A stretch of DNA of 64,000 bases from an uncultured Hyphomonadaceae bacterium (GTDB lineage: Bacteria; Pseudomonadota; Alphaproteobacteria; Caulobacterales; Maricaulaceae): contig CAJXPX010000006.1 in NCBI GenBank assembly GCA_913058335.1, forward strand, positions 62,001-126,000. The letters are read 5' to 3'. The translations under genes were made by a program, and so were the position numbers. Positions within the stretch are counted from its first letter, which is position 1; each line of letters opens with the position of its first letter. Below the pieces are notes generated by a model. That model saw nothing but the letters and a program-made list of their open reading frames with translations. It did no database searches and was not told the origin of the DNA. Shown piece by piece: positions 1 to 64,000 of the stretch.

Positions 1-91
1 TGCATTCCATCCCTTATTCGGGCGATTTGACTATGGTGAAATGGTGTTGAATCCCATATAAACAAATCAAATCTAACGAACAGGACGATCC

Positions 92-937
92 ATGACCGAT
101 ATGACCGAAGCGCTCGAAGGCTTTCCAAAAGGCGACCTGATGAAAGGCAAAAAGGGCCTTATCATGGGCGTGGCGAATAAGAACTCCATTGCTTGGGCAA
201 TTGCCCGCCAGCTCGCGGCGCAAGGCGCAGAGATCGCCTTTACTTATCAGGGCGATGCGCTACTTCGCCGGGTCAAACCTTTGGCTGAGAGCATCGGTTC
301 TGACACGCTCTGCGAATGTGACGTGACCGATGACGCCACCATGGACAGCACTTTTGCGATGCTGAAACAAAAATTCGGCAAAATCGACTTCCTCGTTCAC
401 GCCATTGCCTTTGCAGGCAAAGACCAGCTCGCCGGATCCTTTGTAGATAATACCACACGCGAAGGCTTTAAATCGGCTCTCGACATTTCAGCATACTCCT
501 TTGTCGATGCGGCGCGGCGCGCTTCTGAAATGATGAATGATGGCGGCTCCATGGTGACGCTGACTTATCTGGGCTCAGAGCGCGTTATCCCGAATTATAA
601 TGTGATGGGCGTTGCCAAAGCGGCTCTTGAAGCCTCCACTCGCTATATCGCCGCTGACCTGGGTCCGCGCGGCATTCGCGTCAATGCCATTTCCGCGGGT
701 CCGATCAAGACGCTCGCCGCCGCCGGTATTGGTTCCGGCCGCCACATGTTCCGCTTCAACAAAGCCGCCTCCGCGTTGCAAGATCACACCGATCCGGCGG
801 GGGTTGCCGGCGCCGCGCTTTACCTCCTCTCTGATTTGGGCCTTTCCTGCACAGGCGAGACGCACCATGTTGACGGCGGTTTCCACGCAATCGGGATGCC
901 GCAGGAAGAGCCGTTGAAAGCGAGCTTGGCGGAGTGA
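92..937 (+). CDS. fabI: Enoyl-[acyl-carrier-protein] reductase (NADH), FabI
   Basis: Catalyses the last reduction of each fatty-acid elongation cycle (trans-2-enoyl-ACP to acyl-ACP) in the cytosol. It is a 281-residue short-chain dehydrogenase-fold protein. A nucleotide-binding start (KGLIMGVANKNSIAWAIA) follows a 16-residue N-terminal extension. The FabI signature is present: Tyr159 in TYLG, then Tyr169 and Lys176 in YNVMGVAK, with the Y-x6-K spacing of FabI rather than the Y-x3-K of ordinary SDRs. The usual GPIKTLAAAGI substrate-loop segment follows. The ATG used has an AGGA-type ribosome site a few bases upstream. An internal ATG at residue 17 would give the length typical of E. coli FabI, so the exact start is not certain. 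It is monocistronic here and converges on the RibD-like gene. Confidence 0.95.
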   Translation: MTDMTEALEGFPKGDLMKGKKGLIMGVANKNSIAWAIARQLAAQGAEIAFTYQGDALLRRVKPLAESIGSDTLCECDVTDDATMDSTFAMLKQKFGKIDFLVHAIAFAGKDQLAGSFVDNTTREGFKSALDISAYSFVDAARRASEMMNDGGSMVTLTYLGSERVIPNYNVMGVAKAALEASTRYIAADLGPRGIRVNAISAGPIKTLAAAGIGSGRHMFRFNKAASALQDHTDPAGVAGAALYLLSDLGLSCTGETHHVDGGFHAIGMPQEEPLKASLAE

Positions 938-938
938 A

Positions 939-967
939 CAAAAATCAATCAAGTGAATTGATTTTTG
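939..967 (+). terminator. AT-rich hairpin after fabI
   Basis: A perfect 11-bp inverted repeat (CAAAAATCAAT / ATTGATTTTTG) with a 7-base loop begins two bases after the fabI stop codon. The T-run is part of the right arm, and the stem is AT-rich, so it is weaker than a textbook terminator. A second imperfectly related inverted repeat (TTAAATTG / CAATTTAA, 1064-1088) overlaps the stop codon of the convergent RibD-like gene. Together they could isolate the two convergent transcripts. Confidence 0.5.
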
Positions 968-1084
968 TAAACTGAAGCGTGCGGCGTAAGACGCGCTCAT
1001 TACAGTTACTTTTTCAAATAGTTACTTTCTTAACTCGAAACTCAACCGGTTTCGGCGCTTTAGTTAAATTGATTGACTCTCAAT

Positions 1085-1519
1085 TTAAGACGCGACCCGC
1101 GCGAAGAAATCTGCATTTATCTCGAACGCCTCTTCCGCGCCGATGCCGATTTGTACATCTATGCCCGCCTCTTGCAAAAGCGCCGCGCCGCGCCAGTGGA
1201 CGCGAGGGTCGGGGTCTATGACCGCTATATGGCAGGCCGCGATGCCTGCCTCTATCAAGGCATTGGCGCAAGGCGCGGTTTGACCGTAATGTGAGCAGGG
1301 CTCCAGCGTGACATAAGCGGCAGCGCCTCGCGCTTCTGACCCGGCGCTCATCAGAGCGATGGTTTCAGCGTGAGGACGGCCTCCATCTGCTGTCGCTCCG
1401 CGGCCGATAACTTCTCCGTTTTTGACGAGCACGCATCCAACAGCCGGATTTTCGGCGGTGCGCCCTTTTTGCGCGAGAGCAAGGGAAAGGGCCAAAGCCA
1501 TATAATCTTTATCACTCAT
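1085..1519 (-). CDS. ribD: RibD-type diaminohydroxyphosphoribosylaminopyrimidine deaminase, deaminase domain only
   Basis: Matches the N-terminal zinc deaminase half of RibD, which deaminates the pyrimidine intermediate of riboflavin synthesis. The zinc site is complete: His50-Ala-Glu52 (PHAET) and Cys75/Cys84 in EPCSHYGQTAPC. Normal RibD has about 360 residues, with a reductase domain after residue ~145. This protein stops at residue 144, right at the domain border (ends NADFFARVAS). Only about 150 bases separate it from fabI, so no reductase remnant can be downstream. It is either a genuine stand-alone deaminase partnered by a reductase elsewhere, or a gene that lost its 3' half. The other usual rib neighbours (ribE, ribBA, ribH, nrdR) are absent. 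Confidence 0.85.
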   Translation of the reverse strand: MSDKDYMALALSLALAQKGRTAENPAVGCVLVKNGEVIGRGATADGGRPHAETIALMSAGSEARGAAAYVTLEPCSHYGQTAPCANALIEAGIAACHIAVIDPDPRVHWRGAALLQEAGIDVQIGIGAEEAFEINADFFARVAS

Positions 1520-2247
1520 AAGCCTTTATTCCGTTTTTGCAGCGCGAAGGGAAGGGAGATTTGGATATGGGTTATTGCCGCCGGACTCTCTTGTCCATCC
1601 GTTCCGCCCTCTCGGGCATCCAATTTGCTCATCGCACCTATCGTTTTGCGTCTTTTCCAAGCTCTGCGGCAGGTAAGGAAGCTTTCGCTTTTCCGTATTA
1701 CTTGGAATTTCAGCGGGTTGTCAGTCTGTTTCTTTTTTACCTTTCGAATAAAAATGGGGGCTGTCCACACAGCGCAGAGCCGCAGGGAGTACCTGTAAAA
1801 TAATAATTTCGCGGCCCTGACATTACCTGTCGCCAGACTCCGTGGCGGTGAATGACACTACTTTCGACCCTCTTTCTGCCAGGATTATTTACACCTCACC
1901 CGGCAGGGGCTTGTCCGAACCGCGTCCGGCGCCGGAGCCGTTTACCCCCGCCCGCCTTCTTCGGCACTCACCGTCCCACCTCATACAGACCAGCCAACGA
2001 AAGAAGGCCCGCCCCCATGTGGATGGGAACAAGTTTAATATAAGGTCAAAAAGCAAAGCGTGGATCCATCTCTCACGATTCCCAATAAGAGATTGAAAGC
2101 ACGCCCCTTTTCAAATTGATAAATGCGGATCGAATTTCCGGCTAGGTAAAAGGCAAAAGGAACACTGCGCAAATCCGCCCCAGTTCGGAACGTATTGAGC
2201 AAGGCTGTCGTTAGATGGGCATAGACATTTAAATTCGAGCTTTACTT
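1520..2247. other. Gene-poor 0.7 kb stretch with GC-rich inverted repeats (possible structured RNA)
   Basis: No convincing protein gene is visible. Within about 1890-2030 lies a GC-rich block containing the 12-bp palindrome TCCGGCGCCGGA. It also has a longer-range pair GCCTTCTT ... AAGAAGGC and an imperfect pair GGCAGGGG ... CCCCCGCC. Flanking sequence is AT-rich. I compared it by eye with tmRNA, RNase P RNA, SRP RNA, and the FMN and cobalamin riboswitches, and could not match conserved boxes on either strand. It could be an unrecognised structured RNA or leader for the gene at 2248, or simply a decayed gene. A minus-strand reading frame at 1516-1770 overlaps the RibD-like start by ATGA but lacks coding character. 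Confidence 0.4.
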
Positions 2248-3369
2248 ATGACCGATACGTCCCCGCTTTTCGACTCCGCCGAGATGGGAGAACTCACGCT
2301 TTCCAATCGCGTCCTGATGGCGCCGCTAACCCGTAATCGTGCGCAAGCCGACGGCACGCCCAAAACCATGGCGCAAACCTATTACCATCAACGCAGCTCC
2401 GCCGGACTGATTGTGACCGAGGCAACACAAATTTCGGATATGGGAAAAGGCTATTTGGATACGCCCGGAATATATGACGGAAGCCATGTCCTAAGCTGGA
2501 AAAAGATTACAGATGCGGTCCATGCCGGGGGCGGGCAGATTTTCTGCCAGCTCTGGCATGTGGGCCGCATCAGCCACACCTCTCTCTTGCCGGACGGTAA
2601 ATCCCCAGTCGCACCCAGCGCTATTCGGGCCGAAACAGAGACATTTACGGCCGAAGGATTCCAAGCCTGCTCCGAACCCGTGGCTTTGACCAAAGAGGGA
2701 ATAGAGCAAACCATTAAAGATTACGCCAAGGCGGCCCTCTTTGCCAAAAATGCCGGCTTTGACGGCGTCGAAGTTCACAGTGCGAATGGCTATTTACTTG
2801 ACCAATTCCTGCAAGACGGCGCCAATGAACGTGACGACGAATATGGCGGATCTATTGAAAACCGGACTCGCTTGCTCCGTCAAGTTCTGGAAACCGTTAT
2901 GGAGGTTTGGCCCTCTCACCGGATTGGGGTCCGCCTCTCTCCGCTCGGCCAAGCCAATGATATAAGCGACAGCGATAAGGAAGGCACATTTTCATATACC
3001 TATAAAATGTTATCCGATTTCAAACTCGCCTATCTTCACGTCGTTGAGCGTTTTCCCGGAAATGAATCAGATGGGAAAGACGAAAAGCTCATCAAAAATC
3101 TTCGAAAGCAATATGACGGATTTTATATTGCAAATGGCGATTATGATGCAGAGCAGGCCGTCAAAGTGATTGAGAGCGGTCATGCTGATGCCGTCACCTT
3201 TGGGCGTCCCTTTATTGCCAATCCTGATTTGCCTGAGCGATTCCGCCTCGATGCGAAACTGAATGAACCCAATCCAGATACATTTTACGGGGGGGATGAA
3301 ACCGGATATACCGATTACCCCTTCCTCGACGAACAAGACGAAAACTCTAAAAAGGAAGACGCCGCATGA
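2248..3369 (+). CDS. Old yellow enzyme family alkene reductase (NemA-like)
   Basis: FMN-dependent NAD(P)H oxidoreductase that reduces activated C=C bonds, nitro compounds or N-ethylmaleimide-like electrophiles. The 373 residues carry the family landmarks. These are an N-terminal LSNRVLMAPLTRNRA strand, the His/Asn substrate pair in HSANGYLLDQF, the following DGANERDDEYGGSIENRTR block, and the C-terminal FMN phosphate loop VTFGRPFIANPDLPERF. The C-terminus has a short acidic tail. The stop codon overlaps the start of the aldehyde dehydrogenase by 4 bases (ATGA). The two are therefore probably translated together, which suggests joint handling of reactive enal or quinone compounds and the aldehydes made from them. 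The physiological substrate cannot be read from the sequence. Confidence 0.92.
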   Translation: MTDTSPLFDSAEMGELTLSNRVLMAPLTRNRAQADGTPKTMAQTYYHQRSSAGLIVTEATQISDMGKGYLDTPGIYDGSHVLSWKKITDAVHAGGGQIFCQLWHVGRISHTSLLPDGKSPVAPSAIRAETETFTAEGFQACSEPVALTKEGIEQTIKDYAKAALFAKNAGFDGVEVHSANGYLLDQFLQDGANERDDEYGGSIENRTRLLRQVLETVMEVWPSHRIGVRLSPLGQANDISDSDKEGTFSYTYKMLSDFKLAYLHVVERFPGNESDGKDEKLIKNLRKQYDGFYIANGDYDAEQAVKVIESGHADAVTFGRPFIANPDLPERFRLDAKLNEPNPDTFYGGDETGYTDYPFLDEQDENSKKEDAA

Positions 3370-4742
3370 ACCCGACAGTCACAATTAACCCGGCCACCGA
3401 AAATGTCATTGAACGACATCCAAAGTTAACCGATTTCCAATTAACTGAAGCGGTAGAAAATTGCCACAAAGCTTATCTCGACTGGCGCCATGAGAGCCTT
3501 GAAGCGCGCGCTAAAATTATGGGGAAAATTGGTGAATCCTTGAGGAAGCATAAGGATGAACTGGCGGCGCTTATGACTGAAGAGATGGGAAAACTTCTCT
3601 CTCAGAGTCAGGAAGAAGTCGAGCTTTGCGCAGGTATTTGCGAATATACAGCAGAAAATGGCCCATCAGAGCTAGCTGATGAAAAGCGCGATATAGACGA
3701 CGAAACGCGCGGCATAATTACCTACTCTCCCATAGGCGTTATCTACGGCATTCAGCCTTGGAATTACCCGACCTACCAAGTGATTAGGTATTCTATCGCT
3801 AATCTAATGGCGGGCAATGGCGTCTTATTAAAACATGCGTCCAATGTCACTGGCTCCGGTAAACTCCTTCAGAAAATATATGAAGACGCCGGATTACCAA
3901 AGCACCTCTTTAGAACGCTGGTTATTTCTCATGAGCAATCAGATACGGTTATTTCCAATGAGCGGGTTCGCGGCGTGACGCTGACGGGCAGTTCAGAGGC
4001 CGGACGAATGATTGCCCAAAAAGCGGGCAAAGTTTTAAAGAAAACCGTTTTGGAGCTGGGCTCTAACGACGCCTATATTGTTTTGGCGGATGCCGATATT
4101 GAGGCCGCCGTCAAAGTCTGCGTCAATGGTCGTGTTTATAATAATGGTGAGACCTGTATTGCCGCAAAACGCTTTATTGTCGTCGAAGATATTTATGAGG
4201 AGTTCCGCGACGCCTATGTCAAAGCCATGTCAGCCCTGACGACAGGCGATCCGACATCAGGCGAATTTGATATGGGCCCGATGGCGCGCAAAGACCTTCG
4301 CGATGATTTGCACAAACAAGTTCAGGACAGTGTTGCGGCCGGAGCTGAAATCCTTTGCGGCGGGGAAATGCCAGACGGGAAAGGATACTTCTATCCTTCG
4401 ACCGTTCTCGGCAATGTTCTTCCCGGTCAGCCTGCTTATGATGATGAGCTGTTCGGCCCTGTTGCCTCGCTCATCAAAGCCAAAGACGCAAAAGACGCGA
4501 TGCGTATTGCCAATGACAGCCAATTCGGACTGGGCGGCGGCATCATGACCAAAGACACGGACAAAGCCATTGAGCTGGCCCGCGATCATTTCGACACAGG
4601 CATGATTTTTATCAACCGCTTCGGTTTAGCTGTCCCTAATATGCCGTTTGGCGGTGTCAAAGACTCCGGCTATGGGCGCGAACATGGCGGGTTTGGCGTC
4701 AAAGAGTTTGTAAACATAAAATCCTTATTGATACAGAAATAG
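3366..4742 (+). CDS. NAD(P)-dependent aldehyde / succinate-semialdehyde dehydrogenase (Sad/GabD-like)
   Basis: Oxidises an aldehyde to the carboxylic acid. The 458-residue protein has the full ALDH catalytic set: Asn133 (in QPWNYPT), general base Glu230 (LELGSND) and nucleophile Cys264 (NNGETCIAAKRF). The nucleotide-binding segment VTLTGSSEAG precedes the Glu. The short N-terminus and overall length resemble the YneI/Sad subgroup of succinate-semialdehyde dehydrogenases, but the substrate is an inference. It starts inside the stop of the old-yellow-enzyme gene (ATGA overlap), so the two form an operon. After the stop comes a short AT-rich gap holding a TATAAT box for the next gene. Confidence 0.9.
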   Translation: MNPTVTINPATENVIERHPKLTDFQLTEAVENCHKAYLDWRHESLEARAKIMGKIGESLRKHKDELAALMTEEMGKLLSQSQEEVELCAGICEYTAENGPSELADEKRDIDDETRGIITYSPIGVIYGIQPWNYPTYQVIRYSIANLMAGNGVLLKHASNVTGSGKLLQKIYEDAGLPKHLFRTLVISHEQSDTVISNERVRGVTLTGSSEAGRMIAQKAGKVLKKTVLELGSNDAYIVLADADIEAAVKVCVNGRVYNNGETCIAAKRFIVVEDIYEEFRDAYVKAMSALTTGDPTSGEFDMGPMARKDLRDDLHKQVQDSVAAGAEILCGGEMPDGKGYFYPSTVLGNVLPGQPAYDDELFGPVASLIKAKDAKDAMRIANDSQFGLGGGIMTKDTDKAIELARDHFDTGMIFINRFGLAVPNMPFGGVKDSGYGREHGGFGVKEFVNIKSLLIQK

Positions 4743-4811
4743 CTAGGCCCGACTTTTTGCCCCAATATTTAAGGCAATTTAATATTAGCAGACAGGTCGA
4801 TAGACTTATGA

Positions 4812-4817
4812 TATAAT
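4812..4817 (+). promoter_or_regulatory. Putative -10 box (TATAAT) for the TPR gene
   Basis: A perfect TATAAT lies about 27 bases upstream of the TTG start of the TolB-like/TPR gene. No good TTGACA match sits at 16-18 bases upstream, only a weak GCAGACA-like sequence, so this is a partial promoter call. Confidence 0.4.
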
Positions 4818-4843
4818 GGCTTCAGGTTTTCTCTGAGGCCAAT

Positions 4844-7042
4844 TTGACATCGTTACTTTCAGAACTGCGTAGGCGTAATATTTTCCGGGTCGCCGGAGCT
4901 TATGCTGTGGTCAGTTGGATTATGGTGCAAATTGCCGCTATTACCTCTGCCAGTTTCGGGGCTCCCGACTGGGTCATGAAGATGATTATTATAACTCTGG
5001 TCATCGGGTTTCCGGTGGCCATAGTGCTGGCTTGGGCCTTTGAAATGACTCCGGACGGCGTAAAACCAACGGAAACAATACCCTCGGAGGAGAGTATTGC
5101 CTCACAAACGGGACGGAAACTGGATTGGGCAATTCTCATTGGACTTATGGTCGTGGGAGGGCTGTTGGCCTTTGGCGAAATTATTCGCCCTGCCCCGTCC
5201 AATCAACCTCTGTCAGAAATCTCCGACGAAGCTCTGTCGCAGGCGGCAGACTCCACCGAATGGGATCTGGCGACTATTGGCCCCGCGGAAAGCAGTAATC
5301 AAGCAACGCAATCCATAGCGGTTCTGCCTTTCGAGGATTATTCAGCCGAAAAAGACCAAGACTATTTCGCCAAGGGTATATCCGAAGAACTCCTTAATGT
5401 TCTCGCGCGCATCAGGGGCTTACGCGTTGCCTCGCGGACGTCAGCATTTGCATTTGGCGGCCAGAACAAAAGCGTTCAAGAAATCCGGCAGGCGTTGAAT
5501 GTTTCTCATATTTTAGACGGCAGCGTTCGAAAGGCCGGAGACACGCTCCGTATCTCGGCGCAGTTAGTTGACACGACCAATGACAACCAAATTTGGTCCG
5601 CGACTTATGACAGACCACTCACAGCGAAAAACATCTTTAACGTACAGGATGAAATCGCGACGGCCATTGTAGAGGAATTAAAAGGTCGGCTCACTTTTAC
5701 TCCTGAAGGCGAGACAGGCCGCACTGTTTCTCTCGAAGCTTATGAGCTATATCTGAAAGCAAGAGAGCAATCCAATCAGCGGCTCCCCGCACCGCTTCTG
5801 GCGTCTATCGGTGATTTTGAAAAAGTAATTACTCTGGATCCAAAATTTTCCCATGCCTATTCCGGCTTGGCAGATAGTTACATGTTGGCTTTCGCCTATG
5901 GGGCCTTGCCGAAAGAAGCCGCCAAAGTTGAGTCGCGCAAAAACATTGATCGGGCGCTGGTCTTATCTCCCAATTCAGCTGAAACCCTGACAAGTGCGGC
6001 AATGTATGACCATATGTTTTCCGAAAGCTCTGACTCTGAGGCGGCCATAGATTACGCCCTTAAAGCCGTTGCGGCCAATCCTAACTATTCCGTCGCCTTT
6101 CACCGTTTGGGGCAGGCCTATGCGAAAAAAGGCGAGTATGAGAAAAGCTTGAAGGCATTTGAACAAGCGAGAACGCTCGACCCCCTCTCCGCCTCGATTC
6201 TAAATAATATCGCCCGGATTCAGCGCCTCACAGGAGATTGGAAAGCGGCCAAAGCTACGACACTAGACAACATTAAATGGAATCCGGATCAGCCTGCCGG
6301 ACATATTGCTCTCTCTGTTTTTTATTTTTATGAGGGCGACTTCCTAAATAGTTTCTTAGCCGCCAAGGAAGGTCAGGCCTTAAATCCAAATGATCCGACC
6401 CCGCCCATTATTCTGAAGGAAATCCTCATCAAGGCGAGACTATTCGATAAAGCTCTGACGATGGATAATAGCGCGGAGACGCAGGCCGCCATCGCATTCG
6501 AAAAAGGTGATTTTGAGACTGCGCGATCAAGACTGCCACAGTTTAAAGACCTCACACAAAAAGCGTACCTTGCTTATATGTTGAAAGATTATGAGCGCGC
6601 CGCCACGGCCTATGATAAGGTTATCATGGAAAAAAGCTATAAAGTGCTCAAAGCGGACACGGATAATTTGGTCGATTTTGCAAATATTAGTTTTGTCTTT
6701 GGCAAGTTGGGCCTCCCCAAATCCGCCTCTTATCGAACGCGCCTGAAAGACTATTACGGCGACCAAAGCGCTGATGATTTTGATCAGCTTAATCAATTAT
6801 GGGCGGGCGCGGTTTTTAAGGCGTCCGGAAATACCCCGCAAAACGCCCTGCCTTGGATTGATCGTATGGTTTCTCTCGGTCAGGCGGATAATATGTTGGA
6901 AGGCCCGGCTTTTGATACCTTGCGTAAGACCCCTGAATTTGAGGCATATGCAGCGCGGATGAGCGAAAACCGGACCATTTTGAACGCGGCCCTTAAGGCC
7001 AAATTGGCCGATCCCGAACCTAATTGGATCGAGACCGACTAA
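4844..7042 (+). CDS. Membrane protein with TolB-like (FlgO-type) domain and TPR repeats
   Basis: Inner-membrane protein of 732 residues. A basic N-terminus (LLSELRRRNIFRVAGAY) leads into transmembrane segments at about 15-35 and 44-66, with a third at 94-111. Next comes a TolB N-terminal/FlgO-like domain around 152-270 (SIAVLPFEDYSAEKDQDYFA, then ILDGSVRKAGDTLRISAQLV), followed by TPR repeats to roughly residue 560. This architecture is common in alphaproteobacteria, often downstream of adenylate-cyclase or winged-helix domains, but no such domain is present here. The start is a TTG preceded by TGAGG at suitable distance. Function unknown; protein-protein scaffolding at the membrane is likely from the TPRs. 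It converges with the metallopeptidase gene. Confidence 0.82.
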   Translation: MTSLLSELRRRNIFRVAGAYAVVSWIMVQIAAITSASFGAPDWVMKMIIITLVIGFPVAIVLAWAFEMTPDGVKPTETIPSEESIASQTGRKLDWAILIGLMVVGGLLAFGEIIRPAPSNQPLSEISDEALSQAADSTEWDLATIGPAESSNQATQSIAVLPFEDYSAEKDQDYFAKGISEELLNVLARIRGLRVASRTSAFAFGGQNKSVQEIRQALNVSHILDGSVRKAGDTLRISAQLVDTTNDNQIWSATYDRPLTAKNIFNVQDEIATAIVEELKGRLTFTPEGETGRTVSLEAYELYLKAREQSNQRLPAPLLASIGDFEKVITLDPKFSHAYSGLADSYMLAFAYGALPKEAAKVESRKNIDRALVLSPNSAETLTSAAMYDHMFSESSDSEAAIDYALKAVAANPNYSVAFHRLGQAYAKKGEYEKSLKAFEQARTLDPLSASILNNIARIQRLTGDWKAAKATTLDNIKWNPDQPAGHIALSVFYFYEGDFLNSFLAAKEGQALNPNDPTPPIILKEILIKARLFDKALTMDNSAETQAAIAFEKGDFETARSRLPQFKDLTQKAYLAYMLKDYERAATAYDKVIMEKSYKVLKADTDNLVDFANISFVFGKLGLPKSASYRTRLKDYYGDQSADDFDQLNQLWAGAVFKASGNTPQNALPWIDRMVSLGQADNMLEGPAFDTLRKTPEFEAYAARMSENRTILNAALKAKLADPEPNWIETD

Positions 7043-7053
7043 TTCTTTTTGGC

Positions 7054-8907
7054 TTACTCGCCCAGCGCCTCATAGGTCACGAGGCGGTAATTTGCCCCCG
7101 GCGCGGCTTTCATCAAATCACCTATTTGACCATGAAGGTCGGCGTCCCAATCTGTCCAGTTTTCAACAAAATCATTGGCCGCCTCCCGGTCGCCCTGATA
7201 TTGAAGATCGAGTACACGTTCCAAAAGACTTTCCACGGCATCCGGATAAAGCTCATAATTTATCGTAAGCTTTCCGTCTTCCATCGACAGAACATATCTT
7301 TCCAAAAACCAGTTCCACTGAATTAGTTGCATTGTGCCATAAGCCTGATCGCGGCGGGGTTGGTTTTTATTTAAAACCCTCAAAATGCCCGATGCATAAA
7401 TAGCGCGTAATTCCGCATCTGAATATTTCCCTGCATCGTGCAATTTTTGGGCGGAGAAAAGCGAGACTAAATCCGCCTTCATTTCTTCCATGAGGTCGGC
7501 TGTATCTTGCAACGCCGCGTCAATATCCTGCCCGTCTTTGGTTTGGTCAGGGCCCATATAGTGCCCGATTTCATGCCAGAGTGTGCGGTAAAAATTCCCT
7601 TCAAGTTCCAGATCGTCGTGATGCTCCGCGACTATCGCGGCTTGAAAAGAAGACTTGGAATCTGCAAATATTTTCTCATTTGTCAGAACATTGGAGCGGA
7701 TAAGAATTGTCCGGCCATATTGGCGGGACAAATGTCCTTCATTCGGCAGAATGGTCGCCGTATTCGTCCCGCGCGCCTGACCGTAATCCGCGATCACATT
7801 ATAGACGGCGACAGGAATATTGCTCCGTACTTCTTTATTCGCGGTGTAAGGAAGAGCGTCCTCAATTGCTTGAATATCACCGATCGACGCAGCAAGTTCG
7901 GCGCTTTTCTCGATATCACGTTGTAAAAGTGAAAGACTGAAGAAGCTTTTCACCCCGTAAAGCGCATCATCATAAGTCTCGTAACTTCCGATTTGGGCAT
8001 TGAGGTTTCCGGTAAAATCCCCTGTAACCCAGGCTGCGTCTCCGCCGTCATAATTATCCGTCAGCAAATCCACGGCGCGAAGTTTTAGGAAGCGAGAAAA
8101 AGCGATGTCGTCTTCTTTCATCACCTCCGCCGCATGGGTCAATCGGTCATAAATAAACATAATATCTTCGGCGTAGGCGACGGAATAAGGTAGCGCGAAA
8201 TAGTCTTCTGCGGCCTCTATCTTTTCCCGAAGCCCCGGATGTAGAATATCCAAAGCCGGAAAGAGATCCAATTTGTCAAAAGCGTCCGATTTTTCAGCCT
8301 CATCTGCGCGTTTTACAACGGCCCGCAAATCCAGAATTTCATCTCGAGCTTCAGGGTGCGCTCTAAGAAATGCGTCTAGCTCGTCTCGCGTGATTCCATC
8401 TGGATAGACATTTCGGCTCGGCGTTTCCGCCTCGACCTTTAAAAAAGCCTTTCGTTTATTGTCCGATGTCGTCGCAATCGGACCCTTCATGATCCGGAAC
8501 ACTTCATCCAGGTCATTTCGGGTCGTCTCTTCTTCAAGATAGGCTTCTACGGCGCGGGCCTGTGGGTGGCGCTGTTCTAGATAGAGCGTGTGAAAACGCG
8601 CCCCAGCTTCCATCAGATTTTTAACGGCAATTTCTTCCGCTTCGCTCAGCGCCAAAGCGTCATATTCAAATTTTATCCGCATCGTCTCATTCAAAACTTC
8701 AGACGTTTTAGATTTACTCCAAGCCCCCTCAAGGTAATTCGCTGTCAGTTTATCAGAATTATTAGGTGTATTAGTGTTTTGCTGTTCGGGGGCCTCTTGA
8801 ATCTGGACGGCATCTTCCGGCTCTGCAATGTCGCGTAATTGAGCTTGAGAAATGCCGGCATGCGACAGGACAGCGAGGGCAATGCCGGTTGATAAGGTTG
8901 TTTTCAT
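7054..8907 (-). CDS. Exported M49 (dipeptidyl-peptidase III)-like zinc metallopeptidase
   Basis: 617 residues with an N-terminal signal peptide (cleavage after ISQAQ), so probably periplasmic. The zinc site reads WHEIGHYMG (His445, Glu446, His449). It is followed some 25 residues later by LMEEMKADL, which supplies a third-ligand glutamate in the E-x-x-K/R-A-D/E arrangement of DPP III-type peptidases. Classic DPP III has HExxxH (one residue longer); here it is a plain HExxH, as in relatives of the family. Related bacterial proteins are usually annotated as Zn-dependent hydrolase or M49 family. The substrate is unknown and oligopeptide trimming is the family expectation. It stands alone between convergent and divergent neighbours. 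Confidence 0.65.
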   Translation of the reverse strand: MKTTLSTGIALAVLSHAGISQAQLRDIAEPEDAVQIQEAPEQQNTNTPNNSDKLTANYLEGAWSKSKTSEVLNETMRIKFEYDALALSEAEEIAVKNLMEAGARFHTLYLEQRHPQARAVEAYLEEETTRNDLDEVFRIMKGPIATTSDNKRKAFLKVEAETPSRNVYPDGITRDELDAFLRAHPEARDEILDLRAVVKRADEAEKSDAFDKLDLFPALDILHPGLREKIEAAEDYFALPYSVAYAEDIMFIYDRLTHAAEVMKEDDIAFSRFLKLRAVDLLTDNYDGGDAAWVTGDFTGNLNAQIGSYETYDDALYGVKSFFSLSLLQRDIEKSAELAASIGDIQAIEDALPYTANKEVRSNIPVAVYNVIADYGQARGTNTATILPNEGHLSRQYGRTILIRSNVLTNEKIFADSKSSFQAAIVAEHHDDLELEGNFYRTLWHEIGHYMGPDQTKDGQDIDAALQDTADLMEEMKADLVSLFSAQKLHDAGKYSDAELRAIYASGILRVLNKNQPRRDQAYGTMQLIQWNWFLERYVLSMEDGKLTINYELYPDAVESLLERVLDLQYQGDREAANDFVENWTDWDADLHGQIGDLMKAAPGANYRLVTYEALGE

Positions 8908-9053
8908 GCGAGTCTCCGAAAAAGGCGCTTTTAGTTATGTTCTCACATCACCCTGTTTAATCAAGTCTTTCTGCCTGCGCTTTGCATTCAAAACCGAAGC
9001 TGTTTGCTTTTTGGGGCTGGACGCGGCCCAATGGAATCAATCATAAGCCTGTT

Positions 9054-9401
9054 ATGACCCAAACCCCTGAAACTGATTTTGAGACCTTTTTAAAAGTGGA
9101 CATCCGCACCGGAACCATTGTTAAAGCAGAGCCTTTTCCGGAGGCCCGAAAACCCGCGATAAAAATGCAAATTGATTTTGGTCCTGATATCGGGGTTAAG
9201 AAGTCTTCAGCCCAGATTACGGAGCTTTACACTCCAGAGCAGATCGTCGGTAAGCAAGTCGCGGCGGTCGTCAACTTCCCGCCCCGTCAAATCGGCCCTC
9301 TCATGTCTGAAGTCTTGACCTTGGGGTTTCCCAATGAAGACGGCGCAATTGTCCTGTTCAGTCCGGACAGCAAAACCCCTAACGGGTCGAAACTGGCCTA
9401 A
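9054..9401 (+). CDS. csaA: CsaA-like tRNA-binding (EMAP-II/OB-fold) protein
   Basis: A 115-residue protein consisting of a single tRNA-binding OB-fold domain of the CsaA/YgjH type. Typical strings are FLKVDIRTGTIVKAEPFPEA near the start, then GVKKSSAQIT and VVNFPPRQIGPLMSEVLTLG. In Bacillus CsaA is described as an export-related chaperone, and the family binds tRNA; the role here is not deduced. I chose the ATG that begins MTQTPETDFETFLKVD because homologues start near there. A longer reading frame begins 24 codons earlier but adds unrelated sequence. The thiE gene follows after 11 bases. Confidence 0.85.
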   Translation: MTQTPETDFETFLKVDIRTGTIVKAEPFPEARKPAIKMQIDFGPDIGVKKSSAQITELYTPEQIVGKQVAAVVNFPPRQIGPLMSEVLTLGFPNEDGAIVLFSPDSKTPNGSKLA

Positions 9402-9412
9402 GTGAGACTGAG

Positions 9413-10048
9413 ATGAGCGATATTTGTCAAATTTACCTGCTAACGCCCCCTCTTATCCCGGACATGGATGCATTTTTGAAAGAGCTAGAGGCCGCTATAT
9501 CTGCCGCTCCGGTTGCATGCCTCCAAATCCGTCTGAAAGACTTGGAGGATTCAGCTCTCATTCAGGCGGGAAAAGCGATTGTGCCGATATGTCATCAATA
9601 CGGCGTAGACGTCCTGCTGAATGATCGGCCGGATTTAGTGGATGCTATTGGTGCTGATGGCGCGCATATCGGACAGGATGATATGGACTATTTTTCATCT
9701 CGCGAACTGTTGGGCGGGGATGCGATTATCGGCGTTACCTGTCATAACGCCAAAAGCCTCGCTTTTGAGGCTGCAGAAGCAGGCGCGGATTATGTGGCCT
9801 TTGGGGCGTTTTTTGAAACCTCCACAAAAGACCCAAAAACCCGCGCAGAATTGGAGATTTTGCAATGGTGGCAAGAAGCCGTCGTCATCCCCAGCGTCGC
9901 TATAGGCGGCATCACTGTGGACAATGCGAAACAAGTTATAGAGGCGGGCGCGGATTTTATCGCCGTCTGTTCGGGCGTTTGGGATTACAAGGATGGGCCC
10001 GCAAAAGCGGTCTCCCAATTTTCTGCGCTCTGCTCGGGGCAGTCTTAA
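9413..10048 (+). CDS. thiE: Thiamine-phosphate synthase-like protein (ThiE family)
   Basis: Couples HMP-pyrophosphate and thiazole phosphate to thiamine phosphate. It is a 211-residue TIM barrel with family motifs. LLNDRPDLVDAIGADGAHIG binds the pyrophosphate/pyrimidine, GVTCHN matches the GxSxHN-like loop, and FGAFFETSTK corresponds to the G-P-x-F-x-T-x-T-K loop. VAIGGITVDN and a final GADFIAVCSGVW follow. FGAFF in place of the usual GPIF and the VCSGVW ending are features seen in alphaproteobacterial ThiE variants and in TenI-like paralogues, so a TenI-type role cannot be excluded. No thi operon partners or TPP riboswitch are nearby. The gene overlaps the next one by about 70 bases in another frame. 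Confidence 0.8.
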   Translation: MSDICQIYLLTPPLIPDMDAFLKELEAAISAAPVACLQIRLKDLEDSALIQAGKAIVPICHQYGVDVLLNDRPDLVDAIGADGAHIGQDDMDYFSSRELLGGDAIIGVTCHNAKSLAFEAAEAGADYVAFGAFFETSTKDPKTRAELEILQWWQEAVVIPSVAIGGITVDNAKQVIEAGADFIAVCSGVWDYKDGPAKAVSQFSALCSGQS

Positions 10049-11046
10049 GCCTATCTCCTGCCCAGGCAGAACCTGTTGTCAATACAGTCGAAAGCCAAGC
10101 TAATTTTGAAGCAGCCCTTGAGGCCTATCAAGGCGGGAAAATAGACAGCGCCCTCAGCCTTGCGAAAACCGCTGCCAGAGCTGGAAGCTCTGACGCGGCC
10201 GTTATGGCGGGGCACATCCTGCGTAAGGGCGAAACCGGCCGAATAGATATGGAAGCCGCGCGGGAGTGGTATGATCGAGGCGCGCTGAAAGGCCATCCTG
10301 ACGCACTCGTGGCTCTGGGCGAAATGGGAATTTACGAACAGGGCAGCGTCACGCAAGCAGAAGCTATATCCTATCTGACCCGCGCTTCCGAAGCCGGTCG
10401 GACAGACGCGATGCGGGCTCTTGCCGATATGTATCGTACAGGACAAGGCATAGAGGCCGATCCTGAAAAGGCGCGATACTGGCTTGAAAAGTCTGCCCAA
10501 AGTTTTGACTCTGAGGGAACTAAATCCTTAGCCGATTCTCTGTTTGAAAGTGATCCTAAAGCCGCGCTGAAAGCCTATGAACAGGCGGCCGCCGGCGGAA
10601 ATATCGACGCCGCCTATATAGCGGGCGTGATGTATGCCGAAAATTTCAATATTCCGCCGGATGAACAGAAGTCTTCGAAATGGCTTCGGGTTGCTGCCGA
10701 AGGCGGTCACGCCGCCGCGATGGCTGATTATGGGCTTTTGGTTTATCAGGGCGTTGGCACGAATAAGTCAGAAAAACAGGCCGCAGCGTGGTTTCAAAAG
10801 TCTGCGCAGAAAGGCGATCCAGAGGGACAATTCCTTTATGCCTTTACCCTTGCCAAAGGCGAAGGCGTGGATCAGAATTTTGAGGACGCCTATTATTGGG
10901 TACTGAAATCAATTCAAAACAGCGAGGACGCCGTTGATATTGATATGTATGATAAAGACAAACTCACCCTGAAAACTCGTCTTGAGGATAATGTGGATCC
11001 GGCCCTGATCAAGCGAGCACGTAATCGCGCGGAATCGGACAAGTGA
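9979..11046 (+). CDS. Secreted Sel1-repeat (SLR) protein
   Basis: Tandem Sel1-like repeats of about 36 residues run through most of the protein (for example DAAVMAGHILRKGETG, and MRALADMYRTGQGIEADPEK followed by ARYWLEKSAQ). These form alpha-solenoid scaffolds. A hydrophobic segment LPIFCALLGAVLSLSPAQA ending in AQA|EP is a good signal peptide, so the mature protein should be periplasmic. The start is uncertain: the frame is open from 9865, but those first codons encode arginine-rich shadow sequence inside thiE. The TTG at 9979 gives a normal signal peptide (MGLQGWARKSG then the hydrophobic core), with 355 residues in all. It therefore begins within the 3' end of thiE, which suggests coupled translation. 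Function unknown. Confidence 0.75.
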   Translation: MGLQGWARKSGLPIFCALLGAVLSLSPAQAEPVVNTVESQANFEAALEAYQGGKIDSALSLAKTAARAGSSDAAVMAGHILRKGETGRIDMEAAREWYDRGALKGHPDALVALGEMGIYEQGSVTQAEAISYLTRASEAGRTDAMRALADMYRTGQGIEADPEKARYWLEKSAQSFDSEGTKSLADSLFESDPKAALKAYEQAAAGGNIDAAYIAGVMYAENFNIPPDEQKSSKWLRVAAEGGHAAAMADYGLLVYQGVGTNKSEKQAAAWFQKSAQKGDPEGQFLYAFTLAKGEGVDQNFEDAYYWVLKSIQNSEDAVDIDMYDKDKLTLKTRLEDNVDPALIKRARNRAESDK

Positions 11047-11049
11047 ATC

Positions 11050-11087
11050 CCTCTTAAATAATTCCTTTTTCCAAACGCTTTAAGAGG
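11050..11087 (+). terminator. Inverted repeat after the Sel1 gene
   Basis: A 9-bp perfect inverted repeat (CCTCTTAAA / TTTAAGAGG) flanks a 20-base pyrimidine-rich loop just after the Sel1 stop. It lacks a trailing T-run, so it may be a weak terminator or a processing site. Assigned only from its shape and position. Confidence 0.3.
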
Positions 11088-11134
11088 CACAAGTTAAACT
11101 TTTCAAAGGCATTGGGATAGGCTAACCCTTTTCC

Positions 11135-12736
11135 ATGGCAAATACAAAAACACCAAATTCCGATACCTCCTCCCAAAAAGGCTTTTTGGGATGGGTTGAA
11201 CGATCCGGCAATCGCCTGCCTGATCCGGTGTTTATCTTTTTCTATTTGATTGCGCTTCTCATCCTTATTTCTGTGGTGTGTCGATTTTTTGGATTGACGG
11301 CTGCGCATCCTGTTCTTGAAAACCCCGACGGCTCTGCATCTATTATTCAATCTGCCAGCCTTTTATCCGCTGAAAATATTCAGCGGCTCTGGGTCGAAAT
11401 GCCCAAGACATTCACCCACTTCCATCCCCTTGGCTATGTGCTGGTTGTAATGCTCGGCGCAGGGGTCGCAGAGCGCTCCGGTTTGTTTGCCAGCGGTATC
11501 CGCCAAGCCGTACGCGGCGCGCCGAAATTTCTGCTGACACCAGTGGTCGCCTTGGTCGCTATGTTGTCCAATCACGCGGCGGATGCAGGCTATGTCGTTA
11601 TGATTCCTCTGGCGGCTATTTTATTCGCTACAGTCGGGCGTCACCCTATGGCTGGAATTGCCGCCGCTTTCGCCGGTGTGTCGGGCGGTTTCTCTGCCAA
11701 TATTTCGCCGGGTCAACTGGACGCCCTCTTGTTTGGCATTACCGAAGCGGCTGTGGAAGGCGCAGGAATCGATCCGAGCTGGGTAATGAACATTGCCGGA
11801 AACTGGTATTTTATTGCTGTTCTGATGATCATTTACTTGCCCGTCATCTGGTTTGTAACAGATAAGGTTATTGAACCGCGCCTCGGCAAATGGGTGCCGG
11901 ATGAACGCCAAGCCGAAGAATATGGCCAAGAAGATAAACCGCTCACAGAAGGCCAAAGAAAGGGTCTTCGACATGCCGGTTACGCTATTTTGGGGGTTTG
12001 TGTGCTTTGGGCGATTATGACTTTTGCACCTGGAACACCTCTTTTAGCCGATGAAGGCGCCGTCGAAGGTCAGCAATGGTATGTCACAGCGACGCCGTTT
12101 TTTCGGTCTTTGGTCGCGGGTTTCATGATTCTTTTCTTGGCCGCAGGATGGTTTTATGGCCGCGCGGCCGGAACCATTAAAAATCACCGGGATCTGGTCG
12201 AAATGATGGCCGAGGCTATGAAAGATATGGGCTATTACCTCGTTCTCGCCTTCGCCGCCGCGCATTTTGTGGCGATGTTTAACTGGTCCAACCTTGGCCT
12301 TATCAGCGCGGTTCACGGCGCCAATGGCATTCAGGCCAGTGGTCTACCTCTGCCGATTGCGCTTGGACTGATCGTCCTATTCACCGGGCTTCTCAATCTC
12401 TTTGTTGGATCTGCCAGTGCGAAATGGGCGCTGCTTGCCCCTGTCCTTGTTCCGATGCTGATGCTTTTGGGTATTAGCCCTGAGGGCGCGACCGCGGCTT
12501 ACCGCGTCGGTGATGGGGCAACCAATATTATCACGCCCTTGATGGTTTACTTCCCCCTTATCCTTGTCTTCGCGCAACGTTGGCAGAAAGGATTTGGACT
12601 CGGGAGCCTGACCGCCATGATGATCCCCTATTCAATCTGGATGTTGATTTCCGGCGTGATATTGATTGTCGCTTGGATTGCCTTGGGCCTTCCGCTCGGC
12701 CCCGGCGCGCCAATGACCTATAGCCTGCCTGGATAA
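11135..12736 (+). CDS. abgT: AbgT-family transporter (p-aminobenzoyl-glutamate / antimetabolite efflux)
   Basis: 533-residue polytopic inner-membrane protein of the AbgT family, which includes the p-aminobenzoyl-glutamate importer of E. coli and sulfonamide exporters such as MtrF. It begins GFLGWVERSGNRLPDPV, a hallmark N-terminus. Signature membrane re-entrant loops follow: AGVAERSGLFASGIRQAV, SNHAADAGYVVMIPLAAI, FVGSASAKWALLAPV and YRVGDGATNIITPLMVYFPL. About a dozen hydrophobic helices are visible. It has its own start codon after 88 bases of non-coding DNA. Whether it imports folate breakdown products or exports antimetabolites cannot be told from the sequence, and no abgA/abgB hydrolase genes are adjacent. 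Confidence 0.92.
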   Translation: MANTKTPNSDTSSQKGFLGWVERSGNRLPDPVFIFFYLIALLILISVVCRFFGLTAAHPVLENPDGSASIIQSASLLSAENIQRLWVEMPKTFTHFHPLGYVLVVMLGAGVAERSGLFASGIRQAVRGAPKFLLTPVVALVAMLSNHAADAGYVVMIPLAAILFATVGRHPMAGIAAAFAGVSGGFSANISPGQLDALLFGITEAAVEGAGIDPSWVMNIAGNWYFIAVLMIIYLPVIWFVTDKVIEPRLGKWVPDERQAEEYGQEDKPLTEGQRKGLRHAGYAILGVCVLWAIMTFAPGTPLLADEGAVEGQQWYVTATPFFRSLVAGFMILFLAAGWFYGRAAGTIKNHRDLVEMMAEAMKDMGYYLVLAFAAAHFVAMFNWSNLGLISAVHGANGIQASGLPLPIALGLIVLFTGLLNLFVGSASAKWALLAPVLVPMLMLLGISPEGATAAYRVGDGATNIITPLMVYFPLILVFAQRWQKGFGLGSLTAMMIPYSIWMLISGVILIVAWIALGLPLGPGAPMTYSLPG

Positions 12737-12789
12737 GATATCTGACAGAAGCAATTGCTAATCTTGACGAGAGCTCTCAAACTAAACGT

Positions 12790-14316
12790 ATGAAACTACG
12801 CTCTCTTTTATACCTCCCGGCTTTTGCTTTTGTTGTGAACACAGCCTCTGCGCAAAACCGACTTATCAATCGCATTGATTTTAATCGCTTAGCGCCGACC
12901 GCGACTCAGCAGTTTCATGCCGCGCAAGGCGGTCAGGTCTGGAATAATGCAAATTATGAGGCGCTGATTTCTGCCATTGAAGGATTAAAGGATCATGGCC
13001 TTAACCCGGAACATTACCACCTTGCCGCGCTGACAGATCAACAAAATACACCAGAAGATCGGGATCGCTTGGCGACGGATGCTTGGCTGTCCGCTGCCGC
13101 CCATATGGTTTATGGAAAGCTTTCTCCGACCAGTGTTGAACCCGACTGGACAGCGGCGAGCCGCACGGCGGATTTAACCTCCATGCTCTCCAATGCGCTC
13201 AGTTCGGGCCAAATAAAAGAAAGCCTAGATGCGCTTGCTCCGACGCAACCAGGCTATGCGGCTTTAGTAGCTGAATATGCGGCGGTTCGCGAACAGGCTG
13301 ACGCCGAGCCTTCGCCAATCCCTGCTGGAGAGACTCTGAAACCGGGAATGTCCGGCATGCGGGTTTCCGCTCTGCAAGCAAGACTTATTCAGCTCGGTCA
13401 TCTAGAACTTGAAGAGGAAGGCCCACCGTCTGGAAAAATGGACGAGGCCACTATCGAAGCGGTTAAAATCTTTCAACGCGGCGAGGCGCTTGATGATGAC
13501 GGTGTTGTAGGCGCCGCCACACTCACAGCACTTAATCGCGGCGCTCAAAAGAAACTGGAAACATTGCGGGTTAATCTGGAGCGCTGGCGCTGGTTACCTG
13601 ATGATTTAGGGCAACGTCACTTACGCGCGAATATCGCCGGCTTTAATGTGACCACCTATGAAAATGGCGCGCCTGTTCGAACGCATCTGACTATCGTTGG
13701 AAAACCCTATCGTAAAACACCCGTTTTCTCCGACGAGATTGAATATGCGGTTTTCAATCCTTGGTGGGAAACACCTTACTCTTTGGCCACCAAAGATAAG
13801 GTACCGCTGTTTCGCAAAGACCCGGATGCGGTCACACGAATGGGCTTTCAGATTATTGACCAAAACGGAGTCGCGGTAGAGGCCTCCGGTGTTGATTGGA
13901 ATGCCGTGGGCCCGGGAAATTTCCCTTACCGCCTTCGCCAAGCGCCGGGCGATCAAAACGCGCTTGGGCAGGTAAAAATTATTTTCCCGAACAAGCATAA
14001 TGTCTATTTGCATGACACTCCGACGCGCGGATTATTTTCGCAGCGACAACGCGCTTTTTCTTCCGGTTGTATGCGCACACAAGACCCGATTGATCTGGCC
14101 GCTTGGCTTTTGCAAGACACTCCAGAATGGACAAAAGAGCGAATTGATGCGGCGGTCGCGAGTGGCAAAGAAACTCGCGCCTCGCTGAAAGTGAAAGTGC
14201 CTGTGCACGTGCTTTATTTCACCGCCGTGAGCGAAGGCGCAGCTGGCATACGCTATCTGGATGATATTTATGCGCGGGACAACGCTGTTCTGGCTGGATT
14301 AAAGACGGCGCCCTAG
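12790..14316 (+). CDS. YcbB/LdtD-type L,D-transpeptidase
   Basis: Periplasmic enzyme that makes 3-3 cross-links in peptidoglycan or anchors proteins to it. 508 residues: a signal peptide (MKLRSLLYLPAFAFVVNTASA), a scaffold domain, a peptidoglycan-binding domain at about 180-250 (LKPGMSGMRVSALQARLIQLG), and a YkuD catalytic domain. The catalytic His408 is in HDTPTRGLF and the nucleophile Cys427 is in SSGCMR, both as expected. The start follows the abgT stop by 53 bases and encodes the signal peptide directly. The size and domain order match the long LdtD/YcbB class rather than the short ErfK class. Confidence 0.92.
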   Translation: MKLRSLLYLPAFAFVVNTASAQNRLINRIDFNRLAPTATQQFHAAQGGQVWNNANYEALISAIEGLKDHGLNPEHYHLAALTDQQNTPEDRDRLATDAWLSAAAHMVYGKLSPTSVEPDWTAASRTADLTSMLSNALSSGQIKESLDALAPTQPGYAALVAEYAAVREQADAEPSPIPAGETLKPGMSGMRVSALQARLIQLGHLELEEEGPPSGKMDEATIEAVKIFQRGEALDDDGVVGAATLTALNRGAQKKLETLRVNLERWRWLPDDLGQRHLRANIAGFNVTTYENGAPVRTHLTIVGKPYRKTPVFSDEIEYAVFNPWWETPYSLATKDKVPLFRKDPDAVTRMGFQIIDQNGVAVEASGVDWNAVGPGNFPYRLRQAPGDQNALGQVKIIFPNKHNVYLHDTPTRGLFSQRQRAFSSGCMRTQDPIDLAAWLLQDTPEWTKERIDAAVASGKETRASLKVKVPVHVLYFTAVSEGAAGIRYLDDIYARDNAVLAGLKTAP

Positions 14317-14463
14317 ATGGAGTTATGTTCGTAACGGACGTGAAACCGGGTCTGGATTTGCGAATTTATCTCAATCTTGTTTGCGGCTCATTCAATAGCT
14401 GTTAAGCGGCAACATGCGAATGCGGTTTTTGACAAAACAGATTTCTCAAAACGGTTGTCTCTA

Positions 14464-15750
14464 ATGGGATCGCAGCGTTTAAAACCTATTCACGCTCTAC
14501 TAGTGATCGTTGTCGCGATTGCCATGTTATTGGTTTGGGGCGCTAAAGGCACTGTGGATGCTTTCAAAGCTGATGAAGGATCTCAGGCACAAACCAATCA
14601 AACCAGCAATACAGTAAAATATATTCGCCAAGTCCAAATTTCTTTGGTCGACTCTGAAACCGCGCAGCGAGGTTTCGTTATCACAGCAGACATGGATTAC
14701 TTCGAGGCTTATTATGACGGGGTAAGGCGATACCGATCCGCGATAGAGAATCTTAATTTAGTTTTAGAGGGCATAAAAACGAGAGCCCAAGTCGAATTAA
14801 TTTTCAACATTGAGAGACTTTCTGAAGAAAAAATAGCTGAAATGTCCCGATCTGTTGATCTGGTTCGACAGGGTAGGAGGGACGAGGCATCGGCCCTTAT
14901 TGAGCAAGGTGATGGGAAAATGCTCATGAGCGATATTCGCGGAAATTTGGATGCTTTGTATAATCTTGATCGGGGCGCGCTGGAGGAAGCCTTAGCTGAA
15001 AGCTACGAAACCCAAGAAAATTCTTTTCGCCGGCTCATCGCCATGGGCATCGGAGTTCTTTTGCTATTGTCCTGTATCATTTATTTATTTGTCAGAGCCA
15101 TATCATTAGACCAGACACTTGATCTGTTAGACGAAGTGAATGCGGAACGTCAGCGCTCTGACCTTCTCTCAAAAGAACTCAATCACCGCGTAAAAAATCT
15201 TTTTGCTGTTATTACCTCTATTGTCAGGCTGACGGGTCGCAACGAAAAGAAGACTGATATTGCCGTTGGTAAAATTACGGATCGTATTCTGGCCCTGTCT
15301 CGCGCTCATAGCCTGACAGTGTCCGAAGAGAATAAAGACGTCACTGACCTGGAAACACTCGTCAGAACCTTGTTAACCCCCTACGAAACCCCCTCGCGAC
15401 ATTTTAAAATCATAGGCCCGCATTTGGAACTCTCTCAAAATACGTTAACTCCTCTTGGCTTGCTGCTGCATGAGCTTGCGACAAATGCCTTGAAATATGG
15501 AGCTTGGTCGACTGAAAAAGGCGGCTCGATTGATGTGTCTTGGGACACCAAAGCAGATGAGTCGCAAGAGGGGTCGATTGTCACACTTTTTTGGAACGAG
15601 TCTTCCAATTCCGCGTTGCAACCCACGGACTTTACGGAAACCGGCTTTGGATTCCGCATGATGACAATGAGTATGCGTCAGCTGGATGGGGATATACAAA
15701 GAGAATGGAACGACGGATTGAATCTGACCGCCCAGTTTCGGAAGGGCTAA
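14464..15750 (+). CDS. CHASE3-containing HisKA_2 sensor histidine kinase
   Basis: Membrane sensor kinase. From the chosen ATG (428 residues) there is an N-terminal transmembrane helix (HALLVIVVAIAMLLVWGA). A CHASE3-like periplasmic sensor (VDSETAQRGFVITADMDYFE) and a second transmembrane segment (GIGVLLLLSCIIYLFV) follow. The HisKA_2 dimerisation/phosphorylation motif ELNHRVKNLFAVI has His241, and an HATPase domain (LHELATNALKYG) completes it. HisKA_2 kinases commonly phosphorylate single-domain or PhyR-type regulators. A TTG start 29 codons upstream is possible but adds a polar stretch and no better ribosome site. The response regulator follows 35 bases downstream and is likely its cognate partner. 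Confidence 0.85.
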   Translation: MGSQRLKPIHALLVIVVAIAMLLVWGAKGTVDAFKADEGSQAQTNQTSNTVKYIRQVQISLVDSETAQRGFVITADMDYFEAYYDGVRRYRSAIENLNLVLEGIKTRAQVELIFNIERLSEEKIAEMSRSVDLVRQGRRDEASALIEQGDGKMLMSDIRGNLDALYNLDRGALEEALAESYETQENSFRRLIAMGIGVLLLLSCIIYLFVRAISLDQTLDLLDEVNAERQRSDLLSKELNHRVKNLFAVITSIVRLTGRNEKKTDIAVGKITDRILALSRAHSLTVSEENKDVTDLETLVRTLLTPYETPSRHFKIIGPHLELSQNTLTPLGLLLHELATNALKYGAWSTEKGGSIDVSWDTKADESQEGSIVTLFWNESSNSALQPTDFTETGFGFRMMTMSMRQLDGDIQREWNDGLNLTAQFRKG

Positions 15751-15785
15751 GCACCCTCGGCCTGAAACAGGATTCAGAACAGGAA

Positions 15786-16136
15786 ATGCGGATCCTTGTT
15801 GTCGAAGACGAGGCCCTCATTGCCTTACAGCTCGAAATGGAAATTGAAGATATAGGCCATACTGTTGCCGGAACTTGCATGAACTTGCCCGAATGCCTTC
15901 TTTTCCTTGAGGACAGTGAAATTGACGGGGCAATTCTTGATGTCGATCTACGGGGTGTGGACGTCTTTCCCGCCGCAGAGAAGTTACGTCAAAAAAATAT
16001 TCCGTTCGTATTTCACACAGGACATGGTGATAAACGTCAGATTGAAGAACGTTTCCCCTGCTCTACCGTGTTTAAAAAACCTACCTCAACCGAGATCATG
16101 CTGAAGCAACTCTTTGCGGCCCCCCTTCACATTTAA
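15786..16136 (+). CDS. Single-domain response regulator (receiver only)
   Basis: 116-residue CheY-like receiver without an output domain. The acidic pair is in VVEDEA (Glu7, Asp8), the phospho-acceptor Asp52 is in AILDVDL, and the conserved Thr and Lys are in FVFHTGH and FKKPTS. The ATG is preceded by CAGGAA at a good distance. A longer reading frame that starts inside the kinase gene is not needed. The position directly behind the HisKA_2 kinase implies a phosphorelay pair. With no output domain it must act by protein contacts or as a phosphate sink. The target is unknown. Confidence 0.88.
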   Translation: MRILVVEDEALIALQLEMEIEDIGHTVAGTCMNLPECLLFLEDSEIDGAILDVDLRGVDVFPAAEKLRQKNIPFVFHTGHGDKRQIEERFPCSTVFKKPTSTEIMLKQLFAAPLHI

Positions 16137-16191
16137 AAAGCCAAAAGTACAAATCCTATCAGGCTCGTAAGACGCCTTCTGTAAATTAAAC

Positions 16192-16206
16192 TGCAAATCA
16201 TTCGCA
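16192..16206 (+). promoter_or_regulatory. Putative Fur-type box 1 upstream of bfd
   Basis: TGCAAATCATTCGCA is a 7-1-7 imperfect palindrome with one mismatch. It closely resembles alphaproteobacterial Fur/iron-box sequences. It lies 42 bases upstream of the bfd start, in a position where iron control of bacterioferritin genes is expected. Binding is inferred, not shown. Confidence 0.55.
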
Positions 16207-16213
16207 ACCGTAT

Positions 16214-16228
16214 TGACAATCAGTCGCA
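16214..16228 (+). promoter_or_regulatory. Putative Fur-type box 2 upstream of bfd
   Basis: TGACAATCAGTCGCA has the same central pattern as the first box and begins exactly 22 bases (about two helical turns) after it. That spacing would place two regulator dimers on one DNA face. It is less palindromic than box 1. Confidence 0.45.
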
Positions 16229-16247
16229 ATTGCTGTTTATGGGTTTT

Positions 16248-16436
16248 ATGATTTATTGCGTTTGCAGACAGATCAATACGGAAAAGGTCGATTTTGCGGC
16301 CTCTTGTGGCGCTAAAACGGCCCGCTGTGTATTGGCGCATTATGGTGAACGCTTTAATTGCGGAAAATGTGCCTGCTCTATTCAAGAACGTCTGAATAGC
16401 AACGCCGTCCAAGTGACTGCTCTCGCAGCTGAGTAA
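16248..16436 (+). CDS. bfd: Bacterioferritin-associated ferredoxin (Bfd-like, [2Fe-2S])
   Basis: 62-residue protein with four cysteines in the exact Bfd spacing: Cys4-x-Cys6 (MIYCVCRQIN) and Cys38-x2-Cys41 (FNCGKC). In the known system Bfd binds a [2Fe-2S] cluster and donates electrons to bacterioferritin heme to release stored iron. The ATG chosen gives the standard N-terminus; six extra codons upstream are possible. Bacterioferritin follows 95 bases downstream, and two Fur-like boxes precede the gene, consistent with iron-dependent control. Extra cysteines (Cys20, Cys27, Cys43) are unusual but outside the cluster pattern. Confidence 0.88.
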   Translation: MIYCVCRQINTEKVDFAASCGAKTARCVLAHYGERFNCGKCACSIQERLNSNAVQVTALAAE

Positions 16437-16531
16437 CCTTTTAATATATTAAAATTTAAGCTTTAGCGCCTGTAAGTTCCTTCTATTCTTTGCTATGGGG
16501 TGAATTAAGTCTCTTTGAAGGATAAATAATC

Positions 16532-17011
16532 ATGCGCGACGACCCCAAAGTAATCGAACTTCTCAACACGGCGTTGAAAAACGAACTCACGGCTATCAAT
16601 CAGTATTTCTTACATTCTCGTATGTTGAAAGATTGGGGGATCAGCAAATTAGCCGCAAAAGAGTATGAGGAATCCATTGATGAAATGAATCATGCTGACT
16701 GGCTTATAGAGCGAATTTTGTTTCTAAACGGCCTCCCAAATCTACAGGATCTCGATAAAATCTTTATCGGAGAGAATGTCGAAGAAATCATCGAATGTGA
16801 TTTAAAACTCGAAAAAATCGCTATTCCACATTTGCGCGACGCCGTCGAATATTGTGAAAAAGTCCGGGATTACGTCACCCGGGATCTTTTCGCCAAAATT
16901 CTGACCAGTGAGGAAGATCATCTGGACTTCTTGGAAACGCAACAAGATCAAATCCGTTTGATTGGCATTCAAAACTACATTCAAAATCAATCTATGCCGA
17001 ATGCAGAGTAA
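16532..17011 (+). CDS. bfr: Bacterioferritin
   Basis: 159-residue four-helix ferritin that oxidises Fe(II) and stores it as mineral. The ferroxidase residues are in place: Glu18 (LKNELTAINQY), Glu51 and His54 in SIDEMNHAD, and the EEDHLDFLETQ block for the second helix pair. Met52 in the same DEMNHAD motif is the inter-subunit heme ligand, which distinguishes true bacterioferritin from non-heme ferritin. The ribosome site GAAGGA sits 10 bases before the ATG. It lies behind bfd, and its last codons overlap the start of the next gene. Confidence 0.95.
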   Translation: MRDDPKVIELLNTALKNELTAINQYFLHSRMLKDWGISKLAAKEYEESIDEMNHADWLIERILFLNGLPNLQDLDKIFIGENVEEIIECDLKLEKIAIPHLRDAVEYCEKVRDYVTRDLFAKILTSEEDHLDFLETQQDQIRLIGIQNYIQNQSMPNAE

Positions 17012-17486
17012 CCTTTTACGGGTTTTATGCCTCTGCGTTGTTGCGGCTTGGGCCCTGTTGACACTTTCCGCGTGTCAGAATGCCGAGAGCCACCTTTCGC
17101 AGTCAGACTCAGCGGCCATCAAAGCCGAAATTCTGACTCTATTAGAGGCGCAGGATGAAGCTTGGAGCGACGGTGATATTGACGCCTTTATGGAAAGCTA
17201 TTGGAAATCGCCCGAGCTTCGGTTTGCATCGGGTGGAAAGGTCAGCCGCGGTTGGGAGTCCACGCGCGACGGTTATTATACACGTTATCCCAACCGCGAA
17301 ATTATGGGCCGTCTAATTTCCGGCGACCATGAGTTTGATATTCTCGGCCCCAAAGCAGCTATCGTTCACGGTTCCTGGAAACTTGAAAGAGACGGCGAGC
17401 CTGCCTCTGGTCTTTACACTTTGGTTTTCAAAAACATAGACGGAGAGTGGGTCATTACGTCGGACACGACTACGAGCGCGAATTAG
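17001..17486 (+). CDS. SnoaL/DUF4440-like lipoprotein
   Basis: 161 residues. An N-terminal lipoprotein signal (MQSNLLRVLCLCVVAAWALL then TLSAC, lipidated Cys25) is followed by a compact NTF2-like fold with hallmark phrases of DUF4440/SnoaL-like proteins. These are LEAQDEAWSDGDIDAFMESY, FASGGKVSRGWESTRDGY, and a final WVITSDTTT. Such proteins are often small-molecule-binding or stress-related; no specific role can be given. The ATG overlaps the bfr stop by 11 bases (ATGCAGAGTAA), suggesting coupled translation with bacterioferritin. The upstream frame to 16962 is a shadow of bfr. Confidence 0.75.
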   Translation: MQSNLLRVLCLCVVAAWALLTLSACQNAESHLSQSDSAAIKAEILTLLEAQDEAWSDGDIDAFMESYWKSPELRFASGGKVSRGWESTRDGYYTRYPNREIMGRLISGDHEFDILGPKAAIVHGSWKLERDGEPASGLYTLVFKNIDGEWVITSDTTTSAN

Positions 17487-17495
17487 CGCTGATTC

Positions 17496-17948
17496 TCATG
17501 CGCGCATATCCTTAGGCGAATCGAGCGTAATGTAAGAGGTCATGGAGCTGACATGGGACAGCGTTCCCAAAGTATCCCGATGAAAATTTTTATAACTTTC
17601 CAAATCAGCCACTTCCACCCTTAATAGATATTCCACAGAGCCAGTGACGTTGTGGCACTCTCGAACTTCAGGCGCGGCTTTCATGGCTTTTTCAAATCCT
17701 TGAGAATAATGCCGGGAATGTTCCGACAATCCAACCATGACGAAAACGGTCACGCCTGCCCCTAACTGTTTGCGGTCCAATACCGCACGGTAGCCCTTTA
17801 TAATGCCGCGTCGTTCTAAATCTTGCGTTCGGCGAAGGCAGGCAGACGGCGACAAGCCGACCTTTTTAGAAAGTTCGGTATTGGATAAACGCCCCTCCCC
17901 CTCCAATATTTGCAATATATGCGCGTCAATTTTATCAATGATACTCAT
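17496..17948 (-). CDS. Lrp/AsnC-family transcriptional regulator
   Basis: 150 residues: an N-terminal winged helix-turn-helix (DAHILQILEGEGRLSNTELS, then KKVGLSPSACLRRTQDLE) and a C-terminal RAM domain that normally binds an amino acid (HNVTGSVEYLLRVEVADLES). It is transcribed away from the indoleamine 2,3-dioxygenase gene with only 89 bases between the two starts. It is therefore likely to control that gene in response to tryptophan or a related amino acid. This matches the well-known layout of Lrp-type local regulators; the ligand is inferred. Confidence 0.9.
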   Translation of the reverse strand: MSIIDKIDAHILQILEGEGRLSNTELSKKVGLSPSACLRRTQDLERRGIIKGYRAVLDRKQLGAGVTVFVMVGLSEHSRHYSQGFEKAMKAAPEVRECHNVTGSVEYLLRVEVADLESYKNFHRDTLGTLSHVSSMTSYITLDSPKDMRA

Positions 17949-18008
17949 ATATTGTGCATTTTAACCTTAAAGCACTCTTTTTGCAAGGAAATTGACCCTA
18001 AAACTCTC

Positions 18009-18014
18009 TATAAT
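18009..18014 (+). promoter_or_regulatory. Putative -10 box (TATAAT) of the dioxygenase gene
   Basis: TATAAT occurs in the divergent region 24 bases before the dioxygenase ATG. TTGACC lies only 11 bases upstream of it and TTGCAA 22 bases upstream, so neither has ideal -35 spacing. Such a poor promoter would fit dependence on the adjacent Lrp-type activator. Confidence 0.4.
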
Positions 18015-18037
18015 TGCGTAAAAAGAGGATTTTCAAT

Positions 18038-19210
18038 ATGACACTCAAGCTTTCTGATTATGATATGTCCGCAGAACGCGGATTTCTCTGCCGACATGAC
18101 CCGGCCAAAGTTCAACTCACCGGCGATTTGAAACAAGCAGCAGACACAGCGCATCGATTATGTGACGTCATGCCCACGGGCAAAGTCAGATCTTATTTAT
18201 TAGATTATCTACCGGAATTTGATTGCACCATTGTCGATGATTTAAGCGATGCAGAGGCCCGCATGGCCATGGTCCATTACTCTTTTATGATACAGGCTTA
18301 TGTTTGGGGGGAGCCGGACGCCCCTTCCGTCCTTCCACGTAAATTGGCAGTCCCAATTACAGCTTTATCCCAAAAAATTGGCCAACAACCTCTAATGCCC
18401 TATAGTGGGTATGTTCTCGATAACTGGGCAAGGTTTGACGAAACTGGCCCAATAGATTTGTCGAATTTATATATGGTTCAAAAGTTTTTAGCCGGACAAG
18501 ATGAAGCTTGGTTCGTTCTGGTTCATGTCGCGATTGAGGCGCGGGCAGGAGCCTGTTTGGCGCTTTTTGGAGATGTCATCGAGGCAGCCGATCAAAAAAA
18601 TGCGAAGAAAGCGCAAACGCTTCTTGAAGATATGGCTAAAGTTTGGGTTGACCTCAAAGATTTGTTCGACCGCATGCCGGAGCGGTGCGACCCTTATATC
18701 TATTTCGAACGGGTTCGACCTTATATTCACGGGTGGAAAGACAACCCGGCGCTCCCGAATGGTCTCATCTATGAAGGTGTAGAAGAATTTGAAGGTAAAC
18801 CGCAATCCTTTCGTGGTCAAACAGGGTCTCAATCGTCAATTGTCCCGTCAATGGACGCCTTGCTGGGAGTGGGTCATGCCGCCGATCCGCTAAAAGCCTA
18901 TCTTGATCAGCTCCATATTTACCGCCCACCGTCTCATCGCCGTTTTATTGATGATGTTCGGGCCAAGAGCAACCTTCGGACTTTTGTTAGTGAATCCGGA
19001 CATAAGGGTCTCGTTGAGGCCTATAATGCCAATATACAGGCCGTCGCTAACTTCCGTTCGCGCCATCTCGAATATGCTGCGAGCTATATCAGCAAACAGG
19101 CCCGAAAAGCCGCAGGAAATGACCCGGACGTTGGAACCGGCGGGACGCCCTTTATGAAGTATTTGAAAAAACACCGCGACGAGACTGAAGCTAATCTGGT
19201 GAGGGTATAG
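18038..19210 (+). CDS. Indoleamine 2,3-dioxygenase family heme protein
   Basis: Opens the indole ring of tryptophan to N-formylkynurenine using heme and O2. 390 residues, the usual length for IDO and longer than tetrameric TDO. Recognised segments are MPYSGYVLDNWA, the substrate and heme wall (FERVRPYIHGW, YRPPSHRRFI), the proximal heme ligand His343 in FRSRHLEYAASYI, and the C-terminal GTGGTPFMKYLK that is diagnostic of IDO. The ATG is preceded by AGAGGA. The divergent Lrp/AsnC gene is a likely regulator. No kynurenine formamidase or kynureninase gene is adjacent, so the downstream fate of the product is not visible here. Confidence 0.88.
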   Translation: MTLKLSDYDMSAERGFLCRHDPAKVQLTGDLKQAADTAHRLCDVMPTGKVRSYLLDYLPEFDCTIVDDLSDAEARMAMVHYSFMIQAYVWGEPDAPSVLPRKLAVPITALSQKIGQQPLMPYSGYVLDNWARFDETGPIDLSNLYMVQKFLAGQDEAWFVLVHVAIEARAGACLALFGDVIEAADQKNAKKAQTLLEDMAKVWVDLKDLFDRMPERCDPYIYFERVRPYIHGWKDNPALPNGLIYEGVEEFEGKPQSFRGQTGSQSSIVPSMDALLGVGHAADPLKAYLDQLHIYRPPSHRRFIDDVRAKSNLRTFVSESGHKGLVEAYNANIQAVANFRSRHLEYAASYISKQARKAAGNDPDVGTGGTPFMKYLKKHRDETEANLVRV

Positions 19211-19272
19211 CCCGGTGGAGGACTATAATTCTTCGACTTAAGTCATAATTTTTACCAGCGGCGGGACAGCTC

Positions 19273-19298
19273 AGATTGCCTTCCGCCGCCGGCAATCT
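19273..19298 (+). terminator. Hairpin between dioxygenase and rhlE
   Basis: An 8-bp perfect stem AGATTGCC / GGCAATCT encloses a 10-base GC-rich loop, with a T-rich start after it (TTTAT). It sits about 60 bases after the dioxygenase stop codon and could terminate that transcript. Confidence 0.5.
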
Positions 19299-19429
19299 TT
19301 ATGAAATGGGGCCATTTAGCGTCCTGAGGGAAATGCTGCCTGCCTATTATAATTGACTTGAGCGCCTGACGCGCTTAGGCGCGGATCAAACCACCAGACC
19401 GTAGCGGGTCGTTTCCCCCTCGGATTTCC

Positions 19430-21157
19430 ATGACTTCTTTTTCTGATCTCAATCTGGCCGAGCCGCTTGACCGCGCTTTGCGCGAGCTTGGCCATGCCGT
19501 CCCCACTCCCATTCAAGCGCAAGCCATTCCCGATGCGTTAAAAGGTCGGGATATTATGGGCATTGCTCAAACGGGAACAGGTAAAACGGCGGCTTTTACC
19601 CTGCCGACACTCCACCACATTTTTACTTACGAAAAAGACGCTCCCAAACGCGGATCCCGAGTTCTCATACTGGCTCCAACGCGCGAATTAGCAGACCAAA
19701 TTGCGGTTTCTGTTCGTGATTATGGCCGTCACATGTTGGACTTATCCGTTGCATGCATCTATGGCGGCGTGCCGATTTCGCGCCAAATTAAACGCCTCGT
19801 TCACGGTAATGACGTTCTTGTTGCAACGCCTGGGCGGCTAATTGATTTGCTCGACCGCAAAGCAATTACGTTATCCGAGATCGAAGTTCTGATTCTGGAT
19901 GAAGCCGATCAGATGATGGATATGGGATTCATTCACGCTTTGAAAAAAATTATCCCTCTTCTGCCTAAGCAAAGACAAACGCTTTTCTTCTCGGCCACTT
20001 TAGCCCCGAAAATTAAACAGCTTTCGAAACAGTTTTTGGATGACCCAATTCATATTTCTGTCACCCCCGCTAATACGACGGCCGAAAAGGTCGAACAGCG
20101 TATGTATCGCGTCAATCAAGCTGACAAGCAGGATTTACTGAGTGTCGCCCTGTTAGACGAAGATGTCGGGCGCTCTCTCGTCTTCACTCGAACCAAACAT
20201 GGCGCAGACCGGGTAGTGAAAAGACTGGCCAAGGTCGGCATTCGCGCTATCGCTATTCACGGAAACAAATCTCAAGGTCAAAGGCAACGTGCGCTGGAAG
20301 ATTACCGCAGCGGCAAAGTAAATACATTGATTGCGACTGATATTGCGGCGCGCGGTATTGATATTCCCAATATCACCCATGTCTTTAATTACGAAATCCC
20401 CAATGTGCCGGAACAATATGTTCACCGTATAGGACGGACCGCCCGCGCGGAACGCTCCGGCATTGCCGTGGCTTTTGTGGATAAGAGCGAGGCGAATTAC
20501 CTGCGCGATATCGAAAAGCTATTGGGCGAAAAGTTACCTCAAATGAATATGCCCGCGGATATGGCCGAGAAATTAAAAGAGCTGAACGCCCGCGACGCGC
20601 TACCCGCGCCAGAGAAGCCGAAACCTGACGCGCGAAAGGGACGCGGAAAGTCCAAGAAAAAAGGCCGGTTTAGCAAATCCGGAAAGCCGTCTGGACAGTC
20701 GGAAAGTCGCGACAGAAAAGAAGGCCAGATTGAAAAGCCGCAGCGCAGTAAATCCGATTCTAAAAAGCCGTGGGAGAAAAAGCCTCGCGCAGAAAAAACC
20801 GAAGACAGAGACCGTTCTGAAAGACCTCACTCGGACAAGCCGCGATCAAAAAAATCTCGTAATGATGGAGCTAGGACAGACAAACCTCGCTCTGATAGAC
20901 CCCATTCTGAAAAACCTCGCTCGGACAAGTCGCGTGCAAATAAGCCGCGATCTAATAAATCTCGGTCGGATAAATCTCAAGACGGCAAACCGGCGTCCAA
21001 TTCCACCCGCCCACAATCCGTTGAAGGGCGCGCGGCGCAGTCTTATTCGGGTAAAGCGTTTAAGAAAAAAGCAAAACCAAGCCGCGCAAAGCGCACGGCC
21101 ACACGTCAAGCACAAGGTATGAGCGGGAACGCTTCTAAGCCGCGTCGGGAGTCTTAG
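19430..21157 (+). CDS. rhlE: DEAD-box ATP-dependent RNA helicase (RhlE-like)
   Basis: 575 residues. The helicase core is complete: Q motif (PTPIQAQAIP), Walker A AQTGTGKT (46-53), PTRELADQI, DEAD box 157-160 (LILDEADQMMDMG), SAT (FFSATL), and the C-terminal HRIGRTARAE. The core order and DMGF after DEAD match RhlE, involved in ribosome assembly and RNA turnover. From about residue 385 the protein becomes a very basic tail. It is built of repeated units such as SDKPRS, SEKPRS, ANKPRS and SNKSRS, which is presumably disordered and RNA-binding. The last 23 bases overlap the convergent doxX gene. Confidence 0.92.
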   Translation: MTSFSDLNLAEPLDRALRELGHAVPTPIQAQAIPDALKGRDIMGIAQTGTGKTAAFTLPTLHHIFTYEKDAPKRGSRVLILAPTRELADQIAVSVRDYGRHMLDLSVACIYGGVPISRQIKRLVHGNDVLVATPGRLIDLLDRKAITLSEIEVLILDEADQMMDMGFIHALKKIIPLLPKQRQTLFFSATLAPKIKQLSKQFLDDPIHISVTPANTTAEKVEQRMYRVNQADKQDLLSVALLDEDVGRSLVFTRTKHGADRVVKRLAKVGIRAIAIHGNKSQGQRQRALEDYRSGKVNTLIATDIAARGIDIPNITHVFNYEIPNVPEQYVHRIGRTARAERSGIAVAFVDKSEANYLRDIEKLLGEKLPQMNMPADMAEKLKELNARDALPAPEKPKPDARKGRGKSKKKGRFSKSGKPSGQSESRDRKEGQIEKPQRSKSDSKKPWEKKPRAEKTEDRDRSERPHSDKPRSKKSRNDGARTDKPRSDRPHSEKPRSDKSRANKPRSNKSRSDKSQDGKPASNSTRPQSVEGRAAQSYSGKAFKKKAKPSRAKRTATRQAQGMSGNASKPRRES

Positions 21158-21548
21158 GGGTCTGCCAATATCCGCTTGCCCATAAAATCAGGGCAATGAG
21201 AGGAAATTGCAGAGCCACCCGTAACCAGAGCTGAAAGGTCGTCAGATTTAGACCGCCCAAAGGCATACCTTCTATCGCCATATAGATATTTGCAGGTAGA
21301 ACGGCCAAAAGATAAATACTCAATACCATTCCTGTCATTCGCCTCCATTTCGGCCAGATGAGTCCGATCGCGAACAGGATTTCCATCACGCCCGTCGCTA
21401 TCACAATAAGTTTGGGGAAAGGTAGAAAAGGAGGCACTATTTTCGCGACTGATGGCGCTTCAAAAAAATGAAGTAAAATGCCGGCGACCAGAAAAAATAA
21501 AGCCAAGACCCAGCACAATAGCACTTTGATTGTAGGTTTCAGCCTCAC
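21135..21548 (-). CDS. DoxX-like membrane protein
   Basis: 137 residues with four hydrophobic helices in the DoxX pattern: VLLCWVLALFFLVAGILLHF, then IATGVMEILFAIGLIWP, MVLSIYLLAVLPANIYMA, and a final helix near LIALILWASGYW. DoxX-like proteins are small inner-membrane proteins linked in some bacteria to oxidative-stress or thiosulfate/terminal-oxidase functions; no catalytic residues are visible. Its ATG overlaps the ribF stop (ATGA), so it is translated as the last gene of the ribF operon. Its 3' end runs 23 bases into rhlE on the other strand. Confidence 0.75.
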   Translation of the reverse strand: MRLKPTIKVLLCWVLALFFLVAGILLHFFEAPSVAKIVPPFLPFPKLIVIATGVMEILFAIGLIWPKWRRMTGMVLSIYLLAVLPANIYMAIEGMPLGGLNLTTFQLWLRVALQFPLIALILWASGYWQTPKTPDAA

Positions 21549-22489
21549 CCCCGAGGCAAACTAAAAATCGCGCGGGCGCCAATTGCGTCATTTGCAATTT
21601 GCTCTTTCAGCGCCTCAAAATTTTCAAACTTCTTCTCGGGCCGAATAAAACTGCGAAACCGCACATTGACGTGTTGGCCGTATATATCGCGGGCAAAATC
21701 GAGCAAATGAACTTCCAGGCGAGCTTCCTTGCCATCCACTGTGGGGCGACGTCCGGTATTGGCAACGCCGGGCCGCCAATTTTCTTCGCCTTCGAGCCGC
21801 ATTTCTACGCAATATACCCCGAATTTAGGCCGCACAAGGTCGCCAAATTCGAGATTTGCCGTCGGAAAATTTATCGTGCGGCCGCGTTTCTCTCCCTCGA
21901 TAACAACGCCGTCCACGCGCCAAGGGCGGGACAGCATATGGTGAGCATGAAAGACATCGCCGGCCTGTAAGGCTTTGCGGATTTCTGTGCTTCCATATTT
22001 ACCGTAGCGTTCATGCAGACCCACGGCTGGTATGGCGGTCACACCAATACTGCGCTCTGAGCATAGTCGTTTTAAGCCTTCGACGTTACCACATCGATTT
22101 CGCCCAAAGCCGTAATCCTCACCCACAACGACATGTTTTATGCCCAGTCCCTGATGCAGCACCTGCTCTACAAACTCCGTGTCATCCATATCCCGAAGTT
22201 TTGGCGTGAAAGGAATTTCGTATAGAAAGTCCACTCCAAGCTCCGCCATAATTTCCGAGCGAATGGTCGCACTCATCAAGCGGAAAGGCGCCGCTTCAGA
22301 TTTGAAGAATCGATAGGGATGCGGGCGAAAAAGCCCAATCCCCATGGGCGCTTTCATCTTCTTCGCAACCTCTTGTGCGACTTTTATAACGGCCTGATGG
22401 CCTCGGTGCAGGCCGTCAAAATTGCCTAAGGCAATAACCGCGCCCTGGTCGTCCTTGGAAAGACTGGTATAGGTGGTGAGCGTTTTCAC
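21545..22489 (-). CDS. ribF: Bifunctional riboflavin kinase / FAD synthetase
   Basis: Makes FMN and then FAD from riboflavin. 314 residues in two domains. The N-terminal nucleotidylyltransferase has ALGNFDGLHRGHQAVI and the second motif GEDYGFGRNRCG. The C-terminal flavokinase has GRTINFPTANLEF (PTAN motif) and NTGRRPTVDG. Length and order are normal. Four bases separate its start from the maoC stop, and it overlaps the doxX start, forming a maoC-ribF-doxX run. The same genome region carries the truncated ribD-like gene, but the two are 20 kb apart. Confidence 0.95.
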   Translation of the reverse strand: MKTLTTYTSLSKDDQGAVIALGNFDGLHRGHQAVIKVAQEVAKKMKAPMGIGLFRPHPYRFFKSEAAPFRLMSATIRSEIMAELGVDFLYEIPFTPKLRDMDDTEFVEQVLHQGLGIKHVVVGEDYGFGRNRCGNVEGLKRLCSERSIGVTAIPAVGLHERYGKYGSTEIRKALQAGDVFHAHHMLSRPWRVDGVVIEGEKRGRTINFPTANLEFGDLVRPKFGVYCVEMRLEGEENWRPGVANTGRRPTVDGKEARLEVHLLDFARDIYGQHVNVRFRSFIRPEKKFENFEALKEQIANDAIGARAIFSLPRG

Positions 22490-22492
22490 GCT

Positions 22493-22927
22493 TTACGCTA
22501 CGGGACGTTTTTGAACGAAAACGCCCGCGTCGCCGCGGCAGATTTTCTGTCCATTGACTTCGCAATAGCAGCTCATTTTTACCCGGCCTGACCTTTCGTT
22601 GATTTCGGCGACTTCGGCGACTGCAATCACTTCATCCCCGATAAAGGCCGGTTTCCGAAAGCGTAAATTAAGTTCAACAAAGAGTGCGCCCGGACCCGGC
22701 AAATCATTTCCGAGAACCGCCGAAATGAAGCTGGCGGACAAAGCCCCATGCGCAATGCGCTGACCAAATTGGGTGGTCGCGGCAAATTCTGCATCAACAT
22801 GAACCGGATTATGATCGCCGGTAATATCCGCAAATGTATTTATCATCTCTTCGGTGATGATCGCTGTTGTCGTCGCGCGCATCCCGACAGATAAGTCATC
22901 CAGATAATATTTTACCGTCTCAGTCAT
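22493..22927 (-). CDS. MaoC-like (R)-specific enoyl-CoA hydratase
   Basis: 144-residue hot-dog-fold hydratase. The hydratase-2 catalytic dyad lies in ITGDHNPVHVD (Asp and His in the D-x-N-P-x-H motif), followed by RIAHGALSASFISAVLG and a strand-rich C-terminus. Such enzymes (PhaJ type) convert enoyl-CoA to (R)-3-hydroxyacyl-CoA, feeding polyhydroxyalkanoate synthesis or acting in fatty-acid metabolism. The gene lies immediately upstream of ribF in the same direction. Confidence 0.88.
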   Translation of the reverse strand: MTETVKYYLDDLSVGMRATTTAIITEEMINTFADITGDHNPVHVDAEFAATTQFGQRIAHGALSASFISAVLGNDLPGPGALFVELNLRFRKPAFIGDEVIAVAEVAEINERSGRVKMSCYCEVNGQKICRGDAGVFVQKRPVA

Positions 22928-23022
22928 AAGTCCCTCTCTCTAAAGACAATGGATTATCATCGCAAATTTCAGATTGCCACGATAAATTCCCTATCCCAAA
23001 TAATCCATGTGTGCGGGAATGA

Positions 23023-23871
23023 CTACCAGCGCAAAGACGGCGCGATAAATCGAGCAATAACCTTGTGCTTTTGCATCAATGTCTTGAAATTCTCAGCCGT
23101 TTCGCCGTGCAATCCGTCTTGAATGAAAAGACAATCATAGCCTTGTTCCTGCGCGCCAAGCAAATCCGTGAAAATATTATCGCCAATGCAAAGTATGCGC
23201 TCCACATCCGGCACATGCCCTAACACTTCCTGCAACCAAGCCCCTGACAATCGGTAAATCGGCTCATGAGGCTTACCTGAGTAGATAACCCGTCCGCCCA
23301 TTCTTTCATATTTCTGTGCCAGCGCGCCGCCGCACCAAACGAGCTTGTCGCCCAGTCGCACTTTTATATCGGGATTGACACAAATAAATTCCAGTTCCCG
23401 GGCTAACGCCTCGCTTAAAATGCCTTCGTAATCTTCAGGAGTTTCATCATCGTCAAACAAACCGGTGCAGGAAATAAACTCTGCTTCTTCCAGATCGGAG
23501 AAATTCATATCCAGCTCTTCATACAAAGCGTCATCGCGTTCCGGCCCAATCTTGAACACCGGGCCCGGAGCCCGTCTGGCAAGTTCGTCTATCGTCGCAT
23601 CTCCGGAAGTCACAATCGCATCCCAAAATCCGCCTGGAACGCCGATACGGGCAAACGTTTCCGGAATGGCAACGCTGGGCTGCGGAGAATTGGAAATCAT
23701 CACAACGGGGCCGCGCGTCTCTCGGAACCGCTCCAACGCTTCGCAGGCCTTTAAATAGGGCGTTTTTCCATTATGGATAACGCCCCAAATATCGCAAAAT
23801 ACGGCGTCGTAGTCGTCGGCAATACTGCCAAGCCCGGAAAGGGGCTGAAAGTCGTCATGAAGGTTGCTCAT
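23023..23871 (-). CDS. HAD-superfamily phosphatase, TIGR01459 family
   Basis: 282 residues. The HAD nucleophile loop is FCDIWGVIHNGK, motif II is VVMISNSPQP, and motifs III/IV are IYSGKPHEPIY and ILCIGDNIFTDLLGA. The class IIA cap domain lies between. This subfamily is characteristic of alphaproteobacteria and is often beside ribF, as it nearly is here; the natural substrate is unknown. It is oriented like maoC, with 95 bases between them, and is divergent from ggt. Confidence 0.85.
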   Translation of the reverse strand: MSNLHDDFQPLSGLGSIADDYDAVFCDIWGVIHNGKTPYLKACEALERFRETRGPVVMISNSPQPSVAIPETFARIGVPGGFWDAIVTSGDATIDELARRAPGPVFKIGPERDDALYEELDMNFSDLEEAEFISCTGLFDDDETPEDYEGILSEALARELEFICVNPDIKVRLGDKLVWCGGALAQKYERMGGRVIYSGKPHEPIYRLSGAWLQEVLGHVPDVERILCIGDNIFTDLLGAQEQGYDCLFIQDGLHGETAENFKTLMQKHKVIARFIAPSLRW

Positions 23872-24071
23872 AATATCTCTCCTAGGCTCTGCAGTTACGG
23901 GCTGTAGCCAAATCGGGCAAGCCCTTTCCCTGTCAATAAGAGGGAGACGTCTTGTCCGTTGATATGACCCTTAAAACCGACAGGTTGATGGCGCCCGGTC
24001 TGAAGCTTAATTCCCATTTGCGGTTTATAATTTGCAAGTTTAGAGTCATCTCTCAAATGAAAAGGTTTTTT

Positions 24072-25889
24072 ATGAAACATCTCTCTGCCCTCTGCCTGTC
24101 TACTGTTTTGCTCTTGGGTGGATGTACCGCCCCAGCAGAAGTTCAGCAGAACATCCAAGACACAGATGAGAGCCTACAGACTGCTATTAAGAGCATTAAG
24201 ACAACTCCGGCTTTATCATCGGGCATGGTGGCCGCCGCTAACCCCTTAGCCGTTGAGGCAGGTGTCGAAATTCTCAGACAGGGCGGCTCAGCTGTGGACG
24301 CGGCCATCGCTGTGCAAACGGTTTTGGGGTTGGTTGAGCCACAAAGTTCAGGACTTGGCGGCGGAGCCTTTATGGTGGTTTATGATCCTGAAACAGCCAA
24401 GGTTTGGAATTATAATGGACGCGAAACCGCCCCCGCCAGTGTAACCCCCGACTTATTTACAGATCCCGAAACCGGAGAACCCTTACGTTATTTCGACGGC
24501 ATTGCCTCTGGACGCTCTACAGGCGTACCCGGCGCGATGGTAATGCTCAGCCGGGCCCATGAGGATTATGGTAATTTAGAGTGGGGCGCCCAAATGGAGC
24601 CTGCTATTAAACTGGCCGAGAAAGGATTTGAGGTTAGCCCGCGTCTGGCCGGTTTGGTTGAACGTATGGGAGCTTATGTTTTAAAAAATGATGCCGAAGC
24701 CCGCGATTATTTCTTTCTTGAAGACGGGTCTCCCATTTCCGAAGGCACTCTCCGGGATAACAAGCCTTATGCCGAGACTTTACGCGCCCTCCAGGGCAAT
24801 CCGCGCGCGCTTCTCGAAGGGCCAATTGCTGAGGCTATTCTCGCAAAAACACAACAGGCCCCTCTGCCTGGGACAATGACGCTCGCCGACATGGCCGGTT
24901 ATCAAGCGAAAAAATCTGAGGCGCTTTGTGATACTTACCGCGCCAATATCATCTGCGGTGCGACGCCGCCTTCATCCGGCCCGCTTGCTGTCATGTCCAT
25001 TCTCGGTCAGTTGGAAAATTTTGATATGGCGGAATTGGGACAAACCGCTCAAGGCTGGCATGTCTTTTCCGAAGCCTCTGCGCTCGCTTATGCAGATAGG
25101 GACAAATATGTCGCTGACCCGGATTTTGTCGAAGTACCTGTTGGGCCGCTTTTGAATAAAGATTATTTGAAATCCCGCGCCGAGTTAATTCATCAAAACG
25201 GTGTGTTGGCAAAGGTCGAGGCTGGAAATCCTGTTGATTTTGTGCGGGGACAAGACGCAACGCCGGATAGTCCCGGCACATCGCATTTTACGATTGTCGA
25301 CAAGAACGGTCTGACGGTGTCTATGACAACCACCGTCGAGTCCGCTTTTGGCAGCCAACGCATGGTCAATGGGTTCATGCTTAACAATCAACTCACAGAC
25401 TTTTCTTTTAAACCGATAGACGAAAACGGCGACCCCATCGCTAACGCCGTCGCGCCCGGTAAGCGGCCACGTAGCTCTATGGCGCCGCTCATAGTCTTTA
25501 ACCCCGAAGGCGAGTTTTTGTTTTCAACAGGTTCGCCAGGCGGCAATTCTATCATTGCCTATGTCGCCAAAAGTGTCGTGGGAATTCTGGATTGGGGGCT
25601 TAGCCCTCAGGAAGCCATAGAGCTTCCCAACGTCATTTCCCGGAACGGTCAGATTCGATTAGAATCGCAGGACCTTAAAAAGGAAAACACGGACGAGATT
25701 GACCGCGGGGCCGGAGCAGTCGAATTTGGTCTCTCGAATGAGATTGTGAGCGACCTCGAAGCTCTAGGCCATAAAGTGGTTCGTTCAGCCGGCGAAATTT
25801 CAGGTCTCCACATCATCTATCGTCAGGAAGACGGCACTCTGATTGGCGGCGCAGATCCCCGCCGCGAAGGAAGCGTGGAAGCACCCTAG
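24072..25889 (+). CDS. ggt: Gamma-glutamyltransferase, lipoprotein form
   Basis: Cleaves glutathione and other gamma-glutamyl compounds in the periplasm, or transfers the gamma-glutamyl group. From this ATG (preceded by AAAAGG) the protein has 605 residues with a lipoprotein signal ending LLLGGC (Cys18). An upstream ATG at 24057 is also possible. GGT landmarks are GGSAVDAAIAVQTVLG, SSGLGGGAFMVVYD and NYNGRETAP. The self-processing nucleophile Thr403 is in GTSHFTIVD, where E. coli has TTHYSVVD, and the glycine loop STGSPGGNSIIAYV follows. Processing would yield large and small subunits. The stop codon interlocks with that of the convergent histidine kinase. Confidence 0.93.
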   Translation: MKHLSALCLSTVLLLGGCTAPAEVQQNIQDTDESLQTAIKSIKTTPALSSGMVAAANPLAVEAGVEILRQGGSAVDAAIAVQTVLGLVEPQSSGLGGGAFMVVYDPETAKVWNYNGRETAPASVTPDLFTDPETGEPLRYFDGIASGRSTGVPGAMVMLSRAHEDYGNLEWGAQMEPAIKLAEKGFEVSPRLAGLVERMGAYVLKNDAEARDYFFLEDGSPISEGTLRDNKPYAETLRALQGNPRALLEGPIAEAILAKTQQAPLPGTMTLADMAGYQAKKSEALCDTYRANIICGATPPSSGPLAVMSILGQLENFDMAELGQTAQGWHVFSEASALAYADRDKYVADPDFVEVPVGPLLNKDYLKSRAELIHQNGVLAKVEAGNPVDFVRGQDATPDSPGTSHFTIVDKNGLTVSMTTTVESAFGSQRMVNGFMLNNQLTDFSFKPIDENGDPIANAVAPGKRPRSSMAPLIVFNPEGEFLFSTGSPGGNSIIAYVAKSVVGILDWGLSPQEAIELPNVISRNGQIRLESQDLKKENTDEIDRGAGAVEFGLSNEIVSDLEALGHKVVRSAGEISGLHIIYRQEDGTLIGGADPRREGSVEAP

Positions 25890-27280
25890 GCTTTTACAGT
25901 TGGCAGGCAAAGTTTGAAATGCGTGCCGCTTTCATCAGTTTTTACAAGAATTAGATCACCGTTCTGAGCGGTGGCAAGCTCTTTCGAAATAGATAAACCC
26001 AGCCCTGTATTTCCTTCTGCGCCGCGAGAGGCTGCAAAGGCGAGGAAGATATTTTTCTGAGCCCGTTCCGGCAATCCCGGACCCGTATCCTTGATATTGA
26101 TATACGTCATCTCATCCGTCACTTCAGCAGAGACAGAGATACGCCGTATATCACTTTTACTCATGGCCTGAGCAGCGTTTCGAAAAAGATTGTGCAAAAT
26201 GCGATAAGCGTGATCTGGGTCTGCGCGCACTTCGAGCTCTGTAGGAACACGGTTTTTAAATTGCGTTCCCGGATAGCTCGCCATTGTATCCGCGGCCACC
26301 TCGCCCAATAAAAAAGAAAGCCGAATATCCTGCGGCTCCGGATCTGCCGTCTCCGCCCGGCTATAAGCTAGAACGTCTTCTGTGAGCCCAACGCCGCGTT
26401 CAATGGTTTTGACGAGTTTTTCTCCCATCTCGACGACTTTTTCATCTTTATGTGTCATCAAACGATCTGAGACCAAAAGCGCCGTCGCCAGAACATTGCG
26501 AAGGTCATGATTGATTTTTGCCACTGAAAGGCCCAGGCCAGCAAGACGCTCACGTTGCCGAAATGCGGCGCGAAGGCTCTTCTTCATATCAGAGAAAGCG
26601 CGCTCTAACTCACCGATTTCATCTCGGCGATGAGCATTGCCCTTCACATTTTGGCGGTATTGGGGATTTTCCCGAAATGCCTGCATCCCAGCCAAAAGGG
26701 CTTGCAGCGGCCTGACAATAATAAGTAACATTGCGAGATAAATGAGACCGCCTGTTATGATCGCGATGACAAGAGAAAGAAGCAGAATACGCTCAAAGTA
26801 GGCCCATAATTCACTCCGCAATTCGGCCCGAGGAATGACCAGCTCAAGGCTGTCCTGCCCTTGGACAGGCGACATGGCGGTGACGCGCAAACGCTCATTC
26901 CCGGAAGAAAAATAATCCGCGAAAGTGTCGCGAAATAAAGGACGGCGATCCGGATCGGTCATATCCACCGCCACAAAATTGACATTGGAAGGAGGAGCGC
27001 CGAGCACGAGTTCTGTCATCCCGTCCCGTTTAGCCGATAACAGCTCAACACCGGTTTGTTCCATGAATTCTTGGGTGAGCATCTCAGACGCTTCGAAATC
27101 CGGAACACCGGTCAAAGCTTGGGTTAAAAGGCCCGCCTGATCCACTCGCTCCATAATCCAATTTTGACGATAGACAGTCGCAGAGGGGAAGAATAAAACA
27201 AGTTCTGCCAGCATGACGAATCCGATCGTCATCAGCAGCAGCTTGGCTGACAGTCGCCGTGATATATAGCCATTCATCAT
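25886..27280 (-). CDS. Sensor histidine kinase (HAMP, HisKA, HATPase)
   Basis: 464 residues. An N-terminal transmembrane helix (LLLMTIGFVMLAELVLFFP) precedes a periplasmic sensor of ~120 residues. A second transmembrane segment (LSLVIAIITGGLIYLAMLLI) leads into HAMP, then a coiled stretch. The phosphorylated His258 is in KINHDLRNVLATALL, and the HATPase has NLFRNAAQAM and DTGPGLPE. The H-D-L-R-N motif places it in the NtrB/PilS-like branch of HisKA kinases. No response regulator is adjacent, so it is an orphan in this window. Its stop codon shares the CTAG palindrome with that of ggt. Confidence 0.88.
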   Translation of the reverse strand: MMNGYISRRLSAKLLLMTIGFVMLAELVLFFPSATVYRQNWIMERVDQAGLLTQALTGVPDFEASEMLTQEFMEQTGVELLSAKRDGMTELVLGAPPSNVNFVAVDMTDPDRRPLFRDTFADYFSSGNERLRVTAMSPVQGQDSLELVIPRAELRSELWAYFERILLLSLVIAIITGGLIYLAMLLIIVRPLQALLAGMQAFRENPQYRQNVKGNAHRRDEIGELERAFSDMKKSLRAAFRQRERLAGLGLSVAKINHDLRNVLATALLVSDRLMTHKDEKVVEMGEKLVKTIERGVGLTEDVLAYSRAETADPEPQDIRLSFLLGEVAADTMASYPGTQFKNRVPTELEVRADPDHAYRILHNLFRNAAQAMSKSDIRRISVSAEVTDEMTYINIKDTGPGLPERAQKNIFLAFAASRGAEGNTGLGLSISKELATAQNGDLILVKTDESGTHFKLCLPTVKA

Positions 27281-27318
27281 GAGAACTCGTTAGCGTTTTT
27301 TCAGCTTAAACAGAAGGG

Positions 27319-28773
27319 CTATTGAAATTTCGTCAAAATCCCTGCGAGCTTCCGCGTTCTGTCAGAAAAAATGGTATCTGTATACCAAGAGCCTGCGGCG
27401 CGTTTCACTATTTCAGTGCGAGTCGGATAAGGTGATATAAATTGCGCCAGACCGGAAATTTTAACCCCGCTCGCCATCGCCAGAGAGAGCATTTGAATAA
27501 TCTCGCCGGCCCCTTCGCCTACGATAGAGGCGCCCAACACTTTCCCTTTTTTTGTTGCAACGATTTTTATGCCGCCTTCAGTTTTTCGCTCGGTGATAGC
27601 GCGGTCATTTTCATCAAACTCCCAAGAAACAGCTTTAATGTCCTCGCCGAATTTCTTGCGCGCCTCCTTTTCACTAAACCCTATATGAGCTAGTTCCGGT
27701 TCTGAATATATTGCGGCAGGCATTCGGTCGATTGTGGCTTTGGCGAAAAAACGTCCCAAAAGAGGCGGCATGAAATAAAAATTCTTTATCAGCTGTCCGG
27801 CATGAAATCCTGCCGCATGGGTCAATCCGCCCATGCCTTTGACAATATCACCGGCCGCGTAGATTGCCGGATTGGAAGTGCGGAGTGTATCATCCGTTTC
27901 AATCCCTTTTTTATCGTAATTCACGCCTGCGGCGTCGAGATTGAGTTTCTCCAATGCCGGCGTACGCCCAGCGGCCACCAATAAATGTGATCCATCAATT
28001 TGAGTGCCGTCTTCGAGTTCCACACTCACACCGGAGTTGGTTTTGTATTTTTTCGTTTTAATTGATACAGTTTTGGCAGGCGCCAGAAACTTAACCCCTT
28101 CCCCTTCCAGCGCCTCTATCAAGACCTTGGCATGCTCCGGCTCATTTCGACCAAGCGGGGCGGAGACATCGATAATTGTCACGTCACTGCCCAAACGACG
28201 AAAGGCTTGCCCGAGTTCAAATCCGATTGGCCCAGCCCCAATAATTATGAGATGCTCCGGTAATCGGTCGATCTCAAATATCGTTTCATTTGTCAGATAA
28301 GGCGTCTGATCCAGACCCGGAATGGGAGGGACCGAAGCTCGAGAGCCCGTTGCAATAACAAAACGTTTTGCTCTTACCCGAGCGCTATCAGATTCGATCG
28401 TATGCTGGTCTGTAAAATGGGCATATTCGCGAATGACGGTACAGCCCAACCCCTCAAAGCGTTCTTGACTGTCCACGGGTGCGATTTGTTCAATCACCCC
28501 TTTGATATGCGCTTTAACAGCGCCGAAATCTATTTTGGGGCTAACTGGTTTTATCCCATATTGCTCACCCGAGGTTTGGGCATAAGCCGCTTTGCCCGCC
28601 GCGATAAGAGATTTTGACGGGACGCACCCTAAATTCAAGCAATCCCCGCCCATCTCATTAGCTTCGAACAAGACAACGGAGCGCCCCAATTGGGCCGCGC
28701 CGGAAGCAACTGAAAGTCCGGCGGATCCTGCCCCTATAATACAAATATCCACTTTATAGTCTGTCTGGGTCAT
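27319..28773 (-). CDS. FAD-dependent pyridine nucleotide-disulfide oxidoreductase (MerA/Lpd-like)
   Basis: 484 residues with an N-terminal FAD loop (CIIGAGSAGLSVA) and the redox disulfide Cys45/Cys50 in GGDCLNLGCVPSKS. An NAD(P) loop (IIGAGPIGFELGQAFRRLG) and the interface domain follow. There is no N-terminal metal-binding HMA domain and no Cys pair at the C-terminus, so it is not a working mercuric reductase. The C-terminal segment reads ISPYPTRTE where lipoamide dehydrogenases have HAHPT, so the usual catalytic His is a Tyr. Proteins like this are commonly paired with a TVP38 protein, which lies immediately upstream (22 bases). The earlier in-frame ATG would overlap that gene and is not used. 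Confidence 0.82.
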   Translation of the reverse strand: MTQTDYKVDICIIGAGSAGLSVASGAAQLGRSVVLFEANEMGGDCLNLGCVPSKSLIAAGKAAYAQTSGEQYGIKPVSPKIDFGAVKAHIKGVIEQIAPVDSQERFEGLGCTVIREYAHFTDQHTIESDSARVRAKRFVIATGSRASVPPIPGLDQTPYLTNETIFEIDRLPEHLIIIGAGPIGFELGQAFRRLGSDVTIIDVSAPLGRNEPEHAKVLIEALEGEGVKFLAPAKTVSIKTKKYKTNSGVSVELEDGTQIDGSHLLVAAGRTPALEKLNLDAAGVNYDKKGIETDDTLRTSNPAIYAAGDIVKGMGGLTHAAGFHAGQLIKNFYFMPPLLGRFFAKATIDRMPAAIYSEPELAHIGFSEKEARKKFGEDIKAVSWEFDENDRAITERKTEGGIKIVATKKGKVLGASIVGEGAGEIIQMLSLAMASGVKISGLAQFISPYPTRTEIVKRAAGSWYTDTIFSDRTRKLAGILTKFQ

Positions 28774-28795
28774 AAAAATTCTCTTTGCGGGTCTT

Positions 28796-29545
28796 CTATG
28801 CTTCTGCGTTGGAGGCGCCGGGTTTTCCAAAAAACTTCTTGTAAAGGATGGGCAGGACAGACAGGGCGATCAATCCGCAAATCGGGAGCAATATCTTAGG
28901 CTGAAGCATAATGCCGGACAGGCTTTCCTTGCCGCCCTCAGCCAATATCGTCTCAAGCCCTTGTCCGACACTGGCATAGACAAAACTGCCAGGCATAATT
29001 CCGAAAAAAGTACTGAGAACGTAATTGCGGACTTTCACATCAAACAGAGCCGGCGCAAAATTCACAACGAAAAACGGAAAGGCCGGTATGAGGCGTAGAA
29101 TAAAGAGATATGAGAGCTCGTTTTCCTTCAACCCTTTTTCGAATTTCTTTATGTAACTCCCTTTGGTTTTCTTCTTCAAGAAATCTCCAATCGCGTAGCG
29201 CGCAGCCAAAAAAATAGTAGTTGCTCCAATGGTGGCCCCGATGACAATTGCGCCGCCGCCAACAAATGTGCCAAACAGAAAACCGCCGAGCAAAGAGAGT
29301 ATCCAGGCTCCTGGAAAAGAAATCCCGACCAAAACGGCGTAAGCCAAGATAAAACCCAAAATCGCCAAGACATAATTGCTCTCGACAAATCCAGCTAAAG
29401 TATCTTTATGATCGCGTAAGGCTGAGAAGCTGACATAATCCGATCCGCCCAGCAGAAAAAAAGCGGCCAAAGCCAAAGCAATCACGGCTACGGGCAAAAG
29501 GCGTTGCCAAAGTGGTTTGGAGTCTTTCTGGTCTGTTTCGTTCAT
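28796..29545 (-). CDS. TVP38/TMEM64-family (DedA-like/VTT) membrane protein
   Basis: 249-residue inner-membrane protein. After a charged N-terminus come helices VIALALAAFFLLGG and LGFILAYAVLVGISFPGAWI. The VTT/DedA-like signature SLLGGFLFGTFVGGGAIVIGA follows, then the re-entrant loop ILRLIPAFPFFVVNFAPALF and a final helix. Members of this family act in membrane lipid handling or transport; a specific activity is not inferred. It is upstream of and co-directional with the flavin disulfide reductase, a recurrent pairing that suggests a shared redox role. Confidence 0.88.
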   Translation of the reverse strand: MNETDQKDSKPLWQRLLPVAVIALALAAFFLLGGSDYVSFSALRDHKDTLAGFVESNYVLAILGFILAYAVLVGISFPGAWILSLLGGFLFGTFVGGGAIVIGATIGATTIFLAARYAIGDFLKKKTKGSYIKKFEKGLKENELSYLFILRLIPAFPFFVVNFAPALFDVKVRNYVLSTFFGIMPGSFVYASVGQGLETILAEGGKESLSGIMLQPKILLPICGLIALSVLPILYKKFFGKPGASNAEA

Positions 29546-29732
29546 CTCTAATCCTGTAAAAAATGTGACGGAATAAATTTTAGCCAGCCTGCTTTGAAGG
29601 GTCCCTTAAAGCATGACACAGCAATTGGCTCCCCACAATCAGTTCACAAAACCGTGCAAAAGAGGTCAGGCCCATATAAGATTATGGGGCATTTTTTATC
29701 CGGACAGGCCTGTAATTCTGCGCCTCAATTGC

Positions 29733-29761
29733 TTGACAGCTCCCACTCATCCTTTTATGGG
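29733..29761 (+). promoter_or_regulatory. Putative sigma-70 promoter of rpmH-rnpA
   Basis: A perfect TTGACA (29733-29738) is followed after exactly 17 bases by TATGGG (29756-29761), about 70 bases before the rpmH start. The rest of the 285-base gap between TVP38 and rpmH shows no gene and no clear DnaA-box cluster. Confidence 0.6.
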
Positions 29762-29830
29762 ACGCCTCTTGAATATAGATGCAGCGACAAGTGCCAAGGA
29801 TAAGGCCAAAATCGCTACATGGAGATTATT

Positions 29831-29965
29831 ATGAAACGTACATTCCAACCGTCCGTCATCGTTCGCAAACGCCGCCACGGCTTTCGCGCGCGTATGGCAA
29901 CAAAAGCAGGTCGTCAGATTCTTGCGCGTCGCCGGGCAAAAGGTCGCAAGGTCCTGTCCGCGTAA
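29831..29965 (+). CDS. rpmH: 50S ribosomal protein L34
   Basis: 44-residue basic ribosomal protein ([20 protein letters not shown] ... [18 protein letters not shown]), essentially the universal L34 sequence. The ATG is preceded by GGAG. It is the first gene of the conserved rpmH-rnpA-yidC block. Confidence 0.97.
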
Positions 29966-29984
29966 CGCCTCTGGCACGCTGTAA

Positions 29985-30374
29985 ATGTCGCCGTGTATGA
30001 CGGTCGACTCCAAAACTAGTTCAAAACTCGGCGTGCTGAAAAAGCGGGCCGAGTTTTTGTATGTGCGAGAGGGGGCCTATCGCGCGCAAGGTGCTATTGT
30101 CATACAGATGCGGGCAAACCCTGATAGTTCCGGCCTTCGGGTTGGGTTTACCGCGACAAAAAAGATTGGCAATGCGGTCATCCGTAGCCGGGCAAAACGC
30201 CGTTTAAGAGAAGCCGCACGCGCCCTACTCCCTGAATATGGACTGGCTGGACATGATTATGTTTTCATTGCCAGAGACGGGACGACCGAACGGGAATGGA
30301 CAGCTTTGCTTGACGACACGAAAAAAGCCCTCATAACGCTTGGCAAACGCAATAGACCTACACCCGGCTCTTAA
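29985..30374 (+). CDS. rnpA: Ribonuclease P protein component
   Basis: 129-residue basic protein that, with the RNase P RNA, removes tRNA 5' leaders. It has the RNPP motif RSRAKRRLREAARAL preceded by VGFTATKKIGNAVIR, and an early KKRAEFLYVREG segment. Two starts are possible, ATG at 29985 or the ATG four codons later; neither has a strong ribosome site. It follows rpmH by 19 bases. The yidD gene often found between rnpA and yidC is absent: only 36 bases separate them. Confidence 0.93.
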   Translation: MSPCMTVDSKTSSKLGVLKKRAEFLYVREGAYRAQGAIVIQMRANPDSSGLRVGFTATKKIGNAVIRSRAKRRLREAARALLPEYGLAGHDYVFIARDGTTEREWTALLDDTKKALITLGKRNRPTPGS

Positions 30375-30410
30375 CTTGATTGATTTACTCATAAGCGGAC
30401 TCTCAGACCG

Positions 30411-32186
30411 ATGAACGAACAAAGAAATTTTATTGCCGCAATGGCGCTTTCCGCCCTCGTCTTAATCGGCTGGTGGATTTTCTATCAGGGACCGGCGGCG
30501 GAAAAAGCTAAAGCCGATGCAGAAGCCGAAATGGCGCGTGTGACGGCGGAACAGTCTTTGGACACACCCGACTCTGAAGTTGTCATTGAGAGACGGCCCC
30601 GCGAAGACGTCATTGGAGAGAGTTCCGCAGAAGGTCAGCGGATTAAAATCGACTCCCCCAGCCTCGTCGGCAGCTTGTCGACCTCTGGCTTTAAATTTGA
30701 TGATATTACACTTAAAAATTACGATAAGACCCTAGATCCGGCAGACGGACAAGTGTCCCCCCTCTCTCCGGAAGGATCGGATAAAGCCGCTCTTATCGCG
30801 GATAACTGGGTACGCGCGGGCGTAGAGGGTTTTGGTTTCCAAAACACGTGGTCGGTTGTATCCGGCACCACGCTTACGGCCAATTCTCCCATAGAGCTTA
30901 GCTATCGCGGTGATGGATTTGAGGTATTGCGGAAAGTATCCGTTGATAACCGCTATTTATTGACGGTCGAAGATACAGTCACGAATACTTCCGGAGCGGA
31001 AATTGCCCTACAACGTGTCGGCGTCTCCCGTCAGTACGGATTGCCCGATGATTTGACGAACTTCTTCATCATTCAAGAAGGCCCGATTTCTATTATAGAT
31101 AATAGTTATGACGACATGAAATATAAGGGCATTCGCAAAAAAGGCGAATGGTCAGAAACGGGCGAAAGTGGATGGGTTGGCCTGTCAGATAAATACTGGC
31201 TGACGGCGGCCATTGCGCCTCAAGGAAAAACCATGACTGCGGAAAGACGTTTCCGCACGATTAATAACGAAGATGTCTATGAGACGTCCTATACGCTTGA
31301 ACCCATGACCATTACACCCGGCACCTCCGTAACCTCGACCGGGTACATGTTTGCCGGAGCCAAAGATCGTGACGTTCTCAAACGGTATGAAACCGAACTG
31401 GGTATTGCCCAGATGGAAAGAGCCATTGATTGGGGCTTTGTCGGTATTCTGGTCAAGCCGATCAGCTGGTCTTTGTCTCAACTCGGTGAGCTTCTGGGGA
31501 ACTTCGGTCTGGGTATCCTCGCCCTAACGCTCATTATTAAACTCTTCATGTTCCCTCTCTTTAACAAACAATATGAGAGCCAGGCGAAAATGAAGAAAGT
31601 TCAGCCTAAGCTTAAGAAATTACAAGAACGGTACAAAGAAGACCGGATGAAGCTCCAGAAAGAAATGATGGCGCTGTATAAAAAAGAAGGCGTAAACCCA
31701 ATGGCCGGCTGTCTCCCGGTTATTCCGACAATCTTTGTTTTCTTCGCGCTTTATAAAGCTGTGTTTATTAACATTCACATGCGTCATGCGCCGTTTTTCG
31801 GCTGGATTCAGGACTTGTCCGCAAAGGATCCGGTTTCTGTTCTGAATGGTTTCGGCTTACTGCCTTGGGGGCCGGATCCATTAGGTATCGCGTTCTTGGC
31901 AATCGGCCCTCTCGCAATTCTTTATGGCATTTCCATGAGCTTGATGTACACTCTCACGCCTCCGGCGGCCGATCCAATGCAAGCTAAGATTTTTAAATTA
32001 ATGCCGTGGATATTTATGTTTATTCTTGCGCCGTTCCCGGCAGGTCTTTTGATCTACTGGGTCTGGAACAACACGCTTTCTTTTGGCCAGCAATATATTA
32101 TCACACGGAAATACAAGGTCGACACGCCCATCGATCAGTTCTTCCGCAAGATAACCGGCAAAGAAAAGCCTGAAACAACGGAATAA
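30411..32186 (+). CDS. yidC: Membrane protein insertase YidC
   Basis: 591 residues of the Gram-negative YidC type. An N-terminal transmembrane segment (FIAAMALSALVLIGWWIFY) precedes a large periplasmic beta domain to about 340. Five helices follow, holding the insertion groove (FGLGILALTLIIKLFMFPLF, then KKVQPKLKKLQERYKEDRMK and GVNPMAGCLPVIPTIFVF). It inserts inner-membrane proteins with or without SecYEG. The C-terminus is charged. engB starts four bases after the stop. Confidence 0.97.
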   Translation: MNEQRNFIAAMALSALVLIGWWIFYQGPAAEKAKADAEAEMARVTAEQSLDTPDSEVVIERRPREDVIGESSAEGQRIKIDSPSLVGSLSTSGFKFDDITLKNYDKTLDPADGQVSPLSPEGSDKAALIADNWVRAGVEGFGFQNTWSVVSGTTLTANSPIELSYRGDGFEVLRKVSVDNRYLLTVEDTVTNTSGAEIALQRVGVSRQYGLPDDLTNFFIIQEGPISIIDNSYDDMKYKGIRKKGEWSETGESGWVGLSDKYWLTAAIAPQGKTMTAERRFRTINNEDVYETSYTLEPMTITPGTSVTSTGYMFAGAKDRDVLKRYETELGIAQMERAIDWGFVGILVKPISWSLSQLGELLGNFGLGILALTLIIKLFMFPLFNKQYESQAKMKKVQPKLKKLQERYKEDRMKLQKEMMALYKKEGVNPMAGCLPVIPTIFVFFALYKAVFINIHMRHAPFFGWIQDLSAKDPVSVLNGFGLLPWGPDPLGIAFLAIGPLAILYGISMSLMYTLTPPAADPMQAKIFKLMPWIFMFILAPFPAGLLIYWVWNNTLSFGQQYIITRKYKVDTPIDQFFRKITGKEKPETTE

Positions 32187-32190
32187 TCCG

Positions 32191-32841
32191 ATGGAAGACA
32201 AAACGTCAGCGCAATTAGAGGACGGACGGCTGCTATTTGCGCGGGACGTCGACTTCATGCGCAGCGCGGTAAGCTTGGAAACACTACCGCCGCCTGACCT
32301 TCCGGAAGTCTGTTTTGCCGGGCGTTCAAATGTCGGCAAATCCTCGCTTATCAATGCTTTGACCAATCGTAAGGGTCTGGCGAGAGCCTCCAATACACCC
32401 GGCCGAACGCGGGAGCTTAACTATTTCAATGTGGATGGGCGTCTCTTTATTGTCGACTTGCCAGGCTTTGGTTATGCCCGCGCCTCGAAAACAGACATTG
32501 CCCGTTGGCAGCAACTGACCAAAGCCTATTTACGGGGCCGCCCCGGCTTACGCCGTATTTTCCTGTTGATTGACAGCCGCCACGGAATCAAAGAGCCGGA
32601 TGTCGAAGTTATGGATATGCTCGACGAAACAGCTGTAATTTATCAGCTTGTTTTGACGAAAACCGACAAGCTAAAAAAGGGCGAACTTTCGAAAGTCGCT
32701 GAAAAAACCCAGAGCTTTATCGCTAAACGCCCTGCCGCTTTTCCTTTCATTGTCCATACAAGCTCTGAAAAGAAAAAAGGGCTCGACGTGCTAAGAGCTG
32801 AAATTGCAAGCTTGGCCCTCCCCGCAAATCCCGATAGATAG
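32191..32841 (+). CDS. engB: Ribosome-biogenesis GTP-binding protein EngB/YsxC
   Basis: 216-residue small GTPase needed for 50S assembly. G1 GRSNVGKSSLINAL, G3 DLPGFGYARA and G4 LTKTDKL are intact, and TPGRTRELNYF is the switch I region typical of EngB. It sits between yidC and argB, six bases ahead of argB, as in many alphaproteobacteria. Confidence 0.95.
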   Translation: MEDKTSAQLEDGRLLFARDVDFMRSAVSLETLPPPDLPEVCFAGRSNVGKSSLINALTNRKGLARASNTPGRTRELNYFNVDGRLFIVDLPGFGYARASKTDIARWQQLTKAYLRGRPGLRRIFLLIDSRHGIKEPDVEVMDMLDETAVIYQLVLTKTDKLKKGELSKVAEKTQSFIAKRPAAFPFIVHTSSEKKKGLDVLRAEIASLALPANPDR

Positions 32842-32847
32842 AACAAT

Positions 32848-33708
32848 ATGAAACGCCGCGCCGACGAAGATAATTGGACCAGCGCGCAAATCCTCTCTGA
32901 GGCTTTGCCCTTTATCCAACGTCATGCGGGAAAGACTATTGTCGTCAAATTCGGTGGAAACGCCATGGGCAGTGAAGAGCTGACCCAGCAATTTGCCAAT
33001 GATATAGTTCTGTTGCGGCAATGCGGTCTGCGCCCTGTTGTCGTGCATGGTGGTGGTCCTCAAATCGGCTCTATGCTCGATAGATTGAAAATTAAATCTG
33101 AATTCGTTGACGGCCTGCGGGTCTCCGATATGGAAACCGTTGGGGTCGCGGAAATGGTGCTCTCCGGCGCGATTAATAAATCCATCGTCGCGGCCATTAA
33201 CCAAGCCGGGGGCCGGGCTGTCGGCCTATCTGGACGTGACGCTAATCTGATTATGGCCGAAGCCGTGAATAAGGATCTAGGCTTTACAGGGCATCCGGTC
33301 TCTGTTGAGCCTGCCGTTCTTCACACCCTAACTGATGCCGAGCCCGGATTTATACCCGTTATTTCCCCTATTAGCAGCAGCGCCGACGGCACACGCTTTA
33401 ACGTGAACGCCGACACGGCAGCCGGCGTCATTGCCGGGGCGTTGAACGCAGCCCGTCTCATGCTTTTGACAGACATTGAAGGCGTCATGGATGCAGACAA
33501 AAATCTGCTAACCGATCTGTCTACTGACGAAGCTCAAGCCCTGATTGACGAGGGCACCGCAAAAGGCGGAATGATTCCCAAACTCGGCACAGCGATAGAC
33601 GCGGTTAAGCAAGGCGTCGAAGCTGTTGTTATTCTGGATGGGCGACGCGCGCATGGATTATTAGTTGAACTTTTCACGGATGTGGGTGCAGGGACACTCA
33701 TACGATGA
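32848..33708 (+). CDS. argB: Acetylglutamate kinase
   Basis: Second step of arginine synthesis: phosphorylates N-acetyl-L-glutamate. 286 residues of the amino-acid kinase fold. [10 protein letters not shown] and [16 protein letters not shown] bind ATP phosphates, [11 protein letters not shown] binds substrate, and [15 protein letters not shown] and [10 protein letters not shown] close the active site. An N-terminal helix ([16 protein letters not shown]) is present, as in arginine-inhibited hexameric enzymes, so feedback by arginine is plausible. The stop overlaps the next gene start by 4 bases. Confidence 0.96.
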
Positions 33709-34862
33709 CAATAAACTTTTTTCGGATTTTTTTAGGTTCTATTCTGCCGATGGTCCTCCTGACACAAGGCATCTTTACCCCGCAAGCTTTCGCTCAACCG
33801 AGTCCCGCACTTGAATCGCTGGCGCAAAATAATGGTGCGGACACTGAAACCGCGCCGTCCTCTGCGCTTGCGCCGACTGGAGTGCCCAGTCCCAGTGATA
33901 AAATTGATTGGAAAATCTGCAACGAAACCTCCTTTGTGCTTCGTTTGGCCAATGCCACCCTGCGCGAAGGCACTGTCAAAGCCAAAGGCTGGCGCTCGGT
34001 GCAACCGGGTCAATGCCTGACGGAAAAGGTTGTACGCAGTGCGCCTCGGCTTCTTTACGGGGAGAGTCTGAGCTTTCATCGCGGCGGCATTCGTGAGTGG
34101 AAAGGCAATATTCCGCTTTGCGTCAAAGAAGAGGACTTTCTGTCAGAGGCAACGCAAAACTGTGAAAGAGATGGTCTGGAAACCCGTAAATATTTAGCCA
34201 TTAAACCCGGAGAAAAATCGACAACTTTAATTGAACCCGCAGATTATGGCGATAAAGCTGAAACAGCCGGAGTGCAGAGATTATTACGCGATGCCGGGTA
34301 TAAAATTACATCTATTGACGGTCTTGCCGGGCGGGGAACGTCCCGCTCCATAGATGAGTTCGTCAAAACTGAAGGTTTAAACAAGAAGCCCCAGGGACAA
34401 GCGTTGATTGCGGCCCTCGCCAAAGCTGCCGCCAGATCAATAAATAATACGGGACTGGAAATATGCAATAAAGGCACAACCCGAATATATTCCGCTATCG
34501 GAATGCAGCAAAATGGAAATTGGACATCAAAAGGCTGGTGGGCCATTGACCCCGATCAATGCGTTCGTCCCATCACGGCTTCGCTTGAGGGTCTCGACGC
34601 GCATTATTACGCTCTGAAAGAAGCCGCCTCTACTGAAGACAGTGAAAAGGCCGAAGACCTTCGCCTTCGGTCCGTGGCAACGATACCAGCTCAGTTTTGC
34701 ATCGCGGAGTCTCAATTCTCCGCGCTTGGGCGGGAGTATTGTTTCGAAGGGGGATATAGCGTTGCCAATTTCAGACCTCTTCCAACAGATAAAACCGGTA
34801 AGTCGATCGCCCTAACGGATGAAGATTTTGCGGCACCTGCGCCCGAAGGCTTGCGCCGCTAA
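33705..34862 (+). CDS. Exported protein with two DUF1036 domains flanking a PG-binding-like domain
   Basis: 385 residues with a signal peptide (ending AFAQP). The first DUF1036 module ([16 protein letters not shown] through [11 protein letters not shown]) and the second ([15 protein letters not shown] through [12 protein letters not shown]) both show the C-N-x-T/G start and the W-x-x-x-x-P-x-Q-C end. Between them [20 protein letters not shown] plus [10 protein letters not shown] looks like a peptidoglycan_binding_1 helix bundle. DUF1036 has no known activity. This arrangement implies a periplasmic, wall-associated protein; the paired cysteines could form disulfides. It is translationally coupled to argB by an ATGA overlap, although the roles seem unrelated. 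Confidence 0.75.
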
Positions 34863-34885
34863 GGCTGCGCGTCTAATCGCACAGC

Positions 34886-35617
34886 ATGTTAAAAACTCCG
34901 CCTGACCTATCCCACATCCGCCATTGGATTTTCGACCTCGACAACACGCTTTACCGCGCCGACGTTGAGTTTTTCAGTCAGATTGACAATAAAATTACAG
35001 ATTATGTCTCGCGCTACCTTGCCCTTCAACCGCTCAAAGCGCGGGCCTTGCAAAAGGAATATCTTGCGGAATATGGCACGTCACTTTCCGGACTGATGGC
35101 TGTTCACAATATGGATCCAGCAGAGTTTCTGGATTACGTTCATGATGTTGACCTCACGGCGCTAGAACCTGATCCCTCCCTGCGGGCAGCGATTGGTAAT
35201 CTCCCAGGGAAGAAATGGATTTTCACGAATGGGTCCCGCGGCCATGCGAAAAACATAGCCACGCATCTAAATCTCTTTGACCTTTTTGATGGGTATTTTG
35301 GCATTGATGATGTCGATTACATTCCCAAGCCTAAGCGCAGTCCTTTCATCAAATTCTGTGATTTTTTTGATATTGATCCCAAAAAGGCCATCTTTTTCGA
35401 AGATAGCGTCAGGAATCTTGAAGTGCCGAAACATATGGGGATGACGACCGTCCTCGTGGCATCTGACGCCGATTGGTCACATGAACCGGAAGACGTCCGC
35501 CCCGCCGGTCACACCACAAAAGCCAAATGGGTCGATCACACCACGGATGATCTACCGGGCTGGCTGGCTGAGAACACCAAACTCAGTCCCGTAGAGGCCG
35601 GACTTGAAACCAAATAA
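34886..35617 (+). CDS. HAD-family pyrimidine 5'-nucleotidase
   Basis: 243 residues. The nucleophile motif is FDLDNTLYRAD, motif II is IFTNGSRGHAKNI, the Lys motif is KPKRSPFI, and the final motif is FFEDSVRNLEVPKHMG. This combination (DLDNTLY ... SVRNL) is the SDT1/TIGR01993-like pyrimidine 5'-nucleotidase group, which dephosphorylates UMP/CMP and related compounds. It starts 23 bases after the DUF1036 gene. The C-terminal ~35 residues are a loose extension. Confidence 0.82.
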   Translation: MLKTPPDLSHIRHWIFDLDNTLYRADVEFFSQIDNKITDYVSRYLALQPLKARALQKEYLAEYGTSLSGLMAVHNMDPAEFLDYVHDVDLTALEPDPSLRAAIGNLPGKKWIFTNGSRGHAKNIATHLNLFDLFDGYFGIDDVDYIPKPKRSPFIKFCDFFDIDPKKAIFFEDSVRNLEVPKHMGMTTVLVASDADWSHEPEDVRPAGHTTKAKWVDHTTDDLPGWLAENTKLSPVEAGLETK

Positions 35618-35637
35618 TTCGTCCCCATTTTAAGAGT

Positions 35638-35817
35638 ATGACCGACAAGACCAAACCGGCTATCGCCCTTAATCTGAACGCGGTGAACTGCCCGAAATGT
35701 TCGACGCGCCAGCCTCAAACGCGCCTCCCCCGTAATTTACGTCAGTTTTTCTTTGGCGGTTGGACGTGTGATCGCTGCGAGACGGAGATGGACCGCTTTG
35801 GCCGGGTGGTATTTTAG
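35638..35817 (+). CDS. Small zinc-ribbon protein
   Basis: 59 residues. Two CxxC pairs (NCPKCSTRQP and WTCDRCETEMD) separated by about 24 residues should bind one zinc ion. The remainder is basic with a LPRNLRQFFFGG linker. The start ATG follows AAGAG. Similar small two-CxxC proteins are common in alphaproteobacteria without assigned function. It lies between the nucleotidase and def in the same direction. Confidence 0.65.
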   Translation: MTDKTKPAIALNLNAVNCPKCSTRQPQTRLPRNLRQFFFGGWTCDRCETEMDRFGRVVF

Positions 35818-35876
35818 CGCCCCCCTGATCAGCCTCACATCTTGACCTAAGCCGCCTGCAAGCTTACCTTTAACTT

Positions 35877-36395
35877 ATGGCTATACGACCGATTTTAACT
35901 GTCCCGAACCCAATTCTGAAACAGGTTTCCGAACCTGTTGAGAAGGTAACGGATGAAACACGCGCTCTCATGGATGACATGCTAGAGACGATGTATGACG
36001 CCCCCGGTATTGGGCTTGCGGCCGTGCAAATCGGTGTGCCAATCAATGTTATTGTGATGGATTTAGCGCGTGACGGAGAGGAACCGCAGCCGCAATATTT
36101 CGTCAATCCTGAAATCCTCGAGGACGTTGAAGATGTCCAGCCTTATGATGAGGGCTGCCTGTCCGTCCCAGATATCTTTGACACTGTTGAGCGCTCGGAG
36201 CGGGTCAAGATTACCTATCTAGACTATAACGGCGAACGCGTGACAGAGTGGGCCGAAGGGCTATATGCTGTCTGTATTCAGCATGAAATGGATCATCTCA
36301 AAGGCATTGTCTTCATTGATTATCTATCCCGCTTGAAACGCGATCGCGCGGTCAAGAAAGTGATGAAGGCTGAGAAGCTGAAAGCGGCGGGCTAG
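35877..36395 (+). CDS. def: Peptide deformylase
   Basis: 172 residues. Removes the N-formyl group from nascent proteins. All three motifs are intact: [17 protein letters not shown] with metal ligand Cys94, and HEMDH with His136 and His140 and catalytic Glu137. It pairs functionally and positionally with fmt, which follows after 75 bases. Confidence 0.97.
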
Positions 36396-36405
36396 TCTTA
36401 AATCT

Positions 36406-36449
36406 TGTCATTTTGCCTTAGGCTGATAAGCCGCAAATGCTGAATGACA
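36406..36449 (+). terminator. Nested hairpin between def and fmt
   Basis: A 7-bp outer inverted repeat (TGTCATT / AATGACA) encloses a smaller GGCT-gata-AGCC hairpin. It has no T-run, so it may be a leader structure for fmt rather than a terminator. Confidence 0.3.
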
Positions 36450-36470
36450 GAAAACGAGACTTAATTATTC

Positions 36471-37388
36471 ATGACCCTCAATATTGTTTTTATGGGCACG
36501 CCCGATTTTGCTGTGCCGTCACTTGCCGAATTGCTCTCTAACGGATTTAATGTTGTGCGGGTCTATACGCAGCCGCCGCGTAAGTCGGGGCGCGGACAAA
36601 AATTGACAAAGTCCCCTGTTCATCAATTTGCAGAGCTGATGGGCGTTCCGGTCGAAACTCCTGAAAGTTTCCGAAAACCATCTGTGATTGACGGGCTCGA
36701 AGCGCTCGACATTGATGTGGCTTGCGTCGTGGCTTACGGACAAATTCTCCCGCAACGCGCGCTTGATGCGCCAAAAGAAGGATGCCTAAACTTACATGGG
36801 TCCCTGTTGCCGCGATGGAGGGGGGCCGCGCCGGTACAACGTGCGATTATGTCAGGTGACGAAAAAACCGGTGTACAAATTATGAAAATGGAAAAAGGTT
36901 TGGATACGGGCGATATTCTTTTATCAGAAACGGTACCTATTCAGTCCACGGATACGTCAGGCACGTTATCAGAACGCATGTCACGCATCGGGGCTGGACT
37001 TTGGCCCCGCGCTTTGGCGGCGCTCTCCAGAGGGGGGCTGACGCCGACCCCGCAAGAGGGCGAACCGACCTATGCGCATAAGATTGAAAAGGCCGAAGCC
37101 CGCCTCGATTGGACTCAGCCCGCAAAAACGTTAGACTGCCATATTCGCGGATTGGCGCCTTTCCCGGGCGCATGGTGTGAAGTCGAAGGCGAAAGACTGA
37201 AAATACACCTCGCTGAACCTGCGGATGGCACAGGAAAGCCCGGGGAGGTTTTGGACAACGCTCTGCTTATTGCCTGCGGAGACGGCGCTTTGAGACTGAA
37301 AACAGTCCAGCCTGCCGGAAAGCCTAAGATGTCGGCGGAAGACTTTCTAAGGGGCACGAGCATCGAAGAAGGGGCAATTTTGGGATAA
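36471..37388 (+). CDS. fmt: Methionyl-tRNA formyltransferase
   Basis: 305 residues. Formylates initiator Met-tRNA using 10-formyl-THF. The N-terminal Rossmann-like domain has FMGTPDFAVPSL and the active-site run LNLHGSLLPRWRGAAPVQRA (Asn and His catalytic), then LDTGDIL with the catalytic Asp. The C-terminal OB-fold tRNA domain begins near residue 205 (AHKIEKAEARLDW). It is co-directional with def and truA. Confidence 0.97.
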   Translation: MTLNIVFMGTPDFAVPSLAELLSNGFNVVRVYTQPPRKSGRGQKLTKSPVHQFAELMGVPVETPESFRKPSVIDGLEALDIDVACVVAYGQILPQRALDAPKEGCLNLHGSLLPRWRGAAPVQRAIMSGDEKTGVQIMKMEKGLDTGDILLSETVPIQSTDTSGTLSERMSRIGAGLWPRALAALSRGGLTPTPQEGEPTYAHKIEKAEARLDWTQPAKTLDCHIRGLAPFPGAWCEVEGERLKIHLAEPADGTGKPGEVLDNALLIACGDGALRLKTVQPAGKPKMSAEDFLRGTSIEEGAILG

Positions 37389-37405
37389 CCTTCAGGAGAG
37401 GAATT

Positions 37406-37921
37406 ATGGCGCTCAAGCGTGAAGATATTCAATATCGCGGACATCGCATCATTGCGAATAAAACAGGGGCCATGGTCTATCCTGACAAACAGAATATTGA
37501 AGGTGAATCGATTGAGAATGCTCTCGAACTCGCCAAAGAATGGGTTGATACCAAATATAAATCCCGTCACAAAGATCGCCGCAAACCCCATATCGGAACA
37601 ATGGACGATTACGCCGAGGCTTTTGAGGCCCTTTCCCTCGGCTCGCACGAAGAAGCCATGCTCAAGGCCCATAGAAATGCCCCTGAGCGCAAACTGACGG
37701 CACCTGACCTCGCGAAAGCCGCCGGATGGGACGGCGCTGGCCCCGCCAATATCCATTACGGCAATTTAGGGCGGCGGGTTGCCGAATATCTAGGTTTGAA
37801 TCTTACCGATGAGGATGACCGCGCCTGGACTGAGGCACTCGCCGATTATCATGACGAAAGCAGCGAGTGGCAACTACATGAAGAAGCGGCTAATGCCTTG
37901 GACAAACTAAATCTCAGCTAG
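37406..37921 (+). CDS. Conserved hypothetical protein (possible winged-helix C-terminal part)
   Basis: 171 residues, cytosolic by sequence, with a very strong ribosome site (AGGAGAGGA). The N-terminal ~60 residues (YRGHRIIANKTGAMVYPD, then a helix with many Lys/Glu) and the middle LTAPDLAKAAGWDGAGPANI plus HYGNLGRRVAEYLGL look like two small domains. The second resembles the short helical DNA-binding-like modules seen fused to endonucleases and phage proteins, but I do not recognise a family. It lies between fmt and truA and is probably co-transcribed. The function is not known. Confidence 0.7.
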   Translation: MALKREDIQYRGHRIIANKTGAMVYPDKQNIEGESIENALELAKEWVDTKYKSRHKDRRKPHIGTMDDYAEAFEALSLGSHEEAMLKAHRNAPERKLTAPDLAKAAGWDGAGPANIHYGNLGRRVAEYLGLNLTDEDDRAWTEALADYHDESSEWQLHEEAANALDKLNLS

Positions 37922-37960
37922 GGTCTGGACACAGCCCAATAATCCAATACTGCCCCTTAA

Positions 37961-38698
37961 ATGCCGAGATATAAACTCACCATAGAATATGACGGCGCCC
38001 CGTTTCAGGGGTGGCAGTGGCAGGATCACGGCCCGTCCGTTCAGGGCGCGATTGAGGCCGCGGGCACGAAGTTAAATTCTGCCCCTGTGACGGTTTACGG
38101 CTCGGGACGGACGGATAGCGGGGTTCACGCGCTGGCCCAAATCGCTCATATGGATTTGGATAAGGATATTCGCGCTGACAAAGTGCGCGACGCCCTTAAT
38201 TTTCATCTCGGGCAGCACCCGATCAGCATTCTTGAAGCTGAGATTGTTGACCCCGAATGGCATGCCCGGTTTGACGCCATAGAGCGGCGCTATCTTTACC
38301 GGATCATTGACCGACGGCCGCGCCTTGCGCTGGATAGAGGCCGCGTCTGGCGTATTCCGGTCAGGCTAAACGTGGAGGCCATGCAAGACGCGGCGCAGAT
38401 CTTAGTAGGAAAACACGATTTTTCGACCTTTCGCGATACTCAATGTCAGGCCAAAAGCCCTATAAAAACAGTTGATGAAATTACGGTTTTAAGAGCAGCC
38501 CATGAAATTCACTGTCATTTCAAGGCCCGATCATTCTTGCATAAACAAGTTCGCAGCTTTGTCGGCTCTCTGGTCGAAGTCGGTTTGGGTAAGTGGGACT
38601 CGGAAGACATGCAGGCTGCGCTGGATGCCCGGGACAGATGCGAATGCGGACCCGTCGCGCCGCCAGATGGGCTCTATTTAACGCAAGTTATTTATTAG
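37961..38698 (+). CDS. truA: tRNA pseudouridine synthase A
   Basis: 245 residues. Converts U38-40 of the tRNA anticodon stem to pseudouridine. The catalytic Asp52 is in [14 protein letters not shown]. Other TruA blocks are [17 protein letters not shown]-like [16 protein letters not shown], and [19 protein letters not shown]-type sequence at ~190. Its stop codon interlocks with that of the convergent membrane-protein gene. Confidence 0.97.
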
Positions 38699-39264
38699 CC
38701 GAATTGCGACACTCCGGTGAGTAAAAGGCTCAAGCCTGTAACCGTAATCAAACAGGCTGTTAAGGTCGCGCCGCCCCAATCGAATCCTCCAATACGCTGT
38801 GCCAATCGAATATCGATAAAAAGCAGCCCAATATATGCCGCAAACGCCACCCCATAAGCGGCAGGGAGCGGTATCAATTTTATTTTGAACGATAGAAAGG
38901 CTAAAAATACAAAGCCGACTAGGAAGACAACGCACCAGTGCCTGACGATTGTCCAGGCTCTAAACCGATCTTGTTTTTCAAAGACCATGGAGAGAATATA
39001 GGCCACAGCCGAAAAGCTCAGAAGATAAACCAGGCTAATAATAATGACAGGGGCAAGACCGATGGCCGGTGCGGTTACGCCGAGCAACTCGGCTCTGCCC
39101 TCACTCGCAATTTGGGCGATAAAGTAGAAAGCTGGAAGAATACAAATTTGCGAGGTAAAAGAATACTTCAAGCCGCGTCGGGACAGATCAAAATACTGCT
39201 CCCAATTTGGCAATCGCCCTATCGCCGCCATGACGCCTATTAGATATAAAAACTGACGCATCAA
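38695..39264 (-). CDS. Hypothetical multi-pass membrane protein
   Basis: 189 residues with about five hydrophobic helices: after a polar N-terminus, [72 protein letters not shown] and a final [15 protein letters not shown]. No motif is recognised. The layout is vaguely Yip1-like, but this is not supported by any signature. It has its own promoter region and stands alone. Confidence 0.65.
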
Positions 39265-39332
39265 ATTAAGTCTCTAATTATCATTTTTATCGTTTAAAAG
39301 AGTGTGAGCCAGACGCAAGGAGAGAGGTCAGA

Positions 39333-39797
39333 ATGCCAAAGATAGATCTGAAAGAATTAAAGGTAACGACTGGAACCAATTATCCGCCGCCGCACGACGC
39401 GCCCTGCCTCGCCCGCAGCAAAATTTCACTTGGGGACCCTGTCGGCCTCACACAATTTGGCGCCCATATTGTTACTCTTCCGCCGGGCGCTTGGTCGTCT
39501 CAAAGGCATTGGCATAGCGAGGAAGACGAATTGGTGATTGTTCTTAAAGGCCATCCGACCTTATTTGATGAAAGAGGGCCTCAAACTCTGTCCCCCGGAG
39601 ATATCACAGCGCATAAAGCCGGTGTTCCCAACGGACACCATATGAAAAACGAAACCAATGAGTTGATAAAGTTTTTAATTATTGGAGGACGAGCACCAGA
39701 AACTGATCACGTTCAGTATCCCGATATCGACCTGTGTTTGCCTGCAAATGGAACATCAAACCGACGTTACACACACAATAATGGGGAACCTTATTAA
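39333..39797 (+). CDS. Cupin-domain protein
   Basis: 154 residues forming one double-stranded beta-helix. Cupin motif 1 is HWHSEEDELVIVLKG (two His and a Glu for metal binding) and motif 2 is AGVPNGHHMKNET. Such single-domain cupins bind a divalent metal and act as small-molecule sensors, isomerases or dioxygenases. The neighbouring sugar epimerase suggests a carbohydrate link, but this is inference. The stop codon interlocks with that of the epimerase on the other strand (TTAA). Confidence 0.8.
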   Translation: MPKIDLKELKVTTGTNYPPPHDAPCLARSKISLGDPVGLTQFGAHIVTLPPGAWSSQRHWHSEEDELVIVLKGHPTLFDERGPQTLSPGDITAHKAGVPNGHHMKNETNELIKFLIIGGRAPETDHVQYPDIDLCLPANGTSNRRYTHNNGEPY

Positions 39798-40768
39798 AGG
39801 TTATAAAATTTGCGGTACCAGTCAACAAAATTTAGGATGCCTTTTTGGAGACTAACCTTAGGCTCGAACCCGAAATCCCGTTTTGCGGCACGAATATCAG
39901 CGTAAGTTGACGTTACATCGCCTTTTTGCTGTTCCTTAATAAACGATTTGGCTTTAATCCCACAAGCGGCCTCGACCGCCCCGACTAGATCCATCAATCG
40001 GTTTGGTCGCGAGTTTCCGAGATTGTAAATCTTATGAAGAGCTTCTCCTGATGGAGGACTTGCTAACAACCTCGGAAGGATGGAAACTATATCGTCCACA
40101 TAGGTAAAATCACGGCTCATAATATCAGGCGCGTAAAGTGTGATGGGTTCACCCGTCAAAATCTTTTTCGTAAAAATAAAGTAGGCCATATCGGGCCGGC
40201 CCCAAGGGCCGTACACAGTAAAAAACCTCAGTCCCGTTTGGGGAATTTTATAAAGTTGAGCATAGCTCTCTGACAGCATTTCGCCGCCAAGTTTCGTTGC
40301 GGCATAGAGCGAGGCGGGTCGCCTGACGACATCGCTTTCAGAAAACGGACCGCCCTCCCGCTCTCCGTAAACTGACGAAGAGCTGGCATAAGCAACATGT
40401 TCCAAACCATCCAGATGACGGGCATATTCGAGAACATTCAAATGCCCCATAACATTTGACGAGACATAAGCGCGAGGGTTTTCCAAGCTGTAACGCACCC
40501 CCGCCTGCGCGGCTAAATTCAGAATATGCGTAATTTTCGTTGATCCTAGCGCCGTTTCCAGTGCGCCTTCTTTGGCCGTATCCAGCTGGAAAAAACGAAA
40601 CCCTTTATTTTTCTTAAGGCGGTTAAGCCGGGCCTTTTTCAGTTCTACATCATAATAATCGTTAAGATTATCAACCCCGACAACCTCATGTCCTTCTGCC
40701 AATAGGGCCTGCGCAGAGTGATATCCAATAAACCCGGCCGCGCCTGTTAACAAAACTCTCATGCGCAT
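39794..40768 (-). CDS. NAD-dependent UDP-glucuronate 4-epimerase-like protein
   Basis: 324-residue extended SDR. The Rossmann glycine motif is TGAAGFIGYHSAQAL, and VDNLNDYYDVELK is the sequence typical of UDP-glucuronate epimerases. The catalytic YAATK (Tyr, Lys) is preceded by a serine-rich ASSSSVYG, and RFFTVYGPWGRPDMA follows. It converts UDP-glucuronate to UDP-galacturonate for surface polysaccharide. It is divergent from the AGE-family epimerase, with about 48 bases between them. Confidence 0.88.
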   Translation of the reverse strand: MRMRVLLTGAAGFIGYHSAQALLAEGHEVVGVDNLNDYYDVELKKARLNRLKKNKGFRFFQLDTAKEGALETALGSTKITHILNLAAQAGVRYSLENPRAYVSSNVMGHLNVLEYARHLDGLEHVAYASSSSVYGEREGGPFSESDVVRRPASLYAATKLGGEMLSESYAQLYKIPQTGLRFFTVYGPWGRPDMAYFIFTKKILTGEPITLYAPDIMSRDFTYVDDIVSILPRLLASPPSGEALHKIYNLGNSRPNRLMDLVGAVEAACGIKAKSFIKEQQKGDVTSTYADIRAAKRDFGFEPKVSLQKGILNFVDWYRKFYNL

Positions 40769-40816
40769 GCTTTAGACGCTTCGTTAAAGGGAAGAAAGTT
40801 AAAGGTTTAAAGAGTT

Positions 40817-41926
40817 ATGACCCCCGCTCTCGTAAAATCTGCCGATCGGCTTAAACAGTGGTGTATAGATAAAGCCTTGCCATTTTGGGCTAAAACGGCG
40901 CAATTACCAGACGGCGGCTGGGTTGAACATCTCCGACTTGATCGGTCGCCTGACTTTAACGCGGAGCGCCGCTGGCGAATATTGGCCCGTCAAATTTATG
41001 TTTACTCAGAGGCCGCGCGCCTAGGATGGTATCAAGGCGAAGAAGTCGCCCAGCGCACATTTGATCGTCTTCAAGAGACCGGTTACGTCCAGCGCGTTAC
41101 GCCTGATGGGCAAGTCACGGAGCGGAGGCGGGATTTATATGACCATGCCTTTTACCTCTTGGGCAGTTCTAGCCTTTATCGGCTAACCCGAGACGCCAAA
41201 TTTCTGAAATCCGCAAATGATATTTTGAAAACGCTTCGGGATGATTTCTCTCATGCGTCAGGGGGATGGCAAGAAACGCCCCGCGGTGAAGTTCCGAGAC
41301 GTCAAAACCCGCATATGCATCTGTTCGAATCGTCCCTCTATTTATATGTCGCAACCGGTGACCCGGCTCATTTGGATATAGCTCACGAGATCTTCAAACT
41401 GTTTGAAGAGCACTTTTTTGATTGTAAAAATAATATCGTCATTGAGTATTTTACGATTGATTGGAAAAAACATACAGGAGAGAAACGAGATTTTTCAGAA
41501 CCGGGACATGCCATGGAGTGGGTATGGCTTTTAACGCAATATCAAAATATTACGGGTCAAGACACGCTCGGCTACGCCCAGAGACTTTATGACAGAGCCC
41601 TTACGCAACGACCGTTTTTTCTGAATGATGAAGAAAGCGCTTCGGGCGAAATTCTACGAGAAACCAAACGACTTTGGGTTCAAACCGAGTCGATCAAAGC
41701 TCACCTCGCTATGGCAGAAAGGGGCCAAACAGGCGCGGCAGATTGTGCGGCGGCACTAATTGACGGCCTGTTCGGGCTTTATCTGAATTCTGATGGGACA
41801 TGGAATGATCAACTCAATGCTTGCGGCGCCAATATTGCCACAACTATTCCGGTCAGCACATTTTATCATATTCTATGTATGGCCGCAGAAACAAAGCGGG
41901 TCAGTGGCTTAAACAATCAAAAATAA
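40817..41926 (+). CDS. AGE-family epimerase/isomerase
   Basis: 369 residues of the N-acylglucosamine 2-epimerase superfamily, an (alpha/alpha)6 barrel. Typical blocks are RRDLYDHAFYLLGSSSLYRL, RRQNPHMHLFESSLYL, PGHAMEWVWLLTQY (His/Glu catalytic region) and KRLWVQTESIKAHLAM. Relatives interconvert mannose/fructose, cellobiose or N-acylglucosamine. The substrate here is not determined. It sits in a small polysaccharide-flavoured cluster with the UDP-glucuronate epimerase. Confidence 0.88.
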   Translation: MTPALVKSADRLKQWCIDKALPFWAKTAQLPDGGWVEHLRLDRSPDFNAERRWRILARQIYVYSEAARLGWYQGEEVAQRTFDRLQETGYVQRVTPDGQVTERRRDLYDHAFYLLGSSSLYRLTRDAKFLKSANDILKTLRDDFSHASGGWQETPRGEVPRRQNPHMHLFESSLYLYVATGDPAHLDIAHEIFKLFEEHFFDCKNNIVIEYFTIDWKKHTGEKRDFSEPGHAMEWVWLLTQYQNITGQDTLGYAQRLYDRALTQRPFFLNDEESASGEILRETKRLWVQTESIKAHLAMAERGQTGAADCAAALIDGLFGLYLNSDGTWNDQLNACGANIATTIPVSTFYHILCMAAETKRVSGLNNQK

Positions 41927-41942
41927 TCTTCCGACTTTAGCC

Positions 41943-42515
41943 TCACTCTAAGACTTCAACTTTAAACCGCGAAATATCCATCTCCCGCTGATCGCCCTTT
42001 TCATCAGGCCAAACGCCGAAATAATCGAGATCTGGTTCGGCTATTGGCAATGGCGGAGTGAAAGTGAAGCTATAATCTTGGAAATTTGGGGTTAGCCCAA
42101 AGCTTTTCCAGCCACTATCGCCCGGGCCCGAGGTGAAATACCCCATTTGAAACTTACCTGTTGGATTGGCACTTCCTTGTCGTGCCGTCAGGGTCATACG
42201 AAGGGTTCTGCCCGCAAAAGCCTGCTCATAATCCGCGCCAAGAGGGGCAAAGACCCCGGCAGACGCCGGCGCGGCATCGCGTGAGAGATGGGCCGCCGCC
42301 GTGACAAAAGCAGGTTCTCTCGCCGTTTTTCCAGTAAAGACAACCGTTGTTCCAGGGGAAGCCTGAGTAAGCGCCAGATCTTCGCCCTCAACGACATAAC
42401 CTTGCGAGATGATCTCCGCTTCTGACAAATCATCCCGACAGCTGGGCAACATGGCGACGATTACAATCAGAGCCACCCCTAAGATCAGCAATGGATAGAA
42501 AAAACGGTCCTGCAT
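41943..42515 (-). CDS. Hypothetical membrane-anchored or lipidated envelope protein
   Basis: 190 residues from the ATG that follows GGAGG closely. A hydrophobic N-terminus (FFYPLLILGVALIVIVAM) ends in LPSC, a possible lipobox. The rest is a beta-rich domain without recognised motifs (phrases such as VVFTGKTAREPAFVTAAAH and RTLRMTLTARQGSANPTGKF recall carbohydrate-binding modules). The reading frame extends upstream to 42611, but that part is not needed. It is divergent from the small periplasmic gene at 42655. Confidence 0.6.
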   Translation of the reverse strand: MQDRFFYPLLILGVALIVIVAMLPSCRDDLSEAEIISQGYVVEGEDLALTQASPGTTVVFTGKTAREPAFVTAAAHLSRDAAPASAGVFAPLGADYEQAFAGRTLRMTLTARQGSANPTGKFQMGYFTSGPGDSGWKSFGLTPNFQDYSFTFTPPLPIAEPDLDYFGVWPDEKGDQREMDISRFKVEVLE

Positions 42516-42654
42516 CATGCCTCCGTCTAAAGCGCGGAACAGAGAAGTGCGCAAGACTATTAAGACAAATATTACAGAGAAGTTCACTTCGATTTGAAGA
42601 GACCTAGCCAATATTTCATGGTTAATGTAAGCTTAATTTTTATTGGAGGATATC

Positions 42655-43236
42655 ATGCGGTCTTTATTACTTGCTTCAACCCTATTTTTCACAGCAGCGC
42701 TCGCTCCGTCAGCGTTCGCGGCTGAGCACCCACATAAAAAAACTACAAACGCAAGCGAGGCGGCCAAAGCGGCGGAAGAGACTTTTGCAGACAAATTGAA
42801 AGACCGTCTTTCTCAATACGAACAAATAGAAGCAGATATAAAGATGGATGAAGCGGGAGACAAAACTGCCGAAAAACGGGTGAGGGTCTATAAATTTAAG
42901 TCCGGCGACGAAATGCGCGAGATGTCAAAAGACGTGGAAAAAATGATAGTTGAGTCCGGAATGCTCTCTAATCTGGCGGATATGCTAGCAGATTTTGCCG
43001 AAGATATTGAAATCGAAAAAGGGGATAAGAGTTTTTCCCTCCGGTTTAACGGTGACACGCTTGGCAAAATTAATCAGGACGAAGAAGACCGCGTCGTTCT
43101 GAAATCCATGGACAAAGAAATGACCGTCGAGAAAGAAACCTATATGAAAGACGGGAAAACGCGGACACGTATCGTCATAGATATGGACGGCAACGGCTCT
43201 GATATAGATTTGGACGACGTTCTGACGAAAGAATAA
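42655..43236 (+). CDS. Small exported hypothetical protein, highly charged
   Basis: 193 residues with a signal peptide (MRSLLLASTLFFTAALAPSA then FAAEH) and a strong GGAGGA ribosome site. The mature part is rich in Lys, Glu and Asp, starting with an Ala-rich helix (NASEAAKAAEETFADKLKDR) and ending in an acidic DMDGNGSDIDLDDVL. No family is recognised; it could be metal-binding or a coiled periplasmic protein. The start is clear. It converges with the Hsp70-like gene, leaving only four bases. Confidence 0.65.
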   Translation: MRSLLLASTLFFTAALAPSAFAAEHPHKKTTNASEAAKAAEETFADKLKDRLSQYEQIEADIKMDEAGDKTAEKRVRVYKFKSGDEMREMSKDVEKMIVESGMLSNLADMLADFAEDIEIEKGDKSFSLRFNGDTLGKINQDEEDRVVLKSMDKEMTVEKETYMKDGKTRTRIVIDMDGNGSDIDLDDVLTKE

Positions 43237-43240
43237 AACG

Positions 43241-45166
43241 CTAAATTAGAAATAGGACGGCGCGTTCATCAGCCCGTTCGACAAGAGCGCGTTTGAGCAT
43301 ATTGGTCAGTTCGGCACTAAAACGTTCTGCGGCCGCTTCATCCCAGGCTTTGGAAACGGCTTTTATCAAATCAGGGCGCTGCCTTTTTGCAGCGGCCCTG
43401 ACACGCGCGTCACTTAAAATTTGGCGTGCGAAAACTGGCAATTTGGATTTACGCATTTTCCCGGAAATTGCTTTTCGCCCGAATATATATCCGCCGCCCA
43501 AAAGCGCGCCGCCCACAACAATGCCAATGGGATTAACGAAAAGCGCCGCGAATAAGTTTGCTTTTGCGAGAAGCGCGCTGACCAGCAAGGCACTCACCCC
43601 TGTTCCGACAAGCGCGGTATCAGATTCTAATGAGGCCATACCGGGCGCCGAAACCGACAGGCCTTCCAGATGACGGCTCACATGCTCGCTGCCATCAAGG
43701 CTAAGCACCATAGCGGGCAGACCATGCGCACGGCAAAGCGGGTCTGTATGGGCTTCGATATCGCGCTGTAGAGTTGCAAACCAGTTATCGATAACAGGGC
43801 GAAGGCTCTCACGGGCCTTATCGGATTCCAGCCAATTTTTTACTTTCTCTTCAAGCACGCCCTCCACATCATCCAAGGAAGTGATTGCGCCGCTACGCCA
43901 GTCCCGAAAGGCCGGCAGAATGCAGTCTTCAGTCATCGCATCGACTAGAACAGGAGCGATGAGTCCCCCAAGCGATTGCGCTTTTTCCTGCGCACGTAAA
44001 TGTACTTTTCCATCCTCGGCTAATAATGCCGCCGTTTCCATTTTGAAATTGGCGTGGAGATATTCAAATCGGCCCAACCATGCCAGACCCCGCGCTATGG
44101 CAAATTCAGGTTCGGCCCCGCGTATGACACGCGCTTTCGGAAAGGCTTTTTGTGTCGCGGGGAGCACGAGAGGCAAGCGCGAAGCGCCCCCTGTCAAAAG
44201 AACTGTATCCGGGGCTCGCCCGCCAAGGGCCTCAATGGTTTCTGTCAGCGCGTAATCAAACGCCTCTTTCCAGCTATAGCTATTAAGCGCGTCCAGAGGG
44301 GTTTCCAATATATGCTTGGCGTCTTTCTTATCTATGCGGATATCGAAAAAGACCCGCTTCCCTGCTGGGAGCCGTTTGATCATTTCGACAGGAATATCTT
44401 CGCCAGTAAAAAACGCCTCTTTTGCCTGGCGGCACCAATAGGTCAAAATGGATTTATAATGCGGGAAGGTTTGTATTAATTTCTCAATCTCTTTTTTCGA
44501 TTTCTGCCTCGAAAGATTGAGCTTGAAAATTTCGTCATCCAGTAAGCCTGAGCCGAGTTCGTTATGACCAACATCATCGGCGTCTAGATCCCGGCAATAG
44601 GTAAAATCAGTCGTGGAAGATCCGATATCAATAATTAGAACCGAAGCCCGTGTATCTTCAATCGAAACATATCCCTGCTCCAAAGCGGTCATTAACGCCG
44701 CGCGGCTTTCCGGTACGATCCTAACGGTATTTAGGCCAGCCTGCTCAAAAACTTTGCGGTAAGCCTCTCGTGTAGGGTTATCCCATCCTGATGGACATCC
44801 AATTACGAAGCGGCTTTTTTTCGGCCCGCGTATCGTCTTTTCTTTAGACAGTCCTTCTATCAATGCCTGAGTAAAATAGGTTATAGGTTTCGCCGTTTTA
44901 GCGTCCAAATGGCGACTTTTAAATTTTAGCCAGACATCAGGTTTATGGGACGCAAAAGAAAGACTTAGCGCATCCGATCCAATTTTAATTTCTTTGCCGT
45001 CTTTAGCCACTGCGGTGACAAAACTACGCTGTCCGCGATATTCGAGTATTTCCGGCTCGCGTACAGTTGCGCCGTAAGCGCGGCCCAAGGCCGTTTCGCC
45101 GTGGCCAAGATCAAACCCGATAAATTCTTCATCAGTTTGAAGACGTGTTGTTGGAAGTTTGCTCAT
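43241..45166 (-). CDS. Hsp70-like ATPase with C-terminal membrane hairpin
   Basis: 641 residues. The N-terminal ~365 are an Hsp70/actin-fold ATPase: phosphate-1 GFDLGHGE (Asp19), connect-1-like RIVPESRAALMTALEQG, phosphate-2 LIIDIGSSTTDFTY (Asp180), and the adenosine loop LLTGGASRLPLV (Gly326-Gly327). The normal beta-sandwich substrate-binding domain and lid are missing. Residues ~370-515 are mixed helical. Residues ~515-562 form a glycine-rich transmembrane hairpin (GTGVSALLVSALLAKANLF, FVNPIGIVVGGALLGGGYIF), followed by a basic tail. The start codon overlaps the stop of the GrpE-like gene (ATGA). Function unknown; I infer a membrane-tethered chaperone-like or filament-like machine. This is not DnaK. 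Confidence 0.78.
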   Translation of the reverse strand: MSKLPTTRLQTDEEFIGFDLGHGETALGRAYGATVREPEILEYRGQRSFVTAVAKDGKEIKIGSDALSLSFASHKPDVWLKFKSRHLDAKTAKPITYFTQALIEGLSKEKTIRGPKKSRFVIGCPSGWDNPTREAYRKVFEQAGLNTVRIVPESRAALMTALEQGYVSIEDTRASVLIIDIGSSTTDFTYCRDLDADDVGHNELGSGLLDDEIFKLNLSRQKSKKEIEKLIQTFPHYKSILTYWCRQAKEAFFTGEDIPVEMIKRLPAGKRVFFDIRIDKKDAKHILETPLDALNSYSWKEAFDYALTETIEALGGRAPDTVLLTGGASRLPLVLPATQKAFPKARVIRGAEPEFAIARGLAWLGRFEYLHANFKMETAALLAEDGKVHLRAQEKAQSLGGLIAPVLVDAMTEDCILPAFRDWRSGAITSLDDVEGVLEEKVKNWLESDKARESLRPVIDNWFATLQRDIEAHTDPLCRAHGLPAMVLSLDGSEHVSRHLEGLSVSAPGMASLESDTALVGTGVSALLVSALLAKANLFAALFVNPIGIVVGGALLGGGYIFGRKAISGKMRKSKLPVFARQILSDARVRAAAKRQRPDLIKAVSKAWDEAAAERFSAELTNMLKRALVERADERAVLFLI

Positions 45167-46074
45167 TTACGTATCCAAACAGTGCCGCGCCGTAAGAGAC
45201 GTCCGCCCTCGCCCACCAAAGCCGGAGCGGCCATTTCTATAGCCGGATCGCCTTCGTTAACGACTAGAGCTGGAAGTTCATCAAACATATGCTTGGTAGA
45301 TTTATCAAACTCTACAGCCTCTATTCCCGCTGAGGCGAGGACGCTTTTCATATCTTTCCCAACAACTTGAAGAGCGTAATTCCCATCTGAGGCAGCATTC
45401 GCTTCAAGCAAATTTTGGAAGACCGACATTAGGGCCGGGTCGTCCCGCCAATGGGCATCGGGTTCTGTTTGGACCATACGCGCCAATATATGATCCGCCG
45501 TAGCTAAGGCGTCGCTGATCTGATTTATGAATCCGGCGCTATCCGTTCGAATTGAGGCTTGCGCCGTGACGTTTCGGCCGTCCGGCGAAGGCAAAGCTTT
45601 CGGCTTTGGCATGAATGGAAGCCGCGAAAACATATTTAATTTGAAATGAGATAGCGCATGGAGCGCCGCGAGACTGACGGCGCTTATTACAACCAAACCA
45701 ATCCCTTGTACCAAACCAGCTGTCGCGAGGCCTGCCGCCCCAAAATAAAACAGGCCGGGGCGCCAATCTTTTAACCCGTCAAACAATCCGTATTTGGGCG
45801 CTGTTTCTATCAAAGTGACATCTGCATGGGTGGCCCGGTCGAGAACCCCTGCCCCAGATTTAATAATTTCCAATAACCATAAGCCCGCTTTTTGAACCTG
45901 CGGGTCTGTCACGTTTCGGGTAAAACTGAGCCCTGTTCGATCCAAGGCCCGCCTCATTTCGCCGACGACTTGTGAAGGGGATAAATCATCCTTCAAGGAC
46001 TGGCGCAGCTGCTGACGCTCTTGCGCAAAATGGTGCGCGAGGGACGGCGGGGAAATGAGAGCTTTGGTCTCCAT
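45163..46074 (-). CDS. Membrane protein with GrpE-like C-terminal domain
   Basis: 303 residues, first gene of the Hsp70-like operon. The N-terminal ~100 residues are helical and soluble. Residues ~107-142 form a transmembrane hairpin (GLFYFGAAGLATAGLVQGIG, LVVISAVSLAALHAL). The C-terminal 120 residues look like the GrpE helix plus beta domain: a long helix (NQISDALATADHILARMVQ), then GIEAVEFDKSTKHMFDELPA and a final GEGGRLLRRGTVWIRK. Compare the G-x-FDP-x-x-H-E and RxLRPAxVxV patterns of GrpE. I infer a nucleotide-exchange partner for the adjacent Hsp70-like ATPase. It is a remote match, recognised only by eye. A promoter with little or no leader lies just upstream. Confidence 0.55.
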   Translation of the reverse strand: METKALISPPSLAHHFAQERQQLRQSLKDDLSPSQVVGEMRRALDRTGLSFTRNVTDPQVQKAGLWLLEIIKSGAGVLDRATHADVTLIETAPKYGLFDGLKDWRPGLFYFGAAGLATAGLVQGIGLVVISAVSLAALHALSHFKLNMFSRLPFMPKPKALPSPDGRNVTAQASIRTDSAGFINQISDALATADHILARMVQTEPDAHWRDDPALMSVFQNLLEANAASDGNYALQVVGKDMKSVLASAGIEAVEFDKSTKHMFDELPALVVNEGDPAIEMAAPALVGEGGRLLRRGTVWIRK

Positions 46075-46081
46075 AGAGACT

Positions 46082-46112
46082 ATTATGTCGGGTCGCCTCG
46101 CCCAACTGTCAA
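46082..46112 (-). promoter_or_regulatory. Putative promoter of the Hsp70-like operon
   Basis: On the minus strand, TTGACA (46107-46112) and CATAAT (46082-46087) are separated by 19 bases. Transcription would begin within a base or two of the start codon at 46074. There is no ribosome-binding sequence before that ATG, so the message may be leaderless. Confidence 0.4.
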
Positions 46113-46252
46113 GTCAGCGCGACCGCGCTGGCAAAGTATTGTTTTAGCCTGATTAGTTAAAGGGCCTTCGCCTCTATCGAAAATCGGAACGAGGTCAGTT
46201 ATCGCACGTAATAAAAATGCACTGTTCGCCCGCCCATCCTCAAGAGGCCCTG

Positions 46253-46705
46253 ATGAATCAGACTGAAATGAACCAAGCAGAAATAAATCTGACGCAAATC
46301 GACGCTTTAAACGATGTGACCCAAACATTAATCGATAGTTATGAGGGCTATAAAACCTGCTTGGAGGATATGGAAGAAGATTACGCCCTGCGGTCACAAT
46401 TTTCCAGCCGCGCCGCGTCGCGCTCCCAATTAATTTCCGAATTTCAAACCTCGGTGCGTGAACTGGGCGGAGAAGCTGTTACAAAGGGGTCCGTTTCAGG
46501 CGCGGCGCATCGCGGCTGGACAAAGCTAACAGCTTTCTTTCAGGATGATGAAAAAGCGGCGAGTCAAGCCGTCAGTGACGGAGAAAGGTTCCTAGCCGAG
46601 AGAATAAATGAACTTATGAGAGACCCGAATCTGACGCCCGAGACACTGGCGCTTCTTCGCAAAGCCTATGCCAGCGCAACCAAGGGAGATATCCAAGCAG
46701 ATTAA
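46253..46705 (+). CDS. PA2169/DUF2383-family four-helix-bundle protein
   Basis: 150 residues. Recognised from the order of family phrases: ALNDVTQTLIDSYEGYKTCL, SRAASRSQLISEFQTSVREL, GGEAVTKGSVSGAAHRGWTK, and a last helix ending DPNLTPETLALLRKAYA. The fold is ferritin-like, with no clear di-iron ligands visible. Members are stress- or stationary-phase-linked with unknown role. The ATG chosen follows AGAGG; an in-frame ATG 12 codons earlier is less likely. It is divergent from the Hsp70/GrpE-like operon, 178 bases apart, so shared regulation is possible. Confidence 0.8.
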   Translation: MNQTEMNQAEINLTQIDALNDVTQTLIDSYEGYKTCLEDMEEDYALRSQFSSRAASRSQLISEFQTSVRELGGEAVTKGSVSGAAHRGWTKLTAFFQDDEKAASQAVSDGERFLAERINELMRDPNLTPETLALLRKAYASATKGDIQAD

Positions 46706-46722
46706 GACAGGCAAAAAAAAGT

Positions 46723-46899
46723 GGCTCTGTCAAAACGAGAATTCCCCCGAAGACTGACATTCTGACAGAGCCTTTTCAGAGATGTCTGCGCTCTCCCGCA
46801 AAAGGGGGCGTCTGGACAGCATCTGAATTTTATAGACTACTAAGTTGGCAGTCTATTCCCCCTTCAAGAGGTCTTGATTTATCTTTATCAAACTCAAGA
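46723..46899. other. Cluster of hairpins, possible small RNA or terminator array
   Basis: Directly after the DUF2383 gene there are several inverted repeats. The first is a perfect 10-bp stem GGCTCTGTCA / TGACAGAGCC (46723-46772, loop 30), followed by TTTTC. A second stem is anchored by TTCAGA / TCTGAA (46775-46827) with a GC-rich core. A third is ATAGACT / AGTCTAT (46832-46856), and a fourth is TCTTGA / TCAAGA (46872-46899). The first could simply terminate the DUF2383 transcript. The succession suggests a structured RNA. The rest of the ~540-base gap up to the gcvPB terminator contains only one candidate tiny gene. Confidence 0.35.
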
Positions 46900-47028
46900 T
46901 GAATACGAGCTGAATGTTACAGTTCTGAAAGGTGAGCACAAGGACGGAATTGTAAAGTGCCGCGCTCACAAAAATTTGCGCATACAATTCCCATTTTTTA
47001 TGGTCTACTCTGGGTAAAGGGGAGAGAA

Positions 47029-47145
47029 ATGAGGAAGTTTTTCTCCCGCGCTCTTTATAAGTGCCTGTGCAAGCTGGGCTTGCGCGGCGGCTATACTCGT
47101 CATTCGGGGGAAGCAGAGACCTTGACGGCCACCGTTTCTAATTAG
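47029..47145 (+). CDS. Candidate 38-residue basic small protein
   Basis: A short frame with a strong ribosome site (AAAGGGGAGAG) right before the ATG encodes MRKFFSRALYKCLCKLGLRG and a polar tail ending ATVSN. The N-terminal part would form a cationic amphipathic helix. No family is recognised. The evidence is only the ribosome site, so it may not be a gene. Confidence 0.35.
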   Translation: MRKFFSRALYKCLCKLGLRGGYTRHSGEAETLTATVSN

Positions 47146-47211
47146 CCAACTTTGGCGTCTGGACTTTCACCCTCGCCACACCCTCACTAACTTTATTGAC
47201 AACACCAAAGA

Positions 47212-47235
47212 AAAACCCGCCGGGAGGCGGGTTTT
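47212..47235 (-). terminator. Intrinsic terminator of the glycine cleavage operon
   Basis: A 10-bp perfect stem (AAAACCCGCC / GGCGGGTTTT) with a four-base loop lies eight bases after the gcvPB stop. Because both arms end in A or T runs it can work on either strand, and it also protects the operon from plus-strand readthrough. Confidence 0.9.
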
Positions 47236-47243
47236 GAACATTC

Positions 47244-48794
47244 TTATTCTTCGACGGGCGGGGTCCAGCGCAGGACAGGATTTCGAGCTGCCTTGGTTTC
47301 ATCCAATCGCCGCATTGGGGCGTAAACTGGCGCTTGTTTAAAGCTCTCCGCTTCGCCCGCTTTAGCCCGCTCCGCGAGGGAACGCATAGTCAGGATAAAG
47401 CGGTCCAGTTCTCCTTTGGATTCGGATTCAGTGGGTTCAATCAGCATCGCCCCGTGAACAACAAGCGGGAAGTACATCGTCATAGGGTGATATCCTTCAT
47501 CAATCATGGCCTTGGCAAAATCGAGCGTGTCGACGCCCGTATCTTTCAAGAAACGATCATCAAACAAGGCTTCATGCATACAGGTTCCTTCAAATGCTAC
47601 TGTCATGACATCTGACAAAGACGACTGAATATAATTGGCATTTAAAACCGCATCTTCTGTCGCCTGTTTCAGACCATCAGAACCATGGCTCATCATGTAA
47701 GTCAGCGCGCGGCTATACATACCCATTTGACCGTGGAAGGCGCACATACGGCCAAAGCTTCCTTCTGCCTCTCCGCCTTCATGTTCAACCAATCTAAACC
47801 CGTCCGCGTCTTTAACGACGAATGGTAGGGGCGCAAAGTCTTTCAATGCATCGGACAAAACCGTCGGGCCGGATCCAGGGCCGCCGCCGCCATGCGGGGT
47901 GGAAAACGTCTTGTGCAGATTAATGTGCATCGCATCGACACCCAGATCGCCCGGACGGACGCGCCCGACAAGGGCGTTGAAGTTGGCGCCATCGCAATAA
48001 AAATACCCGCCTGCGCCATGAATGAGGTCAGCAATTTCGACAATATCGCGTTCAAACAAACCACACGTATTTGGATTGGTCAGCATGATACCGGCAACGT
48101 CATCACTTTCTTTCAGCTTTTCGCGTAGCGCGTCTAAGTTCACACGGCCGTCTCCAGACGCCGGGATTTCATCTACGGTAAAGCCGCATTGTACCGCTGT
48201 GGCAGGATTAGTGCCATGGGCACTTTCCGGCACAAGCACGCGGCGGCGCTGTGACTGACCATCCGCATCGAGACGCGCCCGTATCGCCATCATACCGCAA
48301 AGCTCGCCATGCGCTCCGGCTTTTGGTGTCAGCGCGACGGCCGGCATATTGCAAAGTGTCATTAGCCAATGGGATAACTGATGCATAAGCTCTAACGCGC
48401 CTTGCACTGTGCTGGTCGGTTGAAGAGGGTGGACATCGGCGAAGCCCGGCATACGCGCAACTTTTTCATTCAAACGCGGATTGTGCTTCATGGTGCAAGA
48501 ACCGAGCGGATAAATGCCTAGGTCAATCGCATAATTTTTCTGACTCAAGCGCACGTAATGGCGCATCGTTTCGGGCTCTGACAATCCGGGCAGGCCAATT
48601 TCCCCCGTCCGTTCCTGTCCCCCGAGGCGGGACGCGCGGCCCTTGGGTTCTGGTAAGTCCACACCTGTGCGGCGCGGTGTACCAATTTCGAAAATCAGAT
48701 TTACGGCCTGATCCAAACCTTTGGACCCTGATACGGTCAGACGTTCATTTGAATTGATGGCAACGGGTGTTGTGGGGCGACCTTCGTTATTCAT
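47244..48794 (-). CDS. gcvPB: Glycine dehydrogenase (decarboxylating) subunit 2
   Basis: 516 residues, the PLP-bearing half of the split P-protein of the glycine cleavage system. It decarboxylates glycine and passes the aminomethyl group to lipoyl-GcvH. The PLP lysine is in [17 protein letters not shown]. Other landmarks are [10 protein letters not shown] near residue 100 and [10 protein letters not shown]. The start overlaps the gcvPA stop by 4 bases, and an intrinsic terminator follows the stop. It is the last gene of the riboswitch-led gcv operon. Confidence 0.97.
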
Positions 48795-50128
48795 GACAAG
48801 ACCTCCGTCAGGGCTTTTTCAAAGGCGTGTATATCCTCTTCGCTGGAGGTTTCTGTAGCGCAGACGAGCAGCAAGTCTTCATTGCCCTCTGTCAGGCGAG
48901 ATACGGGGACGCCGCCCAATACGCCTTTTTTGGCGAGTGCCTCCACTACGTCAGCGGCAGGTTTATTTAATTTGACCGTGAACTCATTAAAGAACGACTC
49001 ATTCATCACCTCTGCGCCGTGTATCCCATCAATGACGTCTGCGAGATGGCAGGCAGCCTCATGATTAAGCGCCGCGAGGCGCTTGAGCCCGGCATCGCCA
49101 AGCAAGCTCATGTGAATGGTGAAGGCGAGACAGCAAAGACCAGAATTGGTGCAAATATTTGACGTCGCTTTTTCGCGGCGGATATGTTGCTCACGCGTGG
49201 AGAGCGTCAATACGAATCCGCGTTCGCCGTTGGCATCTACAGTTTCGCCGCAGAGGCGACCTGGCATTTGCCTAACGAGTTTTTTAGTACAAGCGAACAA
49301 TCCAACGTGAGGGCCGCCAAAATTCAGGCCGACGCCTAAGCCCTGACCTTCGCCGACAACAATATCTGCCCCTTGTTCCCCCGGAGACTTAATGGCGCCG
49401 AGGGCAACAGGTTCTGTGAAGACAGCGATTAAAAGGGCTTTATGCTTATGCGCTTTTTCGGCAATCGGCGCGAGGTCGATGATTTCGCCGAATACGTTTG
49501 GCGATTGAACTACCACACAAGCTGTGTCGTCATTAATATGGTCAATGACATGATCATCGCGGCCAGGTCGGCAATCGCGCTCATCAATTTGAATATCGAG
49601 CGTTGACGCCAATGTCTGGGTCGCCGCTGCATAATGAGGGTGCAATCCGGGCGCGAGAATAGCTCTGGATTTACGGGTGACACGTTTGGCCATAACAACA
49701 GCTTCGGCGCAGGCCGTTGAACCGTCATACATGGAAGCATTTGCCACATCCATACCCGTGAGAAGCGCGACCTGAGTTTGAAACTCGAACAAAGCTTGCA
49801 AGGTACCCTGACTGATTTCCGGCTGATAAGGCGTATAGGCGGTCAAAAATTCAGAACGCTGAATCAGGTGGTCCACAGTAGCAGGAATATGGTGTTTATA
49901 AGCCCCGGCCCCGCAGAAAAACGGAACAGAACCAGCCGAAACAGATTTCGCCGACAGTTTGGCCATATGGCGCTCAATCGCTTGCTCGGACTGATGCTTT
50001 GGTAAATCGACGAGCGTTTCCAGGCGCGCCTTTTCAGGCACATCCTGAAACAAATAATCAATGGACTTGGCGCCAATGACATCGAGCATAGCAACCCGGT
50101 CATTTTCATTTAATGGCAAATAACGCAT
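48791..50128 (-). CDS. gcvPA: Glycine dehydrogenase (decarboxylating) subunit 1
   Basis: 445 residues, the partner half of the split P-protein. It begins [19 protein letters not shown] and has [37 protein letters not shown] and [15 protein letters not shown] as expected. The AAGGAAG ribosome site lies within the end of the preceding tiny membrane gene, so translation is probably coupled to it. Confidence 0.97.
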
Positions 50129-50323
50129 TTAATCTTCCTTATTGTCGGTGTCGACATCATTATTCTTGGATTTATCTTGGCCTGTCCTCGCAGCTCCAAG
50201 TCCGGCCCCAATGGCAACGCCGAGGGAAAGCCATAGCGCAAGGTTTTCTGTCGCCACGCCAATAGCTGCGCCGATGGCTACCCCGACAGCAAGGGTGACT
50301 CCAAATTTCGACCCGTTGCCCAT
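50129..50323 (-). CDS. Tiny glycine-zipper membrane protein (gcv operon)
   Basis: 64 residues with two short hydrophobic helices rich in Gly/Ala (GVTLAVGVAIGAAIGVA and WLSLGVAIGAGLGAA) and a hydrophilic, acidic tail (DVDTDNKED). It ends exactly where gcvPA begins and is preceded by AAGGA seven bases before its ATG. The glycine repeats suggest helix packing or oligomerisation. It is the third of three tiny membrane genes in a row between gcvH and gcvPA. Unknown function. Confidence 0.7.
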   Translation of the reverse strand: MGNGSKFGVTLAVGVAIGAAIGVATENLALWLSLGVAIGAGLGAARTGQDKSKNNDVDTDNKED

Positions 50324-50464
50324 TTAATTATCCTTATCGTTGTCGAAATCGACATCTGATGTTTCGTGACCCGGTCGCCCGGAAATCATTTTGCGAGAAA
50401 GATAAGCAACAAGAATGACCAAGCCGATGGTGATGATCCAAAATACAGGATTTGAGGCGCTCAT
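50324..50464 (-). CDS. Tiny single-pass membrane protein (gcv operon)
   Basis: 46 residues: one transmembrane helix (FWIITIGLVILVAYLS), then a basic RKMISGRPGH and an acidic tail ending DFDNDKDN. Its stop codon abuts the start of the next tiny gene. The acidic tail resembles that of its downstream neighbour, hinting at a common origin or shared partner. Too short for family recognition. Confidence 0.6.
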   Translation of the reverse strand: MSASNPVFWIITIGLVILVAYLSRKMISGRPGHETSDVDFDNDKDN

Positions 50465-50467
50465 GAT

Positions 50468-50578
50468 TTACGTTCCACTTTTATTTTTAAAGCTTCGAAC
50501 CAGGGGACGGATAACCAGGACCCAAAGAAGCAAGACGACGAGACAGGCGCCCATTATGGCAAATAGAGGTAGGTTCAT
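50468..50578 (-). CDS. Tiny single-pass membrane protein (gcv operon)
   Basis: 36 residues: a hydrophobic helix of about 20 (LPLFAIMGACLVVLLLWVLV) followed by a basic end (RPLVRSFKNKSG). The stop is only three bases from the start of the next tiny gene. The ribosome site (GGAAA) is weak, so it could be translated by readthrough ribosomes from gcvH or may be non-coding. The neighbouring layout supports it. Confidence 0.5.
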   Translation of the reverse strand: MNLPLFAIMGACLVVLLLWVLVIRPLVRSFKNKSGT

Positions 50579-50625
50579 TTCGAGTTTCCGATAACATCGC
50601 TCCCCATAATGTGAGGAAAAAAGCT

Positions 50626-50997
50626 CTATAGGCCTTCGCAATAAGCTTTATATTTCGTCTCATCCATTAAGCCATCCAAATCAGACGTGTCTTTGATCTT
50701 CAGCTTGAGGAACCAACCGTCTCCGTCCGGTGACGCATTGACGGTTTCCGGCGCGTCTTCGAGCGCTTCATTGACTTCCGTCACTTCGCCGCCAATCGGC
50801 GCGTAAACTTCAGAGGCCGCTTTTACAGATTCTACAACGGCGGCTTCGTCGCCCTTTTCCATTTTGCGCCCGACCTCGGGTAGTTCAACAAAGACAACAT
50901 CACCGAGTTGTTTGGCGGCATAGGCAGAAATGCCCATTACGGCCGTGTCACCGTCGACTTTTACCCATTCGTGATCTTCTGTGTATTTAATTGACAT
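50626..50997 (-). CDS. gcvH: Glycine cleavage system H protein
   Basis: 123 residues. It carries the lipoyl arm that shuttles the aminomethyl group between P, T and L proteins. The lipoylated Lys59 is in VESVKAASEVYAP, the standard motif, and the N-terminus KYTEDHEWVKVDG is typical. It follows gcvT after two bases. Confidence 0.97.
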   Translation of the reverse strand: MSIKYTEDHEWVKVDGDTAVMGISAYAAKQLGDVVFVELPEVGRKMEKGDEAAVVESVKAASEVYAPIGGEVTEVNEALEDAPETVNASPDGDGWFLKLKIKDTSDLDGLMDETKYKAYCEGL

Positions 50998-50999
50998 GG

Positions 51000-52154
51000 T
51001 TAGTTTCCTCTGAAGTAATTATGCGGCGCGAAAGGTAGTTTCACGACTGTGGCGGGGCGGGGTTTGCCCCGAACGATAAGTTGAACGGGCGTACCCGCTT
51101 TGAAGAATTTTCGAGCGACATAGCCCATCGCGATCGGGCCATCGACTGTCGGGCCGTAGCCGCCGCTAGTGATTTCACCGATCGTATTTCCGTCCATGTC
51201 CTGAACTTCGGTATGTTCACGTGCAGGCGCTTTGCCGTCAGGTTTAATTCCAACGAGACGTTTTGTGGTTTTATCTGCCAAGTCCGAGGCGACCCGCTTC
51301 GCGCCTAAATATCCAGCGTCTGCACTGCGGCGATTTTTTTGCACAGACCAAATAAGACCTGCTTCTATGGGAGAGACGCTGGTATCTATATCATGGCCAT
51401 AGAGGCAAAGCCCGGCTTCGAGACGTAAGCTGTCCCGCGCACCGAGGCCGATGGGCTCGATATCGTCATAGCTCAAAAGCTCTTCGACCAAGCGCACCAT
51501 ATCGTCATGTTTTGCGGAGATTTCATATCCGTCTTCGCCCGTATATCCAGACCGGGACACATGAGCCCAGACGGGCGCGTCCAGAGTACCTTTTAACTCC
51601 AGATCGGCATGAGTCATAAAGGTCAGTTTTTCAACATCAGAATTGAGGCACGCCAAAACAGCGGCGGCGCGCGGGCCTTGCAAAGCAATCAGGGAAAGAG
51701 TGTCGTCTTTGACGGAGACCTTTACATTTTCGGGCATATGTTTTTCAAGATGGGCGTAGTCAGCGTCTTTACATCCCGCATTGACGACCAGATAAAGGAC
51801 ATGTTCATAGCCCGGCAAAGCGAGGCGGGAGATCATCAAATCATCCAAAATTCCGCCGTCTTCGTTCAGGAATTGGGAATAGCGCTGCTCTCCCGGCTTA
51901 AGGCTTTGAATGTCGGCGGGAACAAGTTTTTCGAGGGCCTTGGCGGTGGTCGAGAAATCCTTATCATCAGGGGTCAGAAAGACCTGTCCCATATGGGAGA
52001 CATCGAACAGACCGGCCTTTTCGCGCGTATGGAGGTGTTCACCTTTGACGCCGAGCAGATATTGCACAGGCATATCATAGCCTGCAAAAGGCACCATTTT
52101 GGCACCGAGGTCGACATGTTGGCTGTGAAGCGCTGTTTTTTTGAGCTCGCTCAT
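51000..52154 (-). CDS. gcvT: Aminomethyltransferase (glycine cleavage T protein)
   Basis: 384 residues. Releases ammonia and transfers the methylene group to tetrahydrofolate. The T-protein hallmarks are KMVPFAGYDMPVQYL, LFDVSHMGQV, SRSGYTGEDGYEI, GARDSLRLEAGLCLYG and a C-terminal GYVARKF. It is the first gene of the operon, directly behind the glycine riboswitch, and leads gcvH, three tiny membrane genes, gcvPA and gcvPB. Confidence 0.97.
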   Translation of the reverse strand: MSELKKTALHSQHVDLGAKMVPFAGYDMPVQYLLGVKGEHLHTREKAGLFDVSHMGQVFLTPDDKDFSTTAKALEKLVPADIQSLKPGEQRYSQFLNEDGGILDDLMISRLALPGYEHVLYLVVNAGCKDADYAHLEKHMPENVKVSVKDDTLSLIALQGPRAAAVLACLNSDVEKLTFMTHADLELKGTLDAPVWAHVSRSGYTGEDGYEISAKHDDMVRLVEELLSYDDIEPIGLGARDSLRLEAGLCLYGHDIDTSVSPIEAGLIWSVQKNRRSADAGYLGAKRVASDLADKTTKRLVGIKPDGKAPAREHTEVQDMDGNTIGEITSGGYGPTVDGPIAMGYVARKFFKAGTPVQLIVRGKPRPATVVKLPFAPHNYFRGN

Positions 52155-52195
52155 AAGTCACACTTTCGTATCGCGGATAAACCGCAGGAAGTGCC

Positions 52196-52428
52196 ACCTG
52201 CTGTCTCTTTGGGCCTGAGAGATTGACGGACGCCGATTTTCTAACAGCTGCCGCTTACTCCGTCGGCGGGGCCTTTCACCATCCCCATACAGGGAGACCC
52301 GCTTTCCAGCGTATTGACGTCCAAACGGTCCGTTGACCTGAGCGTTTCCGGGGCGGTTGCGCCTTCGGTGGCGGCCCCCTTATGACAGGGCAAAATTCCG
52401 CACTCTCCCATCTGGACGGGATAGCCGT
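52196..52428 (-). promoter_or_regulatory. Tandem glycine riboswitch
   Basis: On the minus strand two glycine aptamers follow each other. The first carries ATGGGAGAGTGCGG, then CACCGAAGGCGCAACCG and GGAAACGCTCAGGTCAACGG. The second carries AGCGGGTCTCCCTGTATGGG, then GCCGACGGAGTAAGCGG and ends CAATCTCTCAGGCCCAAAGA then GACAGCAGG. These are the conserved aptamer elements of the gcvT riboswitch, and the gene immediately downstream is gcvT, so glycine binding should switch on the operon. The boundaries are estimated by eye. Confidence 0.92.
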
Positions 52429-52444
52429 CTCATGTGCGATTTTA

Positions 52445-52461
52445 CCGATTGAGTCAATCGG
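52445..52461. promoter_or_regulatory. Perfect 8-1-8 palindrome in the gcv/52544 divergent region
   Basis: CCGATTGAGTCAATCGG is a perfect inverted repeat with a one-base centre. It lies just upstream of the riboswitch and about 80 bases before the divergent small gene, where a regulator (or the gcv promoter) would sit. A dimeric transcription factor operator is the natural reading; the factor is unknown. Confidence 0.45.
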
Positions 52462-52543
52462 AAGCTATTAAATTGACCTGTAGCAATTCTGTTAAACCTT
52501 CTGTGTTAATGCCTGTGCAAACCTGAAAACCAAAGGATAAAAA

Positions 52544-52852
52544 ATGTCCGGTAAGTCCAAAGAAGAAATTGCGTTCGAGCTCGTCTCAAAGCTTAAAGGC
52601 GTCGGTGTCTGGGGTGAAAATAATATGGCCCAGATTCTGGATATGTATGCAGAATGCCTCGAGGCGACGTCTGGCATGCGAAATAAAAAACCTGCGCCTC
52701 AACAGGCCGCCGCACAAAATCAGACCGCCCGCCCCGCGCCGCCTCAATTCGCCCCGCAGCAACAACAGCAAACGGCCCCAACGCAGCCAATGCACCCACA
52801 ATCCCAGCAGCAAGCCGTGCCATATACTCCGCAAGGCATAGCCCAACGCTAA
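52544..52852 (+). CDS. Small protein with Gln/Pro-rich tail
   Basis: 102 residues. The first half is a helical segment (EEIAFELVSKLKGVGVWGEN, then NMAQILDMYAECLEATSGMR). The second half is low-complexity Gln/Pro/Ala (PQFAPQQQQQTAPTQPMHPQ). The ATG is preceded by AAAGGA. No family is recognised; the tail looks disordered. It is convergent with argS and divergent from the gcv operon. Confidence 0.65.
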   Translation: MSGKSKEEIAFELVSKLKGVGVWGENNMAQILDMYAECLEATSGMRNKKPAPQQAAAQNQTARPAPPQFAPQQQQQTAPTQPMHPQSQQQAVPYTPQGIAQR

Positions 52853-52858
52853 GGCAAG

Positions 52859-54637
52859 CTACATCCGTTCCGGCGTTTCAATTCCTAGAATGGTCAAACC
52901 TTTTTCAAGCTGGCGAAGAGTTAACTCTGCCAAAGCCAGCCTTGACATTTTGATCTCGTCTGGAACACCTTCGGCTAAAATCGGACAATCAGAGTAAAAG
53001 CGCGAAAAGCTTTGTGCGACTCGGTAAATGTGATCGCAGAGAATATGTGGCGCGTATTTCTCGGCCGATATTTGAACAGCGCGCCCAAAAGCATCTAGAG
53101 CGAGCAGAAGTTGCGCCTCAGTGGGATCAGAAATTTTAATTTTTCCGGGTGAGACGCCCTCATCCTTGGCGCGGCGTAAAATAGATTTAATTCTAACGGC
53201 GGCATAGAGCAGATATGGCCCTGTCTTACCTTCAAACGCCGTAAACCGTTCCGGGTCAAAAACATAATTTGTCAGGCGTTGGTTTTGGAGATCAGCAAAT
53301 TTAAGCGCAGCCAAACCGATTTTACGGGAAATTTCTTTGCGTTCGGACGAATCAAAATCGGCGCCAATGCCGGAATCTTCGATTCGTTTTTCCGCTGCTT
53401 CATTCATGATTTTGATCAGGTCTTCTAAGCGTAGAACGCCACCTTCACGTGTTTTAAACGGTTTTCCATCCTTGCCGTTCATTGTTCCAAAACCGGCATG
53501 GAAAAGCTGTTCACGCTTATACCACTCAGCCTTTATGGCAGCGCGGAAAACCTGTTCAAAATGAAGCGCCTGGCGTTGATCTACGACATAAATGATTAAA
53601 TCTGGATCAATCTCATTTTTCCGGTCAATCAAAGTCGCCAGATCAGTTGTATGATAAAGCACCGCGCCGGAACTTGCCAAAAGCATAACAGGCGGGACGT
53701 CTTTATTTTCATTTTCTTCTTCGACGCGAATAATGAGCGCGCCGTCATCGTCTTCTGCGATGTTCTTGCGACGAAATTCTTCGATCATTTCAGGGATCAA
53801 GTGATCGACGCAGGCTTCGCCGTTCCATAGGTCAAACTCTACACCTAAATCACCATACCCTATTTTTAGCGCGGCGACTGACACGTCGATAAAATGTTTA
53901 AGTAGCGCCATGTAGCCGGCACGCCCGGCCTGTAATTCCGCTGTGGCCAGACGCGAACGCTCCATACGACCTTCATCATTTTTAGCCGCATTACTGGCTT
54001 GAGGATAAAGACGGGCGAGGTCGTCCATCGTAACAGGCGGCTCTTCCGGATAGTCATTCATTTTTGCCGCGTCGAAATAAGGCAGATCAGGCTCTTCAAT
54101 TTCCAATTCGGATATCAAATGGCCCATTTGCAAGCCCCAGTCGCCCATATGCACATCGCCAATGACTTTATGACCAAGCGCGCGGTAAAGGCGCTTAATT
54201 GCTTCCCCAATAACCGCTGAACGAAGGTGGCCCACATGCATCGGTTTGGCAACATTTGCGCCGCCATAGTCCACGACAATAGTTTTGGGAGCGACTTGCT
54301 CAATGCCTAGTGTCTCGCTACCGGATAAATCGCTCGCACGTTTCGATAAAGCCTCTTCAGTAGGCTCTATATTTATAAACCCTGGCCCGCCAACTTCCAG
54401 CGTTTTAATGGCGGGATGGTCTTTTACGGCATCTGCAACGGATTGCGCAATGTCGCGTGGGTTGACTTTTTCGCCGCGTTTTTTCGCCTGTCCCGCAGCG
54501 GCCATTGCTCCGTTACATTGGAACGGGGCCAAGTCAGGCCTGTCGGATTCACGAACCGAGCCGAGCTCGGGCGCATATCCCAAATCCGCAAAAGCGGTTT
54601 GGAAAGCCTGTTCCAGACTCTGTAAAATTGAGGACAT
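52859..54637 (-). CDS. argS: Arginyl-tRNA synthetase
   Basis: 592 residues, class I. The HIGH motif reads AKPMHVGHLRSAVIG. A long N-terminal Arg-tRNA synthetase domain (GAMAAAGQAKKRGEKVNPRD), the catalytic region with GDWGLQMGHLISEL, and a DALR anticodon-binding domain at the C-terminus are visible. The usual KMSK lysine site appears as KTREGGVLRLEDL, as in most bacterial ArgS. It is a normal housekeeping gene converging with the small Gln/Pro-rich gene. Confidence 0.97.
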   Translation of the reverse strand: MSSILQSLEQAFQTAFADLGYAPELGSVRESDRPDLAPFQCNGAMAAAGQAKKRGEKVNPRDIAQSVADAVKDHPAIKTLEVGGPGFINIEPTEEALSKRASDLSGSETLGIEQVAPKTIVVDYGGANVAKPMHVGHLRSAVIGEAIKRLYRALGHKVIGDVHMGDWGLQMGHLISELEIEEPDLPYFDAAKMNDYPEEPPVTMDDLARLYPQASNAAKNDEGRMERSRLATAELQAGRAGYMALLKHFIDVSVAALKIGYGDLGVEFDLWNGEACVDHLIPEMIEEFRRKNIAEDDDGALIIRVEEENENKDVPPVMLLASSGAVLYHTTDLATLIDRKNEIDPDLIIYVVDQRQALHFEQVFRAAIKAEWYKREQLFHAGFGTMNGKDGKPFKTREGGVLRLEDLIKIMNEAAEKRIEDSGIGADFDSSERKEISRKIGLAALKFADLQNQRLTNYVFDPERFTAFEGKTGPYLLYAAVRIKSILRRAKDEGVSPGKIKISDPTEAQLLLALDAFGRAVQISAEKYAPHILCDHIYRVAQSFSRFYSDCPILAEGVPDEIKMSRLALAELTLRQLEKGLTILGIETPERM

Positions 54638-54683
54638 AGATGCGATTACTCTTATTTTTTGTTATTGCCCTTACGCAAGGCGC

Positions 54684-55277
54684 TTATTCTTGCCCCGCAG
54701 ATAGTCTGAAACGACGACCCTCAGCATTGAATTGACGTTGGGATTCGGTCAATTCGAAACCGACAATAATTTCGAAATTAACGCCTGACGTGGTCGCTGT
54801 CGCCCTTGGAATAATTATTTTCTCGACCTCTTCGACAACGCGTACGCGGTCTTTTCCCGCAGGAAATGTGACCTGCATTGGGAAAACTTCCTTGTTAATA
54901 ACGTCCACATTTTTGCGGGTCACAGCGACGAAATATTCATAAGTTGCCGTATTCTGGCTCGCCGCCGGCCCCCGGCCAAGGTCAAACGTAATTTCCAGAT
55001 TGGAGTCAATCGGCTCCTCGTTATAATAACGGCAGAGGCTACGCACATTATTGATTTCACCTGTAAAACCGACATTTTCGAACCGCTGCTCATTATCGCG
55101 AAACTCAACAATGCGGGAGGCTTCATAAAGCGAAAAAGCCCGAGGACATGGTCCGGCATTTTGCTTTGTCGCCGCATCCCCCATATTCAGGGCATCAGCG
55201 GTGCTTTTACAGGCACTCAACCCTGAGGCAGTTGTCACTCCGAGGAGCGTTGTCATAATAACGGTCCGAAAACGCAT
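54684..55277 (-). CDS. Hypothetical lipoprotein
   Basis: 197 residues. A lipoprotein signal (MRFRTVIMTTLLGVTTASGL then SAC, Cys23) is followed by a mixed alpha/beta domain with VGFTGEINNVRSLCRYYN and EYFVAVTRKNVDVINKEVFP. Similar lipoproteins occur in alphaproteobacteria beside core genes, without known role. It starts 46 bases upstream of argS in the same direction, so they may share a transcript, and it is divergent from ispH. Confidence 0.72.
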   Translation of the reverse strand: MRFRTVIMTTLLGVTTASGLSACKSTADALNMGDAATKQNAGPCPRAFSLYEASRIVEFRDNEQRFENVGFTGEINNVRSLCRYYNEEPIDSNLEITFDLGRGPAASQNTATYEYFVAVTRKNVDVINKEVFPMQVTFPAGKDRVRVVEEVEKIIIPRATATTSGVNFEIIVGFELTESQRQFNAEGRRFRLSAGQE

Positions 55278-55446
55278 AATGTAATTCCCAATAAACGGCC
55301 CTCAAAAAGGCCTCTTTCTTTCCCTATATATTCAGGGAACGGACAGTGGCGATATTGCTAACGCTCTGCTATGGCAGGTCATAGACAGATAAGCGCCCTG
55401 CCGCAACGCCAAGATGACAGCAAGCAGGCCGCGTGAGGAGAAATTA

Positions 55447-56463
55447 ATGTCAGGCTCTACTGCCTCTGAAATAATACCATCCGAGAACTCGACCGGAGAG
55501 CTTCCTCTCGGGAATGAAGACCGCATGCGTAAAACTGTCTTGCTGGCCGCACCTCGGGGATTTTGCGCTGGCGTTGACCGCGCAATTCAGATCGTTGAAA
55601 AATCCATCGAAGCCTATGGGGCTCCGGTCTATGTTAGACACGAAATCGTTCATAATCGCCATGTCGTAGATCGATTATCTGAACTTGGAGCCGTTTTTGT
55701 GGCTGAGCTCAGCGAGTGTCCTGATGATCGTCCGGTTATATTTTCTGCCCATGGCGTGCCAAAATCCGTGCCTCGTGCCGCCGAAGCCCGCAATCTGAAT
55801 TTTCTGGATGCCACTTGCCCGCTCGTGTCAAAAGTTCATGTCGAGGCTGAGCGCCACGCCAAAAACGGGCGGCACATCTTGTTAATTGGTCATAAGGGCC
55901 ATCCCGAAGTTATCGGCACAATGGGTCAACTTCCCGTTGGGGATATTTCTTTAATTGAGACGGAAGAAGATGCCCGAAATTTTATGACAAAAGATCCGGA
56001 TAATCTGGCTTTGGTAACGCAAACGACATTGAGTGTGGACGATACCGCTGGGCTCATCGCGATTTTACAAGAGCGATTTCCCTCCGTCGCTCTACCTTTC
56101 AAAGAAGATATTTGTTATGCCACGACCAACCGTCAAGCCGCCGTTAAAGCAATTGCTGAACGCTGTGACCTTCTTTTGGTTATTGGCTCCCAAAAGTCCT
56201 CGAACTCCAAACGTTTGGTCGAAGTGGGAGCAAAGGGCGGTTCAGGCGAGGCGATGTTGATATCCGATGCGGAGAGCATTGATTGGGATCGAGTGGATGG
56301 ATCGAAGACTATCGGCCTATCGGCAGGAGCGAGCGCACCCGAATACCTTACAAACGGAGTTTTAGCGGCCCTGCGTTCGCGTTATGACGTAACCGTCGAA
56401 GAAGTTGAAGTGGTCAAAGAAAAAGTTGTCTTTCGTCTGCCCCGTCAACTTTTAAATGTCTAA
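55447..56463 (+). CDS. ispH: 4-hydroxy-3-methylbut-2-enyl diphosphate reductase (IspH)
   Basis: Last step of the MEP pathway, making IPP and DMAPP. The [4Fe-4S] cluster cysteines are in [10 protein letters not shown] (Cys40), [11 protein letters not shown] and [10 protein letters not shown], and the active-site [10 protein letters not shown] is present. The ATG used has a GAGGAG ribosome site six bases before it and gives 338 residues. An in-frame ATG 11 codons earlier is less likely. rnhA starts inside its last codons. Confidence 0.96.
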
Positions 56464-56938
56464 TATGCCGCGTACTGGTTCAAAATTAGAGTCCGGGGCG
56501 CTGGACGGCGCACTCGTCATTTATACGGATGGGGCTTGTTCCGGTAATCCCGGCCCGGGCGGTTGGGGCGCGGTGATGTATCACGGCAAGCGAACAAAAG
56601 AATTATTCGGCGGCGAAAAAGAAACTACCAATAACCGTATGGAATTGATGGGCGCTATTAAAGCTTTGGAAGCCGTCAAACCCGGATTTAAAGGCCCCAT
56701 CGTTCTGTTCACCGATTCTACATATGTCCTGAAAGGGATTACGGAATGGATTCATGGATGGAAGAAACGCGGATGGAAAAAGGGAGACAAAAAACCAGTG
56801 GTAAACAAAGACCTTTGGCAGCGTTTAGATACCCTCAATGCCGCCCGTGAAGTTCGTTGGGAGTGGGTAAAAGGTCATGCCGGCGATATTGGCAATGAGA
56901 TAGCAGATGAACTGGCCAGGCGCGGAATCCCGAAATAA
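56456..56938 (+). CDS. rnhA: Ribonuclease HI
   Basis: 160 residues. Degrades RNA in RNA-DNA hybrids. Metal-binding acidic residues are in [35 protein letters not shown] and [17 protein letters not shown], and the final [18 protein letters not shown] carries the catalytic His and Asp. It begins within the end of ispH (ATG overlaps the stop), a linkage seen in other alphaproteobacteria. Confidence 0.97.
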
Positions 56939-56953
56939 TTAGCGCCATACGTC

Positions 56954-57427
56954 TTAGGCCAAAGGCTCTACTTTCAAAACTGTCCCCTCAACAGAAATGA
57001 TTCTCAGTTCATCTCCTATGAGCGCATTGCCTGTATCCATCATGGCTTGCCACTGTGTATCGCCAACTTGGACGCGTCCGCGACCCGTTTCGAACGTCGT
57101 GACGGCCTTCACTCGGCGGCCCACCATTGAACGAGCCCGGTCATTTAGGTCAGAGGGCTCTCCGCCCTTCATCATAGGCTGAAAATATTTATGGCCAGCA
57201 AAGAGCAGTCCCGCGCTGATGAGAAAGAATAATAAGAATTGCATTTCCCAGGCGAGCGGCAGAACAAAAACCAAAACTCCTACAATTAAAGCGGCGACAG
57301 CGGGCCATAAAATATAGGTTGTGCCAGTTATCACTTCGAGCGTCAGCAGGAGAACCCCAAAAATTAGCCATTTCGTACCGTTCATGCCCTCTAAGAGTTG
57401 AAGGAAGGCGTTTCCGTCGCCGTTCAT
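56954..57427 (-). CDS. NfeD-family membrane protein
   Basis: 157 residues: transmembrane helices near the start (LIFGVLLLTLEVITGTTYIL, VAALIVGVLVFVLPLA and FLLFFLISAGLLFAGH) and a C-terminal soluble OB-like domain (VGRRVKAVTTFETGRGRVQV). NfeD proteins partner stomatin-like SPFH proteins, and here the start overlaps the SPFH gene stop by 4 bases. Together they likely organise or quality-control membrane proteins. Confidence 0.88.
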   Translation of the reverse strand: MNGDGNAFLQLLEGMNGTKWLIFGVLLLTLEVITGTTYILWPAVAALIVGVLVFVLPLAWEMQFLLFFLISAGLLFAGHKYFQPMMKGGEPSDLNDRARSMVGRRVKAVTTFETGRGRVQVGDTQWQAMMDTGNALIGDELRIISVEGTVLKVEPLA

Positions 57428-58350
57428 TTCTTGACCACTTTCGCATCGCCCGCTTCGAGGAGGGCGCCGATACCGCCGACAGTCGCGGCAAGACTAGAGA
57501 GTTCCGCCGGGACGATAACGGTTTTCTGGTTTGGGGAATTAGCCAGCTCCCCAAAGGCTTTCACATATTCCTGCGCAATGAAATAATTCACGGCGTTCAC
57601 ATCACCCTTGGCAATAGCAACACTGACCATTTCCGTTGCGCGGGCTTCGGCCTCGGCTTCGCGTTCCCGGCCTTCGGCGTCAAGAAAGGCGGCGTCCCGT
57701 CGGCCTTCGGCTTCCCGGACAGCGGCTTCTTTTTCGCCCTCAGCGCGTAATATCTGACTTTGTTTTTGCCCCTCTGCCATGAGGATGTCGGCGCGTTTTT
57801 CACGTTCCGCCTTCATCTGCTTATTCATCGCTTCGGTAATATCAGCCGGAGGCGAGAGGTCTTTAATTTCGATGCGGGTGACTTTCGTACCCCAAGGATC
57901 CGTAGCGCTATCAATTACGGTTAAAAGCTTTGCATTGATATCGTCCCGGCGGGACAAAACCTCATCCAAATCCATAGATCCGACCACAGTCCGAACATTG
58001 GTCAAACAAAGATTTTTAATCGCATTATCGAGATTATTGACTTCATAAGCTGCCTGCCGCGCGTCTATCACTTGGATGAAAACTACTGCGTCCGCCGTGA
58101 CCATGGCGTTATCTTTGGTGATGACGTCTTGCGACGGAATATCAATCACTCGCTCGCGCATATTCATCTGATACCCAACCCGGTCCACAAAAGGGATTAT
58201 AAAGGTCAGCCCAGGCTGGAGCGTTCGGGTATATCGCCCGAAACGTTCCACGGTATATTGCATGCCTTGGGGAACGGCTTTGACAGCTTTTATGGTAATA
58301 AAGACAATAAACGCTACCAAGGCGATCAAAAATATTTGTCCGGCTGTCAT
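57424..58350 (-). CDS. qmcA: SPFH-domain stomatin/prohibitin-like protein (QmcA)
   Basis: 308 residues. An N-terminal transmembrane helix (FLIALVAFIVFITIKAVKAV) and an SPFH domain (TVERFGRYTRTLQPGLTFII, MRERVIDIPSQDVITKDN) lead into a long Ala/Glu coiled-coil (REAEGRRDAAFLDAEGRERE). It forms membrane microdomain scaffolds with NfeD. The pairing and overlap with nfeD are classic. Confidence 0.93.
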   Translation of the reverse strand: MTAGQIFLIALVAFIVFITIKAVKAVPQGMQYTVERFGRYTRTLQPGLTFIIPFVDRVGYQMNMRERVIDIPSQDVITKDNAMVTADAVVFIQVIDARQAAYEVNNLDNAIKNLCLTNVRTVVGSMDLDEVLSRRDDINAKLLTVIDSATDPWGTKVTRIEIKDLSPPADITEAMNKQMKAEREKRADILMAEGQKQSQILRAEGEKEAAVREAEGRRDAAFLDAEGREREAEAEARATEMVSVAIAKGDVNAVNYFIAQEYVKAFGELANSPNQKTVIVPAELSSLAATVGGIGALLEAGDAKVVKK

Positions 58351-58383
58351 ATTATCCCCCTCAGATTATATAAGCTTGTAAGC

Positions 58384-58872
58384 TTATCCTGTTAAAGCCT
58401 CAAGCATGTGTTCGGCTGAACTGACTTTGAACTCCCCCGGCTCTTCAACGAAGAGATGTTCTACCACGCCGTCATTGACGACCATCGCGTAACGTTGGGA
58501 CCGGAGACCCATACCAAATCCAGAGCCATCCATTGTGAGACCAATATCTTTGGCAAAATCGCCATTGCCATCAGCCAGCATTTGGACAGTCTCTCCAACT
58601 TCTTGTTGCTCACCCCAAGCGCCCATGACGAATATATCATTTACGGAAATACAAGCGATTGTGTCGATCCCGGCTGATTTAAGCTCATCTGCTTTGTTCA
58701 CAAATCCAGGCAAATGTTTAGCCGAACAAGTTGGGGTGAAAGCGCCGGGCACAGCAAAGAGGGCCACACGTTTGCCGCCAAAAACCTCTTCCGTTGTTTT
58801 CGGAGCCGGGCCTTCGTCTCCAAATGTCATAAAGCTGGCTTGCGGAAGTTTTTCACCGGTTTTGATTGTCAT
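58384..58872 (-). CDS. Peroxiredoxin (Prx5/AhpE-like redoxin)
   Basis: 162 residues. Reduces peroxides using the peroxidatic Cys49 in VPGAFTPTCSAKHLPGF, where the P-x-x-x-T-x-x-C motif matches the Prx5 group. Other blocks are ISVNDIFVMGAWGEQQ and YAMVVNDGVVEHLFVEEPG. No second (resolving) cysteine at the 1-Cys/2-Cys positions is obvious, so it is probably a glutathione/glutaredoxin-dependent form. It lies upstream of qmcA and is divergent from yqgE. Confidence 0.9.
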   Translation of the reverse strand: MTIKTGEKLPQASFMTFGDEGPAPKTTEEVFGGKRVALFAVPGAFTPTCSAKHLPGFVNKADELKSAGIDTIACISVNDIFVMGAWGEQQEVGETVQMLADGNGDFAKDIGLTMDGSGFGMGLRSQRYAMVVNDGVVEHLFVEEPGEFKVSSAEHMLEALTG

Positions 58873-58976
58873 TTCGTCTCTCTCATTTTTAAATTTCTAT
58901 CTATTTTATATGGGGCGCTCACATTGTTTTGACAAGACAGGTTGAAACGAAAAGCCATTCCGCCCATTTAATCTAT

Positions 58977-59597
58977 ATGAGCAAAACAAAAAAATATTCC
59001 TCCGAAAAGAAAACTGACGACAATACGGAACAGAAAAATGTTACCTATATGTCTGGTCGGTTTCTTTTAGCGACCCCGGCGATGGGCGACCCTCGCTTTA
59101 AAAATACGCTTATTTATGTCTGTTCTCATGATGAACACGGCGCAATGGGCATTATTGTCAATAAGTCCAAAGGCGGATTGTTAATCTCTGACCTGCTTGA
59201 GCAAATTGGCGTGGAAGGTGATGTCCGCGTCGCGGACACGCCTGTACTGAATGGCGGCCCGGTTGATATTGACCGGGGCTTTGTTCTCCATTCTTCGGAT
59301 TACTACAAAGACGAAACGAGTCTAAAGCTTTCCGACACTCTCACCCTCACCTCTACTAAGGATGTGCTAGAGGCTCTCGTCAGCGACGAGGCTCCGAAAA
59401 AAGCGATGCTCTCTATCGGCTATTGCGGATGGGGCGAAGGACAGTTGGAATCAGAAATCATGCAAAATGGGTGGCTCATTGTAGACGCTGATGAAACCAT
59501 GATTTTTGGTGAAGATCTGGACATTAAGCGTCAACGCGCTTTTGATACGATCGGTATTTCCCCCGAAGCGCTCTCGTTTTTGGGCGGGACCGCTTAA
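58977..59597 (+). CDS. YqgE/AlgH family (UPF0301) protein
   Basis: 206 residues. The family motif RFLLATPAMGDPRFKNTLIY is followed by GAMGIIVNKSKG, VLNGGPVDIDRGFVLHS and ALVSDEAPKKAMLSIGYCGWG, all usual for UPF0301. AlgH is linked to polysaccharide regulation in pseudomonads; the general role is not known. A polar N-terminal extension of ~20 residues precedes the core. The ATG at 58977 is the best of several in-frame starts. Confidence 0.85.
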   Translation: MSKTKKYSSEKKTDDNTEQKNVTYMSGRFLLATPAMGDPRFKNTLIYVCSHDEHGAMGIIVNKSKGGLLISDLLEQIGVEGDVRVADTPVLNGGPVDIDRGFVLHSSDYYKDETSLKLSDTLTLTSTKDVLEALVSDEAPKKAMLSIGYCGWGEGQLESEIMQNGWLIVDADETMIFGEDLDIKRQRAFDTIGISPEALSFLGGTA

Positions 59598-59612
59598 TTT
59601 AAACATTCAATC

Positions 59613-60185
59613 TCAATCCGAGCTAAGTTTAGCGAAGATAATATGATCGCGCCATTGCTTGTCTGTTTTCAGATAACCGCGCGCAATGCCTTCTCGTGTG
59701 AAGTTTTGTGATTCCAGCACCGTTATAGAGGCGGCGTTTATTGGCTGTACTGCCGCTTCTATGCGGTGAAGTCCCAAGGTCTCAAAACCGAATTGTGTCA
59801 CGGCGCTGACGGCGGCGCGGGCAAATCCCTGTTTTGTAAATCTTTGCCCCACCCAATAGCCCAGACGGGCAGACTGAGAACTACCGCGTTCAACATGGGT
59901 GAGATTGCAAGCCCCAATTAAAGTTTCCTGTGCGCCGTAATAAAGATGAAACGGGTAAGCCTGTCCATTTTGAACCAGTTTTTTGAAGCGCGAGAGCTGG
60001 GTTCTATATGTTACCCGGCTCAACGCGGCGTCAGTCCAACCTGGCTCCCAAGGGCTCAACCAATCTTTATTATCCCGCCGCAACATGGACCAAGTTTCGA
60101 AGTCGGCCCAACGAGGGTGGCGTAGAGTCAGTCCTCCACCAACTGAGTGCGCTTTTAAAACAGTATGAATCGTGGCATTCGCCAT
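59613..60185 (-). CDS. GNAT acetyltransferase (RimJ/RimL-like)
   Basis: 190 residues of the GNAT fold. The acetyl-CoA loop is in LGYWVGQRFTKQGFARAAVS, followed by LGLHRIEAAVQPINAASITV then LESQNFTREG, a run characteristic of the ribosomal-protein-alanine acetyltransferase group (RimJ). The start lies after a helix-rich N-terminus. It is the last gene of the leftward cytochrome oxidase assembly block. Confidence 0.88.
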   Translation of the reverse strand: MANATIHTVLKAHSVGGGLTLRHPRWADFETWSMLRRDNKDWLSPWEPGWTDAALSRVTYRTQLSRFKKLVQNGQAYPFHLYYGAQETLIGACNLTHVERGSSQSARLGYWVGQRFTKQGFARAAVSAVTQFGFETLGLHRIEAAVQPINAASITVLESQNFTREGIARGYLKTDKQWRDHIIFAKLSSD

Positions 60186-60211
60186 TATCCGAACTCCCTC
60201 ACCGCGCCCGG

Positions 60212-60943
60212 TTAATGAAATGCAAGTCGACCTGCTCTTTTATGCAGGAGGAGATAAATAATAATAAAAATGAGCGCGAAGGACCACCAAGTCAGCATAT
60301 AATCAAAGTGGTTATTGGCTATTTCAGGGCGTCGCACCGGCAAGCTATCAGCGCTTTTTGCAGGTTGAGTGTCTATATAATAGCCTTCAATAATTTCTGC
60401 CGGCAGGCCGTCATACCAATCCCCGGTCTGATTGAAATGAAAATATCGGTTGGCTTCCGGGTTAGCCTTGGATTTTACCCACCCCTCGACCCGAGCCATA
60501 TCATAGGTTTTGCGGACATAACCTGTATATTGCGCGCTTTCCGGCTCGCGAGGAACATGTTCCCACTTGTCTTTGCTTTCTGCCTCAAGCGTTTCGGTCT
60601 TGGCCAAAACAGTCAGGCGCCCATCTGAAATCGGCTGCACAACTCGCCAAAAAATGCCCCCCTGCTGAGATTTATAAAGATGATATACTTGCGCATCTGG
60701 AATAGGGGCAGCGGTAAACGCAATACGCCGAAAATCAACGGGTTCACCTGCCGCGAGTGAATCCGTTAAATCAGAGAGAGACGTCAAAGGCGGCGCAGTG
60801 ACAGACGCCTCAACGTCTTCCAATAGGGCTGTCTTCCACTGCAAGCGCTGGTATTGCCAAACTCCGAGCGAAACGAGCAGGGCCACGCTCAGAGCCAAGA
60901 TGATCGTCAGAGCAGGCATAGGTCTGAAATGGAGTTTAATCAT
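60212..60943 (-). CDS. SURF1 family cytochrome c oxidase assembly protein
   Basis: 243 residues with an N-terminal (ALTIILALSVALLVSLGVWQ) and a C-terminal transmembrane helix (LTWWSFALIFIIIYLLLHKR), the SURF1 topology. SURF1 motifs are LGVWQYQRLQWK, GEPVDFRRI and PEIANNHFDYMLTWW. It helps heme a insertion into subunit I of the aa3 oxidase. The start touches the stop of the DUF983 gene. Confidence 0.9.
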   Translation of the reverse strand: MIKLHFRPMPALTIILALSVALLVSLGVWQYQRLQWKTALLEDVEASVTAPPLTSLSDLTDSLAAGEPVDFRRIAFTAAPIPDAQVYHLYKSQQGGIFWRVVQPISDGRLTVLAKTETLEAESKDKWEHVPREPESAQYTGYVRKTYDMARVEGWVKSKANPEANRYFHFNQTGDWYDGLPAEIIEGYYIDTQPAKSADSLPVRRPEIANNHFDYMLTWWSFALIFIIIYLLLHKRAGRLAFH

Positions 60944-61347
60944 TAGCTTAGGCTGTTTTGATCAGGAGTATTTTGGTTTTGGCGTATTCGGGCATTTCGA
61001 AACTCCCGGGCTTTATTGACCCAAGCTAAGTTAAACATAACCCCCCGAAGCAAACGTAACAGATAAAGACAGACGACAATGATTATGGGTATCCATATTG
61101 TCATCGTCAGCCATGTCGGCGCATCTGTGATGAGCTGAAATGCCAAGGCCATTGGAATGATGAATATCCCAACAATGAAAATCACGAAAACCGTTGGACC
61201 GTCACCTGCGTCTTCATCTGTAAAATCCGCGCTGCAGGCCTCACAGCCCGTCGCGAATTTCAAAAGTCCTGAAAAGAGATGACCTTCCCCGCATTCCGGA
61301 CACCGGCCTTTCAGGCCGGATGCAAGTGGAGGGGGGCGTCGAGCCAT
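60943..61347 (-). CDS. DUF983 family membrane protein with zinc ribbon
   Basis: 134 residues. An N-terminal zinc-ribbon (GRCPECGEG, then CEACSADFTDEDAG) and two transmembrane helices (VFVIFIVGIFIIPMALAFQL, then LTMTIWIPIIIVVCLYLLRL) match DUF983. It is a conserved companion of SURF1 and coxIII in alphaproteobacteria and is presumed to act in oxidase biogenesis. Confidence 0.85.
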   Translation of the reverse strand: MARRPPPLASGLKGRCPECGEGHLFSGLLKFATGCEACSADFTDEDAGDGPTVFVIFIVGIFIIPMALAFQLITDAPTWLTMTIWIPIIIVVCLYLLRLLRGVMFNLAWVNKAREFRNARIRQNQNTPDQNSLS

Positions 61348-61372
61348 TCAAATAGCCGTCAAAGGACGGGCT

Positions 61373-62329
61373 CTAAGGGCCCGTCGCAAAGACGATGTAA
61401 ACAAAGGCAAAGAGGAAGAGCCAAACGACGTCAACGAAATGCCAATACCATGCGGCCGCTTCCAGACCAAAATGCTTATCAGAACGCAAGCCGCCCTTCA
61501 TGAGACGCCCCCAACAGACGAGAAGAAATATCGCCCCGATGAGAACGTGCAAACCGTGGAAACCGGTCGCGAGGAAGAAGGCAGAGCCATAAGCCGTATT
61601 GGCAAGCCAAGGCGCAACACCTTCACCGCGCTCGTGGAAGAGTTCGGCATATTCCAAACCTTGAATACCAATAAAAATGAAACCGAGTAAACACGTCAGG
61701 AAAAGGCCCCATTTTGCGCCCTTGCGATCACCGTGGATCAAAGCATGGTGAGCCCAGGTTACAGTCGTACCAGACAAAAGAAGTATTAGCGTATTCATAA
61801 GCGGTAAATGCCAAGCATTCACTGAGGTCACGCCGGGCGCTATATTCGTCGCGTAATCTGCGGCATTCGGAAGGACATCCGTGTTCCAACTCGCGCGGAA
61901 TTTATGGAAAAGGCTAGTTTCAAAGAATATCCAGAACCAGCCAACAAAGAACATGGCTTCCTGCATGATGAACATAATCATGCCGTAACGCAGACCAATA
62001 TCAACGACTGGCGTATGATCGCCCGCAGCTGATTCGCGCGCCACATCCCGCCACCAACCATACATAACGAAAGAGGCAAAGAGACAGCCAATTAGGAGAA
62101 TAATCCACCCACCAGAAACAGATCCGTCGCCGGTCAGGGTTGACGACCAAGTATCGAGTCCCTTTGAAAAGAAGAACTCCATCATATTGTTGTCACCAGT
62201 GCGTTGCACTAATCCAGCAAAGAAAACTACCATACCGGTTCCCCATACAAGGGCGGCCAGTCCCGACAGGAGGGGCCAAGGGCTAGGTGGAATGAGGTGA
62301 TAGTCGTGTTCGACGGCGTGTCCGGCCAT
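61373..62329 (-). CDS. ctaE: Cytochrome c oxidase subunit III
   Basis: 318 residues with seven helices in order, beginning HDYHLIPPSPWPLLSGLAA and including VGWFWIFFETSLFHKFRASW, LLSGTTVTWAHHALIHGDRK, and the closing HGLHVLIGAIFLLVC and WYWHFVDVVWLFLFAFVYI. The conserved His and Glu for the lipid-binding cleft are present. It carries the usual position in the cox operon, after ctaG. Confidence 0.96.
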   Translation of the reverse strand: MAGHAVEHDYHLIPPSPWPLLSGLAALVWGTGMVVFFAGLVQRTGDNNMMEFFFSKGLDTWSSTLTGDGSVSGGWIILLIGCLFASFVMYGWWRDVARESAAGDHTPVVDIGLRYGMIMFIMQEAMFFVGWFWIFFETSLFHKFRASWNTDVLPNAADYATNIAPGVTSVNAWHLPLMNTLILLLSGTTVTWAHHALIHGDRKGAKWGLFLTCLLGFIFIGIQGLEYAELFHERGEGVAPWLANTAYGSAFFLATGFHGLHVLIGAIFLLVCWGRLMKGGLRSDKHFGLEAAAWYWHFVDVVWLFLFAFVYIVFATGP

Positions 62330-62458
62330 TATAAATTCCCTTTTGGGTCAGTCTGTCGGCTACCGTAAAGGCAAGCCTGATGTTCAGTTTTAAGCCTATA
62401 GCCAAGCCCGTGAGACAAAACAATATCTATCCTGTCGCAGTTAGGCTGTGGCGAGACT

Positions 62459-63040
62459 TTAATTCAGTGTTTTTTCTGCATTTGAGCCGCTGGTTTCAGT
62501 GGCTATCTGTGCATTACTGTCAGATTCAAAAAATGTGTAGCTCAATGTGATCTCTTTAACTTCGTCCATCCGCTTATCGTCATCCATTTGCGCGTCGACA
62601 AAAAACAGGACAGGCAGAGGGAGTTCTTCCCCCGGTTCCACGCGTTGTTCCGTAAAGCAAAAACAGTCCGTTTTCACAAAAAACGGCCCGGCCTTGATAG
62701 GCGTCACATTAAAGTTAGCCACACCTATAATCGGATGATCGCTTTCATTCTTGACCGTATAATAAGCAAGGCCGGATTGACCGAGCTGGACTTCCATCTC
62801 TTTCTGCTGAGGTTTGAACACCCAAGGCATATTATCGGCAACATTTGAGTCAAATTTGACGGTCACTTTGCGATCAATGACTTCGGACAGATTTTCTTCG
62901 GCTTGTTGAGTTGTCCCGCCATATCCCGTTATTTTGCAAAATGTATTGTATATTTTGGCGGAAGACATTCCAAGACCAAGCATGCCAAAGCCGACAACTA
63001 TTAAAATCAATAATGTACGTGTATTGACGCTCATTCTCAC
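62459..63040 (-). CDS. ctaG: Cytochrome c oxidase assembly protein CtaG/Cox11
   Basis: 193 residues: one N-terminal transmembrane helix (LLILIVVGFGMLGLGMSSA) and a periplasmic immunoglobulin-like domain. The Cu-binding CFCFTEQ motif supplies two cysteines for delivering Cu(B). The start is close to the CoxF-like gene stop. Confidence 0.94.
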   Translation of the reverse strand: MRMSVNTRTLLILIVVGFGMLGLGMSSAKIYNTFCKITGYGGTTQQAEENLSEVIDRKVTVKFDSNVADNMPWVFKPQQKEMEVQLGQSGLAYYTVKNESDHPIIGVANFNVTPIKAGPFFVKTDCFCFTEQRVEPGEELPLPVLFFVDAQMDDDKRMDEVKEITLSYTFFESDSNAQIATETSGSNAEKTLN

Positions 63041-63044
63041 TCTC

Positions 63045-63197
63045 TTAGGCTGATCCGCGCGTAACCATTGTCACAAAAACGAAAATCATAAAGGCCGCGA
63101 GGGCGACCGCAATGCCGATATTACGGCGTCCACGGGCTTTTAGCTCTGCGGCATTTGGTTCCACGAATCTTGTCGGTTTGTCGCGATATTCTTTCAT
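63045..63197 (-). CDS. Small CoxF-like membrane protein
   Basis: 50 residues: a polar basic N-terminus (MKEYRDKPTRFVEPNAAELK) and one transmembrane helix (GIAVALAAFMIFVFVTM). A protein of this size and layout between ctaB and ctaG is a recurrent feature of alphaproteobacterial cox operons. Its start overlaps the end of ctaB by four bases. Confidence 0.75.
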   Translation of the reverse strand: MKEYRDKPTRFVEPNAAELKARGRRNIGIAVALAAFMIFVFVTMVTRGSA

Positions 63198-64000
63198 GAA
63201 ACAAAGCCTTTCATTAAGCCTTCGGCGGCCAGAACCCCGAAAATGGCAAAGAGGTAGATTATGGAGTAAGCAAAGAGGTTTCGAGCCGCCCGGTCGCCTT
63301 TCTGAACTTCGTAAAGAGACGCCTCATCAGAGGCCTCCTCGCGCTCGCCGGCGCGGGATTTCCAGACTTTATAGGACAAAGCGAGAAATCCCACATTCAG
63401 CCCTATCGCGGCGACGGCGTAAAATGCGCCCCCTAGCCCTGTAAAAAGCGGAACCAAACAGACGGCGAAAAGAATGAGTGCATAGACGAAAATCTGAAGA
63501 CGAGTGCTTTTTGCGCCGGCAACATTTGGCATCATCGGAATACCGACCCGGCCATAATCCCCGGTTTTATATAGGGCTAGAGCCCAGAAATGAGGCGGTG
63601 TCCACATAAAGGTAATCAGAAAAAGAATGACACTATCCAATGAAATTGATCCCGTCACAGCAACGTATCCGATCATGGGCGGGAAAGCCCCTGCCGCGCC
63701 GCCAATCACGATATTTTGCGGTGTCGTGCGTTTCAGCCACATTGTATAAACCACGAGATAAAAGAATATTGTGAAAGCCAGGAGAGACGCTGCGAGCCAG
63801 TTTGCCGCTATGGATAGCATCCAGACCGACGCGGCGGAAATCATAATCCCGAATGTCAGCGCTGCGGTCGGACTCATTTTTCCCTGAGGAATTGGTCTTT
63901 TCTTTGTGCGGGACATTTGCGCATCAATATCGGCATCGTACCACATGTTCAGCGCGCCAGACGCACCCGCGCCAGCAGCAATGCAGATAATGGACGCAAT
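63194..64000 (-). CDS. ctaB: Protoheme IX farnesyltransferase (heme O synthase), 5' end cut by the window
   Basis: Attaches the farnesyl tail to heme B, giving heme O for the aa3 oxidase. The visible part has 268 codons read to the edge. It includes MWYDADIDAQMSRTKKRP (second half of the prenyl-diphosphate Asp motif), FFYLVVYTMWLKRTTPQNIV, GGAAGAFPPMIGYVAV and several helices. The N-terminal ~40 residues and the start codon lie beyond base 64000. Downstream are the CoxF-like gene, ctaG and coxIII. Confidence 0.95.
   Translation of the reverse strand: MASIICIAAGAGASGALNMWYDADIDAQMSRTKKRPIPQGKMSPTAALTFGIMISAASVWMLSIAANWLAASLLAFTIFFYLVVYTMWLKRTTPQNIVIGGAAGAFPPMIGYVAVTGSISLDSVILFLITFMWTPPHFWALALYKTGDYGRVGIPMMPNVAGAKSTRLQIFVYALILFAVCLVPLFTGLGGAFYAVAAIGLNVGFLALSYKVWKSRAGEREEASDEASLYEVQKGDRAARNLFAYSIIYLFAIFGVLAAEGLMKGFVS

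Follow-up and report, generated by a model that had tools for sequence, protein, structure and literature searches.

The analysed window is a stretch of 64,000 nucleotides from an uncultured Hyphomonadaceae bacterium and lies on contig C6 of its genome, which totals 3.06 Mb. Two consecutive genes, here termed P and H, are located on its (-) strand: P (45163..46074), the first gene of the pair, encodes a membrane-hairpin protein of 303 aa with an apparently GrpE-like C-terminal part, and H (43241..45166), the second, encodes an Hsp70-type ATPase of 641 aa with a helical tail that is not of the Hsp70 type. P runs into H with an ATGA overlap (45163..45166, (-)), as a first-pass annotation had already stated, and a 4-base overlap also occurs at the distant loci L056 and L061. 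A divergently transcribed gene (46217..46705, (+)) encodes a DUF2383 protein (PF09537, 2.6e-21), likewise as annotated. However, the earlier suggestion that this gene may be co-regulated with the pair found no support, as it adjoins the pair in only 3/13 genomes of the order and at 6/93 loci, corresponding to four genomes without duplicates; we regard it as a neighbour outside the module. The 93 loci comprised 13 order-level loci and 80 loci from a scan for H relatives, some genomes occurring twice (at least L093, L106, L108, L110, L117, L123, L127 and L135). Past the DUF2383 gene, the region 47244-52154 on the (-) strand contains, by eye, look-alikes of the glycine cleavage system, namely two P subunits, H and T of that system.

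The N-terminal part of H (residues 14-365; 44072..45127, (-)) was delimited by profile and PDB matches. For window H, both PF00012 (8.6e-9, the match stopping at residue 365) and MreB_Mbl (3.6e-7) exceeded the Pfam cut-offs, and none of the 14 NCBIfam models reported for H reached its own. Over 36 H sequences, the Pfam search ended in a near tie, with PF06723 in 31/36 and PF00012 in 30/36; the H alignments A4 and A5 consisted of window H and sequences from 35 of the 80 scan loci. Profile-profile comparison yielded 2.5e-14 over 326 columns for H versus the DnaK nucleotide-binding domain and 1.3e-8 for H versus MreB, with DnaK versus MreB (3e-16) as a yardstick, which placed H nearer to Hsp70 than to MreB. 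When the PDB was searched with the profile of 36 H sequences, DnaK was matched at 6.2e-14 over profile positions 6-361, and all of the best 60 of 109 matches belonged to the Hsp70 family. Five residues, D19, K83, E153, D180 and T185, were invariant in 36/36 H sequences; by motif, we take them to correspond to DnaK D8, K70, E171, D194 and T199, the assignment of K83 to K70 being the least certain. By computation, the head of H is an Hsp70-type nucleotide-binding domain with conserved catalytic-type residues, in agreement with the Hsp70-fold ATPase proposed earlier, and the invariance of these residues makes it likely that H is an active ATPase.

The remaining part of H (residues 366-641; 43244..44071, (-)) had no match to the C-terminus of DnaK in a profile comparison (P = 0.3), and its predicted structure consisted of helices throughout with zero strands. 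A regular expression for the DnaK interdomain linker motif was found in 0/75 H sequences versus 20/23 Hsp70s; this set was without L170, whose H is an open frame of 640 codons. By these comparisons, H is without an Hsp70 substrate-binding domain. Within the tail, residues 515-562 (43481..43624, (-)) are hydrophobic according to Kyte-Doolittle analysis over a length sufficient for a hairpin, as which we read them, although this part of the model is of low confidence. The modelled tail aligned with the stalks of bacterial dynamin-like proteins, and it gave a weak alignment with the LeoBC and LeoA profiles. No dynamin family was among the five Pfam matches to window H or the best 25 of 42 families for the 36 members. 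On mixed evidence, the helical tail with its hydrophobic stretch looks more like a dynamin stalk than like the DnaK C-terminus.

P carries a hydrophobic stretch at residues 110-146 (45637..45747, (-)), also sufficiently long for a hairpin by Kyte-Doolittle analysis and read as such, and the model places helices at residues 99-123 and 126-144. The end of the protein (residues 212-303; 45166..45441, (-)) was predicted to form a pair of helices with a small beta domain, matching the helix and beta-domain fold of GrpE, and the predicted structure of the C-terminus resembled GrpE with a middling score. Alignments of the P and GrpE profiles spanned the last 60-70 residues of P, and the match was better, by more than two orders of magnitude, than that of any among 25 null families. 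Sequence and structure comparisons therefore point to the same end of P and argue, with moderate strength, for a GrpE-like fold there, backing what had been read by eye. Pfam yielded no family for window P at E <= 5, GrpE was absent from the best 25 of 32 weakly matching families when PF01025 was considered over 50 P members, and a PF01025 search of the own genome matched the canonical GrpE as the sole protein. The pattern F[DN].{2,3}[HM].A, a loosened form of the GrpE signature, occurred in 0/70 P versus 26/26 GrpE sequences, the latter being a set of initially 22 and later 26 sequences that omitted loci unrecognised by the motif filter. A looser motif at the end was present in 46/70 P and 24/26 GrpE sequences and is too short to mean much. 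The P alignment (A3) comprised window P and 49 of the 74 listed P references; 93 P sequences were reduced to 78 by similarity thinning, L094, L101 and L118 were omitted from the alignments as short or broken ORFs, and the nucleoside-hydrolase-like ORF upstream at L153 was removed from the set.

P was present in 13/200 genomes of the order, including the window's own, and was located directly upstream of H in 13/13 of them. In a different family, six genomes, all from a single genus, contained H at 29-32% identity, directly preceded by an ORF of about 260-294 aa (P2) with a hydrophobic part and, by eye, a GrpE-like end. The P profile search missed the P2 proteins, and nothing above noise emerged from profile comparison (P2 versus P 0.059, P2 versus GrpE 0.038, best null 0.014). 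A tblastn scan with one genome per species returned at least 520 H relatives. The best 80 of 520 mostly matched nearly the whole of H and include Nostocales cyanobacteria, Thiomargarita, a deltaproteobacterium, a Lachnospiraceae and a Bacteroidetes MAG, a list biased to near relatives since only these 80 were kept. Directly upstream of H, 77/80 scan loci had a P-like ORF, two exceptions being cut by a contig end and one broken in two; BLAST clustering placed the upstream ORFs of 74/80 loci in the P family, and the genomes of three exceptions among the 80 still contain a P. Hence, the adjacency across related genomes that the first-pass annotation had asked about is conserved beyond the genus. 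The distribution is patchy across distant bacterial groups; the P profile identified 1/398 genomes of a phylum sample, the window's own, and 3/117 cyanobacteria, the starting genome among them. A conjugative plasmid of Calothrix NIES-22 carries H, annotated as hypothetical together with the preceding gene, which from place and size is a putative P. Presence of the pair on this plasmid suggests that it can probably move. The literature search, with subscription papers outside its coverage, retrieved no title or abstract start describing the pair.

Several loci showed individual peculiarities. In Westiellopsis prolifica (L153, 3291-5690), P and H are separated by a gene of 435 aa and another of 328 aa, and a gene break or an assembly error has left P as two overlapping ORFs in a MAG (L118, 2952-3949). 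On a conjugative Calothrix plasmid (L190, AP018209.1), phage-type integrase genes flank H on both sides. At L137, a MAG contig labelled Klebsiella pneumoniae, the pair and the three genes after it match those of a deltaproteobacterium MAG (L136) in order and near-equal sizes; this label probably reflects faulty binning.

In alphaproteobacteria, a protein of 193-222 aa (cluster 2) is encoded near H at 42/93 loci, some genomes being counted twice. Its N-terminus is hydrophobic by eye, and the window copy (41943-42611) has no Pfam match. Nucleotide-sugar and polysaccharide genes (by eye, epimerases and GalU-like and mannose-1-phosphate guanylyltransferase-like genes) also recur near the pair in this group, in the window at 39794-41926 and among the neighbours in L015-L026. 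Both kinds of clusters were absent from rows L136-L171 of the 93-locus neighbour clustering, which leaves P-H as the smallest shared unit. The own genome encodes DnaK, GrpE and five J-domain matches, all on contigs other than C6; that no J-domain gene lies nearby, as remarked earlier, thus applies to the entire contig.

Hydrophobic hairpins in both proteins, an Hsp70 motor, a GrpE-like end and the lack of a DnaK-type peptide domain are consistent with an ATP cycle working via the membrane tail of H and reset by P. We consider it probable that the two genes encode an ATPase module of the inner membrane, in which a helical hairpin tail replaces the peptide-binding domain behind the Hsp70-type head and P is the anchored GrpE-like partner. 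In such a module, H would combine its ATP-binding head with a tail inserted by the hydrophobic hairpin, and P would use its own hairpin as an anchor to display the GrpE-like domain, both heads facing the cytoplasm. Docking of the GrpE-like domain on the head of H would accelerate ADP release, and the ATP cycle would shift the tail and thereby tether, curve or remodel the membrane or organise proteins there, rather than fold peptides. Hydrolysis may be triggered by assembly or lipid instead of a J-protein. A more specific version, in which H is related to dynamin or imitates it while running on ATP, with a hydrophobic tip on a dynamin-like stalk, an Hsp70 head in place of the GTPase and nucleotide reset by the GrpE-like head of P to drive membrane remodelling, is tentative and in our view somewhat doubtful. 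Hsp70s are known for gripping polypeptides. The conserved pair keeps the Hsp70 motor and an apparent GrpE-type reset factor without the gripping domain, which suggests an ATP-driven machine acting on membranes. If the proposed cycle holds, the engine of Hsp70 and exchange factor can be coupled to a job other than peptide binding, and the two-protein system is small enough for testing that coupling; if the dynamin-like stalk is real, an ATP-driven design would join membrane remodelling.

The first-pass annotation had proposed a dedicated membrane Hsp70 cycle, perhaps one that serves stress or envelope proteins. The Hsp70-type ATPase with its own hairpin-bearing, GrpE-like partner was retained from this proposal, but such a cycle implies a peptide-binding chaperone, and the mismatch of the tail with DnaK and the missing linker changed this part of the reading. 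A membrane chaperone, with a tail that binds unfolded or membrane polypeptides and P recycling H, would agree with the head and its partner, and the cluster 2 protein, which looks anchored by eye, could be a client; it is nevertheless unlikely given the tail, the absence of a J-domain gene from contig C6 and the absence of cluster 2 from L136-L171.

The similarity of P to GrpE might instead reflect a common arrangement in which a small beta domain comes after helices, P being a structural anchor devoid of exchange activity. We regard this as unlikely, as the profile match stood well clear of the null families, sequence and structure picked the same end, and the partner of P has an Hsp70-type head. 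That head could also polymerise on the membrane in an actin/MreB-like or partition-like assembly, with P as an unrelated membrane adaptor. The Pfam near tie and matches of H to a PHROG partition protein (2.2e-11) and PRTRC_D (3.3e-9) speak for such an assembly; yet the profile comparison favouring DnaK, the Hsp70-only best PDB matches and the GrpE match of P make it very improbable. The ATPase module acting on the membrane remained the preferred reading.

Compared with DnaK-GrpE, the pair shares the Hsp70-type ATPase head and a partner whose helix and beta part resembles that of GrpE, but H is without the DnaK-type substrate-binding domain and linker, both proteins have hydrophobic hairpins, P is without the GrpE signature, and no J-domain gene accompanies them on the contig. 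HSPA13/STCH is a eukaryotic ER protein with an Hsp70 head, no substrate-binding domain and a tie to a membrane system; H shows the same combination, apparently with its own membrane tie, but is bacterial, and HSPA13/STCH is not known to have a dedicated GrpE-like membrane partner. Snl1 is an Hsp70 exchange factor, and P may likewise be one on a membrane tether. Snl1 of yeast is a membrane-anchored BAG-domain protein (PMC3962485), whereas P is GrpE-like. Bacterial dynamin-like proteins (the Campylobacter pair 5owv, SynDLP, BDLP and LeoA/LeoBC), often encoded as pairs (PMC4159319), resemble P-H in their hydrophobic part and their paired genes, and the modelled H tail aligns with their stalks and, weakly, with the LeoBC/LeoA profiles; however, the head of H is an Hsp70-type ATPase and not a dynamin GTPase, and its partner ends GrpE-like. 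In PMC5827413, whose text has no occurrence of 'grpe', a cyanobacterial dynamin 'chaperone' clade is characterized by a DnaK-domain gene downstream of dynamin. This clade ties an Hsp70-type protein in the genome to a dynamin-like one of the membrane, as P-H may do, but there the two are separate genes, and by analogy this link may serve as a lead toward a membrane-acting Hsp70 motor.
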